A model generated the notes under the pieces. That model made no database searches. It had not been told where the DNA came from and saw only the letters and a program-made list of their open reading frames with translations. A DNA stretch of 48,580 nt from Elusimicrobiaceae bacterium (lineage in GTDB: Bacteria; Elusimicrobiota; Elusimicrobia; Elusimicrobiales; Elusimicrobiaceae), in assembly GCA_028700325.1 (NCBI GenBank), contig JAQVSV010000011.1, positions 1-48,580 on the forward strand, read 5' to 3'. A program made the translations under genes and the position numbers. Positions 1 to 48,580 of the stretch are shown here, one piece after another; position 1 is the first letter of the stretch, and each line of letters starts with the position of its first letter.

Positions 1-1
1 G

Positions 2-223
2 TCGGCCACCTATCAGGCGGGGCTGGCCGACACGCCGCAGGATTGCCCGATGGATCTGCAAATGGCCGCATGGCAATGGATCGCCGACGTGCTCAACCGC
101 CCGGGCGGAGCCGAAAGCGCGGAACGGCTGGGCGATTATTCGGTCAGCTACTTCCGCGACAGCGGCAATATACCAGCCGCCGCCAGAAGCATTTTCGACC
201 GTTACAGAAATTTCGCCGTATAA
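2..223 (+). CDS. Phage head-tail connector protein, 3' part only (gp6-like)
   Basis: The reading frame is open from the window edge to TAA at 221, so only the last 73 residues are present. The tail holds a D-x-P-M-D-L-Q-M-A-A-W segment and a G-D-Y-S-V-S-Y motif, both typical of the C-terminus of the small gp6-like connector proteins that form the ring under the portal in HK97-type siphophages. The next gene starts 12 bases downstream with GGAGG in between, and every following gene is a head-closure or tail gene in the usual order, which supports the call. The family is recognised from motif and gene order, not from a database search. Confidence 0.6.
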   Translation, partial: SATYQAGLADTPQDCPMDLQMAAWQWIADVLNRPGGAESAERLGDYSVSYFRDSGNIPAAARSIFDRYRNFAV

Positions 224-234
224 CCGGAGGCCGC

Positions 235-558
235 ATGAACACGCCGCTTTTATCAGACACCTGCTCCATTGAAACACTGCTGCCGAGCTATTCCGCGGAA
301 ACGGGCGAAAGCGCGGGCCAGTGGTCAACGCTGGCTGAAAACGTGCCGTGCCGGCTGCGCCAGCTGTCGGCGGACGAAACGCTGCGCGGCCGCGCGGTTT
401 TCAAACGCGCGTCATATGCGCTTTACATACCTTCCACCGAGCTTGATCCCGCGCTAACCCGCGTAAAATACTCCGGCCGGGTGTTCCGGGTTGACGGCGC
501 GCGCGATATGGGAGGCCGAAAACGCCTCACCGCGCTTTACCTGGAAGAATACCGATGA
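235..558 (+). CDS. Phage head closure / head-tail joining protein
   Basis: A protein of 107 residues. The ATG at 235 is chosen because GGAGG lies 5 bases upstream (226-230); the frame is open further upstream, but that part overlaps the connector gene. It has the size and beta-rich character of head-closure (gp7/SPP1 gp16-like) proteins: an early region with paired polar and tryptophan residues, then an R-V-K-Y-x-G-R-V-F-R-V segment near residues 80-90 and a C-terminal A-L-Y-L-E-E. In this phage family the protein closes the DNA exit channel and docks the tail. The 3' end overlaps the next gene by 4 bases (ATGA), so translation is probably coupled. The assignment rests mainly on position. Confidence 0.55.
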   Translation: MNTPLLSDTCSIETLLPSYSAETGESAGQWSTLAENVPCRLRQLSADETLRGRAVFKRASYALYIPSTELDPALTRVKYSGRVFRVDGARDMGGRKRLTALYLEEYR

Positions 559-980
559 AATTCACGTTCTCATTTTCCGGCGGCACGGAAAAACTTGAAG
601 AACTGCGGCGCGCGCTCGCCGACGGGCTGGAAAACGCCGTAACGCTTGCCGGCGAGGAAATGAGCGATGAGGTGCGGAAATCGCTTGCGGTGTCAGCGCG
701 GTCCGCCGACGGCAGGCCGCTGGCTTCCGCGCCCGGCGAGCCGCCGCACCGCCGAACCGGAAGGCTGCAGGACAGCGTCGCCTGCGAGATATCCGCCGAC
801 GGAGAAAACGGGTTCGTGGCAGCCGTTGGCGACCTTTACGGCGACGCGCCTTACGCAAAAGCGCTGGAATACGGCACGGAAACCGTGCGTCCGAGGCCGT
901 TCCTGCTGCCAGCGCTTTTAACCGGAGCGCGCAAACTGGCGCAGCGCGTAAAAGAACTCGCCCAGGGAGGAAACACATGA
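555..980 (+). CDS. HK97 gp10-like tail component
   Basis: A protein of 141 residues with the hallmarks of the HK97 gp10 family: an N-terminal helix of the type G-x-x-K-L-E-E-L-R-R-A-L, an A-P-G-E-P-P-H-R-R-T-G-R-L segment near residues 58-72, and an A-K-A-L-E-Y-G-T followed by R-P-R-P-F-L at about 103-120. Members sit between the head-closure and tail-terminator genes and take part in joining head and tail. The start codon overlaps the previous stop (ATGA) and the last codons overlap the next start in the same way. No oddities seen. Confidence 0.75.
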   Translation: MKFTFSFSGGTEKLEELRRALADGLENAVTLAGEEMSDEVRKSLAVSARSADGRPLASAPGEPPHRRTGRLQDSVACEISADGENGFVAAVGDLYGDAPYAKALEYGTETVRPRPFLLPALLTGARKLAQRVKELAQGGNT

Positions 981-1384
981 TTCTTAAAGAACTGTTCGGG
1001 AAACTGGCGGCAGACTCCGCGCTGGCGGCACTGCTCGGCGCTACGCCCGGCGACCCCAGAATATATCCGGGCATGGCGCGCCCGGGATGCGCGGCTCCGT
1101 TTATCGTGTACCGCTCGCTGTGCCCCGGCGCGCAGGCGGACGAAATTTCGCGCGCCGAAACCGTCGTTTTCGAAATATTTTCGGAACGGTTTTCAAACTG
1201 CCTGGATATTTCCCGGCGCATGGCCGCGCTGCTGACCACCGCCGACGAAACCAGCCTTTCGGGCGCAGGCGGGCCGCGCATTTACCGCGGAGCGCTGGCA
1301 GGCGGCAGCGATTTTTCAGACGAGCGCAACCGCCACGTCCGCGCGCTCACTTTTCATTTCAGCTTCATTGACAGCACCCTATAA
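977..1384 (+). CDS. Tail terminator-like protein (DUF3168 type)
   Basis: A protein of 135 residues that overlaps the previous gene by 4 bases. The N-terminal helix with an A-L-L-G motif, the R-I-Y-P-G and P-F-I-V-Y-R strand, and the F-x-I-F-S-E region followed by a helix ending in A-A-L-L-T are the layout of DUF3168/gp17-type tail completion proteins, which cap the tail tube and set where it meets the head. Gene order (directly before the major tail protein) fits. The likely ribosome site for the next gene (AAAGGAGG) begins just after this stop. Confidence 0.65.
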   Translation: MILKELFGKLAADSALAALLGATPGDPRIYPGMARPGCAAPFIVYRSLCPGAQADEISRAETVVFEIFSERFSNCLDISRRMAALLTTADETSLSGAGGPRIYRGALAGGSDFSDERNRHVRALTFHFSFIDSTL

Positions 1385-1399
1385 AAGGAGGAAGCACCA

Positions 1400-1927
1400 A
1401 TGGGAACTTCAACCAACATAGTTGTGGGAGTACAGGCGTCAAGCACCCTGAAAATAGGCGATTACGGCGCTCTTGAAACCGCCGCGCGCGACGCGGGTTT
1501 CATCAAAGGCGGCATCTCGATCGAACACGACCTGACCTCGACCGAAATCAAGGTGGACCAGGCGCTCGGCCCGGTGGATCGCGTGCCGACCGCCGAAAGC
1601 ATGAAAATCAAGCTCTCGCTCGCGGAAGCGACGCTTGAAAATATGGCGGCGGCTTACGGCTATCCGACCGACGCCGTGGCGAGCGGCACTTTCGCGTTCG
1701 GCGATCTCGCCGGACAGACCCACAAAACCCTGTTCATCAATGTAAACGGGCCCGCCGGCTCGACCCGCAAATACACTTTCTGGAAGGTGCTGCCGACCGG
1801 AAAAACCACGCAATCGTACAAACGCGACGGAGAAACGCTCGTGGACGTGGAATTCGCCGTCCTGTGCGACACGACCAAAACCGCCGCCTGCCGTTTCGGT
1901 CAGGTGACCGACACCGCAGCAGCCTGA
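1400..1927 (+). CDS. Major tail tube protein
   Basis: A protein of 175 residues preceded by a strong site (AAAGGAGG at 1383-1390). The sequence is strand-rich, opening with G-T-S-T-N-I-V-V-G-V-Q-A and containing a K-Y-T-F-W-K-V segment and a late V-D-V-E-F-A-V-L strand, as expected of tube proteins that stack as hexameric rings to form the siphophage tail. Its position between the tail terminator and the frameshifted chaperone pair is the classic place for the major tail protein. The strong ribosome site fits a protein needed in many copies. Motif evidence alone is moderate; synteny makes the call. Confidence 0.7.
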   Translation: MGTSTNIVVGVQASSTLKIGDYGALETAARDAGFIKGGISIEHDLTSTEIKVDQALGPVDRVPTAESMKIKLSLAEATLENMAAAYGYPTDAVASGTFAFGDLAGQTHKTLFINVNGPAGSTRKYTFWKVLPTGKTTQSYKRDGETLVDVEFAVLCDTTKTAACRFGQVTDTAAA

Positions 1928-1947
1928 CAAACAAGGAGCGAAACCGC

Positions 1948-2334
1948 ATGGATACTATTGATATTCTGATGCCTAAAACGGAAAAAATATGCGTGCTTGG
2001 CAAAACCCGCACGCTCAGGCCGCTTACCCTGCGCCAGACGGTGGAGCTGGGCCGGCTGTTAAGCGATCTGCACGAAGAACTGAAAGCCCACTTCACCGGA
2101 AATACGCCGGATGCGCTGCTGATCATCAAGATAATAGAAGCGGCGGGCGGCAGGCGGGCCGGTGAAATACTGGGCATTTTGCTCGGAGCGGAACTGTCGG
2201 ACGAAGAAATCGGACAGGCCGGGCAGATTCCCGTGCTGGAGCTTTCGGAACTGGCCGCGGCGCTGGGCCGGGTCAACGATTTTCGCCGGATCAGCGAAAA
2301 TTTCAGAACGGCGCTGGGAACAACCCGGAAGTAG
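1948..2334 (+). CDS. Tail assembly chaperone, short form (gpG-like)
   Basis: A protein of 128 residues. The ATG at 1948 has AAGGAG 8-13 bases upstream; the open frame reaches back into the tail tube gene but has no better start. Proteins at this position (lambda gpG and analogues) are rarely conserved in sequence, bind the tape measure during tail assembly, and are found by place and by a programmed frameshift. Here the zero frame stops at 2332-2334, while a second frame without its own convincing start runs on to 2567. The short form has a conserved-looking T-L-R-Q-T-V-E-L-G helix and is helical overall. Confidence 0.7.
   Translation: MDTIDILMPKTEKICVLGKTRTLRPLTLRQTVELGRLLSDLHEELKAHFTGNTPDALLIIKIIEAAGGRRAGEILGILLGAELSDEEIGQAGQIPVLELSELAAALGRVNDFRRISENFRTALGTTRK
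2298..2304 (+). promoter_or_regulatory. -1 programmed frameshift slippery heptamer
   Basis: The heptamer A-AAT-TTC lies in the correct phase: the zero-frame codons are AAT (2299) and TTC (2302), so both the P-site and A-site tRNAs can re-pair one base back on AAA and TTT. It matches the X-XXY-YYZ rule exactly. It comes 10 codons before the zero-frame stop and leads into the -1 frame that stays open to 2567. This is the position where siphophages normally make their G/GT chaperone pair. Confidence 0.75.
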
Positions 2335-2567
2335 AGGACGCGCTTTCCGGCGCCGTCGCAAAAATAGCGTCCACGTTTTCCGTTGCGCCGGACTACGTGC
2401 TCGACAAAAGCCCCGACTGGATTTTATGGGCCTATAAAAACGCCGCGCGCGCTGACAAAGACAGGCTTGATATGCTGGCCGCGGCTTTATGCGCGCCGGG
2501 GCTGTCAACCGCACCCGCCACGCCGTCGGCGCTGGCTCAAGCGGGACTGGGAGGTTTAAATGAGTGA
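2304..2567 (+). CDS. Tail assembly chaperone, -1 frameshift extension (gpT-like part)
   Basis: After slippage at 2298-2304 the ribosome reads from C2304 in the -1 frame to TGA at 2565-2567. This adds 87 residues to the first 119 for a fused product of about 206 residues. The extension is helical in its middle (S-P-D-W-I-L-W-A-Y-K-N-A-A-R-A-D) and alanine/proline-rich at the end. It has no ATG before its middle and no Shine-Dalgarno, so separate initiation is unlikely. It overlaps the tape measure start (ATG 2560) by 8 bases. In well-studied phages the longer G-T form recruits tape measure and tube protein and is made in a small share of translations. Confidence 0.7.
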   Translation, partial: QNGAGNNPEVEDALSGAVAKIASTFSVAPDYVLDKSPDWILWAYKNAARADKDRLDMLAAALCAPGLSTAPATPSALAQAGLGGLNE

Positions 2568-3696
2568 AGCAAGCGCGGGACGATTCGTAGTCGAACTGGC
2601 CTCGGTATTCGATCCGGCGGGCCTTGAGGAAGCATTGGGGTATCTGGACAAAACCAAAGCGAAATTCCTGGAAACCGGAGCCGGACTGGGCACCAGCATA
2701 ACCGCAAGCCTGCTCGGCAGCGGACTTAAGGACGCGCTGGCCGATCTGGCCAACCCCAACATGGTGAACCTGTTCGACGGAGCGCCGCTCTCCGCCTACG
2801 GCGTGCGCCAGCGCGCGCAGGCAAACCGCAAAAACGAGCAGTTCGATCTTATTGACGAGGAGGATCTGCGCCGCGAGGAGTTCTTCCTCTCCTACGCGGG
2901 GCGGCTCTACACCAGTTTTTTCGGCGAACAGAAAACCCTTCAGGCCGACTGGGACCGCAGCCTGGACGAAAGCTACCGCATCCGCGACACCAACAACCGC
3001 AGAATGCTTACCGCCATGCAGCGGGACTGGCTCAATTATTCGATGACGGTCAAAGGCGGCTGGCTTGAAGCGATGGCCACTATGGAGGCCAAGGGCTCCA
3101 ACTGGACTCAACGCTGGCTTTCCATGATCAGCAACGCCGAAGGACGCGCCGCGCAGGTGATAGAGGATTTCTGCACGAAAAGCTCCGCCAGCTTCCTTAA
3201 AGTGGAAAAACTGGTCGTGGGAATTTTCAACAGCATACTGCAGGCCTTTCTCGATATGATGGCGCAGATCGCCGCCAAAACCGCCATACTGGGCATCTTC
3301 AAGGTTCTGGGGCTGTTCTCTGGCGACGTGCTCGACACCGCGCTTGGCAAGGTGCTGGGCACCCGCAAGACCGGCGGCCCGATCGGGCAGACGGGCCAAT
3401 ACCTGCTGCACGCCGGAGAATATGTCCTGCCGGCGGAGGTGGTGAGCGCGATAAAGGCGGAGCGCGCGCCGGCGCCGGCGGCGGGAACGACGGCCGCGCT
3501 CCAGGGCGGCCAGTCCGCCACGGTATTTAACGTGGCGCCCACCATCAATATCGGCGCGAATGTTTCGCAACCCGACGCGCGGCGCATCTCGCAGGAAATT
3601 ACGGAAGCCGTCCGCAAAGGCGTTTCCTGGGCGGTGGACCAGGCGCGCGTAACGTACAAGGCCGGAAAAGCCAGAAGCGCCGAAACCGCGCTCTGA
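2560..3696 (+). CDS. Tail tape measure protein, unusually short
   Basis: A protein of 378 residues directly after the frameshifted chaperone, with GGAGG upstream at 2550-2554. The C-terminal part has the G-G-P-I-G-Q-T-G-Q-Y-L-L-H-A-G-E-Y-V-L-P stretch (about 272-291) that many siphophage tape measure proteins carry near their end. A hydrophobic segment at about 225-255 (I-F-N-S-I-L-Q-A-F-L-D-M-M) could be the membrane-inserting part, and the 80-200 region is helical. Tape measure length sets tail length; at roughly 0.15 nm per residue this predicts a tail of only about 55-60 nm. The last part is rich in alanine with a V-A-P-T-I-N-I-G motif. Confidence 0.75.
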   Translation: MSEASAGRFVVELASVFDPAGLEEALGYLDKTKAKFLETGAGLGTSITASLLGSGLKDALADLANPNMVNLFDGAPLSAYGVRQRAQANRKNEQFDLIDEEDLRREEFFLSYAGRLYTSFFGEQKTLQADWDRSLDESYRIRDTNNRRMLTAMQRDWLNYSMTVKGGWLEAMATMEAKGSNWTQRWLSMISNAEGRAAQVIEDFCTKSSASFLKVEKLVVGIFNSILQAFLDMMAQIAAKTAILGIFKVLGLFSGDVLDTALGKVLGTRKTGGPIGQTGQYLLHAGEYVLPAEVVSAIKAERAPAPAAGTTAALQGGQSATVFNVAPTINIGANVSQPDARRISQEITEAVRKGVSWAVDQARVTYKAGKARSAETAL

Positions 3697-3701
3697 CCGG
3701 C

Positions 3702-3735
3702 TGCCCGGAAAGGGGGAAACTCTCCTTTCCGGGCA
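3702..3735 (+). terminator. Hairpin between tape measure and distal tail genes
   Basis: A perfect 12-bp inverted repeat (3702-3713 with 3724-3735; TGCCCGGAAAGG and its complement) with a 10-base loop begins 6 bases after the tape measure stop. No T-run follows, so it is more likely an mRNA stabiliser or partial terminator that sets expression of downstream genes than a full stop. Confidence 0.5.
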
Positions 3736-3760
3736 TATACAAAACTACGGAGGTATCACT

Positions 3761-4525
3761 ATGGCCATGCCAGCGCCGGTAAAGATTTTTGGCGAAAATT
3801 TCCTGCACCCCGCCTGCACCGTGACAGCGAGCACGGGAGCGGAAGCGGACTGCCTGTGCGACGGCAATCCGCGGACGGTGTGGCGGTCGTCGGGCTCGAA
3901 CGACACCGTCGCCGAGACAATCACCGCCGGATTCGCCACGCAGGCCGGCACGGAGTGCTCGGTAATGTTTGACCGGATCATCCTGCAAAACACAAACGCC
4001 GCCCGGATTTCCGCCGTTTACATCACGCCGGACAACACCTGCGTGGCCATACCCGAAGCGGCGCTGGACGGCATAATTGCCGACAGCGTAATTATCGAAC
4101 TGCCGCAGCCGGTTACCGCCAAAAGCGTGACGCTCACACTGCACGCCACTCAGACCGCCGACGACGAAAAATATCTGGGCGGCCTGAAATTCTGCAAAAG
4201 CATCATGTCGCTTTCCAACACGCTGACCGCTTTCAGCCGTTCGGACTATGTAAAACAGGGCGACTATTATCTCGCCAGCGGCTCGCTGGTGCACTGGCGC
4301 GAATACCGCAAGGCGGGCGGCACGCTGTGCGTGGAAAACCTTACCCTCGCCGACCGCAACACGCTCAATCAGGCCATAAACGCGCAGGAGTTCCTGACAG
4401 TTTCGTTTCTGGACGACGTTTCGCCCGGCGAAGTGTACGAATTTTTCGTCAGTTCCGCGCCCAGCGAGGAATTCGACCGCACGACCATGCGCTACACCTG
4501 CGAATTCCAGGTCAAGGAACGCTGA
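3761..4525 (+). CDS. Distal tail / minor tail protein with discoidin-like N-terminus
   Basis: A protein of 254 residues with ACGGAGG about 8 bases before the ATG. The first 140 residues resemble a carbohydrate-binding jelly roll of the discoidin (F5/8C) kind: a C-D-G-N-P-R-T-V-W-R-S-S-G motif (about 31-43, matching the usual A-x-D-G-N-x-x-T-x-W), an I-I-L-Q-N-T strand, and an S-V-T-L-T-L-H-A strand. The rest (150-254) ends in an M-R-Y-T-C-E-F-Q-V strand typical of tail-tip proteins. A glycan-binding module at the tail tip would fit host recognition. There is a single base between its stop and the next start. Confidence 0.5.
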   Translation: MAMPAPVKIFGENFLHPACTVTASTGAEADCLCDGNPRTVWRSSGSNDTVAETITAGFATQAGTECSVMFDRIILQNTNAARISAVYITPDNTCVAIPEAALDGIIADSVIIELPQPVTAKSVTLTLHATQTADDEKYLGGLKFCKSIMSLSNTLTAFSRSDYVKQGDYYLASGSLVHWREYRKAGGTLCVENLTLADRNTLNQAINAQEFLTVSFLDDVSPGEVYEFFVSSAPSEEFDRTTMRYTCEFQVKER

Positions 4526-4526
4526 T

Positions 4527-7004
4527 ATGCTAACCCTAAGCGCACAGGCCAAAACCGCGCTGCTGGCGCGGACGCCCCAGTATGTAAAACGGGTTTATAT
4601 TCGCAGGCGCCGCTGGGAAAACGGAGCCTACGGCCTTATGGACCCGCTCGAAATCACCGACCGGCTCGTAGAATGCGGCACCCTGAAGTGGAAGCTCGAC
4701 ACCGAAACCTACGGCGTATGGACGCTGGACAACTGCGCGGTCGTGTTCTCCAATATGGCCAACGAATGGAAAGAGGGCAATCCCGCCGGGCTGTTCCCGG
4801 ACGGAACGATTCTGTACGCAAGCGCCATAGAAATCCGCTCCGGCATCAAACTGCCCGACGGCGGCGAAGAAATGTTTTGCGTGTTCCGCGGACAGGTGAA
4901 GCAAAATCCCGTTTATAACGGGGAAGAAAAAACCGTTTCGCTTACGGTTTACGGCTCTCTGGCTGAACTGAAAGACTTTTCAGCGGAAGACGTTTCCAAC
5001 AGCGTGGATAACGAACTTATGGGGTCGGATTCCGGCTCGGAATTTTCAACCGCCAACCCTGCGGCAGGAGTTATAACGGCGGTGAAAAAAGGCATCGCCG
5101 CAACCGGGCCGGAGCAGGCGGAAACGCTCCTGCCCTCCACCGACTACACCACAGGCGGTCTCAATGAGTATGCGGCAGGCGCGACAGTTACGCTCAAACA
5201 GGCGCTCCTGCCCGGACAGGCGCTCTGGATTTCCTACAAATACTGGCATACCGATAAAACAATCGAATGGATCGTGGCGCGGCTTTGCGAAACAGCGGCA
5301 ATAACCGACACGCTCATCACGCCCGTGGTGTTTGACTGCGATGTGAAAAACACCTTCAGCCAAACCACGGCGGAGGAGTTCGACGAAGGCTCGGACTGCC
5401 AGACCGACCACTCCGGCGGCGACGTCACCATGTCCGCCTCGTTCGTGCCCAACGTAACCGGCGCCTGGACCGCAACCGAAACGCCCGGCAACATAGGCGG
5501 CTGGAACAATTCTTCCCCCGAAGTCGCGCTGACGGCATTCGGACAGGCCAGCGATCAATGGGCCTGCGCCCGGCAGTCCCAGCCGTTGGCTTACGGCACC
5601 TGGCAGGCCGCCGTAAACCTGACAGTCAACAACTTCGGCAACGTGCATTATTATTACCACTTCATAGCGTCCGGCGCAAGCCGCGCGGCAAGCAGCGGCT
5701 ACTGCCTCAAATGGGCGCTGGCCGAACCCGGCCGGCACAGCTGCACGCTGTATCGCGCCGACTCCGGCGGGCTGACCGCGCTGTGGAGCGGCGTCATCGC
5801 CGTAAACCTCAGCGCGGCCTATGCGACGGTGCGCGTCGCAAGAAGCCTGTCAGGTGCATTCATGCTCTGGGTTTACGATCCGTGCGGCGGTTGGCAGACG
5901 ATCGGACAGATCGCCTCCGACACAACCCACACCGGTTCCGAAAGCCAGTTTGTCGCGTTCAATTACTGGCTATCGGAAGACGCGACCTGCTACATGTCCG
6001 TTTCCGGGATTTCCGCAAGCGACCAGACGGCTACCGGCTGCGGTTCTTATCACGTCCGGGCCTATTACACAAGCCCGGTGATAGACGGGACAGATTCCGT
6101 TTCCTCCTGGCGGGTAACCGCTTCGGAGTCAAAACCTGACGGCACGGCCACGCTGCTGGAGTATCAGTCAAGCACGGACGACGCCGAGTGGAGCGGCTGG
6201 ACAGCCGTGCCTTCCACCGGAACGCTTCCCACCACCGACCAGTATCTGCGCCTGCGCTGGAACGCCTATTCCGACAGCACGCAGACGCTGGCGCCAACGC
6301 TCGCCCAGTGGAGCGTCTATTACTACACCAGCCGCATAACCATCCCGGTGGTCAACATGACAAATCTCAACTGCTACGAAGCGGTCTGCAGCCTGGCGGA
6401 AATGTGCGCTTATGAAACCGGGTTCGATTCGTCGGGCAGGTTTGTGTTCCGGCCAAGGACATCGGCGCTGCCGGCCTGCGAAACGCTGGACGAGAACCGT
6501 GTTATTGAAACCATAACCGTCAATGAGGGGATAGACCGGGTTTACAACTCCGTCACCGTGAATTTCGGCGATTATTCCTGCGTGGCGGACTGCGCGTCGC
6601 AGGACTGCGCGCGGCCACACTCGCAGGATAAATACGGCACGCGCAAACTGTCCGTTTCATCCGGCAACTTCCTGCCAGACAGCAACACAAACCTCGCCTA
6701 CGCCGCCGCGCCCACGATATTTAATTTCACCGCCGAAAAACGCCGCCAGGCGACACTCAGGACGGCGTTCATGCCGTGGCTGGAACTGGGCGACAAAATA
6801 AGCGTCAGCCTGCCGGAAAACACCGCGCTGGAAAACTGGGTGTGGGGCAACGCGCCGTTTCCGTTCGGCTACAGCCGGCAGGAGTATTATTCGCAGGCTG
6901 ACGCGCGGGCGCGCTATCTGCTTTACGGGTTCACCGCCCGAATCGCCGGCATGGAATTCGATCTCGAAAATTATTTCATGACGCTTAATTTAACGGAAGC
7001 ATAA
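4527..7004 (+). CDS. Tail tip / baseplate hub protein, large
   Basis: A protein of 825 residues. The N-terminal 150 residues (R-V-Y-I-R-R-R-R-W, then E-I-T-D-R-L-V, an F-R-G-Q-V-K segment) look like the hub domain found in tail-tip proteins downstream of the distal tail gene. Residues of about 300-480 form a beta-rich lectin-like insert with many W, Y and S, and 500-610 a fibronectin-like strand region (D-Q-Y-L-R-L-R-W-N-A). The C-terminus (N-L-N-C-Y-E-A-V-C-S-L-A-E-M-C and D-R-V-Y-N-S-V-T-V-N) returns to a hub-like fold. It probably forms the end of the tail and holds the fibre. Confidence 0.55.
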   Translation: MLTLSAQAKTALLARTPQYVKRVYIRRRRWENGAYGLMDPLEITDRLVECGTLKWKLDTETYGVWTLDNCAVVFSNMANEWKEGNPAGLFPDGTILYASAIEIRSGIKLPDGGEEMFCVFRGQVKQNPVYNGEEKTVSLTVYGSLAELKDFSAEDVSNSVDNELMGSDSGSEFSTANPAAGVITAVKKGIAATGPEQAETLLPSTDYTTGGLNEYAAGATVTLKQALLPGQALWISYKYWHTDKTIEWIVARLCETAAITDTLITPVVFDCDVKNTFSQTTAEEFDEGSDCQTDHSGGDVTMSASFVPNVTGAWTATETPGNIGGWNNSSPEVALTAFGQASDQWACARQSQPLAYGTWQAAVNLTVNNFGNVHYYYHFIASGASRAASSGYCLKWALAEPGRHSCTLYRADSGGLTALWSGVIAVNLSAAYATVRVARSLSGAFMLWVYDPCGGWQTIGQIASDTTHTGSESQFVAFNYWLSEDATCYMSVSGISASDQTATGCGSYHVRAYYTSPVIDGTDSVSSWRVTASESKPDGTATLLEYQSSTDDAEWSGWTAVPSTGTLPTTDQYLRLRWNAYSDSTQTLAPTLAQWSVYYYTSRITIPVVNMTNLNCYEAVCSLAEMCAYETGFDSSGRFVFRPRTSALPACETLDENRVIETITVNEGIDRVYNSVTVNFGDYSCVADCASQDCARPHSQDKYGTRKLSVSSGNFLPDSNTNLAYAAAPTIFNFTAEKRRQATLRTAFMPWLELGDKISVSLPENTALENWVWGNAPFPFGYSRQEYYSQADARARYLLYGFTARIAGMEFDLENYFMTLNLTEA

Positions 7005-7013
7005 GGAGAATAT

Positions 7014-7253
7014 ATGACGCAACCCGACGCCATTGAAAACGGCGATATGCCCGACGCCAACAGGCTCATGCAATGGTTTTACTGGTTCGCCGAGGGCAAA
7101 GGCATCAAGGCGGCCGCTTACGCCGAACTTAAAACCGCCGCGGCTGAAAATCCTGCCGAGCCGTTCGACTGCTGGGCAACCGACACAAAACAGCGCCTGT
7201 TCTACACCGGCGATTCCGCCGACGGAGACGGCGGCTTCATCACCCTGGGCTAG
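7014..7253 (+). CDS. Small phage protein of unknown function
   Basis: A protein of 79 residues with AAGGAG 5-10 bases before its ATG. It is acidic, has no membrane segment, and shows a W-F-Y-W-F-A-E-G-K-G motif near residue 22 and a D-G-D-G-G-F-I-T-L-G end. It lies between the hub and the fibre-like gene, so a small tail-tip or fibre-attachment role is possible. I do not recognise the family. Confidence 0.5.
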   Translation: MTQPDAIENGDMPDANRLMQWFYWFAEGKGIKAAAYAELKTAAAENPAEPFDCWATDTKQRLFYTGDSADGDGGFITLG

Positions 7254-7261
7254 GAGCCAAT

Positions 7262-9382
7262 ATGAAAAACTTTCTTTCGAAACTCGCAGTACTTCTGCTC
7301 TGCGGCACGGCCTGCGCCGGACCGTTTTACGGCGTAACGCATTCCACGGCAACCGGCAAAACGACGGAAACAATAGCCGGAACGGTAAAAATCGCCGCGT
7401 CCAGCGCGACCGCCGACACGCCCACCATCACACTCAATGGCGACGGCATGAGCGTGTTCAGAAATTCCGTGTCGTTCGATCCGGACGGGCCCGGCCTGTA
7501 TATTGACTCCACGACACACTATGTGGGCATCGGAACCGAAAACCCCATTTATAAACTGCATCTTAACGGCAGCGGGATTGTTTCCGACGTCTGGTTCGTG
7601 AACACGCTGGCCTTGAACTGGACTAACATTACAGGAGGGCAATATCAAACCCCGGATACCATCGTTACCAACACCGCACGCGACATAATACTCAGATCGC
7701 CACGCCATGTGCTGCTCCAGAAATCCGGCACGACGGTTTTGCTCAGCTCCGCCGCCGGAGTGAACATAACGGGGAATATGGCCGTATCGTCAAGGCTGAA
7801 CGCGGCGGCCGCTGTAGTCGCGGGAACGGCGGAGGTGGGAGGCGCGCTTACGGTGTCTGGCACATTTACGGCATCAAGCGATACCGTAATCGCCGGCAAC
7901 CTGTCAGCGCCGGCCGCCACGGTCTCCACTCTGACGGCAACGGCGGGTGTCTACACGGCGGGAGAACTTAGTGCCGCCGCCGTTAAAACCCCTTTGCTCG
8001 CAGTGGCGACAGTTACCGCCGCGAACGGATACGGCGGGATCTATGTGTCGTCACCGATCGGGGTGCTGACCAACCCATCCCCGGATTACGGCATAAAAAC
8101 AATCAAACGCGGCTGGTTTAATAATTTGCTGATAGGTTACCCGACGGGGACAGCAATGCAGGGATCAGCCGGTCAAGGGTACCTGGATTTTGGAAACTCA
8201 ATTACCGATCCGGCCTGTTTTTCATCCGGCTCGGGTTCCCAGGCAAAAAACACGGCGACCGCCATGCTGTTTACGGCCTCCGCGACACTGACAAACGATC
8301 TCATGCGCTGGGGCGCGGGCAGTAAAACGGATTACAGCGTATTCATGACCGCAAAGTACAACGGCGACATGACGCTGTCGAACGGTCTTGCCGTAGACAC
8401 CGCCAGCAACACACTGGTGGTGGACAACATCAATCACAGGGTGGGAGTGCTGACCGCGTCGCCCGCTGCCGCACTGGAAGTTAACGGCGACATCCGCGCC
8501 GCGCAGTTCCGCAGCGGCGCCGCCGGCAGCTATCTGTCCGGCCCGGATGTGTTCGCCGCCGCCTCCGGCGGAGTGCCGGTAAGGATGCGGGCGGGAGGAG
8601 CGTACGGCATTGTGCAGTCGTATCTGGCGGGTTACGGTCTGGCTCTGGGCCATTATAATAACATTGCGGCAATGTTCATCGCCAGCACGTCGCTGGTGGG
8701 AATAAACACAACGGCGCCCTCCGAGCGGCTGGAAGTCGGCGGCACAATCTATTCCAACTCGGGCGGCTTCAAGTTCCCCGACGGCTCAGTCCAGACCACA
8801 GCCGCCGGATCCGGTTCAGGCGATTCCATAAAATCCGCCACCGAAACTTTCTCCGGCGCAAAAACGTTCGCCGGTTCCGCCGCGTTCACGCCCGGAAAAA
8901 TCTTCGTCAGCACCTACGGCGCGTTCATCCCGTATTACGTTATACCGCCGACCACATGGGAAGCGGCTTCCACCCAGACATGGACGGTGAATCTTACGAC
9001 GGGGGTATATGAACTGTCTATCGCAGGAACGGCCACGGCCCAAATGGAATACCGGTGGAACTCCGACTCCACATCCGGCGGCTACTGGGGCGGCTATCTC
9101 ATTTCCGCGCACACGGGCGGAACTTCGACCTGGGGATACCTCAGCAGCAACTCCGGTTATCTGGCGCCCGCCGACACAAACGGTATGGCGTTCACGCACC
9201 GGATAAACATAGGCGGCCCGGCGAACGCAACGCTGATTTCTTATGACGGAACCGTCAATGTCAATACCAATCACTACACCGGCGGCACCCAGTGGACCGG
9301 CGGCGGCTACCCTGCGACGCTGACCGTGTTCACGGCGGGCACGTTTAGCGGCCGCATCGCCATGCGCAAGGTGAGCGAATAA
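7262..9382 (+). CDS. Tail-fibre-like protein with an N-terminal signal peptide
   Basis: A protein of 706 residues with TAGGAG upstream. Residues 1-19 read as a Sec signal (K near the start, L-A-V-L-L-L-C hydrophobic core, A-C-A before the likely cut). The body is Ala/Thr/Ser-rich beta repeats with recurring V-G-I-G-T, V-G-V-L-T and V-G-I-N-T turns followed by a hydrophobic E-V-x-G strand. A G-G-F-K-F-P-D-G-S-V-Q-T-T motif lies at about 500-512, as in fibre shafts and surface proteins with intramolecular-chaperone-type folds. The C-terminal 150 residues are W/Y/G-rich and probably globular (receptor-binding). Position says phage fibre, but the signal peptide says export, so it may be a surface protein carried by the prophage. 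Confidence 0.6.
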   Translation: MKNFLSKLAVLLLCGTACAGPFYGVTHSTATGKTTETIAGTVKIAASSATADTPTITLNGDGMSVFRNSVSFDPDGPGLYIDSTTHYVGIGTENPIYKLHLNGSGIVSDVWFVNTLALNWTNITGGQYQTPDTIVTNTARDIILRSPRHVLLQKSGTTVLLSSAAGVNITGNMAVSSRLNAAAAVVAGTAEVGGALTVSGTFTASSDTVIAGNLSAPAATVSTLTATAGVYTAGELSAAAVKTPLLAVATVTAANGYGGIYVSSPIGVLTNPSPDYGIKTIKRGWFNNLLIGYPTGTAMQGSAGQGYLDFGNSITDPACFSSGSGSQAKNTATAMLFTASATLTNDLMRWGAGSKTDYSVFMTAKYNGDMTLSNGLAVDTASNTLVVDNINHRVGVLTASPAAALEVNGDIRAAQFRSGAAGSYLSGPDVFAAASGGVPVRMRAGGAYGIVQSYLAGYGLALGHYNNIAAMFIASTSLVGINTTAPSERLEVGGTIYSNSGGFKFPDGSVQTTAAGSGSGDSIKSATETFSGAKTFAGSAAFTPGKIFVSTYGAFIPYYVIPPTTWEAASTQTWTVNLTTGVYELSIAGTATAQMEYRWNSDSTSGGYWGGYLISAHTGGTSTWGYLSSNSGYLAPADTNGMAFTHRINIGGPANATLISYDGTVNVNTNHYTGGTQWTGGGYPATLTVFTAGTFSGRIAMRKVSE

Positions 9383-9621
9383 TGGACAATATCGCCTGCA
9401 GAATTATTGAAATCCGGGCCGATCTTGACGCGCTCAGAACCCGCGCCGAAGAATTCAACCGCGATCTTAACGGCAACGGCAAACCCGGCCTGAAAACCGA
9501 ACTGGCGGATCTGAAAACTTCGATAGCCGTGATTGACACCAAAATCGCGCTGTATTCCGCGATCGGATCGCTCGTCGGAAGCGGGCTGATGGCGGCAATC
9601 CTGAAAAAATTCGGAGGCTGA
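9382..9621 (+). CDS. Holin-associated membrane protein (XhlA-like)
   Basis: A protein of 79 residues whose ATG shares a base with the previous stop (TAATG). Residues 5-50 are a charged amphipathic helix and residues 57-75 a single hydrophobic segment (L-Y-S-A-I-G-S-L-V-G-S-G-L-M-A-A-I-L) ending in K-K. This is the layout of XhlA/haemolysin-type proteins that assist holins and are encoded just before the endolysin. The endolysin gene follows with no gap. Confidence 0.6.
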   Translation: MDNIACRIIEIRADLDALRTRAEEFNRDLNGNGKPGLKTELADLKTSIAVIDTKIALYSAIGSLVGSGLMAAILKKFGG

Positions 9622-10071
9622 ATGACAGAAGACTTTCTGCTGAGTCCGCACTTTTCCTTTTCGGAACTGGCCGCCTCCGCCGGACAACCCCGGCTGGCCG
9701 CCAAAAACCGGCTCGAGGCGGCGGCTTTCGCCGACCGCCTCAGGGAAGTCTGTGAAAAACTGCTGGAACCGGTGCGGGAAAGATTCGGTCCGGTCGCGGT
9801 AACTTCCGGATACCGGTGCCTCGCGCTCAACACGGCTGTGGCGGGCGCGAAAAACAGCCAGCACACGCGCGGCGAAGCGGCCGATTTCACCGTGCCCGGC
9901 GTGCTGCCCGATGAAGTGTTTGACTGGGCGCGCGCCAGCCTGCCATGCTTCGGGCAGCTGATCCGCGAGCCGGGCTGGATACACATTTCACTGGGCCAGC
10001 CGTACCGCCCCGCGCACAAATGCCGCGAGGCTTTGATCTTCGACGGAAAAAACTACAGGACAATATCATGA
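9622..10071 (+). CDS. M15-family peptidase endolysin
   Basis: A protein of 149 residues with GGAGG directly before the ATG. It has the zinc-site layout of Peptidase_M15_3 (D-Ala-D-Ala carboxypeptidase-like) enzymes: S-Q-H-T-R-G-E-A-A-D-F at about 76-86 gives the H-x(6)-D pair and W-I-H-I-S at about 119-123 gives the second histidine. The N-terminal S-P-H-F-S-F-S-E-L-A is also typical. It would cut peptide stems of peptidoglycan at the end of a lytic cycle. It has no signal peptide, so it would need a holin. Its stop overlaps the next start (ATGA). Confidence 0.85.
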   Translation: MTEDFLLSPHFSFSELAASAGQPRLAAKNRLEAAAFADRLREVCEKLLEPVRERFGPVAVTSGYRCLALNTAVAGAKNSQHTRGEAADFTVPGVLPDEVFDWARASLPCFGQLIREPGWIHISLGQPYRPAHKCREALIFDGKNYRTIS

Positions 10072-10562
10072 AAATTAAACTACTGACGCTGTTTGCGCTG
10101 CTGCTCGCCGCTCCGGCGCACGCGGCAGACGCTGTCGCCGCCGCTGACGCGGATCAAACGGCGTACTCGACAGCCGCTACGATCGGCCCGGCAGGCATTG
10201 ACCTGTCGAGCGTTTTCTCGAAACTGCGCGGCGGCACGCTTTATACCTTCGTGCCGGAAGGCATGACAATGGGTACGCTGTACGCGCCGGCCGTATCGCT
10301 GCGCGACTCGGCGGGACTTGAACTGCTCAATATCAACGCCGGCGCGGCCATAAACACCGAGGACGGCAAAGGCAGTCCGCTGTTATCGCTGGGCTTGCGC
10401 GCCGACGGCCTGCTCAAGAAATGCACCGCAGGCGAATGGGCGAAAGCGCATGTCACCACCGCCACACTGCCGCCGATTGAGCTGGCGGCTGCGGGTATGT
10501 GGTACGCGCCGCGGCATATCTGGACGTTCGGGGTAAATCTAGCAGTCCGGTTCTCGGAATAA
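10068..10562 (+). CDS. Exported protein of unknown function in the lysis cassette
   Basis: A protein of 164 residues starting at the ATGA overlap with the endolysin gene. Residues 1-19 form a clear Sec signal (M-K-I-K-L-L, hydrophobic core, A-H-A cut site). The mature part has alternating strands (A-V-S-L-R-D, L-L-S-L-G-L-R-A-D) and ends in W-T-F-G-V-N-L-A-V-R-F, an aromatic-ended last strand of the kind seen in outer membrane barrels. It could be an outer-membrane component of lysis or a prophage-encoded surface protein that blocks superinfection; neither is shown by the sequence. It is not a recognisable spanin. Confidence 0.5.
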   Translation: MKIKLLTLFALLLAAPAHAADAVAAADADQTAYSTAATIGPAGIDLSSVFSKLRGGTLYTFVPEGMTMGTLYAPAVSLRDSAGLELLNINAGAAINTEDGKGSPLLSLGLRADGLLKKCTAGEWAKAHVTTATLPPIELAAAGMWYAPRHIWTFGVNLAVRFSE

Positions 10563-10575
10563 AAAAGGGGGGATT

Positions 10576-10998
10576 ATGGAAACTCTGAAAACATGGCTTG
10601 CGGGCGGCGTGCTGACTGGCGCTATGGCGCTGCTCGCGCCGGGCGCAAGACGCGCGGCCGGGGCAACTTTCGGCGCACTTTTAAAGCGGATTTACGCTTG
10701 GATTTTCGTCACCATGCCGGCAAAGCTTGACTGCAGCCGGCTGCCGCAGGACCGGCAGGAAAAGGCACGCGCGGAGGTGAAAACCATTATCGCCGCAATG
10801 GTCAGGCTGGAGGAAATCCTGCTGCCGGACGAAGGGCTGGGCGCCCGGAAAAAAATGCGCGTCACACTCGGGCTGGTTTCGCTGGGGCTGCCCGGCGCGC
10901 TCGCCGCGCTCGTCAGCGACATGGTGGACGATGCGGTAAAAGAGCTGAACGCGCAGGCGGCCTCCGCGCTGACAACTTATGACGCGCCTCAGGCCTGA
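10576..10998 (+). CDS. Probable membrane-associated phage protein, holin candidate
   Basis: A protein of 140 residues with a G-rich ribosome site (AAAAAAGGGGGG) 4 bases before the ATG. It has a hydrophobic N-terminal stretch (residues 7-25), a second at about 36-46 and a third at about 96-115 (L-G-L-V-S-L-G-L-P-G-A-L-A-A-L), separated by a charged helix. Number and size of hydrophobic parts fit a holin, but no family motif is visible. It is the last plus-strand gene before the orientation switches, so the prophage module may end here. Confidence 0.4.
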   Translation: METLKTWLAGGVLTGAMALLAPGARRAAGATFGALLKRIYAWIFVTMPAKLDCSRLPQDRQEKARAEVKTIIAAMVRLEEILLPDEGLGARKKMRVTLGLVSLGLPGALAALVSDMVDDAVKELNAQAASALTTYDAPQA

Positions 10999-11136
10999 GC
11001 CGGCGGGTCCGACCGGATTGCGGCTCCGGCCCGTTATGCCGTTCGCTTCCGCCAAGTCAGGACGGGGCGAGGACTGAATGAAAATCCGCCCGGCATAATG
11101 CCGGGCGGATCGCCGGACGGATACGCACGGAACCGC
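10999..11136. other. Probable prophage/host boundary, no gene
   Basis: The 138 bases between the last phage-type gene and the convergent helicase gene hold the helicase terminator but no gene. No tRNA end or clear direct-repeat attachment site is visible within the window; the matching left end of the prophage lies outside. Confidence 0.4.
11081..11110 (-). terminator. Rho-independent terminator of the DinG-like gene
   Basis: A perfect 12-bp inverted repeat (11084-11095 with 11099-11110) with a TAA loop. Read on the minus strand it is followed by a TTTT run (AAAA at 11081-11084), 27 bases after the helicase stop. Confidence 0.8.
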
Positions 11137-13299
11137 TCAGAGAAACGGTGTGTCGCGCCAGACAGAGGGCCCGTCATACTCAGCCGAACGGAAATCTTCG
11201 CCTCCGTCGTCCGGAGTGGAAAGAAACGTGTCGGGCCCTGAACCCGGCTGCGCTTTCAAGGGCGGGCGTGAAGAGCGTTCCTCAAAAAAATCAGCCAGAC
11301 CCGCCAGTTCGGACGTGTAAGCGCATTCCGGCACGGAATTGATGAACTTCACGCCGTAGGAACGGGTTATTATTCTGGGATCAAGCACGGCGACCGCGCC
11401 GTAATCCGACGATTTCCTGATCAGGCGTCCGAACCCCTGATGAAATTTTATCACCGCGCGCGGCAGCGTATGCGCCGAAAACACGTTAACCCCTTTCGAC
11501 GCCAGATACTCCTGCCGGCCCGCTTCCACCGGCGAACCGGGCGACGCGAACGGCAGTTTCGTTATTATCACGCAGGCCAGATTGCTGCCCGGCACATCCA
11601 CACCCTGCCAGAAAGTTTCCGTGGCGAGCAGGACACCGTTGCCGGAACGCCTGAATGAACGCAGCAGATCGTCAGCCAGCATTTCGCCCTGCACAAAAAC
11701 CTCCCGGCCCGTCACACGGCCGGTAATGAAATTTTTTGCGCGCCGCAGAAATTCCCAGCTGGTGAACAGGACAAACACACCGCCCGGCACCACGCGGATT
11801 ATCTCAATTATCCGGGCCAGCGACCGGGTTTCAAATGCCTCGGAGTCCGGCCCGGGATCAGGCAGCGAAGAAGCGGAATAAAGCACCGCATTGGCGCGGT
11901 AATCAAACGGCGACGGCAGTATAAGCTCCGCGCAGGAATTTATGCCCAGCGCGGACCGCAAAGACTCGAAACTCCCGTCCACCGCAAGCGTGGCCGAGGT
12001 TAGCACAACCGGCAAAGCGCGCGAAAACAGCCGTTCGTCCAGTTCGCGCGAAACGTCAAGCAGGGTTTTGCGCAGCTCGATTTCCGGCGCGCCGCGCAGC
12101 ATGCGGGTTTCCAGCCAGTACACGCTGTCGCGCCCCTGCGGCTTTAAAAACGCGCGAACCGACGAAACCACCTCCAGCAGGCGGTTCTTGTAAGCGGCAA
12201 GGATGGTTTCCTCCTCTTCGGTGGCGGCCGTTTCCATCACGGAACCGAGCTGTTCCGCCAGCCGCAGGAGCGGCTCGCTTAAAACGTCTTCCGCCAGATC
12301 CGGCCGGGTGACGCGCGCGCTTTTGCTCTCGGCCGACACCGCGGTGATCTTCAGCCCCGCGTTGCGCGCGCACGACAGAAAAAAATTGTCGGCCGCCTTG
12401 CCCGCTGACAGCACGGCGGTCTCAAACCCGCGCCGCCAGTCGTCCGGCCTGTTAGTTATGCGCGTTACAAGCCCGCGCCCGCCGCCGGCGGGAGTATACA
12501 GTTCGGCAAGCAGTTTCCCGACCCGGAACCACGATACGGAAAAACCCAGAAATTCCGCCGCCGTGTCCTCCACATTATGCGCCTCGTCAAAAATAACCGC
12601 GTGATAAGCCGGAACCGGCAGCCCCGCGAAATACAGATGCTGGTTCACCACCAGCACGTCCGCCAGCATGGCCTGATGCAGATCTTTCATATAAAGGCAG
12701 CGTTCCCGCAGCGGACAGCGCTTTTTCAGGCACAGATCCGCCTCGCGCCGCACCCGCTCCCACAACGCCGCCGGCACCGGAAAAGGTATGGCGTTGCGCA
12801 GCCCCGTGCACGCGGAACCGGCATGACGCTTTAAACTGTCAAGCAGTTTCGCGCCGCCGGCAGAGTCAAACAGCTCCGCTCCGGCCGCCGCCGCGCCGGC
12901 CAGCCGGCGCACGCACAGATAATTTTCCGCCCCCATCAGCAGCGCGTAGGAAAAATTTCGCCCGCTCCGGTCAAGGATACGCCGCACAAGCGGCAAGTCC
13001 TTTTCAACCAGCTGGGTCTGCAGAGCGCGGGTGTAAGTGGCGACCACAATGTGCTTTTCGGTGTCGCACGCCCAAATCGCGGCCGGCAGCAGATAGGCGA
13101 GCGATTTGCCGACCCCGGTCCCGGCCTGCACGACAAGCCGCTGCCCCGATTCCAGCGCGCGGGCCACGCCCGCGCTCATTTCAATCTGGGAAGAACGCGG
13201 CTCAAACCCAGCAAGACACTCGCCGGCCGCGCCGTTCTCAGACAGCAGGGCGCGCACCTGTAATTCCAAACCGGGGCCGCCGGGGAAGATGTCTTTCAT
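11137..13299 (-). CDS. dinG: DinG/XPD-like superfamily 2 DNA helicase with Fe-S cluster
   Basis: A protein of 720 residues with the usual order of DinG helicases: Walker A A-G-T-G-V-G-K-S at 59-66, four cysteines (129, 190, 195, 201) between motifs I and II that suit a 4Fe-4S cluster, the DEAH box at 238-241, and a C-terminal motif VI region with H-Q-G-F-G-R-L-I-R. The family unwinds DNA 5' to 3' and removes R-loops or D-loops during repair. The gene stands alone on the minus strand between the prophage and a HEAT-protein gene. A TACAAT -10 ends 8 bases before the ATG, so its mRNA is probably leaderless. The exact subfamily (DinG or YoaA) cannot be told from motifs alone. Confidence 0.88.
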   Translation of the reverse strand: MKDIFPGGPGLELQVRALLSENGAAGECLAGFEPRSSQIEMSAGVARALESGQRLVVQAGTGVGKSLAYLLPAAIWACDTEKHIVVATYTRALQTQLVEKDLPLVRRILDRSGRNFSYALLMGAENYLCVRRLAGAAAAGAELFDSAGGAKLLDSLKRHAGSACTGLRNAIPFPVPAALWERVRREADLCLKKRCPLRERCLYMKDLHQAMLADVLVVNQHLYFAGLPVPAYHAVIFDEAHNVEDTAAEFLGFSVSWFRVGKLLAELYTPAGGGRGLVTRITNRPDDWRRGFETAVLSAGKAADNFFLSCARNAGLKITAVSAESKSARVTRPDLAEDVLSEPLLRLAEQLGSVMETAATEEEETILAAYKNRLLEVVSSVRAFLKPQGRDSVYWLETRMLRGAPEIELRKTLLDVSRELDERLFSRALPVVLTSATLAVDGSFESLRSALGINSCAELILPSPFDYRANAVLYSASSLPDPGPDSEAFETRSLARIIEIIRVVPGGVFVLFTSWEFLRRAKNFITGRVTGREVFVQGEMLADDLLRSFRRSGNGVLLATETFWQGVDVPGSNLACVIITKLPFASPGSPVEAGRQEYLASKGVNVFSAHTLPRAVIKFHQGFGRLIRKSSDYGAVAVLDPRIITRSYGVKFINSVPECAYTSELAGLADFFEERSSRPPLKAQPGSGPDTFLSTPDDGGEDFRSAEYDGPSVWRDTPFL

Positions 13300-13307
13300 G
13301 TCCTGAA

Positions 13308-13336
13308 ATTGTAGTACATTTGGCCGGCGCTGTCTG
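13308..13336 (-). promoter_or_regulatory. Promoter of the DinG-like gene, predicted leaderless
   Basis: On the minus strand CAGACA (13336-13331) and TACAAT (13313-13308) are 17 bases apart. Only 8 bases separate TACAAT from the ATG at 13299, so transcription should start at or within about 2 bases of the start codon. Confidence 0.55.
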
Positions 13337-13348
13337 CATGGCGGACTA

Positions 13349-13376
13349 TGGACAGTTCTTCATAAACTTGTACAAT
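13349..13376 (+). promoter_or_regulatory. Promoter of the solitary HEAT-protein gene
   Basis: TGGACA at 13349-13354 and TACAAT at 13371-13376 with 16 bases between. The transcript would have a leader of about 70 bases ending in an AAGGAGG site. Confidence 0.6.
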
Positions 13377-13453
13377 ATTACCGGAACGGTCTGCTGATGC
13401 CCCGGTAACAGATACCCGGCTGAATTTCCGGTCAAACACAAGGAGGAAAATCC

Positions 13454-14341
13454 ATGAAATACAAGGCGATCCTTTTATTGCTGGTTTCGGGCCTGCTATG
13501 CCAGAACGCAAACGCCATGTGCACCAAATCCAAGGACTATCCCGACCTGACGCTTGACATGATAATCGAGGATATCCGCATAGGCAACATGCAACAGCGC
13601 GGAAAAGCGATAACAGTACTGAGCGAAGTGTGTCCCCGTGATGCGATCAAGCCGCTGCTGGTAATTTTGGGAGACTCCGATCCCGACGCGTCGGCCGCCG
13701 CCGCGCTCGCGCTGGGCAAAATGGACGAGCACAGCGCTATTGTGCCGCTGGCGGACGCATTGCTTGTAAAGGATATCCGTTCCGCCGCCGCGGCCACCGC
13801 GCTGGGAATGCTTAAAGCCAACAAGGCGGTACCGCGATTGACAAAAGTCCTTTTTAAAGGCAAATATCAGGAAAGCCGGGTCAATTCAGCGTGGGCGCTT
13901 GGCGAGATCAACGACGAACGGGCCGACAAATTTCTGCTGATCGCCGCGAAAAAAGATGCCGCTCTGCCTGTTCAGGCCGAAGCGCTGCGCGCCTGCGGCA
14001 AGCGCAAATACAAGAACGCCATGCCCACGATTTTAGACCGGCTGGGCTCCAAAAAAGAAGAGCTGCGGCTGGCGGCGGTGCAGGCGCTGGGTCTTATGAA
14101 GCACCTCGAATCGCGCGAGTTGCTGGAGAATGTCATGCTGGATGACCGCGCTCCGCAGGTGCGCGCTGAAGCGGCCTCCGTTGTGGGAGAGCTGCTGTTC
14201 AAGGAATCCATGCCGGCGCTCCAGAGCGCGATGAAAGACAAAAACCCGCAGGTGAGCGAAGCCGCCACTCTGGCGTACAACCGGATAAACGACGCGCTCC
14301 AGCATAAACTGAAAGAAGAGAGCAAAAAGAAAAAACGGTAG
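13454..14341 (+). CDS. Exported HEAT-repeat protein
   Basis: A protein of 295 residues with AAGGAGG 7 bases before the ATG. Residues 1-21 are a Sec signal (cut near A-N-A). The rest is a run of about seven HEAT/PBS-lyase-type helical pairs of around 31 residues, visible as repeated A-A-x-A-L-G and A-V-x-A-L-G helices with D/N turns, ending in a basic tail (E-E-S-K-K-K-K-R). Such solenoids are protein-binding scaffolds; in the periplasm the partner is unknown. It resembles the five-gene HEAT cluster at 20718-25366 but is separate from it. Confidence 0.8.
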   Translation: MKYKAILLLLVSGLLCQNANAMCTKSKDYPDLTLDMIIEDIRIGNMQQRGKAITVLSEVCPRDAIKPLLVILGDSDPDASAAAALALGKMDEHSAIVPLADALLVKDIRSAAAATALGMLKANKAVPRLTKVLFKGKYQESRVNSAWALGEINDERADKFLLIAAKKDAALPVQAEALRACGKRKYKNAMPTILDRLGSKKEELRLAAVQALGLMKHLESRELLENVMLDDRAPQVRAEAASVVGELLFKESMPALQSAMKDKNPQVSEAATLAYNRINDALQHKLKEESKKKKR

Positions 14342-14421
14342 CGGCTGTCGAACCGGAAACCTGCTCGTCCGGCGGTACACGGACCTGCCGTAACCGGTCT
14401 GAAAAATTAAAGGCGGATCAA

Positions 14422-15516
14422 ATGAAAATTAAATTACTCGCGGCACTATGCGCCGCAGCGGTTATTGCAGGCGCGCCCGAACAGGCTGACGCCTGCGGCG
14501 TTTTCAACGTAAAAGCGGCGGACGGTTCGGTAATCAGCGCGCGCTCCATGGAGTTCGGGTACGACATCAAATCCGACCTGGCGCTGGTGCCGCGCGGAAC
14601 AAAGTTCGCAAGCCCCACCCCGTCCGGCGGCAAGGGCCTTGCATGGAAAACGAAGTACGGATTCGCCGGAGTGACTACGGCCGGCGACGTGAATTATATT
14701 CTCGACGGCATAAACGAAGCCGGACTGGCTGCAAGCGGGCTGTGGTATGACTCCGTTCAATGGCAGGAAGTGACGAAAAAAAACGACGGCAAGGCGCTTT
14801 CGCACCTGATGTTAATCAACTGGACGCTCGGAAAATTCGCCACGGTACAGGAAGTCAGGCAGGCTGTTAAACGGGTAAAGATATTCGGCAGTTATCTGGA
14901 AATGATGAAATCGGTTCCGCCAATGCATGTGTTCGTTACCGACGCCAGCGGCGCGGCGATCGTGATCGAAGCGGGCAACGGCACGGTGAACGTTTTTGAC
15001 AACCCGGTGGGAGTCATGACCAACGCGCCGGATTTCCCGTGGATGCTGTCAAACCTCAGGAATTATACGGGCATGTCAAACCACATGGCCGCGCCGCAGA
15101 ACTTTATGGGCATGCCCGTCGCCCCGACGGGGCATGGCAGCGGCATGTTCGGCCTGCCCGGCGACCTGACTCCGCCGGCCCGGTTCGTCCGGCTGGCCGT
15201 GACGCTGCGGTTCGCCGATCCCGCACCTGACGCAAAAAGCGCGCTTAACCTGGCCCGGCACATTCTGAATTCCGTTGATATCGTGCGCGGCATGGCGGTG
15301 GATCTCGGCAGGCAGGGCGAAGTGGTATCGAGCGAAACCACGGAGTGGTCCGTTCTGCGCGATCTGAAAAACAGGGTTCTGTATTTCCGCACTTACGACA
15401 ATCTGGACCTGCGCAAGGTCGAACTGGGCAGAGTTGATTTTAAAGACGGCCGACTCCGGCGCGTCGCTCTTTACGGACAGGCCGAAACCATAACCGACCT
15501 GACCCCCGCCAACTGA
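14422..15516 (+). CDS. Choloylglycine hydrolase / linear amide C-N hydrolase family enzyme
   Basis: A protein of 364 residues with AAAGGCGG upstream. It is an N-terminal-nucleophile hydrolase (bile salt hydrolase / penicillin V acylase family). The signal peptide (1-24, cut at A-D-A) would expose Cys25 as the catalytic N-terminal residue. Arg41 (S-A-R-S-M-E) matches the conserved arginine at mature position 17-18, N-E-A-G-L lies near 95, and T-N-A-P-D-F-P-W-x-L-S-N-L at about 196-208 matches the conserved asparagine region. Substrates of exported members include bile salts, penicillin V and acyl-homoserine lactones; which applies here cannot be told. It ends 1 base before the next gene, so they are probably co-transcribed. 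Confidence 0.85.
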   Translation: MKIKLLAALCAAAVIAGAPEQADACGVFNVKAADGSVISARSMEFGYDIKSDLALVPRGTKFASPTPSGGKGLAWKTKYGFAGVTTAGDVNYILDGINEAGLAASGLWYDSVQWQEVTKKNDGKALSHLMLINWTLGKFATVQEVRQAVKRVKIFGSYLEMMKSVPPMHVFVTDASGAAIVIEAGNGTVNVFDNPVGVMTNAPDFPWMLSNLRNYTGMSNHMAAPQNFMGMPVAPTGHGSGMFGLPGDLTPPARFVRLAVTLRFADPAPDAKSALNLARHILNSVDIVRGMAVDLGRQGEVVSSETTEWSVLRDLKNRVLYFRTYDNLDLRKVELGRVDFKDGRLRRVALYGQAETITDLTPAN

Positions 15517-15517
15517 T

Positions 15518-16333
15518 ATGAAACACCTGCCGCGCATGTCAGGCAATTGCAGGAAAAGGCTTGCGTCAATCGCTTGCGCCGCCGCGCTGCTGTGCGCCGC
15601 GGACGCCAGCGCGTGGTGGGGGTACGCCGTAACCGCGGGAGCCTGGCGGCCTGACGCCGGCGATATGGAAACCGAACTGGCGGCCCGGCGCAACGGCAAC
15701 GCTCCGGCAAACGGCAGCGTTTACCGCGACACGGGCGCGGGCGACCTTACGGTTTTTCTGGAAACGAACCGGGAATTCCGGCTGGGCTTTTCGCTCGGCT
15801 ACGGACTTATGGCGCAGGCCGGGCTGAACGAAACTTTCACGCAAAACTCAGCCGCCGATTCCGCGCTGAAAATCACCGGCCGGACCGCTTATTTTCCGCT
15901 TACCCTATACGGCAAATACAAACCCTGCGACAAGCCCTATTCGCTGTGGCTGGGCGGCGGACTGGACTGGATCATGGCGGACAGCGACGTTATGCAGGTG
16001 GACTCGGGCAGCAAAAATATAGTCAAAACATTTTCGTCGCAGATAATCGCTCCGGCGATGTCGGGCGGAGCGGAATGGTTTTTGTCAAAACACATCGCGC
16101 TCGGCGTAACCGCGAAATACGTCTTCAGCGCGCGCACTGACGAGATGTCCGCCGAACTCGCCGGCCAGCCCTATACCGGCAATTACAAAATGATCATGCG
16201 CGGAGAAAACATCGCGTTCATTCCCGGTGACCAGCCGCTCGCGTCCGGCGAGCGGCTCTACAGCTGTGATTACGGCGGGTTCCGAGCCGCGCTTGAACTG
16301 CGCGCCTATTTCGGCGGCCCTGATAAAAACTGA
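15518..16333 (+). CDS. Probable outer membrane beta-barrel protein
   Basis: A protein of 271 residues starting right after the hydrolase stop (TGATATG). An in-frame ATG 6 codons later is an alternative start. A Sec signal covers about residues 1-32 (A-C-A-A-A-L-L-C-A-A-D-A-S-A). The mature part alternates strands with aromatic girdle residues (F-R-L-G-F-S-L-G-Y-G, Y-F-P-L-T-L-Y-G-K-Y, L-W-L-G-G-G-L-D-W) and ends A-L-E-L-R-A-Y-F before a short tail, as in 8-strand OmpA/OmpW-like barrels. Function unknown. It may form a small unit with the hydrolase, for example as its route to substrate, which is inference. Confidence 0.6.
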   Translation: MKHLPRMSGNCRKRLASIACAAALLCAADASAWWGYAVTAGAWRPDAGDMETELAARRNGNAPANGSVYRDTGAGDLTVFLETNREFRLGFSLGYGLMAQAGLNETFTQNSAADSALKITGRTAYFPLTLYGKYKPCDKPYSLWLGGGLDWIMADSDVMQVDSGSKNIVKTFSSQIIAPAMSGGAEWFLSKHIALGVTAKYVFSARTDEMSAELAGQPYTGNYKMIMRGENIAFIPGDQPLASGERLYSCDYGGFRAALELRAYFGGPDKN

Positions 16334-16353
16334 CCGGCTCCCTCACGATTTTC

Positions 16354-16390
16354 AAAAAAAGCCCCCCGGTTTTCCGGCCGGGGGGCTTTT
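16354..16390. terminator. Bidirectional terminator between convergent genes
   Basis: GCCCCCCGG at 16361-16369 pairs with 16378-16386 across an 8-base loop, flanked by an A-run (16354-16360) and a T-run (16387-16390). It can end transcripts of both the barrel gene and the Sel1-like gene. Confidence 0.85.
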
Positions 16391-16407
16391 CTTTAAACGA
16401 AACCCGA

Positions 16408-17622
16408 TTACATTTTGACAGTGTCCGCCTTTTCCATGGGACCTAGCGGATGCTGCTGCACAAATTCCGACGCTTCGACATAAGCCTGCTCGCGTTCCTT
16501 CTGCGTCAGTTTAGTGGCGATCGAAGTCAGATAAAGCTCCAGTTCCTGATCCAGCGCGACGCCCGGCGTATTTTTGGTGACGATAATCCATTTAAGCGCG
16601 GCCTGCCGGTTGAGCGCCACGCCTTTTCCGCTGGCAAAAAGCCGGGCGGCCTCCGGATAGGCGTATTTAAAACCTGCGTTCGCCGCCGCCATAATCAGCC
16701 GCGCGCCTTTTTCCCGGTCAAGCTTGAGGCCATTGCCGCGCAGATACATAAGGCCCGCTATATATTCAGCCCGCACGTTATGGTTTTCCGCCGCCTCCAC
16801 CAGCATTTTTTTTGCGAAACCGGGCCGCTTGCGGACCCCGCCCCTGCCCGCGATGAAAATATCGTACAGTTCCAGCATAGCCGTGGGATCTCCGAGCCGG
16901 GCCTGCCTTTGAAACCGCCAGGTGGGATCAGCCGCGTCCTGCAGGCGGAACCCCACCAGCTGGATCTGCGATATCGCGTCGCCCCGTCTGGCCGCTTCCG
17001 CCAGCAGTTTATAGGCCTGGACGCTGTTGTCCACTTCCGACGGAGTGAAATACAGAATATGCGCCACCAGCCGCAACGCCGGCGGATAACCCTGCCGGGC
17101 GGCAGGTTTGACCGTTTCATAAGCGCGTGCATAGTCAAATTTAAGAATTTCCTCAGTAGCCTGCGCAACGATCGCGTGCATTTGCGGGGAACGGGTATAA
17201 TAATTCACCACCAGCTCCAGCGTCAGCGCCAAAACAACGGCTATCAGACAGCGCACGAAAACCAGTTTAAACAGCCAGTCCGGAAACGACTGGCGGTGAG
17301 GGTTCGCGGCCGCCTGGGCAACCGGCGCAGGCAGAGACTGTTCATACTGAACGGGCGTCTGGAAAAAGTGCTGGCCGGGATGAGGCTCCCGCGCGACGGG
17401 CTCCTGCGGCAGCGCGGGCTCCTGCTGCTCCTGCCCGGAAACGGGCCGGGGCAGCTCCGGCGGGGCGGCTTCAGGCCTGGCAAAACGGGCCAGCAGGTCA
17501 GCCTGATCCGACTGCGGCTGCCCGGCCGCCAGACCATTCTCCCCGAAGCCTGGAACAGATTCCGGCGTTTCAGCCGGTTTGGAATTTGGTTGCTGATTCG
17601 TATTATTGTTTTCGAATGTCAT
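16408..17622 (-). CDS. Membrane protein with Sel1-like/TPR repeats
   Basis: A protein of 404 residues. Residues 1-110 are disordered and rich in P, Q and E; one transmembrane helix lies at about 118-142 (L-V-F-V-R-C-L-I-A-V-V-L-A-L); residues 150-385 form helical pairs of Sel1 type (A-A-R-Q-G-Y-P-P-A-L, A-A-R-R-G-D-A-I-S-Q, G-L-M-Y-L-R-G-N-G, A-R-L-F-A-S-G-K-G-V). With no signal peptide, the N-terminus is probably cytoplasmic and the repeats periplasmic. Sel1 repeats bind other proteins. It diverges from the TPR gene at 17652 with a 29-bp gap and a shared -10 palindrome, so the two are likely co-regulated. Confidence 0.7.
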   Translation of the reverse strand: MTFENNNTNQQPNSKPAETPESVPGFGENGLAAGQPQSDQADLLARFARPEAAPPELPRPVSGQEQQEPALPQEPVAREPHPGQHFFQTPVQYEQSLPAPVAQAAANPHRQSFPDWLFKLVFVRCLIAVVLALTLELVVNYYTRSPQMHAIVAQATEEILKFDYARAYETVKPAARQGYPPALRLVAHILYFTPSEVDNSVQAYKLLAEAARRGDAISQIQLVGFRLQDAADPTWRFQRQARLGDPTAMLELYDIFIAGRGGVRKRPGFAKKMLVEAAENHNVRAEYIAGLMYLRGNGLKLDREKGARLIMAAANAGFKYAYPEAARLFASGKGVALNRQAALKWIIVTKNTPGVALDQELELYLTSIATKLTQKEREQAYVEASEFVQQHPLGPMEKADTVKM

Positions 17623-17630
17623 CGCGAATA

Positions 17631-17640
17631 ATTATATAAT
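17631..17640. promoter_or_regulatory. Shared palindromic -10 element of divergent promoters
   Basis: ATTATATAAT is its own reverse complement and holds TATAAT on both strands (17635-17640 plus, 17636-17631 minus). It lies 8 bases before the minus-strand ATG (17622) and 11 bases before the plus-strand ATG (17652). Confidence 0.65.
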
Positions 17641-17651
17641 TTTTTTAACCT

Positions 17652-19004
17652 ATGAAAAGGCTTTTGCTGCTGGCCCTTATCACTCTGTGCCCCGCCGCCG
17701 GGGCCGAATATGACACTTCCGGCGTTGCGCAATACACGATTTCGCTCGCGAAACGGATGGGACTGCATGACGAGATCATGAAAATGGCGCACCGCAACAA
17801 GGTGAGCACCGCCGCTTTCACCGGGTTTTACACGCGCGTCGCCCTCAAAAACATCCAGCTGCTCAATCTGCAGTATTACATGGTGACCAAGGATATTGAA
17901 GCCTCGCCGGTCAACGCGTTCGAATACTACCGCCTGCGCACCGAAACGGAACCGGCCAACGCCGACAACTGGGCTTTCCGCGCCATGGCGGAAGAATCGT
18001 TCGTGCCGGGCTATGCCGCAATCCGCAGTTACAGCAAAGCGCTGGAACTTGACCGCAACGGCGGCAATTACGGTTATCTGTACTACCGGCGCGGCAGACT
18101 TTACGAGTATCTGGGCGAACCGGAAAAAGCGGAGGCGGATTTAACGGCCAGCCTCGGCGAAGTGTCAGGCAACCCGCTGGCTCATCTGGAACGGGCGCGC
18201 GCACGCTATGATCTGGCTGATTATGCGGGCTGCGCGCAGGACCTGTCCGCCTTTTTCAGATACGAACCGCAATCCCGGCTGCGCCAGAGTGAAAGCATGG
18301 GATTTCTATGCGAAGCGGTGCGCCATCACGGCCATCAGGCGCAGGGCTGCGGCGACCCCGCCGCTTTTCGGGCCGCTTTTGAAAAAAATGAAAATCCGGC
18401 AATTTCAACGGCTGTGAAAAGCGCGTCAGGCACGCCGGAAGAAAAGACTATCGGACTGGCCTCGTCAACCAATCCCGTCAAACTGCTCGCGGCGGACCGC
18501 ATCATAACAGCCGCGGAAACCGCGCCGCAGACGCTGTTTCTGCGCGGCTATGTGAAATTTCTGCTGGCAAAACAGCGGGTGTATTTGTATGCCGACGCGC
18601 TCCCGGATCTGGAGCGGTGCGCGGAAACCGCGGGCGCGCCCGTTCTCAAATCGTGGGCGCTGGCGCTCCTGTCGGACATTTACGGCAGGTACGGCGATCT
18701 GCGGCAAAGCATTCAGCTGCTGGGGCAAGCGGTGTTCCTCAATCCCGCCGAACCGCGTTTTTATCTGGCGCGCGCCGCGGCGCGGATTATGACGGATCCC
18801 GCAAGCGCGGCAAGCGATCTGTCCGTTTTTTTCAAACTCGCAGGGCCGGAACTGGCCGAAACCGGCGCCGCCTCGCGCGTCTGCCGGCAATTCATGGAAA
18901 ACCGGCTGGAAATGCCCGGCTGCCGAACCGCGCGGGAATTCGCGGAAACGGATCCCGCGCTGGACAAAACACCCGAACCGCCCGTGCGGGATTTCGTGAA
19001 ATAG
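17652..19004 (+). CDS. Exported TPR-repeat protein
   Basis: A protein of 450 residues with a Sec signal at 1-18 (L-L-L-L-A-L-I-T-L-C-P-A-A-G-A). TPR-like helices run from about 80 to 215 (D-N-W-A-F-R-A-M-A-E-E, Y-Y-R-R-G-R-L-Y-E-Y-L-G-E-P-E-K-A-E-A-D-L) and again at 290-410 (A-L-A-L-L-S-D-I-Y-G-R-Y-G-D and F-L-N-P-A-E-P-R-F-Y-L-A-R-A-A-A-R). Several lone cysteines are present. No Shine-Dalgarno is visible; the -10 is 11 bases before the ATG. It probably works in the periplasm as a protein-binding scaffold, perhaps with the divergent Sel1-like protein. Confidence 0.7.
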   Translation: MKRLLLLALITLCPAAGAEYDTSGVAQYTISLAKRMGLHDEIMKMAHRNKVSTAAFTGFYTRVALKNIQLLNLQYYMVTKDIEASPVNAFEYYRLRTETEPANADNWAFRAMAEESFVPGYAAIRSYSKALELDRNGGNYGYLYYRRGRLYEYLGEPEKAEADLTASLGEVSGNPLAHLERARARYDLADYAGCAQDLSAFFRYEPQSRLRQSESMGFLCEAVRHHGHQAQGCGDPAAFRAAFEKNENPAISTAVKSASGTPEEKTIGLASSTNPVKLLAADRIITAAETAPQTLFLRGYVKFLLAKQRVYLYADALPDLERCAETAGAPVLKSWALALLSDIYGRYGDLRQSIQLLGQAVFLNPAEPRFYLARAAARIMTDPASAASDLSVFFKLAGPELAETGAASRVCRQFMENRLEMPGCRTAREFAETDPALDKTPEPPVRDFVK

Positions 19005-19040
19005 CGCCAGCCAAAACCCGCCGCCGCGATTTTTTTATGG

Positions 19041-19046
19041 TAAAAT
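19041..19046 (+). promoter_or_regulatory. Extended -10 of the ferredoxin gene
   Basis: TG-G-TAAAAT (19038-19046) is an extended -10 without a clear -35. The start would lie near 19053, giving a leader of about 20 bases that includes AAGGAGG. Confidence 0.5.
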
Positions 19047-19074
19047 GGATTATCCTTACAAGGAGGACGAGCAA

Positions 19075-19245
19075 ATGCCCCATAAAATAAGCAGCGATAC
19101 TTGCGTGAACTGCGGAGCCTGCGAGCCCTGTTGCCCGGTTCAGGCCATCAGCGAAGCGGACGGCAAAAGAATCATCAATGCGGATGCCTGCATTGACTGC
19201 GGAGCCTGCGCAGGAACCTGTCCCGTATCCGCGATTTCGGCCTAA
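19075..19245 (+). CDS. Small 2[4Fe-4S] ferredoxin
   Basis: A protein of 56 residues. The ATG at 19075 is chosen over an in-frame one at 19045 because AAGGAGG lies 8-14 bases before it and the earlier ATG overlaps the -10. Two C-x-x-C-x-x-C-x-x-x-C-P motifs (from V-N-C-G-A-C-E-P-C-C-P and I-D-C-G-A-C-A-G-T-C-P) bind two 4Fe-4S clusters, as in clostridial-type ferredoxins that carry electrons at low potential. It forms its own transcription unit (own promoter and terminator), which suits a highly expressed general electron carrier in an anaerobe. Confidence 0.93.
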   Translation: MPHKISSDTCVNCGACEPCCPVQAISEADGKRIINADACIDCGACAGTCPVSAISA

Positions 19246-19263
19246 GCCGTTTTACGGAACCCG

Positions 19264-19297
19264 TACCCCCCGGAGCCTCGGCTTCGGGGGGTATTTT
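19264..19297 (+). terminator. Terminator of the ferredoxin gene
   Basis: TACCCCCC and the following bases (19264-19276) pair with 19281-19293 in a 13-bp stem with one G-T pair and a 4-base loop, followed by TTTT. Confidence 0.85.
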
Positions 19298-19510
19298 ATG
19301 GTTCCGCTCACCGAAACCCCGGTGTCCGCCGGAAAAACAACGATTTACCGGCAGGCCGGCGGCGCGGGCGGGGACCGGCAAATTCATCCGCGGAACCTTG
19401 CGCGGCCGGCGCAAATATGATAGGACAGTATTAACGGATACCGCGCCGCACCGTCGGCGGGGCTAATTTTTTACACGAACCGGGCGCGCGGTTCGGCGGG
19501 AGGCGGTATA

Positions 19511-20620
19511 ATGTTCCAGCTTTGCAAATCAGCCCTTACAGGCAAATCGGCGGAAGGATCCACCGAGCGCCTGCTTCAGCTATGCGCGGGTTACTTTCTG
19601 GCTTATGTGCTGACCGGTGTAATAGTAAAATATTTCACGGCGAACTACATGAGCGAGGTCGCTTACCTGGTGTACAGCACGATCGGGGGCTCGCTGATCT
19701 GCCTGTCGGTGGTGTTCGCCCTGAAATGGTACCACCTCAAATCTTCGCACGACGTGAACGTGTTCGGCCTGGCCGTGCCGGCGGAATACCTCTATATCAT
19801 ACCGTCCGGCGTATGCACGGCGGTGGTCATACCGACCACGACGCTTATGTACACGCTGCCGATCTCGGTGATGGTGGCCATGGTCATAATGCGAGCCAGC
19901 ATCATAATCATCAGCCGCGCGATTGACGCGCTCCAGATCCGGCAGGGCATACTTAAAAAAACCGTTTACAAAGAGGAGAACACCGCCGTGGTGTTCGCCG
20001 TCATAGCCGCGGGCATGCACCTGGTGAACGTGCAGGCGGGCTCGTTCGATTTCATTCATAACAACATCGCGGTCATAACGCTCTCTTCGTATCTGGTCGC
20101 GTATTCCATACGGCTTTACATAATGAACTATTATAAAAACACCCGCCCGAAAGGCGTGGAGCAGGACAATAAAGGGTTCTTCGCCATCGAACAGATCACG
20201 TCAAGCGTCACGATCTTTCTGGCGGGCTATCTCATCTACCGCAACTGCCTGCCCTGCGGCTCTCCGCAAAGCTTCTTCACCCAGTATCACGCCAGCATCG
20301 CCACTCCTCCGCAGGCCTGGGCCTGGGCGATAGTGGCGGGCACGGTGTTTGGCGTGGCGGCATTTTTTTCGGTGTTTCTGTTCATGTTCAAGGGCAGAAC
20401 CGCCACCTTCGCCGGGCTGGTCAACCGGCTTACCTCGCTGGTGGCGGGCACGGCGGCGACTCTGATCACCTGGGCATTCATGGGCGGCAAGCCGCCAAAA
20501 ATGCAGGACTGGCTGAGCCTGGCGTTCATTCTCGTGGCGGTTTATTTCATGTCGCTGGCGGAAAAGAAACGCTCGGCGGAACTTAAAGCCGCCAAAGAAA
20601 TCCCGGCGGAATGCAGCTGA
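19511..20620 (+). CDS. Polytopic membrane protein, possibly a DMT-type transporter
   Basis: A protein of 369 residues with GGGAGG 7 bases before the ATG. It has about ten hydrophobic helices: the first at 25-45, a pair near 55-75, then about 90-110, 115-135, 158-172, 183-200, 222-240, 263-290, 300-320 and 330-348, with K/R-rich cytoplasmic ends. The late arrangement (a helix with G-L-V-N-R-L-T-S-L-V-A-G-T, then W-L-S-L-A-F-I-L-V-A-V-Y) resembles the second half of drug/metabolite transporters, but no family motif settles this and the substrate is unknown. The 213 bases before it hold no other gene; only a weak TATGAT at 19416-19421 is visible as a possible -10. Confidence 0.55.
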   Translation: MFQLCKSALTGKSAEGSTERLLQLCAGYFLAYVLTGVIVKYFTANYMSEVAYLVYSTIGGSLICLSVVFALKWYHLKSSHDVNVFGLAVPAEYLYIIPSGVCTAVVIPTTTLMYTLPISVMVAMVIMRASIIIISRAIDALQIRQGILKKTVYKEENTAVVFAVIAAGMHLVNVQAGSFDFIHNNIAVITLSSYLVAYSIRLYIMNYYKNTRPKGVEQDNKGFFAIEQITSSVTIFLAGYLIYRNCLPCGSPQSFFTQYHASIATPPQAWAWAIVAGTVFGVAAFFSVFLFMFKGRTATFAGLVNRLTSLVAGTAATLITWAFMGGKPPKMQDWLSLAFILVAVYFMSLAEKKRSAELKAAKEIPAECS

Positions 20621-20646
20621 CAGCCGCATATACTGCTTTAGCCTTC

Positions 20647-20678
20647 AAAGCCCCCGGTGTTTGCACCGGGGGCTTTTT
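20647..20678 (+). terminator. Terminator of the polytopic membrane protein gene
   Basis: AAAGCCCCCGGTG (20647-20659) pairs perfectly with 20664-20676 across a TTTG loop, followed by more T residues. Confidence 0.9.
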
Positions 20679-20705
20679 GCCTGAAGCGCGCACGCCTAAA
20701 TTTAA

Positions 20706-20711
20706 TATAAT
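20706..20711 (+). promoter_or_regulatory. -10 element of the HEAT operon, predicted leaderless
   Basis: A perfect TATAAT is followed by only 6 bases before the ATG at 20718. No Shine-Dalgarno and no clear -35 at 17 bases are visible. Confidence 0.55.
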
Positions 20712-20717
20712 GCACAT

Positions 20718-21848
20718 ATGGCAAGATATATCGGATTATTAGGCTTTGCTTTGGCGCTGGCCACGGGGCCGGGCGCAAGCGCCCAGACTACCCAGCCGCT
20801 TACACAGGCCGAAGTGCTGTACAACATAAGCAAAGGCACCGACACGGAAAAAATAGAGGCGATCGGAAATATTGACCTGCTCGGCGATCCTGAATACGCC
20901 GCCAGACTGCTGGCCGCGGCCGCCACAGACGACCGGTCAATACCGGTACGGACCGCCGCACTGCAACAGCTGAGCCGGTTCGCCAAATACGGCGACGCGG
21001 AACGAGCCGCCCTTACTGCGGCGGTGGATTCAGCTCCCGAAGTGCGCGGCGCCGCGATCGGCACACTGGGCTTTATAAAAACCGACGAGGCGCGCGGCGC
21101 GATCTCTTCCGCGCTGATGGACAAAGACGAATCTGTCCGGCTGCAAGCCCTGCGCGCGACAGGCCGGCAGAAAGACCCCGCCGCCATTGAAAAGCTGCTT
21201 TTCGCCATGCACGGCGCGAATTTCGAAACGCGCCGGGAGTGCGCGCGCGCGCTGGCCCAGATCGGCGATCCCAAAACAACCGGCAATTTTGCCGAGCTGG
21301 CGCGGGACGAAAGCCCCGCGATCGGCGCGATAGCCATGCACGCGCTCGGCGCAATAGGCACCGAGCAGGCGCAGGCGATTCTGAGGCGGATAATCGGAAC
21401 AGAAACGGTGAATTTCACAGTCCGCGCGGCGGCGGCCTCCGCGCTGGGTGCGGTTAATAACGATGACAACATTGATTTCCTTATCGAAACGGCGCGGTCC
21501 GGCGAACCTGAAATAGCCGCGGGCGCGGTGCGCGGACTCGGAAAATGCGGGAAAAAAGTGCTGGATCCGCTCTCCGATATCCTGAAAAACGGACAAACAG
21601 CCGCGCTGCGCCGGCTGGCGGGCCAGATGCTGGCTGGCATGAAAGACCCGGAATCGGTGCCGGAATTCGCGCGGCTGGCCCGGGATACAGCCGCCGGGCA
21701 GGAGCTCAGGCTGGACAGTCTTGACTGGCTTTACGCCGCCGATACGCCGGCGGCGCTCGCGGTTTTGAAAGAACTCTCGCAGGACAAAACTCCGGCCGTT
21801 TCCGCAAAAGCGCGGGAACTGCTGGCGAAAAAACAGGAGAAATTATGA
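20718..21848 (+). CDS. HEAT operon protein 1, exported HEAT-repeat protein
   Basis: A protein of 376 residues and first gene of a five-gene cluster. A Sec signal covers 1-22 (cut at A-S-A). Then come about eleven HEAT-type helical pairs of around 31 residues with repeated A-L-G, A-L-R-A-T-G and A-R-A-L-A-Q-I-G-D-P helices, close to PBS-lyase HEAT repeats (V-R-x-x-A-A-x-A-L-G). No catalytic motif is seen. It probably acts as a periplasmic scaffold. The mRNA seems leaderless here, while genes 2-5 rely on overlap coupling. Its stop overlaps the next ATG by 4 bases. Confidence 0.8.
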   Translation: MARYIGLLGFALALATGPGASAQTTQPLTQAEVLYNISKGTDTEKIEAIGNIDLLGDPEYAARLLAAAATDDRSIPVRTAALQQLSRFAKYGDAERAALTAAVDSAPEVRGAAIGTLGFIKTDEARGAISSALMDKDESVRLQALRATGRQKDPAAIEKLLFAMHGANFETRRECARALAQIGDPKTTGNFAELARDESPAIGAIAMHALGAIGTEQAQAILRRIIGTETVNFTVRAAAASALGAVNNDDNIDFLIETARSGEPEIAAGAVRGLGKCGKKVLDPLSDILKNGQTAALRRLAGQMLAGMKDPESVPEFARLARDTAAGQELRLDSLDWLYAADTPAALAVLKELSQDKTPAVSAKARELLAKKQEKL

Positions 21849-22810
21849 CCAGAACTTTAACGGCGCTAATGCTTGTTACCGCTCTGCTGGGCGGAGGAAC
21901 GGTTTTCGCGCAGCCGTCAAAAAAGACGGCGGAGCTTATCACGCGGCTCGGCACGGCCCCGGTAAACGAACAACTGACGATTATCCGCGAACTGCTTAAA
22001 ACGCAGGATGTGGAATCGGCGGCGGCGATAGCGGCCCAGCTTAAGAGCCCGGCCGCGCCGGTCAGGCTTTCAGCGGCGAAGGCGCTGGCAAAACTGTCCA
22101 GCGACGCCATGCGAGCCGAAGCCGCCAAAACGGTATTGCCGCTGCTGACCTCGGAGGACCGGCTGGCCCGCGCCAGCGCGCTGGACGCGGCTGGCTCGCT
22201 TAAACTCAAAGACGCGGTCTTAATTCTGCTTGATATCCTGAAAAACGAAAAAGATCCGCTGCGTTCGCGCGCCGCTTCCGCGCTGGGCCAGATAGGCGAC
22301 CCTGCCGCCATCAAACCGCTGTTGCAGGCAATGAGCAGTCCCGGCGACTGGCAGCTGCAGGCCGCGGCCGCCGCCGCGCTGGGCGAACTGCAATACAAAC
22401 CGGCCGCGCCGGTTATAATTGATTTGTATAAAAACGCCAATCTGGCCGCCAAAATCACGCTGGCGCGCGCGCTGGGCACACTCAAAAGCACCGAAGCGGT
22501 CAGCGCGCTGGGCGCGGGCGCGGCGGATTCTGACCTGCGGGTCAAGCTGACCGCGATAGCCGCGCTCAAGGAAATCGGTTCGCCTGACGCGGGCGTGTTT
22601 CTGGTTCCGGCGCTGGGCGACGCGGAACCCTCCATCCGGGCAGCCGCCGCCGACGCACTGGCAAAATGCTCGGCGGAGAACCAGCTGCCAGATCTGGAGA
22701 AATATGCCGGAACGGAAAAAGACGAAGCGGTAAAAGCGGCTTTCGGACGCGCCATAACGGCGCTTTCGGGCGGTAAGAAGAAGGAACCCGCGCCGCAGGC
22801 GGGTCAATGA
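21845..22810 (+). CDS. HEAT operon protein 2, exported HEAT-repeat protein
   Basis: A protein of 321 residues starting within the previous stop (ATGA), with AGGAGA upstream inside gene 1. A Sec signal covers 1-22 (cut at V-F-A). About eight HEAT units follow, including V-R-L-S-A-A-K-A-L-A-K-L and R-S-R-A-A-S-A-L-G-Q-I-G-D-P-A-A-I-K-P-L-L, the best matches to the family consensus in the cluster. It ends in a short basic, proline-containing tail. It is similar in build to protein 1 and may be an old duplicate. Confidence 0.8.
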   Translation: MTRTLTALMLVTALLGGGTVFAQPSKKTAELITRLGTAPVNEQLTIIRELLKTQDVESAAAIAAQLKSPAAPVRLSAAKALAKLSSDAMRAEAAKTVLPLLTSEDRLARASALDAAGSLKLKDAVLILLDILKNEKDPLRSRAASALGQIGDPAAIKPLLQAMSSPGDWQLQAAAAAALGELQYKPAAPVIIDLYKNANLAAKITLARALGTLKSTEAVSALGAGAADSDLRVKLTAIAALKEIGSPDAGVFLVPALGDAEPSIRAAAADALAKCSAENQLPDLEKYAGTEKDEAVKAAFGRAITALSGGKKKEPAPQAGQ

Positions 22811-23499
22811 ACCCGGTTCTCAAGCTCCTTGTCGCTGCGGTGTGCCTGGCTCCCGCCGCGCACGCCGAAATCAACGACGGCAAAGACGAGTATCAGATGC
22901 TCGGCGACGAGATAAAAACGGCGGGCCGGTCCGCCAACGGCACTGTCGCCGGAAGCAGCGCCACATCCAGCGACTATCTGGCGATGGAACTGTCGAAAAA
23001 CATCGCCACGATGGACGCGCAGACGGTTCTGTATAATCTGGACACCGTTTCCGAGCTGACTGACAGTTACGCCGCCAAAAAAGCCTATACCGACGCGCTT
23101 GCGCGCCCCGAATCCGCGGTGAAAATCGCCGCGCTCAAACAGCTGGGCCAGTACCGCGACGCGGAAACGGAAAGCCTTGTGATCAAACAGCTTGAAACCG
23201 GCGATTACACGGTGCGGCTCGCGGCGGTGCAGGCGCTGTTCGGCATCAACGGCTCAAAAACCAAAACCGCGCTGCAATACGCCGCGGAAACTGACGATAA
23301 TGCCAAAGTGCGTTCCGCCGCGAAGTCGGCGCTGGAAAAACTGCCACAGTCCAAACCGGCGAAATATTACGGCAGGACTGATTCCTCGGATGAAGAAGCG
23401 CAACCGCAACAGCCCGCAGGAAATGCGGAAAAACTGATAATCGCGCCAAACACCACGTTCTCGAATAAAAAAGGACCCGGCTCAAAAAAACGAAAGTGA
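22807..23499 (+). CDS. HEAT operon protein 3, short exported HEAT-like protein
   Basis: A protein of 230 residues overlapping the previous gene by 4 bases. A Sec signal covers 1-19 (cut at A-H-A). Residues 20-75 are not repeat-like (Gly/Ser-rich with T-V-A-G-S-S-A-T-S-S). Residues 80-178 hold about three HEAT units (V-K-I-A-A-L-K-Q-L-G-Q-Y and V-R-L-A-A-V-Q-A-L-F-G-I). The C-terminus is charged and disordered, ending K-K-G-P-G-S-K-K-R-K. It has the fewest repeats in the cluster. Confidence 0.7.
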   Translation: MNPVLKLLVAAVCLAPAAHAEINDGKDEYQMLGDEIKTAGRSANGTVAGSSATSSDYLAMELSKNIATMDAQTVLYNLDTVSELTDSYAAKKAYTDALARPESAVKIAALKQLGQYRDAETESLVIKQLETGDYTVRLAAVQALFGINGSKTKTALQYAAETDDNAKVRSAAKSALEKLPQSKPAKYYGRTDSSDEEAQPQQPAGNAEKLIIAPNTTFSNKKGPGSKKRK

Positions 23500-24539
23500 A
23501 ACTGTCACGCATTTTACCGGTTTTTCTATTGCTGATTTCGCCTTGCGCCGCCGCCAGGGCCGCGAAATCCCCGCATGCCGCCCGGAAGAAAAACGCCGCG
23601 GCAAAAACCAAACCCGCCGGCGCGACCTATCTGGTGCCGGTAAAAATTTCCACCGCCGGCTACAAACACCTGTGGGGCACGGAAACCGACGACCGGCTGA
23701 TAAGCTATCTCGGGCACGAAACACCTGAATTACGAGCTGAAGCCGCCACGGAACTGGGCCGGCGGCAGTGCATGCCGGCGGTCGGCGCGCTTATTATCAG
23801 GTTGACGGACAGCAGTCCGCTTGCAAGCTCTGCGGCGGTCACCGCGCTGGCGGGCTACGCCGACCAGTCTGTTTCGAAAGACCTGCTTGACGAGCTTGAT
23901 TCGCCGGACGAGCCACTGGTGAAAAAGGTTATTTTCACGCTGGGCCGGCGCGGCGATCCCGCCACCCGGGACCGGCTTTCGCTAATCGTGCGCAAGGGGC
24001 CTGACCAGTACCGCGCGGACGCCGCGGCCGCGCTGGGCGTAATGGGGCTGAATCAGGCCGGGGAAAGCCTTTTATTTGTGGTTGATGCGTCGAAAGACAA
24101 CCCGCCGGAACTGGTGCTTTCATGCATAGATTCGCTGCGCAGGATTTATTATCCCCGCGCGATTCCCGCGCTTATGGAACTCGCGCAGGAAAAACACGGG
24201 CCGTTCCGGGCGCCTGCGTTCAACACGCTATGCGCCATGCGCAACCGCGCCGCCTGGCCGCTGTTTGTGCAGCAGCTGAACACGCCGCAACGCGCGGCCG
24301 CGCTCGACTGCATCCGCAACCTGCGCGACGACACGCTGGCCGACAAACTGAAACGGCTGCTCAAATCAAAGGATTCCGGCGAATCTTCCGCCGCGGCCCA
24401 GCTGCTCGCGGAAATGGACACGCCGGAAATTATTGAATATCTGCTGACGCTCGACGACGACCAATATACGGACGAAGCGATAAAAGCCGCCCGGTCAGAA
24501 GTGAAAAAACGGCACCTGATCCCGCACGAGGAACAATGA
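23496..24539 (+). CDS. HEAT operon protein 4, exported HEAT-repeat protein with GTG start
   Basis: A protein of 347 residues starting at GTG 23496 (GTGA overlap with the previous stop). The Sec signal spans about 1-22 (K-L-S-R-I-L then a hydrophobic core, cut near A-R-A), followed by a basic Ala/Lys linker to about residue 45 and a run of about eight HEAT units (E-L-R-A-E-A-A-T-E-L-G-R-R, A-D-A-A-A-A-L-G-V-M-G). The last unit is followed by K-K-R-H-L-I-P-H-E-E-Q. A GTG start in an otherwise ATG cluster may lower its output. Confidence 0.78.
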   Translation: MKLSRILPVFLLLISPCAAARAAKSPHAARKKNAAAKTKPAGATYLVPVKISTAGYKHLWGTETDDRLISYLGHETPELRAEAATELGRRQCMPAVGALIIRLTDSSPLASSAAVTALAGYADQSVSKDLLDELDSPDEPLVKKVIFTLGRRGDPATRDRLSLIVRKGPDQYRADAAAALGVMGLNQAGESLLFVVDASKDNPPELVLSCIDSLRRIYYPRAIPALMELAQEKHGPFRAPAFNTLCAMRNRAAWPLFVQQLNTPQRAAALDCIRNLRDDTLADKLKRLLKSKDSGESSAAAQLLAEMDTPEIIEYLLTLDDDQYTDEAIKAARSEVKKRHLIPHEEQ

Positions 24540-25366
24540 GCCCGCACAGCAAAAAAACAGCCAGAACCGTTTGCCTGACCGTCTTGCTGGCGGCCGCTGG
24601 GGGAGTAGTTTATAAAGAACTGGGCTACGGCAAAAAACCGCCGCAGCCGGCCCTGGAATTGCCGCGCGACATGTTATTCTCTCCCGAGCGTGACACCGGG
24701 CCTGACTGCCCCGCCTGCATGGCGCAGTACAAACTGGAAATCGCTTCGCCGCAGCCGGGCGAACGAAAAAACGCCGTGGAAGAACTGGGCGGACTTTGCG
24801 AAGCGGACCAGTCGGCTCCGCTCATTGAAAAAACTCTGGGCGACCGCGACGCTTCCGTAAAAAACGCCGCGGCGTTTGCGCTGGGCCGCATTAAAAACGC
24901 AGGCTCGGTCGGGCGTCTGTATTCCGTCGCGACGTCCGACCCCGACACCGAAGTCCGAGCGGCGGCGGTATCGGCGCTGGGCCGGATCGGCTCGCCCGAA
25001 GCGGCTGAAAAACTGTGCGCCCTGCTCGCCCAGCCGGACACGGAGCTGAAACTGCTCTCGCTTTACGCGCTGGCAACGGTGAAAGAGCCTGCGGCGCTAA
25101 AACCCGCGCTGGCCGCGCTGGCCAGTCCGGCTACGGCCGAAGCGGCGGCCTCGGCGCTTGCGTCCATGGATCTGCCCGGCACGGCCGAAGCGGCGGCGCC
25201 GCTTTTAAACGCCGCCGATCCTGTCGTCCGGGAAGCGGCGCATGATGTTATTGAATGGCTGATTCTGCAAAAATCAGCCGAAGCGGCCTCGGCAATCCGG
25301 CAAAATCTCGCGGCTCTGCCGCAGGACCTGCAAACGCTCGCGCAGCCTTATCTGGCGCAGTTTTAA
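24536..25366 (+). CDS. HEAT operon protein 5, membrane-anchored HEAT-repeat protein
   Basis: A protein of 276 residues overlapping gene 4 by 4 bases. Its N-terminal hydrophobic segment (11-27, V-C-L-T-V-L-L-A-A-A-G-G-V-V-Y) lacks a good cut site, so it is probably a signal anchor. A C-P-A-C motif at 60-63 could be a disulphide or redox pair. HEAT units follow (V-K-N-A-A-A-F-A-L-G-R-I, V-R-A-A-A-V-S-A-L-G-R-I-G). It may tether the other four HEAT proteins to the inner membrane, which is inference. The cluster ends here with a hairpin. Confidence 0.75.
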   Translation: MSPHSKKTARTVCLTVLLAAAGGVVYKELGYGKKPPQPALELPRDMLFSPERDTGPDCPACMAQYKLEIASPQPGERKNAVEELGGLCEADQSAPLIEKTLGDRDASVKNAAAFALGRIKNAGSVGRLYSVATSDPDTEVRAAAVSALGRIGSPEAAEKLCALLAQPDTELKLLSLYALATVKEPAALKPALAALASPATAEAAASALASMDLPGTAEAAAPLLNAADPVVREAAHDVIEWLILQKSAEAASAIRQNLAALPQDLQTLAQPYLAQF

Positions 25367-25392
25367 TATCTCCCGGTATTCTTTTGCACTAT

Positions 25393-25424
25393 ACAAACTC
25401 TCCGGCGTAAGCCGGAGAGTTTGT
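25393..25424. terminator. Terminator after the HEAT operon
   Basis: A perfect 14-bp inverted repeat (25393-25406 with 25411-25424) with a GTAA loop, 27 bases after the last HEAT stop. The T-rich 3' arm ends TTTGT. Its centre CCGGC-GTAA-GCCGG recurs in both copies of the 139-bp repeat nearby. Confidence 0.7.
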
Positions 25425-25541
25425 TCAGACACGCCTCGGGCTGCCCCGCCTGCTGCGATACACACTTAAACTGGCCGCTCGCGTGCCGGAGTTTCGCAAA
25501 CGAATTTAATGAAAAACCTCCCCGGCAGACGAGGAGGTTTA

Positions 25542-25680
25542 TAAATTCCGCTCACAACCCCCCGGCGCTGGCCGGCACGGCATAATGATTGCCGGCATGG
25601 CATAACTCAGGCAGGGGGATGGAGCGTGTAACCCTGCGCAAGCAGGGCAAACGAAGTTTGGACCAAAAGAAACCCCCGGC
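25542..25680 (+). repeat. Inverted repeat element, copy 1
   Basis: These 139 bases recur in reverse complement at 26645-26783. By eye the 106-base core (25575-25680 against 26645-26750) differs at one base; over all 139 positions I count 7 differences and no gaps. The element contains a CCCTGC-TTGC-GCAGGG-type small hairpin, a pair of 11-base near-identical direct repeats (TTATGCC-A/G-TGC on the opposite strand) 20 bases apart, and borders a GTAA-loop hairpin. No open frame in it looks coding. It may be a MITE- or REP-like dispersed repeat. Confidence 0.85.
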
Positions 25681-25692
25681 GTAAGCCGGGGG
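25665..25692 (-). terminator. Terminator of the minus-strand lipoprotein gene
   Basis: CCCCCGGC (25673-25680) pairs with 25685-25692 across a GTAA loop. On the minus strand the stem is followed by TTTCTTTT, so it can end the lipoprotein transcript; it forms the inner edge of repeat copy 1. Confidence 0.75.
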
Positions 25693-25727
25693 AGTCTCAT
25701 TTACAAAAGCAGCGGCCGCAGAGCCGG

Positions 25728-26246
25728 CTATTTCGCGCCGGACAGCGCGGCTGGTTCGGCGGCGGGCGCGGGATCAGCCAAGCCCGCCTGAATCCGCGCG
25801 AACAGCCGGCGTTCAACTTCGCCGCGCGACGCGCAAACTTCGCGCGTGCCGCTTACGTCATTGGACGCCTCGATATAGGTGGTCAGCCTAAGGTCGGTTC
25901 CGCCGTCGCGCGCCGCGGCAACAACACTAACCGTATAACGGCCCGAACCGTAGGGCGACATCCAGCCGGACGGATCCCGCTGGCAAATAGCGTTTTCCGC
26001 GAATTCATCCACATCTTTGAACAGCACGAATTCCGTATTTAAAAATCCGCTGTTTTTCTGCATGTTCTTGATGGGAATATTGGAATCGGATAAAGCCAGG
26101 AGAACCGCCCGCCAGGTCGTGTCCAGTGACGCCTCGAAATGCCGCTGCGCCGGCTGGTTCGGAGGCACAACGACCTCTTTTGACATGCAGCCGCCCGCTA
26201 CTATTGCGAAACCTGCGGCGCACAATGCTGTTAAAACCCGTTTCAT
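25728..26246 (-). CDS. Outer membrane-type lipoprotein, unknown function
   Basis: A protein of 172 residues with TGGAGG 5 bases before its ATG. Residues 1-20 are a lipoprotein signal with lipobox V-A-G-G-C, so Cys20 would be lipidated. The mature part has F-E-A-S-L-D-T-T-W-R-A-V-L-L-A-L (about 38-53) and I-K-N-M-Q-K-N-S-G-F-L-N-T-E, a helix-strand layout like BamC-type and related small lipoprotein domains. It ends in an Ala/Pro-rich tail. TATAAT on the minus strand at 26279-26274 is the likely -10. It is the only clear gene between the two inverted repeat copies. Confidence 0.7.
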   Translation of the reverse strand: MKRVLTALCAAGFAIVAGGCMSKEVVVPPNQPAQRHFEASLDTTWRAVLLALSDSNIPIKNMQKNSGFLNTEFVLFKDVDEFAENAICQRDPSGWMSPYGSGRYTVSVVAAARDGGTDLRLTTYIEASNDVSGTREVCASRGEVERRLFARIQAGLADPAPAAEPAALSGAK

Positions 26247-26273
26247 AAGGCCTCCATAAAAAGATATATATAC

Positions 26274-26279
26274 ATTATA
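26274..26279 (-). promoter_or_regulatory. -10 element of the lipoprotein gene
   Basis: A perfect TATAAT on the minus strand, 27 bases before the ATG, with a TGGAGG ribosome site in the leader. The -35 region is weak. Confidence 0.55.
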
Positions 26280-26374
26280 GTGCTAATCAGCGCTCTTTAC
26301 CAGTTCCCGTATTGCGCAAGCTGAAATCCAGCCATAGGACCAATCGTTGTGCAGTTTACCAGTTAAACTTTTAG

Positions 26375-26542
26375 CGGCCTGTTTTCGGGAGCCGCAAGGG
26401 GTGGATAACGACACGACAAACCCGTATGGAATATGCTTTCGCAATCCAGAAAAGATACCGGCAGGCATCCGAAGCCATTGAGGAAAAGCTGACGGTTGTT
26501 TATGGACCGACGAACAGGGCGCAAGCAGTCAAAAATGACTGA
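26375..26542 (+). other. Possible remnant ORF in the stretch between repeats
   Basis: The stretch 26280-26644 has no clear gene. A plus-strand frame is open from 26375 to TGA at 26540, with an ATG at 26426 giving 38 residues (M-E-Y-A-F-A-I-Q-K-R-Y-R-Q-A-S-E, charged and helical) and protein-like codons upstream of the ATG (P-V-F-G-S-R-K-G-W-I-T-T). No ribosome site is seen. It may be the tail of a decayed gene. A 10-base direct repeat TTTACCAGTT occurs twice shortly before it (near 26296 and 26354). Confidence 0.25.
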
Positions 26543-26632
26543 TTTTAACAACCGGAGAAAACCGCCTCATGGCAAGATTCCTGGATTGCCTGACAGGGTT
26601 CCCCGGTCTCCGGCATATGAAATAATGAACCT

Positions 26633-26660
26633 CCTCCGGCGTAAGCCGGGGGTTTCTTTT
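26633..26660 (+). terminator. Plus-strand terminator-like hairpin at the inner edge of repeat copy 2
   Basis: CCTCCGGC (26633-26640) pairs with 26645-26652 (one G-T pair) across a GTAA loop, followed by TTTCTTTT on the plus strand. No annotated plus-strand gene precedes it. Confidence 0.6.
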
Positions 26661-26783
26661 GGTCCAAGCTTCGTTTGCCCTGCTTGCGCAGGGTTACACG
26701 CTCCATCCCCCTGCCTGAGTTATGCCATGCCGGCAATCATTATGCCGTGCAGACAAACGCCGGGGGTTTGTGAGCGGAATTTA
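26645..26783 (-). repeat. Inverted repeat element, copy 2
   Basis: Reverse-complement copy of 25542-25680. The two copies face each other around the lipoprotein gene and the gene-poor stretch. The only core difference is the base that turns AAGTTTGG into AAGCTTGG. The outer 16 bases match exactly, and the differences cluster in one 17-base patch next to them. Confidence 0.85.
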
Positions 26784-26785
26784 CA

Positions 26786-26815
26786 AAGCCGGGCGGAAAA
26801 CTTTCCGCCCGGCTT
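26786..26815 (-). terminator. Terminator of the C11 protease gene
   Basis: AAGCCGGGCGGAA (26786-26798) pairs perfectly with 26803-26815, 13 bp with a 4-base loop, 19 bases after the minus-strand stop. Only a short T-run follows on that strand. Confidence 0.7.
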
Positions 26816-26833
26816 CATTTAATCAATTCGCTG

Positions 26834-28075
26834 TTATCTGGTCCTGGCTGCGTAAGCCCATGGAAGGAAATCGCACCATTTCGCGTCTTGAGCAAACGGC
26901 AGATTCGGGTACATGACCTCGAGAAATGCGGGGTTGCTCATAAGCTCATAAGTGATTTTCGGCGACAGCGCAGGCAGATGAACGGAAACACCCGTCGCGC
27001 CGGCATATTTCCCGGAACCGTACGAAACAGCCATTTTTTTGGCAATATATCCGACTATCTCGTCACCCTGTTCCTTCACCAGTTGCGCGCCGGGCCGGGC
27101 CATGTCCAGCCGGGAATTAAACAGTTTGAGGAACTCGCCAAGATCGCCGAATATCGAGGTGTCACGCTGGCCAGTAAGCACGCTGGCAAACCGCAGCACA
27201 TATTCGTTGGCGTACTTAAACGCCTGCACATCATCCAGCTTGCGCGCGTTCTGCTGCCATACGGAAAGCATTTTGGCGAGTTGCAGGCTGGCGGCCGGCC
27301 TGATAACCCCGATCTGAACCTCTTCGCCCGCATAAGATTTCATATAGGTAGAGGCCAGCAGCAGGGCGGCCTGCTCCGCCGTGGAGGATGGTTTATCGGC
27401 AAGCGCCGCCAGAAAACTCGCGTAATCATAACCATCTCCGGGCACGGTTTCCTCGCTGGCGACGACATATTTAACATCGGAACCCAATTCATGCATTACT
27501 TCCGCCATACCCATCAGACAGGAGTTAAAGGCTATCACATCAACCTGCGCTTCCCGGGCAAAAAACCGCAATTGCGGCAAAGTAAGGTAATTTCCGGTAG
27601 TCAGATCAAAACCGACCCCGCGGTCGGAAATGTCCTGCGATTTTTTCTCATCAAAAAACCCGGCCCCGTGCGCCCAGAAAACAAACATATACCGTTTCGC
27701 CGGCGCACGCTCCTTGGCCCAGCGCACAAATTTGACCAGATTTTTCCAGTCGCCCTGATCCACGTTGTCGAGCCGCTCCTGCGGCTCGGCGGCAAGAATA
27801 TCCATGCCTTTCGTTATGACAAAACGTTTGGTGCCAGTGAACCCGTCTTCAAAACCTCCGCAGCCAACCTCCGCCACAACGGCGACATTGCCGGTGGTGC
27901 CGGTCTTGGCAAGCTCGGCCGCGTCATCCCAGGCGCCGCCCGGTACTCCGCGCTTGCCGCTCATATAAAGCATTATTGTCCAGTCCCGCACGGGATCCGC
28001 CTGCACGGCACGGCCGCCCGCGGCACTGGCAAACCCGGCGGAAAATATCAGCAGCAACGAAATTATTACACGCAT
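26834..28075 (-). CDS. Exported clostripain-like cysteine protease (family C11)
   Basis: A protein of 413 residues. The ATG at 28075 is chosen because AAGGAGAT precedes it and a Sec signal (1-19, F-A-S-A-A) then begins at residue 1; the longer open frame lacks both. It has the clan CD caspase-like fold marks of C11 peptidases: D-W-T-I-M-L-Y-M-S-G at about 31-40, the catalytic His136 in F-W-A-H-G-A-G, and Cys186 in I-A-F-N-S-C-L-M-G-M. Clostripain-type enzymes cut after Arg or Lys. Exported members may process surface proteins or degrade external protein. Confidence 0.85.
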   Translation of the reverse strand: MRVIISLLLIFSAGFASAAGGRAVQADPVRDWTIMLYMSGKRGVPGGAWDDAAELAKTGTTGNVAVVAEVGCGGFEDGFTGTKRFVITKGMDILAAEPQERLDNVDQGDWKNLVKFVRWAKERAPAKRYMFVFWAHGAGFFDEKKSQDISDRGVGFDLTTGNYLTLPQLRFFAREAQVDVIAFNSCLMGMAEVMHELGSDVKYVVASEETVPGDGYDYASFLAALADKPSSTAEQAALLLASTYMKSYAGEEVQIGVIRPAASLQLAKMLSVWQQNARKLDDVQAFKYANEYVLRFASVLTGQRDTSIFGDLGEFLKLFNSRLDMARPGAQLVKEQGDEIVGYIAKKMAVSYGSGKYAGATGVSVHLPALSPKITYELMSNPAFLEVMYPNLPFAQDAKWCDFLPWAYAARTR

Positions 28076-28174
28076 ATGATCTCCTTGAACTCTGTGTAAA
28101 TTATATGCCAAAGCGGCATACTGGACAAGGGCCAACAGGCCCGGAACTGACACAGGCCTGCAATTTTGGCGTTT

Positions 28175-28203
28175 TTGATGTATTATTAATATAGTTGTAT
28201 CAT
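28175..28203 (+). promoter_or_regulatory. Promoter of the exported protein gene at 28294
   Basis: TTGATG (28175-28180) and TATCAT (28198-28203) are 17 bases apart. The predicted start near 28210 lies after the upstream in-frame ATG at 28195, which supports the ATG at 28294. Confidence 0.6.
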
Positions 28204-28293
28204 TCAAGCAAAGGCAAACTATATAGACAGAACGGGCAGCATAAACAGTTTCTGCGAGTGCAGGTTACCCAATGCCCGGGCGGGATACATATT

Positions 28294-29439
28294 ATGAAAA
28301 AAAACATTCTGGCCGGCTTTGCCGCGCTGCTTGTAACGGTTTCTCCGCTAAACGCGAAACCGCTTGCAAAAGAGGAATCCGCGGCGATCAGACTGTCGCT
28401 CACCTGCTCGACCCTCAACAGCATCGTCGCCGCCGCGCTCCGCCGCGACAACGTGTTCACGATACTTGAGCCCGGCAAACCGGTCCTGTCCGCTTCCGGC
28501 AAGGGGCTTCTGCTTTCCAATCTCAGATACGGCAACGCGCACGGATACCGCCCCGTCGTGCAGATAACTCCGTTCAAAACCGCGCTTAACGCCGCCGCCC
28601 TGAAGCTGGAAAATTTCAGCATGGACGGGGAGCCGCCCGTCACTCCTGAAAAGGCGAGCGGGGAACAGAAAGCCCGGCTTGCCACGCAGGTTTACGCCAT
28701 AACAGACAAGCTGACAGCTGCGCTGAACGCGGCCAGGCTGGCAAATCTGGTCGTTTTCACCTATGACCGGCAGGCCTGCATAATATACGCCCGGTTTCAG
28801 CCGCAGGTATTATCGCCGTTCGCTTCCGGCGTAGCCCTGCGCCGGTTCGACATGGCTGACGGAACGCTGACCGCCGTCGCGGATAATGGCGGCTCGTCCG
28901 CGCCGGACAATCAGCCCTGCGGCCTGCTCGCAGGACAGGGACTGGCCAATAAAATCCTTAAAACCATGAAAATACCCGGCCTGACGTTCGATATCAGCCC
29001 CGGCGGAGTCAGCTTTGCCGCCAACGGCCTTGTTCTGTCGGGAAAAGGCAATACCGGCGTGGAATTGCCCAAATGGCTGCGGGGGGGGAAACTCGCCGCG
29101 CATTTCACCGCGACCGGCAAAATACAGCTGCCCCGCCCCAATACGGTGCGGCTGACCATAGCTTCCATAACCGTACATAAAATTTACCGCGGAGCGGAGC
29201 CGCTGGCCAGCGTGCCGGGCGCGCTGACGGCTTCCGCTCAGGACAGCCTGATAAATCTCGGGCTGCAGGGCGCGGTCAAGGATAAAAACCTCGCCCGCCA
29301 CGCTTGGGCACGCCAGGAAAACCGCGAAACGCTCGCGCTGGAGCTGAAACCGGAATCTTTTGTGCACGGCGCGGCCGTTACGCTCGACGCGCTTTCTTTG
29401 AACAACGGAGTGCTAACGGCCGGATTCTCGGTTAAATAA
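28294..29439 (+). CDS. Exported protein of unknown function
   Basis: A protein of 381 residues with a Sec signal (M-K-K-N-I-L-A-G-F-A-A-L-L-V-T-V, cut near L-N-A at residue 20). The mature part alternates strands and short helices: V-F-T-I-L-E-P-G-K-P-V-L-S, later L-R-G-G-K-L-A-A-H-F-T-A-T-G-K-I and L-A-L-E-L-K-P-E-S-F. Repeated amphipathic strands recall lipid-binding BPI/AsmA-like periplasmic proteins, but I see no diagnostic motif. A run of eight G (29081-29088) encodes R-G-G within the frame. The ribosome site is weak (GGGCGGG). Confidence 0.55.
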   Translation: MKKNILAGFAALLVTVSPLNAKPLAKEESAAIRLSLTCSTLNSIVAAALRRDNVFTILEPGKPVLSASGKGLLLSNLRYGNAHGYRPVVQITPFKTALNAAALKLENFSMDGEPPVTPEKASGEQKARLATQVYAITDKLTAALNAARLANLVVFTYDRQACIIYARFQPQVLSPFASGVALRRFDMADGTLTAVADNGGSSAPDNQPCGLLAGQGLANKILKTMKIPGLTFDISPGGVSFAANGLVLSGKGNTGVELPKWLRGGKLAAHFTATGKIQLPRPNTVRLTIASITVHKIYRGAEPLASVPGALTASAQDSLINLGLQGAVKDKNLARHAWARQENRETLALELKPESFVHGAAVTLDALSLNNGVLTAGFSVK

Positions 29440-29458
29440 CGGCCATGCGACTCTTTGG

Positions 29459-29496
29459 AAAACGCCCTGCGCATCTTTGATGCGCAGGGCGTTTTT
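29459..29496. terminator. Bidirectional terminator between convergent genes
   Basis: A 17-bp perfect stem (29459-29475 with 29479-29495) with a TTT loop, bordered by A-run and T-run, between the exported protein gene and the convergent TPR lipoprotein gene. Confidence 0.9.
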
Positions 29497-29516
29497 CCGT
29501 GCACTGCAAAAACCGC

Positions 29517-30680
29517 TTACTGCAGCAGCCTCACCGACTCGCCCATCGGGGCTTTGCCCGCCGACTTGAGCGCCCTGCGCTGGATCTCGGCTATATCCGC
29601 TTCCAGCGATTTGAGATAAAAATACTTTTCTATCGCCGCCAGCTCCCTAGCCGGCCGGATAAATGAAGGATACTGTTTCTCGATAACATGATATTCGTAG
29701 ACAGCGAATTCGGGATGGCCTTCCCTTAAATGCGCCACGGACAGGCCCAGCTGAGCCAACATGCTGTTGCGCCCGCTTTTCACGATATTCTCAAAATCAT
29801 ACCGGGAATACCGCGGCTTGTCCTGCAGCAGATAGGAATACCCGCGGTAAACGGCGGCGTTAATATCGCTCGGGGAAAGCTCCAGCACCACCCCGAAATC
29901 ATTGGCGGCCTTGCTGAATTTGCCGGCTTTGAAATAATAGTAACCGCGCATGAAAAACGCCTGTTCGTTGTTGGGGCTTATGCTGACGCATTTGGTCAGT
30001 TCGTCAATCGCCTGATCCGTATAGCCGGTGCGGGCCAGCAGCATGGCCCGCTGGTAATAGGCGTTGGCCATTTTGGGGTCGAGGCGGACCGCATCGGCAT
30101 AATCCGACAGGGCGGCGGGAATCTCGTCGCGCGCGCCGAGCATTTCCGCGCGCCGGTAGTAGGCTTCGGCAAAGTGGGGATTGAGACGGATGGCTTCGCC
30201 GTAATACTGATAGGCTTTGCTTAAATTCTTCTGCCGCTCGAAATTGAACCCGATATTGAAATTGGCGGAAAAAGACGCCGGATTAAGCAGCAGCGCGCGG
30301 TTGAGCGTGGCTTCCGCGTCGGCATAGCGGCCCATGTCGGAATAAACACGGCCCAGATTGCTGTACATTTCCGCGTCATTGGGCGCAAGCCGGACGACCA
30401 GTTCATAATCCTCGCGCGCATAATCCAGTTCCTTTTTCGTGTAATAGCCCAGCGCGCGATAGCCAAGCAGTTCCGCCCGGATGGGCTCGCCGCGCGAAAC
30501 CTTCCATAAATTGAGCGCCTCCGACGAATAGCGGATCATCGCCTCTGCGTTGGCGGAATTGCGGGTAAGTTCGACATAGGTGTCAAACTCCTTATCCACC
30601 GGCGACCGGGAGTCCTCGCCGCCGCAGCCTGTCATACACGCCAGCACAGCCAGCCCCGCAACAACAAAATATTTCCGCAT
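29517..30680 (-). CDS. TPR-repeat lipoprotein
   Basis: A protein of 387 residues. The ATG at 30680 is chosen because a lipoprotein signal then starts at residue 1 (M-R-K-Y-F-V-V-A-G-L, lipobox M-T-G-C with Cys19). About eight TPR units follow from residue 60 to 330, for example N-D-A-E-M-Y-S-N-L-G-R-V-Y, N-P-H-F-A-E-A-Y-Y-R-R-A-E and D-P-K-M-A-N-A-Y-Y-Q-R-A-M. Such lipoproteins (compare NlpI/PilF types) act as scaffolds for envelope machines such as pili or murein enzymes; the partner is unknown. Its promoter is back to back with that of the iron operon. Confidence 0.8.
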   Translation of the reverse strand: MRKYFVVAGLAVLACMTGCGGEDSRSPVDKEFDTYVELTRNSANAEAMIRYSSEALNLWKVSRGEPIRAELLGYRALGYYTKKELDYAREDYELVVRLAPNDAEMYSNLGRVYSDMGRYADAEATLNRALLLNPASFSANFNIGFNFERQKNLSKAYQYYGEAIRLNPHFAEAYYRRAEMLGARDEIPAALSDYADAVRLDPKMANAYYQRAMLLARTGYTDQAIDELTKCVSISPNNEQAFFMRGYYYFKAGKFSKAANDFGVVLELSPSDINAAVYRGYSYLLQDKPRYSRYDFENIVKSGRNSMLAQLGLSVAHLREGHPEFAVYEYHVIEKQYPSFIRPARELAAIEKYFYLKSLEADIAEIQRRALKSAGKAPMGESVRLLQ

Positions 30681-30751
30681 AAACCGCTCCCGAAATTCCA
30701 GCCGCGCCGGCCGCCAGACGCTCTCCTGCGAAAAACAGCTCCGCCCGCTAT

Positions 30752-30779
30752 ATTGTAGTTTTATGCGCTTGACTTGCAA
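30752..30779 (-). promoter_or_regulatory. Promoter of the TPR lipoprotein gene
   Basis: On the minus strand TTGCAA (30779-30774) and TACAAT (30757-30752), 16 bases apart. Its -35 touches the -35 of the divergent iron-operon promoter. Confidence 0.6.
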
Positions 30780-30798
30780 AGGGGAAACAGATTATAAT
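30769..30798 (+). promoter_or_regulatory. Promoter of the fur-feoA-feoB operon
   Basis: TTGACT (30769-30774), 18-base spacer, perfect TATAAT (30793-30798). One of the best promoters in the window; the operator dyad overlaps its downstream edge. Confidence 0.8.
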
Positions 30799-30823
30799 TG
30801 ATACGGAAGTATCAGTATCAATT
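30796..30823 (+). promoter_or_regulatory. Dyad operator over the iron-operon promoter, probable Fur-family site
   Basis: AATTGATAC (30796-30804) and GTATCAATT (30815-30823) form a perfect 9-bp dyad with a 10-base spacer. Within it, TGATAC (30799-30804) also pairs with GTATCA (30809-30814), so there are three half-sites with two in tandem. It starts within the -10 and covers the expected transcription start, a repressor position. By gene context the repressor is the Fur-family protein it precedes. Confidence 0.65.
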
Positions 30824-30874
30824 GCGGAAATTTCAATATGCGCCAAAACCATAATACGGGCGGCAGGGGAAAAC

Positions 30875-31369
30875 ATGCACGGCAAAGGTCATGATATACG
30901 GCAGCGCCCGCGGACAAACCCGCAGCTTATGGACTCGTTCTGCCGGCGGCTGGCCGCCGCGGGCCACAAGCTCACTGCGCCGCGAAAAGCGATGCTCGGA
31001 TATTTCCTCGCGTCAAACCCGCATAAAACTGCGGAGGATATTTATCTGGACCAGCGGCCCAGCGGACTGGGCCGGGCGACGGTGTTCAGAACGCTCAGGA
31101 TATTTCTCGAGTCCGGGCTGATAGTGAAATGCGCCATCGGCGGCAAATACGGGTTCGAGCTGGCTCCGTCCTCGCCCGAACGGCATCATCATCACATGCT
31201 GTGCGTGAAATGCGGCAGGATTATAGAGTTTTCCAGCCCCGCAATGGAAGCGTGCCAGGAAGCCGAAACCAGACGTCACGGGTTCACTCCGCTGGCCCAT
31301 TCCTTTGAAATACGCGGCCTGTGCAGAAACTGCAACACGGAAAAACAACATGACAGAAAAACCGGTTAA
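30875..31369 (+). CDS. fur: Fur-family metal-responsive repressor
   Basis: A protein of 164 residues with the Fur layout: winged helix at about 20-95 (L-T-A-P-R-K-A-M-L, then T-A-E-D-I-Y, G-R-A-T-V-F-R-T-L recognition helix, E-S-G-L-I), then a metal-binding half with H-H-H-H at 104-107, C-x-x-C pairs at 110/113 and 150/153 (structural zinc) and an E-I-R-G-L-C end. It would repress its own operon when iron-replete, fitting its position before feoAB and the dyad in its promoter. The long basic N-terminus (about 18 residues) is unusual. PerR or Zur function cannot be excluded by sequence. It overlaps feoA by 20 bases. Confidence 0.85.
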   Translation: MHGKGHDIRQRPRTNPQLMDSFCRRLAAAGHKLTAPRKAMLGYFLASNPHKTAEDIYLDQRPSGLGRATVFRTLRIFLESGLIVKCAIGGKYGFELAPSSPERHHHHMLCVKCGRIIEFSSPAMEACQEAETRRHGFTPLAHSFEIRGLCRNCNTEKQHDRKTG

Positions 31370-31595
31370 ATCGGTTACGGATATGGAGTTCGGAGAAACC
31401 GCGGTGGTGCGTGAATTCAGCGCGGGGCACGGCGTCGCCCGCAAGCTGCTGGTGATGGGGATCGTGCCCGGCCGGGCAATACGCAAGATTTCCGGCGGCC
31501 GGCACGGGCCGGTTGTTGTGGAATCATCCGGCGTTTCCATTGCGCTGGGCGCATCGCTGGCCGCCAAAATACTTGTCGAACTGGAGCCGGGCTAA
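31350..31595 (+). CDS. feoA: Ferrous iron transport protein FeoA
   Basis: A protein of 81 residues. The ATG at 31350 lies inside the end of the regulator gene; a longer frame starts at 31305 but would add a cysteine-rich stretch that is just the regulator's zinc site in another frame. It is a small SH3-like protein with F-G-E-T-A-V-V-R-E-F, L-L-V-M-G-I-V-P-G, and A-L-G-A-S-L-A-A-K-I-L-V-E at the end, the typical FeoA order (L-x-x-M-G-(I/L)-x-P-G). It helps FeoB move ferrous iron across the inner membrane and lies directly before feoB. Confidence 0.9.
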   Translation: MTEKPVKSVTDMEFGETAVVREFSAGHGVARKLLVMGIVPGRAIRKISGGRHGPVVVESSGVSIALGASLAAKILVELEPG

Positions 31596-33320
31596 ATGCA
31601 GGTATTGCTTACGGGAAACCCGAACGTGGGGAAAAGCGCGGTGTTCTCGCGGCTGACGGGGCTGGCCACAATCTCGGCAAATTACCCCGGCACCACGGTA
31701 ACCGTCAAAAACGGCACGGCGCAGCTCGCCGGGCGCAGTTATAGCCTGACGGACGTGCCCGGAACCTACAGCCTTGAGCCGTCCTGCGAGGCGGAGAATG
31801 CCGCCTGCCGGCTGATCAAAAGCGACGATGTCAGCCTTTTCATTCATGTGCTCGACGCGACCGCTCTGGAACGCAACCTGTTCTTCACGCTGGAAATTCT
31901 TGAGCTGGCCCGCCCGACAATACTGCTGCTCAACAAGTTCGACATAGCGAAACGCCAGGGCATTGACATTGACTGCGCGAAACTGTCCGCCGCGCTGGGC
32001 GTGGCGGTGGTGCCGTTCATAGCGGTCACGGGTGAAGGCGTGGGGAAACTGGCGCGTGAAGCCGGGAAAATAATCGCCGGGCACCCGGCACCGGGTCCGC
32101 GCCCGGCAATGATGTCCGATACGCAGAAATGGCAGTTTATAGGCGCATTGAGCCGCCGCGTTCAGGTCATCCGGCACAAACACGCCTCGTTCGCGGAAAA
32201 ACTGCAGGCCTTGTCCATGCGGCCCGCCACGGGCCTGCCGCTGGCGGCCGCAGTACTGCTGCTCGCGCTGGCCGGCGTGCATTATCTCGGCGAAGCGCTG
32301 ATAGCGTTCGCGCTGGATCCGGTTTATGAAAACTTTTATCTTCCGCTGATCACTTTCGCGCTTTCGCCACTGCAGGACGGGGTTATAAAAACCCTGCTTT
32401 CCGGCGGGCCGGATCCCGCGGCGGCAAATTTCGGCCTGCTGGCCGGCGCGGTGCATATCGCCGCCGTGGAAGTGTTCGCCTATGTCCTGTCGTTCTACTG
32501 CCTGCTGGGCTTGCTGGAGGATACCGGGTACCTGGCCAGAATCGCGGTGCTGCTTGATAACGCACTGCACAAAGTCGGCCTGCACGGACACGCCAGCATC
32601 CCGATAATAATGGGTATGGGCTGCAAGGTGCCGGGTATACTGGCGGCGCGCACTCTGGCGACCCGGCGCGAACGCATTATCGCGCTTTCGATGACGCTGC
32701 TGCTCGCGCCCTGCATTTCCCAGACCGCCATGATAATCGGCGTTATCGGCCCGCAAGGCGAGGGGTATGTGCTGGCGGTGTTCGCCGCGCTGGCGGCGGC
32801 GGGACTGGCGGCGGGCGCGGTCCTGCACCGGCTGTCGCGCGGCGATTCGCCGGAACTGCTGCTCGAAATTCCGCCCTTCCGCCTGCCGCTGTACGGCCCT
32901 TTCATGCTCAAGCTGCGGCTGCGGCTGGCGGAATATATCGTGGAAGCCATGCCGATGATAATGGCGGGCGTGCTGATCATCAATATCGCGGAAATGGCGG
33001 GCCTTGTTCATCTGGCGGAAGAACTGTTCCGCTGGCCGGTCGTCCGGCTGCTGGGCCTGCCGCCGGAAACGGTATCGGTGATCGCGCTGGGGTTTCTGAG
33101 AAAGGACATTTCCATCGCGCTGCTCGCGCCGTTCGGCATGACCGGCGAACAACTGGCGGTGGCGGCGGTATTTCTTTCCATGTATATGCCGTGCGCTGCG
33201 ACACTGCTGGTCATGCTGCGCGAAGCAGGATTGAAAGACTGCGCCCGCGTAACGGCTTTCAACCTGCTGGCCGCGCTCGTCACCGCAGGCCTGCTGAACC
33301 TGCTGTTCCATTTAATCTGA
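31596..33320 (+). CDS. feoB: Ferrous iron transporter FeoB
   Basis: A protein of 574 residues, starting right after the feoA stop. N-terminal G domain: G1 G-N-P-N-V-G-K-S at 7-14, N-Y-P-G-T-T switch near 29-34, G3 D-V-P-G at 53-56 and G4 N-K-F-D at 113-116. After a helical linker come the membrane part and two gate motifs: one around G-M-G-C-K-V-P-G-I-L-A-A-R-T-L (about 343-357), the other around F-L-R-K-D-I-S-I-A-L-L with a late M-Y-M-P-C-A-A. It imports Fe2+ under low-oxygen conditions. It is shorter than the E. coli protein (about 770) mainly by missing the C-terminal tail and having shorter loops. Confidence 0.92.
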   Translation: MQVLLTGNPNVGKSAVFSRLTGLATISANYPGTTVTVKNGTAQLAGRSYSLTDVPGTYSLEPSCEAENAACRLIKSDDVSLFIHVLDATALERNLFFTLEILELARPTILLLNKFDIAKRQGIDIDCAKLSAALGVAVVPFIAVTGEGVGKLAREAGKIIAGHPAPGPRPAMMSDTQKWQFIGALSRRVQVIRHKHASFAEKLQALSMRPATGLPLAAAVLLLALAGVHYLGEALIAFALDPVYENFYLPLITFALSPLQDGVIKTLLSGGPDPAAANFGLLAGAVHIAAVEVFAYVLSFYCLLGLLEDTGYLARIAVLLDNALHKVGLHGHASIPIIMGMGCKVPGILAARTLATRRERIIALSMTLLLAPCISQTAMIIGVIGPQGEGYVLAVFAALAAAGLAAGAVLHRLSRGDSPELLLEIPPFRLPLYGPFMLKLRLRLAEYIVEAMPMIMAGVLIINIAEMAGLVHLAEELFRWPVVRLLGLPPETVSVIALGFLRKDISIALLAPFGMTGEQLAVAAVFLSMYMPCAATLLVMLREAGLKDCARVTAFNLLAALVTAGLLNLLFHLI

Positions 33321-33348
33321 CGAAACGGCACAACCCGGGCTTTCTCTA

Positions 33349-33377
33349 TTGAAAGGAAACGGCGTAAATAATATCAT
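33349..33377 (+). promoter_or_regulatory. Promoter of the pseudo-esterase gene, predicted leaderless
   Basis: TTGAAA (33349-33354), 17-base spacer, TATCAT (33372-33377), then only 6 bases to the ATG at 33384. Confidence 0.6.
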
Positions 33378-33383
33378 ATTGCC

Positions 33384-35021
33384 ATGAGATCATCGCTTCC
33401 ATGGCTTGCGTTGTTTGTGTTCTGCGGGACAGGGTTTGCCGCCAGCGCGCGCAATATCGTCGAGCTTGGCAACACCTACCTGCATCTGGATTTCTGTTCC
33501 GAAAAAAAGGATATCTGCCGCACGGTGCGGGTCATACTGCCGGACAATTACACAACCGAAAACGCGGTCTATCCTTCTTTTTATATGATTGCGGACTCGG
33601 GCGGAGCGCGCGGCTGGCAGACCGAACAGGTCACGCGCCAGCTCCTGAAAGCCAGAATCACGCCGCCAATCATACTGGTGGAAATCGAGCCGGCGGAAGT
33701 TTCAACCGCGCCCGTCGCCGCCGGCCGCCAGGCGGAGTTCGTCGCGCGCGAACTGGTACCGTATATTGACAGCAATTTCCGCACGCTGCACAGCTCCGAC
33801 AACCGCATTATCGCCGCCGCCGGCGAAGACTGCAAAACAGCGCTCGCAATCCTGCGCAGCTATGACAGCTTCAGCCGCGGCGCGCTGTTTTCGCCGCTCG
33901 TGCCGCAGACGGACGTAAAAAAAACCGGCTTCAACGACCCCAGGCTGAAGCTCTGGCTTGATGCCAGCCCCGCCGACGGATCGGAGCCGGGCCCCAATTT
34001 TCTCACCGAACCTGTTGCCCGGCTGACGGCGTTCGCCGCAGCCCTGAACAACAGCCCGTTCCTTTACGGGCACAATTACCTGACCGCGCTGCGCGAAACG
34101 GCTTTATTCGCGCCGGGCGAAAAAGCCGCCCGGCTGAAAGACGCGCTCACCTTTCTCTCCGACGGACCGGGGTTTGAGCCGGTGTCGGTTTCCGGGCGCG
34201 TTTCCGGCAGAAAGGCGGGGCTCAACCGCGTACCGGAAAACATACTGTTTTCGCTCAAAACCCGTTACAGAAACGGCATCACCGCCGACCGCATTCCCAG
34301 GGAAAACGAAATCAGGGTTTCGCCGCCCTATTTCGGATATCGGAACGGGCTGCTGACACTGCGTTACGGCGCGGCGCCCGGCCCGGTAACCGTAACGGGC
34401 AGGCTGGGCAAACTGACGGGTTCGGCCAAAGTGTCGGTGGTAAAAAAAGCGGCGGACAGTTTCATGGTGACATTTACCGTAACCGCTCCGAAAGACACTC
34501 CTGAAAACGCGAAAATATACCTGTCCGGCAACAGCGCCCTGCTTGGAGGCGGCAAACCGGACGGGATTGCGCTCACACCCGGCAAAACCGGAAGCCGCCA
34601 TTACCGGTTCAGCCGGCGGTTTCCCGCAGGCACGGCTTTGCGTTTCAATTTCACGCTGGGCGATTGCGATACCGCGGAAAAAGATTCGCGGGGCAATTTC
34701 CTGCCGCCCCGGCAACTGCTGGTTACGGCTGACGCGTCAATAAATTTCCGCCCGGCGGCGTGGCTCTCGTCCGACCAGATAAAGAGCAGGAATCTGGCGA
34801 AAAAAATCCAGTTGAAGGTTCTGTCGCCGGCGAAAGCGGCAGGCATGATCGCCGGCCCGATCAAATACCGGACGGACCCGGCAAAATATACGCATCTGCA
34901 AAAGATATTCCCGAAACCGCCGCCCACCGCCGTTTCAACGCATACCGTTTCAGATACCGCGCCCGCCGCCGATACCAAACCGGATACGCAGGCTGCTGTG
35001 GCCGCCGCGCAAAACAAATAA
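33384..35021 (+). CDS. Exported esterase-like protein with degenerate active site and a starch-binding-like domain
   Basis: A protein of 545 residues with a Sec signal (1-19, G-T-G-F-A-A). Residues 25-250 follow the enterochelin-esterase/esterase-D alpha/beta-hydrolase plan (R-T-V-R-V-I-L-P-D-N-Y, Y-P-S-F-Y-M-I-A-D-S-G-G, E-L-V-P-Y-I-D-S-N-F-R-T). At the nucleophile elbow, where G-x-S-x-G is expected, it reads A-G-E-D-C-K (146-151), so the serine is missing. Residues of about 355-440 look like a CBM20 module (F-T-V-T-A-P, I-Y-L-S-G-N-S-A-L-L-G, L-R-F-N-F-T-L-G-D). The tail is Pro/Thr/Ala-rich. It is probably a binding protein rather than an enzyme. It lies 63 bases after feoB but seems to have its own promoter. 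Confidence 0.6.
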   Translation: MRSSLPWLALFVFCGTGFAASARNIVELGNTYLHLDFCSEKKDICRTVRVILPDNYTTENAVYPSFYMIADSGGARGWQTEQVTRQLLKARITPPIILVEIEPAEVSTAPVAAGRQAEFVARELVPYIDSNFRTLHSSDNRIIAAAGEDCKTALAILRSYDSFSRGALFSPLVPQTDVKKTGFNDPRLKLWLDASPADGSEPGPNFLTEPVARLTAFAAALNNSPFLYGHNYLTALRETALFAPGEKAARLKDALTFLSDGPGFEPVSVSGRVSGRKAGLNRVPENILFSLKTRYRNGITADRIPRENEIRVSPPYFGYRNGLLTLRYGAAPGPVTVTGRLGKLTGSAKVSVVKKAADSFMVTFTVTAPKDTPENAKIYLSGNSALLGGGKPDGIALTPGKTGSRHYRFSRRFPAGTALRFNFTLGDCDTAEKDSRGNFLPPRQLLVTADASINFRPAAWLSSDQIKSRNLAKKIQLKVLSPAKAAGMIAGPIKYRTDPAKYTHLQKIFPKPPPTAVSTHTVSDTAPAADTKPDTQAAVAAAQNK

Positions 35022-35050
35022 CGCCTGACTTTTTTGCCGCGCGACGGAAG

Positions 35051-35364
35051 TTATCAACAAAACTTTTGAAAATGCATATTTTAAAAATTTTGTAAACGGT
35101 TTTTTTTAAAATTTACACAGGTCAAGGCCAGTTTATCCACACCCGCAGCGCAAATGCAATAAAAAAGCGTTTTTTTATGCACAAACAGCACCCGGACAGG
35201 ATCTTACGTCGAGAAACCTCTTTAAAAACAGTCCGTTCAATTGGAGAATCAACCTGGAACTGCCGGACTTATCAACAACTTCGTCAAGTTATCAACAGAT
35301 GTTGGCAAATTAATACATTCCGGCATATTCAACTCTGAAAAAACCGCCTTTGAGGTTATCAACA
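35051..35364 (+). other. AT-rich DnaA-box cluster, candidate replication origin
   Basis: The 412 bases between genes hold no ORF of substance. Six plus-strand matches to the DnaA box (TTATNCACA) are seen: TTATCCACA at 35133-35141 and TTATGCACA at 35175-35183 are perfect, and TTATCAACA occurs at 35051, 35269, 35289 and 35356. Positions 35051-35120 contain 57 A/T out of 70, with long A and T runs, suiting an unwinding element, in a GC-rich region. No dnaA, dnaN or gidA is in the window, and gene direction does not flip here. It could instead be a DnaA-titrating or regulatory locus. Confidence 0.5.
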
Positions 35365-35395
35365 CGCTGTCAACGCATACGCTCCGCGCCAGTTT

Positions 35396-35424
35396 TTGTC
35401 TGCGCTTTATTATGTTGCTATAAT
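35396..35424 (+). promoter_or_regulatory. Promoter of the OmpA/Pal-like gene, predicted leaderless
   Basis: TTGTCT (35396-35401), 17-base spacer, perfect TATAAT (35419-35424), 9 bases before the ATG. No Shine-Dalgarno lies in between. Confidence 0.65.
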
Positions 35425-35433
35425 ACCATTGCT

Positions 35434-35937
35434 ATGAAAAACATATTGTTCATTTTTTCAGTGATAACAGTTTTCGCGCTGGCAGGCTGCGGATATAACT
35501 CCATCTATAAAAATCCGAAGCAACGGGAAGAGGCATTGCGGGCGGAGCAGGATATGCAGTCCGTGCGCGAAATGGTGCGCACCAAACAGCTGCCAAAAAT
35601 AGAATTCGAGTCCAACTCGGCGGTGCTGCTCCCGCAGTCTTACAGAACGCTTGATCTGATCTCCGAAATCCTGCTCAATTACTCGAACATGAAACTGACA
35701 GTGGAAGGCCACTGCGACGATATCGGCTCCGACGATTATAACGACGCGCTCTCGCTGGCCCGGGCCAAAGCCGTCAAATCCTATCTGGTGGAACTGGGCG
35801 TTTATCCCGATTATATCCGGACGAAAGGCTACGGCAAGCGCCGGCCGGTCGTTTACGGAACCGACGACGAGGCGCGCGCGCTTAACCGCCGCGTCGAATT
35901 CACGCTTACCACCCGGTCGTGGCAATCGGTATTTTAG
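35434..35937 (+). CDS. Peptidoglycan-associated OmpA/Pal-type lipoprotein
   Basis: A protein of 167 residues. The ATG at 35434 gives a lipoprotein signal (N-I-L-F-I-F-S-V-I-T-V-F, lipobox L-A-G-C with Cys19). Residues 60-165 are an OmpA-C domain: I-E-F-E-S-N-S-A-V-L-L near 61, V-E-G-H-C-D-D-I-G-S-D-D-Y-N near 95 (usual x-G-H-T-D), L-S-L-A-R-A-K-A-V near 112, and N-R-R-V-E-F at the end, all contacts for diaminopimelate of peptidoglycan. It holds the outer membrane to the cell wall. It stands alone without tolB nearby, so it may be a Pal paralogue rather than Pal itself. Confidence 0.85.
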   Translation: MKNILFIFSVITVFALAGCGYNSIYKNPKQREEALRAEQDMQSVREMVRTKQLPKIEFESNSAVLLPQSYRTLDLISEILLNYSNMKLTVEGHCDDIGSDDYNDALSLARAKAVKSYLVELGVYPDYIRTKGYGKRRPVVYGTDDEARALNRRVEFTLTTRSWQSVF

Positions 35938-36028
35938 CCATTGACGCCGGAGCTTGCTTTTTTTCCGTTATTATGCAATTTTGTAAAGGGTAACAGGACG
36001 CACGTTATTACTTCAAGGAGATTCCAGT

Positions 36029-37234
36029 ATGATTGATCTGGTAAAAAATCTTGCTTCGGTCAACCGCAGAACCAAGGGATCCGTGATCCGGGAACTGCTC
36101 AAACTGACCAACAAGCCGGAAATAATATCTTTCGCCGGGGGGCTGCCCGACCCCGACGCGTTTCCCACAAAAGAAATCGCGGAAGTCACCCAGCACGTTC
36201 TGGCGACCAACGCGAAAAACGCTTTGCAATACGGCCCGACCGAAGGCGTGGCCGAGCTGAAAACCGAAATCATCAAAATGCTCAAGGAGGACGAGGGGAT
36301 TGACGCGGTGCCCGAGGAAATCCTCATCACCTCCGCGAGCCAGCAGGCGCTCGACATAATCGGCAAGGCTTTTATTGACCTGTCCGACCCGATCATCGTG
36401 GGCGTGCCTACCTATCTAGCGGGCCTGCAGGTGTTCAAAGGCAACGGCGCGGAAATGATAGGGCTCCGATCCGACGGGGAAGGCATTCTGCCTGAAGACC
36501 TTGAAGAACGCCTTAAAAAACTGCGCTACGAGGAAGAACACTATAAATTCCTTTATCTGGTGCCCGATTTCCAGAACCCGACCGGAACCACGCTGTCGCA
36601 GGAACGGCGCAGGAAAATAATCGAACTGTCCGCCAAGTACGATCTGGTGATCATCGAAGATTCGCCCTACCGCCAGATCCGCTTCGAAGGCAAGGCGCCG
36701 GACATGCTTTACAAGCTCGACACGACCGGCAACGTGATCAGCCTGTTCACTTTTTCCAAAACCATGGCGCCGGGCCTGCGGGTAGGCTTTATACTGGCGC
36801 AGCCGGAGCTGATCCGCCGGTTCGCGCTGCTCAAACAGAGCATTGACCTGTGCACTTCGCCGTTTACCCAGCTGGTAATCGCGGAATTCATGAAGCGGGG
36901 CTACCTCAGGCCGCACACCGATTCCGTGGTGGCGAACTACCGCGCCAAACGCAATCTGATGATCAAGGTCCTGAAGGAAACCATGCCCGCCGGAGTCACC
37001 TGGACCGAGCCGCAAGGCGGCCTGTTTCTGTGGCTGAGCCTGCCGCCGCACATGGATGCGGTTGCGATGTTCCCCAAAGCGATTGAAAAGAACGTCGCCT
37101 ATGTTATCGGAGAGGCGTTCCATTGCGACGGAAGCGGCCGCAACACCATGCGCATAAACTTTTCCTACGCCACGCATGAACAGATAGTGGAAGGCATTAC
37201 CCGCCTTTCCAATGTTATCAAGGAAAATATCTGA
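36029..37234 (+). CDS. PLP-dependent class I/II aminotransferase (2-aminoadipate type)
   Basis: A protein of 401 residues with AAGGAGA before the ATG. It is full length for the family. Visible marks are I-S-F-A-G-G-L-P-D-P at 33-42, Y-G-P-T-E-G near 68-73, N-P-T-G at 183-186, D211/Y214 (E-D-S-P-Y), the PLP-binding lysine Lys244 in F-S-K-T-M-A-P-G-L-R-V-G, and an R-I-N-F-S end. The I-S-F-A-G-G-L-P-D start and no helix-turn-helix domain match the LysN / 2-aminoadipate and aromatic aminotransferase group. It may act in lysine, aromatic or branched amino acid metabolism; the substrate is not decided. Confidence 0.85.
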   Translation: MIDLVKNLASVNRRTKGSVIRELLKLTNKPEIISFAGGLPDPDAFPTKEIAEVTQHVLATNAKNALQYGPTEGVAELKTEIIKMLKEDEGIDAVPEEILITSASQQALDIIGKAFIDLSDPIIVGVPTYLAGLQVFKGNGAEMIGLRSDGEGILPEDLEERLKKLRYEEEHYKFLYLVPDFQNPTGTTLSQERRRKIIELSAKYDLVIIEDSPYRQIRFEGKAPDMLYKLDTTGNVISLFTFSKTMAPGLRVGFILAQPELIRRFALLKQSIDLCTSPFTQLVIAEFMKRGYLRPHTDSVVANYRAKRNLMIKVLKETMPAGVTWTEPQGGLFLWLSLPPHMDAVAMFPKAIEKNVAYVIGEAFHCDGSGRNTMRINFSYATHEQIVEGITRLSNVIKENI

Positions 37235-37251
37235 CGAAACCCTGCCTCTTG

Positions 37252-37282
37252 AAAAGGCGGCCCTGACAGGGCCGCCTTTTTT
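37252..37282 (+). terminator. Terminator of the aminotransferase gene
   Basis: AAAAGGCGGCCCT (37252-37264) pairs perfectly with 37268-37280 across a 3-base loop, followed by more T. Confidence 0.9.
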
Positions 37283-37616
37283 AATGCCGCAAGGAACCGT
37301 TCCGCTGCCTGCCGCCACGGCGAGAACCCGGCGTGAAAACCGGGGGCGGAAAGGGTCGTCACGGCAACTGGCATCGGTGACTCTGCCCGGCACGCCGGCG
37401 GCATTACGGCGCGCCCCCGTTTTCGACGTGGACGGCAAACGGCATGAACCGCACGGCAAGGCGAACGCAACACCGCTGAAGGCGCTCGCGTCAAAGACAG
37501 GCGCTTTGGACAAGACGACCATTCATTGAAAACCGGAAGTGTAAAATTCACCGCATCAGGAAAACAACGGCTGCCGGATTTCCTGCGCGGACAGATACAT
37601 AATAGTCCATTATTGG
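37283..37616. other. Gene-free stretch before the SbcD-like operon
   Basis: About 330 GC-rich bases. Open frames on both strands exist but lack ribosome sites and protein-like composition. No riboswitch or RNA fold that I recognise; the last 50 bases become AT-rich towards the next promoter. Confidence 0.4.
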
Positions 37617-37622
37617 TATAAT
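37594..37622 (+). promoter_or_regulatory. Promoter of the SbcD-like operon, predicted leaderless
   Basis: An extended -10 TG-G-TATAAT (-10 at 37617-37622) with a weak -35 GATACA (37594-37599) 17 bases upstream. Only 6 bases separate the -10 from the ATG at 37629. Confidence 0.65.
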
Positions 37623-37628
37623 TCTTTT

Positions 37629-38771
37629 ATGCGATTTCTTCACACCGCCGATCTGCATCTCACTTCGCCCAGAAAAGCCGAAGGCACGCACCGGCTTGAA
37701 GTGCTGCGCACGCTTTGCCACATGGCGCGCGAATATGACGCGCTTGTCATCGCGGGCGACGTTTTCGACAGCGCCGCCGAAGCGCCCGCCCTGCATGAAA
37801 CGGTGAAAGAAATACTCACCTCGATCAATCCCGTGCCGGTGCTGATAGTGTCCGGCAACCACGATCTTCTGCGCGGGGACAACCCGTTCGACGGACGGTA
37901 TGATTTCGGGCAGGGCATCAATGTGCGGCTGCTGGCGGCTTCGCCGTTCGAAAAAATCGAAATCGCCGGCGCGGTATTTTACGGGTTCCCGTTCCAGCAG
38001 TCAAAAACGACCTCGGAACTGTTCCGGGAACTGCCGCCGCCGGAACTAAGCAAGCCTCGCGTAGCGGTTTTGCACGGCACGCCGTGGGACATTCCCGAAC
38101 TGTCGGGGTTCGCCGCGGGCGCGGAAAACGCCGAGGAAGGCGGCGACCTGATCATTAAAAACGACGATCTGCGCCAGGCGCGGTTCGTTTACGCCGCGCT
38201 GGGCCATATTCATAAACCGGCCGTCTGGCAGGCGGAACGCTGCACTCTTTCATTCCCCGGCGCGCCGGACGCGGTGCGGATAACGGAAACCGAGGGCGGC
38301 ACGGCCAACGCTGTTGAAATTGACAAGGAAAGCAAAATTACGGTGACCAGGCTGCCGGTGCCCGGCGCGCTCCGGGCGCTGCGCAAACAGTTTTTCGTTT
38401 TCCCCGGCGGAGAAGACGAATTTTTCGATAAAGCCGACGCTTTCCTCGCCGCAAACGGCGCCGCTTTCCGCACCGGAATCGTGGTGGAAGGCATTGCGGA
38501 CCTCAACCGGGTGCAGGAACACTGCCTTACTCTGGGCGACAAATGGCGCGGCCTGCCCGTGCCGCCGCATTTCCGCGTGCGGGCCGAACAGACTCAGGAC
38601 AGCTCGAGCGACATGATCATATACACTTTCATCCGCAAGATGCAGGAAATGAGCGCGGAGGAAATGTCCGACGACAAACGCGATTTCCTGCGCCGCTCGC
38701 TGGTAATAGGCTGGCGCGCGCTCACCAACAAACCGCTCGATCCCGAATCGCTTACGGAACGGCTGATATGA
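37629..38771 (+). CDS. SbcD/Mre11-like metallophosphoesterase nuclease
   Basis: A protein of 380 residues. Calcineurin-type metal motifs are complete: D-L-H at 8-10, G-D-V-F-D at 44-48, G-N-H-D at about 76-79, L-H-G-T near 150, and G-H-I-H at about 198-201. Subunits of this family pair with an SMC-like ATPase to process DNA ends and hairpins. The C-terminal 150 residues have a partner-binding-like helical end (F-I-R-K-M-Q-E-M-S-A-E-E-M). It is first in a coupled operon with its ATPase partner overlapping by 4 bases. It fits the YhaO group rather than classical SbcD because the partner is YhaN-like. Confidence 0.85.
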   Translation: MRFLHTADLHLTSPRKAEGTHRLEVLRTLCHMAREYDALVIAGDVFDSAAEAPALHETVKEILTSINPVPVLIVSGNHDLLRGDNPFDGRYDFGQGINVRLLAASPFEKIEIAGAVFYGFPFQQSKTTSELFRELPPPELSKPRVAVLHGTPWDIPELSGFAAGAENAEEGGDLIIKNDDLRQARFVYAALGHIHKPAVWQAERCTLSFPGAPDAVRITETEGGTANAVEIDKESKITVTRLPVPGALRALRKQFFVFPGGEDEFFDKADAFLAANGAAFRTGIVVEGIADLNRVQEHCLTLGDKWRGLPVPPHFRVRAEQTQDSSSDMIIYTFIRKMQEMSAEEMSDDKRDFLRRSLVIGWRALTNKPLDPESLTERLI

Positions 38772-41077
38772 AACTGGAACAGCTGACCCTGAAAAATTTC
38801 GGCGCGCTGGGCGACCGGTCATTCGACTTTCACGGCAGGTCAGCCGTGCTGTACGGCCCGAACGAAGCGGGCAAAACCACGCTGATTGACGCGGTCACCG
38901 CCGCGATGTTCGGCGCGCCTCGCGGCAACACCACTTTCGGCAAAAAATATTTCGCGCGCTACGGCGGCGCGGCGCAGGCGCAGGTACGGCTGAAAACAAA
39001 CGAGGGAACTCCGGTTGCGGCGGCGCAGGACGCGCCTCTTCAGCCCGCCGCGGATTTTCCGCCGGAACTGTTCAGGACGCTGCTCACCATCCGCGCAGGC
39101 GACGCGCACATAGCGCACGAAGAACGCAATTTCATGGAGGCGTTCACCAACCGGGTGCTGGGCGGCGGAAAAGTGAACCTGGGAAGGGGCATGACGGAAG
39201 TCCGGAAAATCTACTCGCCCGACCGCCGGAGCCGCTGGTACACGCTGCTCACCGAAGCGCAGGACACGCTTAACATGCTGCGCGCCAAAATTTACAAAAC
39301 AGGCGATATTGAAAGCTCGGTCCGGGCCAGAAACGAGCTTTCGGCGCTGATAGCGGAACATGCCGCCGAGCGCGACAGCCTGGCGCAGCGGAAAATCCAG
39401 CTTGAGGCGGAGCGGGCGCTTGCCGCGCTCGACGAACTGAAAAAACTTCAGGCCGAGCTGCTGGGCACGGAACGGGAAATTGACAATCTGAGCGGAGTCA
39501 ACCGCAATATTTACCAGTACTACCGCACGCTTGACGAAGAAGTGAAAGGCCTGCTGGCGAAAAAACGCTCGCACGGCGCGCGGCTGGCCGAACTCGAAAA
39601 AAACATCGCCGACCAGCAGGGCGCGAAAGCCGCGCTTGAAGCGCTCGCGCTGAACATGCCCTCGCAGGACTTGCGGGAAGACGCCAGCCGCGCGCTGGCA
39701 CGGTACCGCCGGAGCCAGGAACTGGCCGCCGCTCTGGCCGGCGGCGGAAACGCCGGGCTGTCGGCGACTGCCGGACTGACGGCTGCCGTCGCCATGATCG
39801 GCGGGGGAACCGCGCTCGGCTGGCAGTGGTACGCGGCCTGGGCGGCTGGACTGGCGGCGGGCGCGCTCGCATATTTTCTCGCGCGCAACATGGCGGTTTT
39901 TTCGCCGGCGGCTGCTAAAGCGCGCCATGAGCTTGAAGAGGCGAAATCCGCCTATCACGGCGCTCTGGCCCGCCTGGGCGATGGCTGGACGGGCTCCGGG
40001 CCCGCGGAAACCGCCGCGAAATTCGAGCGCGCAGAGCACGAATTCCAGCGCACGAGCGGCAAACTGGAAACGGTGCGCGCGCTTCTGTCCGAGCTGGAGC
40101 GCAGGCTGGCCTCCGAAAAAGCCCAGCTCGCCGAAACGGAAGCCACTTACAGCCAGTTCTCCGGCAAGCTGGAGCGCGAGCTGGCCGCGCTCGGCGCGGC
40201 CAGCGTTGACGCGCTCAACGGCAAGGTGGAAAAACTGGAATACCTTTTCTGCTCGCGCGACGACCTTGCAGGCAGAATAGCGCGCGAAGTGGGAACCGCG
40301 GGCAAAGACGTCAAGCCCGCGCTTGAGCTGAGAATTCAGGAACTGCAGCGCGCGCTTCCGCCCGAAGCGGAGGGCGCCGCTCCGCGCTCCGCGCGCGAAA
40401 TAGAGCTGGATCTCAAACGCACCGACAAGGAGCTGCAGTCGCTCGGCGCGCAGCTTGAACAGGACCGCCGGAATATGGCGGAAAACAACGAAAAACTGTC
40501 CCGGCTCGAAGGCGAGGTGGGCATGCCCGCCGCCGAGGTGTTCGTGCGCGAGCGCAAACTGGAAAATGAGATAAACGACATCATCCGCTGGCGTGACGCG
40601 GCGGAGGAGGCATACCGGCTCCTGTCGGAAATCTCCAAAGCGAACGAAGACATGGTGCGCAACTGCGTGGAAAACGCCGCGCCCGTTTTTTCCGCCCTGA
40701 GCGGCGGAGTGTACACCAGTCTTGAGCTGCGCGGCGGCAACCCCTTTGAGGAAAACGGCATGACCGTGGTGCACGGCGAGCTCGGCGCGCATCCGGTGGA
40801 ATGGCTCAGCAGCGGCGCGCAGGATATTCTGTGGCTGGCGGTGCGGATTATTTTCGCCTCGTCCGGCTATGCGCGTCCGGCGTTCATGATTCTGGACGAG
40901 CCGTTCCACGCGCTTGATCCGGGCCGCACGGCAAACGCTTTGAAAGCGCTTACGGAAGGCGCGCTGGCCGACTGGCAGTTCATCATCCTTACCAAAGATC
41001 CCGCCGTGACTTCGCTCGCGCAGGAAGCCGGTTTTTCAAGACTAGACTTAATAACGCCCGTTCAGGAGCTGAAATGA
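38768..41077 (+). CDS. SbcC/YhaN-like SMC-type ATPase with a hydrophobic hairpin
   Basis: A protein of 769 residues starting at the ATGA overlap. Walker A G-P-N-E-A-G-K-T-T at 30-38. Long coiled coils run at about 185-325 and 380-620, interrupted by two hydrophobic segments at 331-347 and 352-375 that look like a membrane hairpin, as known from YhaN-type AAA_27 proteins. The ABC-type signature (L-S-S-G-A-Q-D near 678) and Walker B F-M-I-L-D-E-P-F-H-A-L-D follow. It would work with the nuclease encoded before it, perhaps at the membrane. It is much shorter than E. coli SbcC (about 1050). Confidence 0.82.
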   Translation: MKLEQLTLKNFGALGDRSFDFHGRSAVLYGPNEAGKTTLIDAVTAAMFGAPRGNTTFGKKYFARYGGAAQAQVRLKTNEGTPVAAAQDAPLQPAADFPPELFRTLLTIRAGDAHIAHEERNFMEAFTNRVLGGGKVNLGRGMTEVRKIYSPDRRSRWYTLLTEAQDTLNMLRAKIYKTGDIESSVRARNELSALIAEHAAERDSLAQRKIQLEAERALAALDELKKLQAELLGTEREIDNLSGVNRNIYQYYRTLDEEVKGLLAKKRSHGARLAELEKNIADQQGAKAALEALALNMPSQDLREDASRALARYRRSQELAAALAGGGNAGLSATAGLTAAVAMIGGGTALGWQWYAAWAAGLAAGALAYFLARNMAVFSPAAAKARHELEEAKSAYHGALARLGDGWTGSGPAETAAKFERAEHEFQRTSGKLETVRALLSELERRLASEKAQLAETEATYSQFSGKLERELAALGAASVDALNGKVEKLEYLFCSRDDLAGRIAREVGTAGKDVKPALELRIQELQRALPPEAEGAAPRSAREIELDLKRTDKELQSLGAQLEQDRRNMAENNEKLSRLEGEVGMPAAEVFVRERKLENEINDIIRWRDAAEEAYRLLSEISKANEDMVRNCVENAAPVFSALSGGVYTSLELRGGNPFEENGMTVVHGELGAHPVEWLSSGAQDILWLAVRIIFASSGYARPAFMILDEPFHALDPGRTANALKALTEGALADWQFIILTKDPAVTSLAQEAGFSRLDLITPVQELK

Positions 41078-42306
41078 CCAATCGTTCAGACAGGAAGGTG
41101 CTTTACGCCGCGCTGTGCGTGGCAGTTTCAAGCGCGTTTTTAGTGGGCGGTTACGAATTCGCCCGCAATTCCGCGACAACGCTGTTCATGCAGACGCTGG
41201 GCACTGAAAACATGCCCTACGCGCTGGCGGTGGTGCCGGTGGTGATGTTCGGCATGATATATCTGTTCGGGAAAGTGCTGTCGAGAACAGGCCCGCTGCG
41301 CGCAATGCTGCTGAGCATGGCTGTAACTGCGGCGGTGATGACCGGGGCCTATTTCGGCGTAAGAAACGGCAGCCCGACAGCAGCCGCGCTTTACTACATT
41401 TTCGCGCAGGCTTACATCGTGGTGCTGGTCGAGCAGTTTTGGTCGTTCATAAACAGCACGCTCGACAGCACACAGGCCAAACTTTATAACGGCATAGTGG
41501 CCGGGATCGGCGCGCTGGGCCCGATAGCGGCCGCTTATTTCATCCATTCCTATGTAACGCGGATCGGCACGGAACAACTGCTGCTGTGGAGCGCGGCCAC
41601 ACTGCTCCCCTCGGCGCTGATGATTATTCTGGCCTACCGCTACGCGGGCGAACCGGAGCCCACGGAAGAAGAATCGGGCGGAAAGGCCGGCACGCTGCAC
41701 CTCTCCCTTATCCTGGAAACAAAGCCGCTGCTGATTCTGATGGGCATAATTTTTCTTACCCAGGTGCTTTCAACCGTGCTGGAACTGAAGTTCAACCACA
41801 TACTGGAAATGACGATTATCGAGAAAAACGCGCGTTCCGCGTTTCTCGGCGGGTTCTGGATGAAAGTGAACATGCTGTCTTTCGTTCTGCAGTTCGTGGC
41901 CACGCCGATACTGCTGCGCAAACTTTCGGCCCGGGCTGTAATGGTGGCCATTCCCGTCATTCACCTCACGCTGGCGGCGGGCCTGCTGGTTTCGCCCACG
42001 CTGGCGGTCGCTTCGGCCGCGTTCATAGTATTTAAAGGGCTGGACTATTCGCTGTTCCGCGCGGGCAAGGAACTGTTTTATATCCCGCTGTCGTTCGACG
42101 CGCGCTACCGCGCCAAGCAGATCGTGGACGCGTTCACCTACCGTTTCTCCAAAGGCATCACGGCAACGGCGCTCAGCATCTGGAAAACGATCGCCGGCAG
42201 CGTGCCGCCCGTCGCTTACCCCGTAATCGCGCTGGCGGCGGCGGGCCTGTGGATCCGGCTGGCCGTGCCGCTGACCGAAAAATATGACGGCAATGCCAAA
42301 AAATGA
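41074..42306 (+). CDS. Membrane transporter resembling NTP/NDP exchangers (MFS-like)
   Basis: A protein of 410 residues with about eleven or twelve hydrophobic helices, starting at an ATGA overlap. The segment F-K-G-L-D-Y-S-L-F-R-A-G-K-E-L-F-Y-I-P-L followed by R-Y-R-A-K-Q-I-V-D-A-F (about 310-350) is close to the conserved second-half motif of the Tlc/Npt ATP:ADP exchange family (R-x-x-K-E-x-L-Y-I-P, then K-x-x-I-D). It is shorter than the classical carriers (about 500). Substrate is not shown; a nucleotide or related phosphate compound is possible. Coupling to a nuclease pair could mean uptake or export of nucleotides, which is only inference. Confidence 0.5.
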   Translation: MTNRSDRKVLYAALCVAVSSAFLVGGYEFARNSATTLFMQTLGTENMPYALAVVPVVMFGMIYLFGKVLSRTGPLRAMLLSMAVTAAVMTGAYFGVRNGSPTAAALYYIFAQAYIVVLVEQFWSFINSTLDSTQAKLYNGIVAGIGALGPIAAAYFIHSYVTRIGTEQLLLWSAATLLPSALMIILAYRYAGEPEPTEEESGGKAGTLHLSLILETKPLLILMGIIFLTQVLSTVLELKFNHILEMTIIEKNARSAFLGGFWMKVNMLSFVLQFVATPILLRKLSARAVMVAIPVIHLTLAAGLLVSPTLAVASAAFIVFKGLDYSLFRAGKELFYIPLSFDARYRAKQIVDAFTYRFSKGITATALSIWKTIAGSVPPVAYPVIALAAAGLWIRLAVPLTEKYDGNAKK

Positions 42307-43445
42307 GCGCGCGCCATACCCTGTGGTGCGCGGTATGGGAGCTGACGCTCGGCTGTAACCTGAGGTGCATCCATTGCGGCGCCACAGCCGGCAGTCCGCG
42401 CGAAAACGAACTGACGACGGAAGAAGCTCTGGCTTTGTGCGACGATCTCAACCGCGCCGGCTGCCGCGGCGTCGCCCTGATGGGGGGCGAACCGTTTTTG
42501 CGGCCGGACTGGCTGGCAATCGCGAAACGGATACGGAAAAACGGCATGGAGCTGTCCGTCATCACAAACGGGCTGGCGGGCACGCCGGAAACGGCGGACA
42601 GGCTGGCTGAGCTTGCCCCGCGCGCAGTCGCCGTCAGCCTCGACGCGGGCGAACCAGCCCTGCATGACCGCATCCGCGGCAGGGCCGGCGCGTTTGAAAG
42701 CGCGTGGGCGTTTATCGGCCTGTGTCTGGCCCGGAAACTGCCGGTCAGCGTCATCACCACGGTGCACAAGCAGAATATCGGCGAACTGGAAAAACTGGAA
42801 ACGCTGCTGGCCGGTAAAAATATCGCCTGGCAGATCCAGACCGCAGGCGGCGAAGGCAAACGCTTCCGCCGCGAACTGCTTCTGGACGGCGACGAGTTTT
42901 ATTCCGTGGGGCTCTTCATAGCCAACCTGCGCCGGAAATACAAACCGCACCAGCTGGCGGTGATCGGCGCGCACGATCTGGGCTATCACTCGCATATCAT
43001 CCCGAACCTTATGCTCGCCAGATGGGAAGGCTGCCAGGCCGGCATACGGGTGCTGGGCATACGGAGCGACGGCGGGGTTAAAGGCTGCCTGGCGATGAAC
43101 GACGATTATCTGGAAGGCAATATCCGCCGGCGCCCGGTTTCCGAAATCTGGGCGGATCCCGGCGCGTTCGCATACAACCGCCGGTTCGACCCGCGCCGGC
43201 TCGGCTCCAACTGCGCGGGCTGCGATTTCGCCAGAACCTGCCGCGGCGGCTGCAACGAAATGTCTTTGATGGCGACTGGCGTAAAACACAACGATCCTTA
43301 CTGCTTCCTGAAAATAGAAAAGAAATTCCTTGAAGCCGAACTGCGCAATCCGGTGCGCCGCGCGGTTCTCAAACTGCGCCAGAAAGTGAACCGCAAGGTG
43401 CAGGACGAGCATCCCCTGTTTAAACTGTTTGGCGGGAAGCGCTGA
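42303..43445 (+). CDS. Radical SAM protein with SPASM-type C-terminus
   Basis: A protein of 380 residues with ATGA overlap to the transporter gene. The radical SAM site C18-x3-C22-x2-C25 (L-G-C-N-L-R-C-I-H-C) and G-G-E-P at about 62-65 are intact. The C-terminal part has an ordered cysteine set (near 241, 261, 302, 305, 311, 315 and 336; G-C-L-A-M-N-D, N-C-A-G-C-D-F-A-R-T-C-R-G-G-C) of the SPASM/Twitch kind that binds extra Fe-S clusters. Such enzymes modify peptides, proteins or cofactors. The target is unknown; neighbours include a methyltransferase-like protein and a 65-residue lipoprotein. Confidence 0.85.
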   Translation: MSARHTLWCAVWELTLGCNLRCIHCGATAGSPRENELTTEEALALCDDLNRAGCRGVALMGGEPFLRPDWLAIAKRIRKNGMELSVITNGLAGTPETADRLAELAPRAVAVSLDAGEPALHDRIRGRAGAFESAWAFIGLCLARKLPVSVITTVHKQNIGELEKLETLLAGKNIAWQIQTAGGEGKRFRRELLLDGDEFYSVGLFIANLRRKYKPHQLAVIGAHDLGYHSHIIPNLMLARWEGCQAGIRVLGIRSDGGVKGCLAMNDDYLEGNIRRRPVSEIWADPGAFAYNRRFDPRRLGSNCAGCDFARTCRGGCNEMSLMATGVKHNDPYCFLKIEKKFLEAELRNPVRRAVLKLRQKVNRKVQDEHPLFKLFGGKR

Positions 43446-44749
43446 TGAAAATCAACGCGGCGTGCGGGCTGGATTACCGGCCGGGCTATCTCAACATTGA
43501 CGGGTTCGAAGACGCCGTGGCCGACCGCATTATGCCGCTGTGCCGCATTGACCTGCCCGACGAATGCGCCGATGAGCTGCTCGCCCGGCAGGCGCTGGAA
43601 CACCTCGGTTTTTTCCGGACGAAGCATTTTCTGGCGGAGAGTTTCCGGCTGCTCAAGCCCGGCGCGACCCTCATTCTGGAAACGCCGGACATTGAAACCT
43701 CGTTCGCCCGGTTTGCCGGGCAGGACCGCGCCGGCCGCGAAAAACTGGCGCAATGGATTTTCGGGCTGGAAACCGGCGGGATGGCGCATCCGTTCTGTTT
43801 TCCGCGGGAACTGCTGGAAGAAACCGTCGCCGCAGCCGGATTCTCTCCAACCGAGCTGGTGCGTTTTGAAACCCCCGACGGACAGCCCGCGCTCAGGCTG
43901 TCCGCCCGCAGAAACGCCGCCGCGCCGGCCCTGCTGTTCATGGCGGAATTGCGGCGGGAACTGCTGGCCGCCGGGCTGTGCCCGTTTACCGAAGAACCGG
44001 CCTGCGCAGCGCGGGAAGAACTGTTTGCGGAAATGCAATCCGCGCTTGAAGCCTATTACAGCGGCAAAACAACCGGGCCGCTGGCGGACTGCATGATTTT
44101 CTCGCTGGAAAACGCGGAACTGGTCCGCCGGTTTTTCATGACCCTCGCCGCCCGCGAAATACTGCCACGCAAATACGCCGCCTGCGCGGCCGGGCTGGCC
44201 GACAAACGGTTCCGCGCCGAACTGCTGCTGCGCATAACCGGCGCGCCGCTTGAGCCGGACCGGCAGGCGGCCGGGCTGGCCTGCGCCCGCTCGCTTGTGC
44301 GGGCGGCGGCGGCCGGCCTGCTCACGGGCGGCGATATAAGCGATTATCTGCCTGCGGCTCCCCGGCCCGGTTCGCTGCCGGAATGCGACCTTTCGGCGCT
44401 TGATGAAAGAACCTTGCAAAACCGCTCAATGCGGACATGCGCCAAAGCGGTCAAACTGGTCCATACCGGCAATCCCGCCGACGCGCAACACCTGTTAACC
44501 AGCGCTCTTGCGCTGTTTCGCCAGAATTTCCGCGCGTGGTGGAATCTGGCGCGGCTGGCAAGACTGACCGGCGACACCCGTCTTGCGGATTCCTGTTTCG
44601 ACCGCGCGCTCCAATGCCTTGCGCTTAACCCCGGCCTGGACAGAACCGGCTCTACTGCAAAGAACATATTGCTAGACAGAACCGGAAAATGTATAACTTG
44701 TTTAGACGGGGTTTTTACCGTCAAATCCAAGGAGGAAACATTAAAATGA
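43445..44749 (+). CDS. SAM-dependent methyltransferase-like protein with helical C-terminus
   Basis: A protein of 434 residues (TGATG overlap). The first 150 residues look like a class I methyltransferase: N-A-A-C-G-L-D-Y-R-P-G-Y-L-N-I-D in place of motif I, then a D-L-P-D-E-C-A-D-E-L strand-helix, Q-A-L-E-H-L, and L-L-K-P-G-A-T-L-I-L-E-T-P-D. The glycine-rich loop is shorter than the E-x-G-x-G-x-G norm, which is common in this subgroup (L-N-L-G-C-G-x-x-x-x-G-x-x-N-x-D). Residues 190-420 are helical and end in a TPR-like stretch (F-R-A-W-W-N-L-A-R-L-A-R). A promoter for the next gene lies inside its last codons. Confidence 0.65.
   Translation: MKINAACGLDYRPGYLNIDGFEDAVADRIMPLCRIDLPDECADELLARQALEHLGFFRTKHFLAESFRLLKPGATLILETPDIETSFARFAGQDRAGREKLAQWIFGLETGGMAHPFCFPRELLEETVAAAGFSPTELVRFETPDGQPALRLSARRNAAAPALLFMAELRRELLAAGLCPFTEEPACAAREELFAEMQSALEAYYSGKTTGPLADCMIFSLENAELVRRFFMTLAAREILPRKYAACAAGLADKRFRAELLLRITGAPLEPDRQAAGLACARSLVRAAAAGLLTGGDISDYLPAAPRPGSLPECDLSALDERTLQNRSMRTCAKAVKLVHTGNPADAQHLLTSALALFRQNFRAWWNLARLARLTGDTRLADSCFDRALQCLALNPGLDRTGSTAKNILLDRTGKCITCLDGVFTVKSKEETLK
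44669..44697 (+). promoter_or_regulatory. Internal promoter of the small lipoprotein gene
   Basis: TTGCTA (44669-44674), 17-base spacer, TATAAC (44692-44697), inside the end of the methyltransferase-like gene. The predicted leader ends in AAGGAGG. Confidence 0.5.
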
Positions 44750-44943
44750 AAGTTTCATCAAAACTTGCCCTTGCGGGAATTTTTTGTGCCGGCGCAGTAG
44801 CGTTAGTCGCCGGATGCGCCAAAAAGGAAGTCCCTGCGGAAACAATACCGGTTCCCGAACAGGCCGCACCCATCGCAATTGACACCACCACCACACCAGC
44901 TCCCGCGGCAGTTTCGGCCGAAACAACTCCGGCCGTACAGTAA
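44746..44943 (+). CDS. Small lipoprotein
   Basis: A protein of 65 residues with AAGGAGG 9 bases before the ATG (44746), which overlaps the previous stop by 4 bases. Signal peptide 1-22 with lipobox L-V-A-G-C; Cys23 would be lipidated. The mature part is short, rich in Pro, Thr and Ala with an I-D-T-T-T-T-P-A-P-A-A stretch, probably disordered. It may be read both from the operon and from its own internal promoter, which suggests it is needed in amount. Function unknown; size and composition recall small envelope spacer lipoproteins. Confidence 0.7.
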   Translation: MKVSSKLALAGIFCAGAVALVAGCAKKEVPAETIPVPEQAAPIAIDTTTTPAPAAVSAETTPAVQ

Positions 44944-44958
44944 TTTAACACAGGATCA

Positions 44959-45010
44959 CAATCCGGCGGACAAACGGAACCTTTCAAAAAGCGTTATGTC
45001 CGCCGGATTG
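44959..45010 (+). promoter_or_regulatory. Long stem-loop just before the next gene
   Basis: A perfect 14-bp inverted repeat (44959-44972 with 44997-45010; CAATCCGGCGGACA and its complement) with a 24-base loop. It ends 7 bases before the ATG at 45018 and has no T-run, so it may control translation of that gene or protect the end of the lipoprotein mRNA. Confidence 0.55.
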
Positions 45011-45017
45011 GAACAAT

Positions 45018-45353
45018 ATGACGAAAAAACTGGAAGCAATAGGCGCTAAAACCGGCCTCGCCAGACAGGACGTGCGCCGCCTGTGCGGTTTCGGCGTCCT
45101 GAGCATGGCCGGAGCATTGCTGGCCCTGCTCTGCGCGGGCTGTTGCGGAAACAGGAACGTTCCCGCCGGAAACAATGCCGGACCGGATGACCCGCGCGAA
45201 CCGGTCCTGACGCGCGACAGCCGCGAACAACCCGATCCCCGGCAAGCCGGGCCCGGTCCGGCCGGGGAGCCTGCCCGCCGGACCGACAGGTCGCCCTGGG
45301 AAGGCTATCCGGCCGGCACCCGTTACGCAACCGTTTCGCCGAAAGATTTTTAA
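45018..45353 (+). CDS. Small exported or lipid-anchored protein, unknown
   Basis: A protein of 111 residues. The signal is late (residues 24-42, V-L-S-M-A-G-A-L-L-A-L-L-C-A-G-C); an in-frame ATG at 45105 would place it at the very start and is a good alternative start. The L-L-C-A-G-C site suggests a lipoprotein but the -3 residue is unusual. The mature part is hydrophilic, rich in Arg, Pro and Gly, and ends with P-A-G-T-R-Y-A-T-V-S-P-K-D-F. No family recognised. No good ribosome site is visible for the first ATG. Confidence 0.4.
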   Translation: MTKKLEAIGAKTGLARQDVRRLCGFGVLSMAGALLALLCAGCCGNRNVPAGNNAGPDDPREPVLTRDSREQPDPRQAGPGPAGEPARRTDRSPWEGYPAGTRYATVSPKDF

Positions 45354-45419
45354 GCCCGTATTTCAACCCCCGCACATCCCGCTCTCGCTGAATTTTCGCA
45401 GACAAAGGAGCGCCCGTTT

Positions 45420-45848
45420 ATGGAAGAACCGATACCGCAGAAAAAACTTTACCGAAGCACACGCGACAGCAGCATATGCGGAGTGCTGGGGGGGCTGGCG
45501 GAATATCTGTCGGTTGACCCCGCGCTGATGCGCGCGCTGTTTCTGCTGAGCCTGTTTCTGACGGCGTTTCTCCCGCTCGCGCTGGCGTATTTCGCCGCTG
45601 GTTTCATAATGCCGCTTCCGCCGGACGGGTTCAAGCCGCCCGAACTAAAACGCCGTTTTTTCCGCTCGACGGATGACCGCAAACTGCTGGGCATTATCGG
45701 CGGACTGGCGGAATATTTCAAGCTGGATCCGACACTTCTTCGTCTGGCCTTTATTTTCGCGCTTTGCCTGACCGCAATCGCGCCCGGGATAATCGGCTAT
45801 TTCGCGGCTTATTTCGTTGCGCCGGATAACCCTGCGCCGCAGGCCTGA
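45420..45848 (+). CDS. Tandem PspC-domain membrane protein
   Basis: A protein of 142 residues with AAAGGAG before the ATG. It holds two PspC domains: 8-66 (K-L-Y-R-S-T-R-D, I-C-G-V-L-G-G-L-A-E-Y-L-S-V-D-P-A-L-M-R) and 79-138 (R-F-F-R-S-T-D-D, L-G-I-I-G-G-L-A-E-Y-F-K-L-D-P-T-L-L-R), each followed by a transmembrane stretch. PspC proteins sense or buffer envelope stress at the inner membrane. Two domains in tandem suggest an internal duplication. No other psp gene is nearby. Confidence 0.88.
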   Translation: MEEPIPQKKLYRSTRDSSICGVLGGLAEYLSVDPALMRALFLLSLFLTAFLPLALAYFAAGFIMPLPPDGFKPPELKRRFFRSTDDRKLLGIIGGLAEYFKLDPTLLRLAFIFALCLTAIAPGIIGYFAAYFVAPDNPAPQA

Positions 45849-45929
45849 CCCGCCGCGTTTTCACCGGTCGGTTTTTCTTGACGGGAAAACCGGACTGTCT
45901 GTTTTTATCTTCTAATAGTTACATTTATG

Positions 45930-45935
45930 TATAAT
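45930..45935 (+). promoter_or_regulatory. -10 element of the potassium channel gene, near-leaderless
   Basis: A perfect TATAAT 8 bases before the ATG at 45944. A GAGG lies directly against the ATG, too close to act as a normal ribosome site. The -35 is weak. Confidence 0.5.
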
Positions 45936-45943
45936 AGCTGAGG

Positions 45944-46876
45944 ATGAAAAGCTATAACCGCGCGGAAATCAAGGAAGAAATAGCCGCCGTAACCGTTTCG
46001 CTCGCCATAGTGCTGATGACGGGCACGTTCGGTTATATGATTGTGGAGGACTGGAATTTCCTGGACTCCCTCTACATGACGGTCATCACGCTGGCGACGA
46101 TAGGATATGGAGAGACGCACCCGCTCTCGCCCGCAGGCCGGATATTCACCATTTTCCTTATTTTCGGCGGACTGGGCTTTGTGGCCTATTCATTCTCGCT
46201 TATCACGGCTATTTTCGTGGGCGGGCACCTGACGGATGTTTTCCGGCGGTCCCGGATGGCAAAGCGGATCTCCTCGCTAAAAAACCATTTCGTGATCTGC
46301 GGCGCGAACGCCACAGGCATGTGCATCGCCAGCGAACTTAAGGCGGGCGGCGGCAAATATGTGTTTGTGGACGCCAATGCGTCCGCGGCCGAACAACTCC
46401 TCGCCGCGGGGCACCCTGTCATCTGCGGCGATCCGACCGACGATGACGTGCTCAAAACCGCCGCCATCACCCGCGCGCGCGGCCTGTTCAGCGCGCTGGA
46501 AGGCGACCGCGACAACGCATTCGCCGCGCTGACCGCAAAAACCCTTAACCCGGCGCTGAAAGTGGTTTCCCGCCAGCGGGATGAGGGCGCGGCCCGCAAA
46601 CTTTTCCAAAGCGGCGCGGACGCGGTCGTAAACACCGCCGGCATAGGCGCTCTGCGGATGGTTTCGGAAATGGTGCGCCCGAAAGCAGTAGCGTTCATGG
46701 ACCTTATCCTGCGGAAGAATTCCGGCACGTTCATAATAGAGGAAATACCGGTTCCGCGCGGTACCGGCCGCACTTTCGCGCAATTAAACGACATGCCGGG
46801 CGTAAAAGTGCTGGCGGTGCGCCGGCCTCGGGATCAGGACTACTCGATCAATCCGCCCCGGGCCAGCTGCTCGTAG
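45944..46876 (+). CDS. Two-helix potassium channel with RCK domain, apparent C-terminal frameshift
   Basis: A protein of 310 residues as read. Two membrane helices (15-33 and 65-90) flank the pore loop with selectivity filter T-I-G-Y-G-E at 52-57. A Rossmann RCK_N (TrkA-N) domain follows from about 112 (H-F-V-I-C-G-A-N-A-T-G), then an RCK_C start. The frame ends in a short odd tail (N-P-P-R-A-S-C-S) at TAG 46874. The -1 frame from 46861 continues the RCK_C fold (G-Q-L-L-V-V-T-G-T-E-N-K-I, then a helix) to TGA 46942-46944, overlapping the next ATG by 4 bases. One base seems lost or gained in CCGCCCCGGGCC (46853-46864). Confidence 0.8.
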   Translation: MKSYNRAEIKEEIAAVTVSLAIVLMTGTFGYMIVEDWNFLDSLYMTVITLATIGYGETHPLSPAGRIFTIFLIFGGLGFVAYSFSLITAIFVGGHLTDVFRRSRMAKRISSLKNHFVICGANATGMCIASELKAGGGKYVFVDANASAAEQLLAAGHPVICGDPTDDDVLKTAAITRARGLFSALEGDRDNAFAALTAKTLNPALKVVSRQRDEGAARKLFQSGADAVVNTAGIGALRMVSEMVRPKAVAFMDLILRKNSGTFIIEEIPVPRGTGRTFAQLNDMPGVKVLAVRRPRDQDYSINPPRASCS

Positions 46877-46944
46877 TCACCGGCACGGAAAACAAAATAA
46901 GGCAGTTCCGAGAATCGCTGCAGACCAAACTGGAGGACCAATGA
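46861..46944 (+). pseudogene. Displaced RCK_C tail of the potassium channel
   Basis: These 27 codons in the -1 frame encode the expected last strand and helix of the RCK_C domain (L-L-V-V-T-G-T and I-R-Q-F-R-E-S-L). The frame has no start of its own and its stop makes the ATGA overlap with the next gene, so it is almost certainly the real end of the channel gene, displaced by a single-base indel, real or from sequencing. Confidence 0.75.
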
Positions 46945-48284
46945 GAAACTTTTGCTTTCCAATCAATTTAATTCTGGCGGCGCTGCTGGCCGCCGCGGCA
47001 GTCACACCGGCGGCGGCGCAGAAAAAACCTGCCGCCTCGGGCTTTCTGTTCATCGAGCAGGGTTATACCCCGCAGGACAGCAAGGAAACCATTGTGGACG
47101 AGCCGGTGAAAAAAAAGGTGAAAAGGAAAATCCAGTACACCGGCAATAACGGACAGCCTTATTATCTGGACGAATACAATTACGCGCCACCCGTCAAATC
47201 CGAACAGCAGGAAAGCAACGAGGCTTATCAGGACTACCTCGACAGCAACGCAAGTTATGACGACGAAGCGTATGACCCGCAGTATCACAGCCGCGACAGC
47301 GCGCCGCGCAAACCGGCCGGTGAATCAGACCGCTATACCCGGGTTTCCGGGCCGCGCAAAACGACCGGCGGGCCGGCGGAGACTGAAGACCCTTATGCCA
47401 ATCCCCGCCGCAACACCGGCCCGCGCGGTCACAACTCCCGCTATTATCGCGGCTACTATGACGAACGCTCATCCCGGCGCTATGAGCGCGGCGAATGGAC
47501 GCCAATCCTGCTGGAGCCGGTGAAAGTGTCGGTCTGGTCGGCGCGAACAACCCCGAAAGACATGATTATCTGGCTGCCCCGGCTGGGGCTTGACCTTTCC
47601 GGCAACGCCTATGACAGCGACGGCAATTCCTATTCCTACGGAAAAACGCTCAAAGTCTGGACTCTGGAAAACTACATTCATTACGGCATTACCGATAAAT
47701 TCGAGGCGGCGCTGGTGCCCACCCTGCGCTACTCGCCCGACAATACCGACAGCAGTTTCGCAATAACGGACACGCCGCTTTATGTGCGCTATATGTTCAA
47801 GGACAGCCTCAGCGAGCCCGCCTTCACCGGTTTTGCCCGGCTGATCCTGCCAACCGACTCGGCCGATTCAACCACCCATTTCGTGCATGGCTACGGCCTG
47901 CAGATCACCGCGCCGTACCGGCCGGTCATGGTGCATGTGAACCTGTCTTACAATTTCGTGTCCGAAATAAACAATGTGGATCCCGGCAATTACCTCGAAT
48001 ACGGCGCGAACTGCGAATACTATCCGCTGGACAGCCGCTTCAACCTCATGCTGGAACTGGGCGGCACTTTTCAGGGCAAAACTGAAATACGCGGCATAAC
48101 CGTCGCCGACACAAGCTCAAGCGAATTCCATATCTCGCCGGGTTTCGGGATAACCGCCGGCCGGGCGACCCGGCTTCAGTTCTCTTACACCCGCACGCTG
48201 TCCGGCGCGAATTCGGCCATAGAAAATATATTCCGCGTATCCATGACTTCGAAATTTCCGAAATTCAGCGAGATTTTCTACTGA
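46941..48284 (+). CDS. Outer membrane barrel protein with long disordered N-terminus
   Basis: A protein of 447 residues with TGGAGG 6 bases before the ATG. A Sec signal spans 1-26 (A-A-L-L-A-A-A-A-V, cut at A-A-A). Residues 30-190 are low-complexity, rich in Tyr, Asp, Arg, Pro and Ser (N-N-G-Q-P-Y-Y-L-D-E-Y-N-Y, R-Y-Y-R-G-Y-Y-D-E-R-S-S). Residues 195-447 form amphipathic strands (W-T-L-E-N-Y-I-H-Y-G-I, F-E-A-A-L-V-P-T-L-R-Y, H-I-S-P-G-F-G-I-T-A-G) ending in F-R-V-S-M-T-S-K-F before a short tail. It overlaps the displaced channel end and precedes another RCK gene, so an outer-membrane role in the same ion module is possible. Confidence 0.6.
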   Translation: MRNFCFPINLILAALLAAAAVTPAAAQKKPAASGFLFIEQGYTPQDSKETIVDEPVKKKVKRKIQYTGNNGQPYYLDEYNYAPPVKSEQQESNEAYQDYLDSNASYDDEAYDPQYHSRDSAPRKPAGESDRYTRVSGPRKTTGGPAETEDPYANPRRNTGPRGHNSRYYRGYYDERSSRRYERGEWTPILLEPVKVSVWSARTTPKDMIIWLPRLGLDLSGNAYDSDGNSYSYGKTLKVWTLENYIHYGITDKFEAALVPTLRYSPDNTDSSFAITDTPLYVRYMFKDSLSEPAFTGFARLILPTDSADSTTHFVHGYGLQITAPYRPVMVHVNLSYNFVSEINNVDPGNYLEYGANCEYYPLDSRFNLMLELGGTFQGKTEIRGITVADTSSSEFHISPGFGITAGRATRLQFSYTRTLSGANSAIENIFRVSMTSKFPKFSEIFY

Positions 48285-48285
48285 C

Positions 48286-48580
48286 ATGCAATTAAGCGTC
48301 AAGGCGTTGAAAGACCACTATATCATCTGCGGAGCGAGCCATACCGGCCTCTTCATCGCCGAAGAACTGGCCAAAACGGCATACCCGTTCGTCATAATAG
48401 AAAACAACCACGATCTGGCGCACGAACTGCTGTACCGCAGTTTCCTGACCATAGACGCCGACGCCACGGAAGACCGCGCCCTTGCCATGGCGGCAATCAA
48501 ACGGGCGAAAGGGCTGTTCTGCTGCCTGAAAAACGACCGCGACAACGCGTTCGTCGCGCTGACCGCGCGCATACTCAACC
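48286..48580 (+). CDS. RCK/TrkA-N regulatory protein, 5' part only
   Basis: The frame opens at ATG 48286, one base after the previous stop, and runs off the window. The 98 visible residues are a Rossmann RCK_N domain: Y-I-I-C-G-A-S-H-T-G at about 12-21 (the G-x-x-x-x-G nucleotide loop), then F-V-I-I-E acidic strand end, and R-A-K-G-L-F-C-C-L near 80. It starts without a membrane part, so it would be a separate gating subunit, similar to KtrA/TrkA, or a paralogue of the RCK domain of the channel two genes upstream. Confidence 0.8.
   Translation, partial: MQLSVKALKDHYIICGASHTGLFIAEELAKTAYPFVIIENNHDLAHELLYRSFLTIDADATEDRALAMAAIKRAKGLFCCLKNDRDNAFVALTARILN

What the first reader, a model, noticed from the sequence alone, without database searches (positions are those of the whole stretch)
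35051..35364. Candidate replication origin or DnaA-binding locus between pseudo-esterase and OmpA/Pal genes
Six DnaA-box-like nonamers, all on the same strand, lie within 314 bases, two of them exact TTATNCACA matches. A 70-base block (35051-35120) has only 13 G/C, while the surrounding genes are GC-rich. Boxes plus an AT-rich unwinding-type region in a gene-free gap are the standard makeup of oriC. Against it: no dnaA, dnaN, parAB or gidA here, and genes on both sides mostly point the same way. A datA-like titration site would also fit.
Basis: partly seen in the sequence, partly recalled or inferred. Interest (0 to 1): 0.7.

Follow-up and report, generated by a model that had tools for sequence, protein, structure and literature searches.

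The report
Conserved DnaA-box cluster, not the origin
A short stretch packed with landing sites for DnaA, the protein that starts DNA copying, is real and kept across almost a whole bacterial family, but it lies far from the true replication start, so it most likely soaks up or resets DnaA rather than starting replication.

Summary
The six boxes are real and far beyond chance. They are not oriC. In the window's own genome the GC skew does not change sign across the array, but it does at dnaA on another contig. In a complete relative (G001, 1,643,562 bp) the cumulative skew minimum is at dnaA, and the densest DnaA-box cluster of the chromosome is the equivalent array, 339 kb away upstream of the same Pal-like gene. 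G015 and G007 agree. The array is essentially single-copy and present in 79 of 90 genomes of the family (Elusimicrobiaceae, inferred). Its geometry is fixed: two direct boxes exactly 20 bp apart, about 84 bp, then direct boxes about 11 bp apart followed by inverted boxes. Boxes are near-invariant, spacers are not. No full-length match occurs outside the family in a phylum sample. It stays intact where it is away from Pal (G101) or cut off from it by a pilin gene (G005), so it is not simply Pal's promoter. Best reading: a lineage-specific DnaA control locus outside the origin, of the datA/DARS/DnaA-box-cluster kind, most likely titrating DnaA. Binding and effect on initiation are inferred. The window's own copy is the most diverged.

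The parts
35051..35059 (+). DnaA box TTATCAACA (offset -218 from the 20-bp pair)
35051..35120 (.). AT-rich block, 13 G/C of 70
   Evidence: the most AT-rich 70 bases of the window
35133..35141 (+). DnaA box TTATCCACA (offset -136; genus g3 has a box at -139)
35175..35183 (+). DnaA box TTATGCACA (offset -94)
35269..35277 (+). DnaA box TTATCAACA, first of the family-wide pair with 20-bp phasing (offset 0)
35289..35297 (+). DnaA box TTATCAACA, second of the pair (offset +20)
35356..35364 (+). DnaA box TTATCAACA (offset +87; relatives have theirs at about +104, followed by boxes at +115, +127 inverted and +137 inverted, which are not recognisable here)
35266..35375 (+). match to the array model R1 (25.9 bits, E 1.3e-5; the weakest copy in the family; the window's sequence is itself one of the 31 model rows)
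35396..35424 (+). sigma-70-like promoter TTGTCT-17-TATAAT just upstream of the Pal-like gene, downstream of the array
   Evidence: consensus match only
33384..35021 (+). esterase-like protein gene, upstream neighbour; a similar-looking gene also precedes the array in G001, G005 and G043 (judged by eye from the translations)
35434..35937 (+). OmpA/Pal-like lipoprotein gene, usual downstream neighbour of the array

Best explanation
A DnaA-binding control locus outside the origin. DnaA occupies helically phased boxes (offsets 0, +20, about +104, +115, +127 inverted, +137 inverted, all close to multiples of 10.5 bp). The AT-rich, unconserved spacer of about 75 bp lets the two box groups form one nucleoprotein complex. 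That complex most likely holds (titrates) DnaA once the locus has been replicated part-way along an arm, damping re-initiation at the dnaA/dnaN origin. Shown: box conservation, geometry, single copy, position away from the skew origin, separability from the pal gene. Inferred: that DnaA binds it, looping, titration, and the effect on initiation. Whether it also changes the ATP/ADP state of DnaA (as datA or DARS do) is open.
For: Box count far beyond chance. The 20-bp pair is found in 66 of 90 family genomes, one per genome in all but G067, whose second lies beside dnaA; the reversed control gives 1 hit in all. Offset table over 45 loci: 45/45 at 0 and +20, clusters at +103..106, +114..116, +126..129 inverted, +136..137 inverted; box columns mostly 1.5-2.0 bits in the pair and first distal box, spacers about 0.2. 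Array model: 79 of 90 genomes; secondary hits are weak and mostly at dnaA or overlapping the main array. Densest TTATCMACA cluster in the 1.6 Mb of the G001 chromosome examined, 338.7 kb from the skew minimum at dnaA. G015 array about 438 kb from dnaA inside one skew arm; same for G007. Own genome: no skew change at the array, clear change at dnaA. Array intact without pal next to it (G101) or with a pilin gene between (G005). DnaA of this genome has a normal DNA-binding domain, Bac_DnaA_C, 85.9 bits.
Against: No binding or replication data. The array reads towards a nearby gene, usually pal, so a promoter role is not excluded. Missing in G003, whose Pal is closest to the window's, and in a subgroup of g3 (G010, G012, G097, G099, G104, G105; G020 matches only beside dnaA), so it is not essential. 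The window's own copy lacks the inverted distal boxes. No IHF-site enrichment in the spacer. The array model was built from the family's own arrays.
Confidence: 0.66

Rival explanations
1. DnaA acts here as a transcription factor that ties expression of the Pal-like lipoprotein (an outer-membrane protein that may act in division) to the replication cycle.
For: In all 49 loci tested with the array, apart from one further pair that lies beside dnaA, pal lies downstream on the same strand, mostly within about 165-260 bp; a promoter-like site sits between array and gene in the window.
Against: Distance to pal varies from 165 to 414 bp and is 897 bp in G005, where an oppositely oriented pilin-like gene intervenes. 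In G101 the array is next to an alcohol-dehydrogenase-like gene and fmt, while pal is on another contig. In G012 and G020 pal sits behind a pyrG-like gene without the array.
Confidence: 0.14
2. A DARS-like site that reactivates ADP-DnaA through opposed DnaA boxes, promoting rather than restraining initiation.
For: The distal group has convergent boxes with a 3-bp gap (+115/+127). E. coli DARS1 as scanned here has convergent boxes with a 5-bp gap plus a third box 3 bp on; opposed boxes I and II are the core of DARS (PMC8682772).
Against: Gap and order differ from DARS1; E. coli datA also has a convergent pair with a 3-bp gap; no IHF-like motif enrichment; the window's own copy lacks the convergent pair.
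Confidence: 0.12
3. The chromosomal replication origin, or a second origin.
For: Box cluster plus an AT-rich block in a gene-free gap.
Against: Skew switches at dnaA and not at the array in four genomes of four genera; dnaA-dnaN gaps carry their own boxes.
Confidence: 0.03

Closest known systems
E. coli datA
   Same: Single non-coding locus outside oriC with about five DnaA boxes; contains a convergent box pair with a 3-bp gap; box sequence and spacing conserved among strains (PMC4585315).
   Different: No IHF site detected in the spacer; different box order; lies 20.6% of the chromosome from dnaA in G001 and about 27% in G015, whereas datA is about 10% from oriC (that figure from memory); no sequence homology shown.
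E. coli DARS1/DARS2
   Same: Opposed DnaA boxes close together, away from oriC (PMC8682772).
   Different: Gaps differ (3 bp against 5 bp in DARS1), plus a distant direct pair; no Fis or IHF sites shown.
Bacillus subtilis DnaA-box clusters outside oriC
   Same: Clusters of DnaA boxes outside oriC; deleting six of them gives early initiation (Okumura et al. 2012 as reviewed in PMC13220808).
   Different: Six clusters there, one array here; here a fixed multi-box geometry is kept across a family.

Membership tests
oriC | coincides with the GC-skew minimum | tested here: not met
oriC | cluster of DnaA boxes next to an AT-rich stretch | tested here: met
oriC | replication starts there | not testable with these tools
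   no read-depth data
datA | non-coding, multi-box locus outside oriC with conserved spacing | tested here: met
datA | IHF-binding site between boxes | tested here: not met
   best mismatches to WATCAANNNNTTR mean 2.40 against 2.22 in shuffles (E. coli consensus; IHF/HU of this phylum may prefer other sites)
datA | stimulates DnaA-ATP hydrolysis | not testable with these tools
   needs biochemistry
DARS1/DARS2 | core of three boxes with boxes I and II opposed | tested here: inconclusive
   opposed boxes present in most relatives but with another gap and order; absent in the window's own copy
DARS1/DARS2 | releases ADP from DnaA | not testable with these tools
   needs biochemistry
DnaA-box cluster outside oriC (B. 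subtilis type, titration) | several good DnaA boxes away from oriC | tested here: met
DnaA-box cluster outside oriC (B. subtilis type, titration) | deletion advances initiation | not testable with these tools
   needs genetics

The most novel reading that the evidence does not exclude
Elusimicrobiaceae evolved their own single-copy DnaA control site with a fixed, helically phased geometry, a third solution beside datA/DARS and the Bacillus clusters, possibly one that switches the DnaA nucleotide state without IHF.
Probability: 0.35. Interest if true: 0.75.

Novelty: new variant of a known kind. Interest (0 to 1): 0.6.

Why it matters
Control sites for DnaA outside oriC are worked out mainly in E. 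coli relatives and Bacillus. A conserved, portable, single-copy array in another phylum would suggest that such control arose repeatedly, and E. minutum (likely G001) is a cultured organism in which it could be tested. A search of the held papers for this phylum together with DnaA boxes returned only two papers, neither about such a site by title and abstract.

Tried and rejected
oriC: rejected by skew in four genomes. Structured RNA: no Rfam match in the gap. IHF site in spacer: none above shuffles. Pure pal-promoter role: weakened by G005 and G101. Phylum-wide element: only weak matches of 27 bits or less outside the family, though the strict filters there may lose weak copies. One region request was malformed and was repeated. 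The first naming scan, with the own DnaA, found nothing; the second, with the G001 DnaA, named relatives as Elusimicrobiales/Elusimicrobium. The E. coli DARS2 core was not located in the stretch scanned, so only DARS1 and datA were compared. The B. subtilis cluster paper was not held and is cited through a review. A first attempt to hand in this report was malformed.

Full report
Observation. The six nonamers, their strand, the two exact TTATNCACA matches and the AT-rich block are as described. Shuffles of the gap never gave more than 3 boxes in 20,000, and five of the genome's 34 TTATCMACA sites are in this gap. The gap lies between an esterase-like gene and an OmpA/Pal-like lipoprotein gene; nothing in Rfam matches the gap.

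Not the origin. dnaA is on contig C15, followed by a dnaN-like start and with boxes on both sides of dnaA. C15 skew is -0.03 in the first 4 kb, which holds dnaA, and about +0.05 to +0.14 in the 4-kb blocks beyond it up to 36 kb; in the window it is about -0.02 on both sides of the array. In G001, a single 1,643,562-bp contig of which bases 1-1,600,000 were read, the cumulative skew minimum is at base 508 and the maximum at 812,645; dnaA is at 592-1914. The densest box cluster is at 338,694-338,884, just upstream of the Pal orthologue. In G015 the sign changes at dnaA (C1, 222 kb) while the array (C2, 484 kb) lies inside a negative arm, about 438 kb away if the two contigs close the circle. In G007 the sign changes at dnaA (C1, 352.5 kb) and the array region is uniformly negative. 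G015 and G007 were sampled in 20-kb pieces.

Conserved element. A pair of boxes at exactly 20 bp occurs in 66 of 90 family genomes, once per genome except in G067, whose second copy is beside dnaA; the reversed control hit once overall. In 45 loci the boxes fall at 0, +20, about +104, +115, +127 inverted and +137 inverted, often with one at about -202 inverted (genus g6) or -139 (g3). Not every locus keeps every distal box. Box positions carry up to 2 bits and the spacer about 0.2. A sequence-only model of the array finds it in 79 of 90 genomes; an 80th, G020, matches only beside dnaA. In a phylum sample of 199 genomes no match above 27 bits lies outside the family. In an order-wide sample the pair pattern occurs once outside the family, in G132. 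These genomes are related, so the counts are not independent events.

Separability from pal. Pal follows the array in nearly every genome. In G005 a pilin-like gene on the opposite strand lies between. In G101 the array lies between an alcohol-dehydrogenase-like gene and an fmt-like gene, and pal is on another contig beside the esterase-like gene. In G043 the separation is only a contig end. G012, G020 and G003 have pal without the array. So array and pal can part in both directions. Gene names in relatives were read by eye from translations, apart from dnaA and pal, which were searched.

Mechanism. DnaA here has ordinary ATPase and DNA-binding domains, so binding to consensus boxes is expected but not shown. 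The offsets are near multiples of 10.5 bp, which favours one assembly on one face of the helix. Position outside the origin, strong boxes, single copy and portability fit a DnaA-titrating control site. The distal opposed boxes recall DARS (PMC8682772) and datA, but gaps differ and no IHF site is enriched. Deleting DnaA-box clusters in B. subtilis causes early initiation (PMC13220808), the closest functional precedent.

Limits. No binding, expression or read-depth data. The window's own copy is the most diverged: 25.9 bits, with the inverted distal boxes unrecognisable. Most genomes are drafts, so some absences may be assembly gaps.

Noticed in passing
L002:397-2649 (own genome, contig C66); also G001:C1:162924-163394 and most family genomes: A second protein with a DnaA-type ATPase domain; the own copy is 750 aa with a proline-rich stretch and no DnaA DNA-binding domain in Pfam. 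It is found beside true DnaA in nearly every family genome and could be a partner or regulator of DnaA.
   Followed up: partly
arrays of genus g6, about 10-17 bases upstream of the +104 box (e.g. L028, L118): A conserved TGTAGAGTA-like motif inside the otherwise unconserved spacer; binding protein unknown.
   Followed up: no
L049:12638-16127 (G001): rpoD-like and dnaG-like genes lie about 3 kb upstream of the array in G001; not so in the window.
   Followed up: no
window 30875-33317: A Fur-family regulator gene and a FeoB-like gene lie just upstream of the esterase-like gene; ordinary iron-uptake genes.
   Followed up: no
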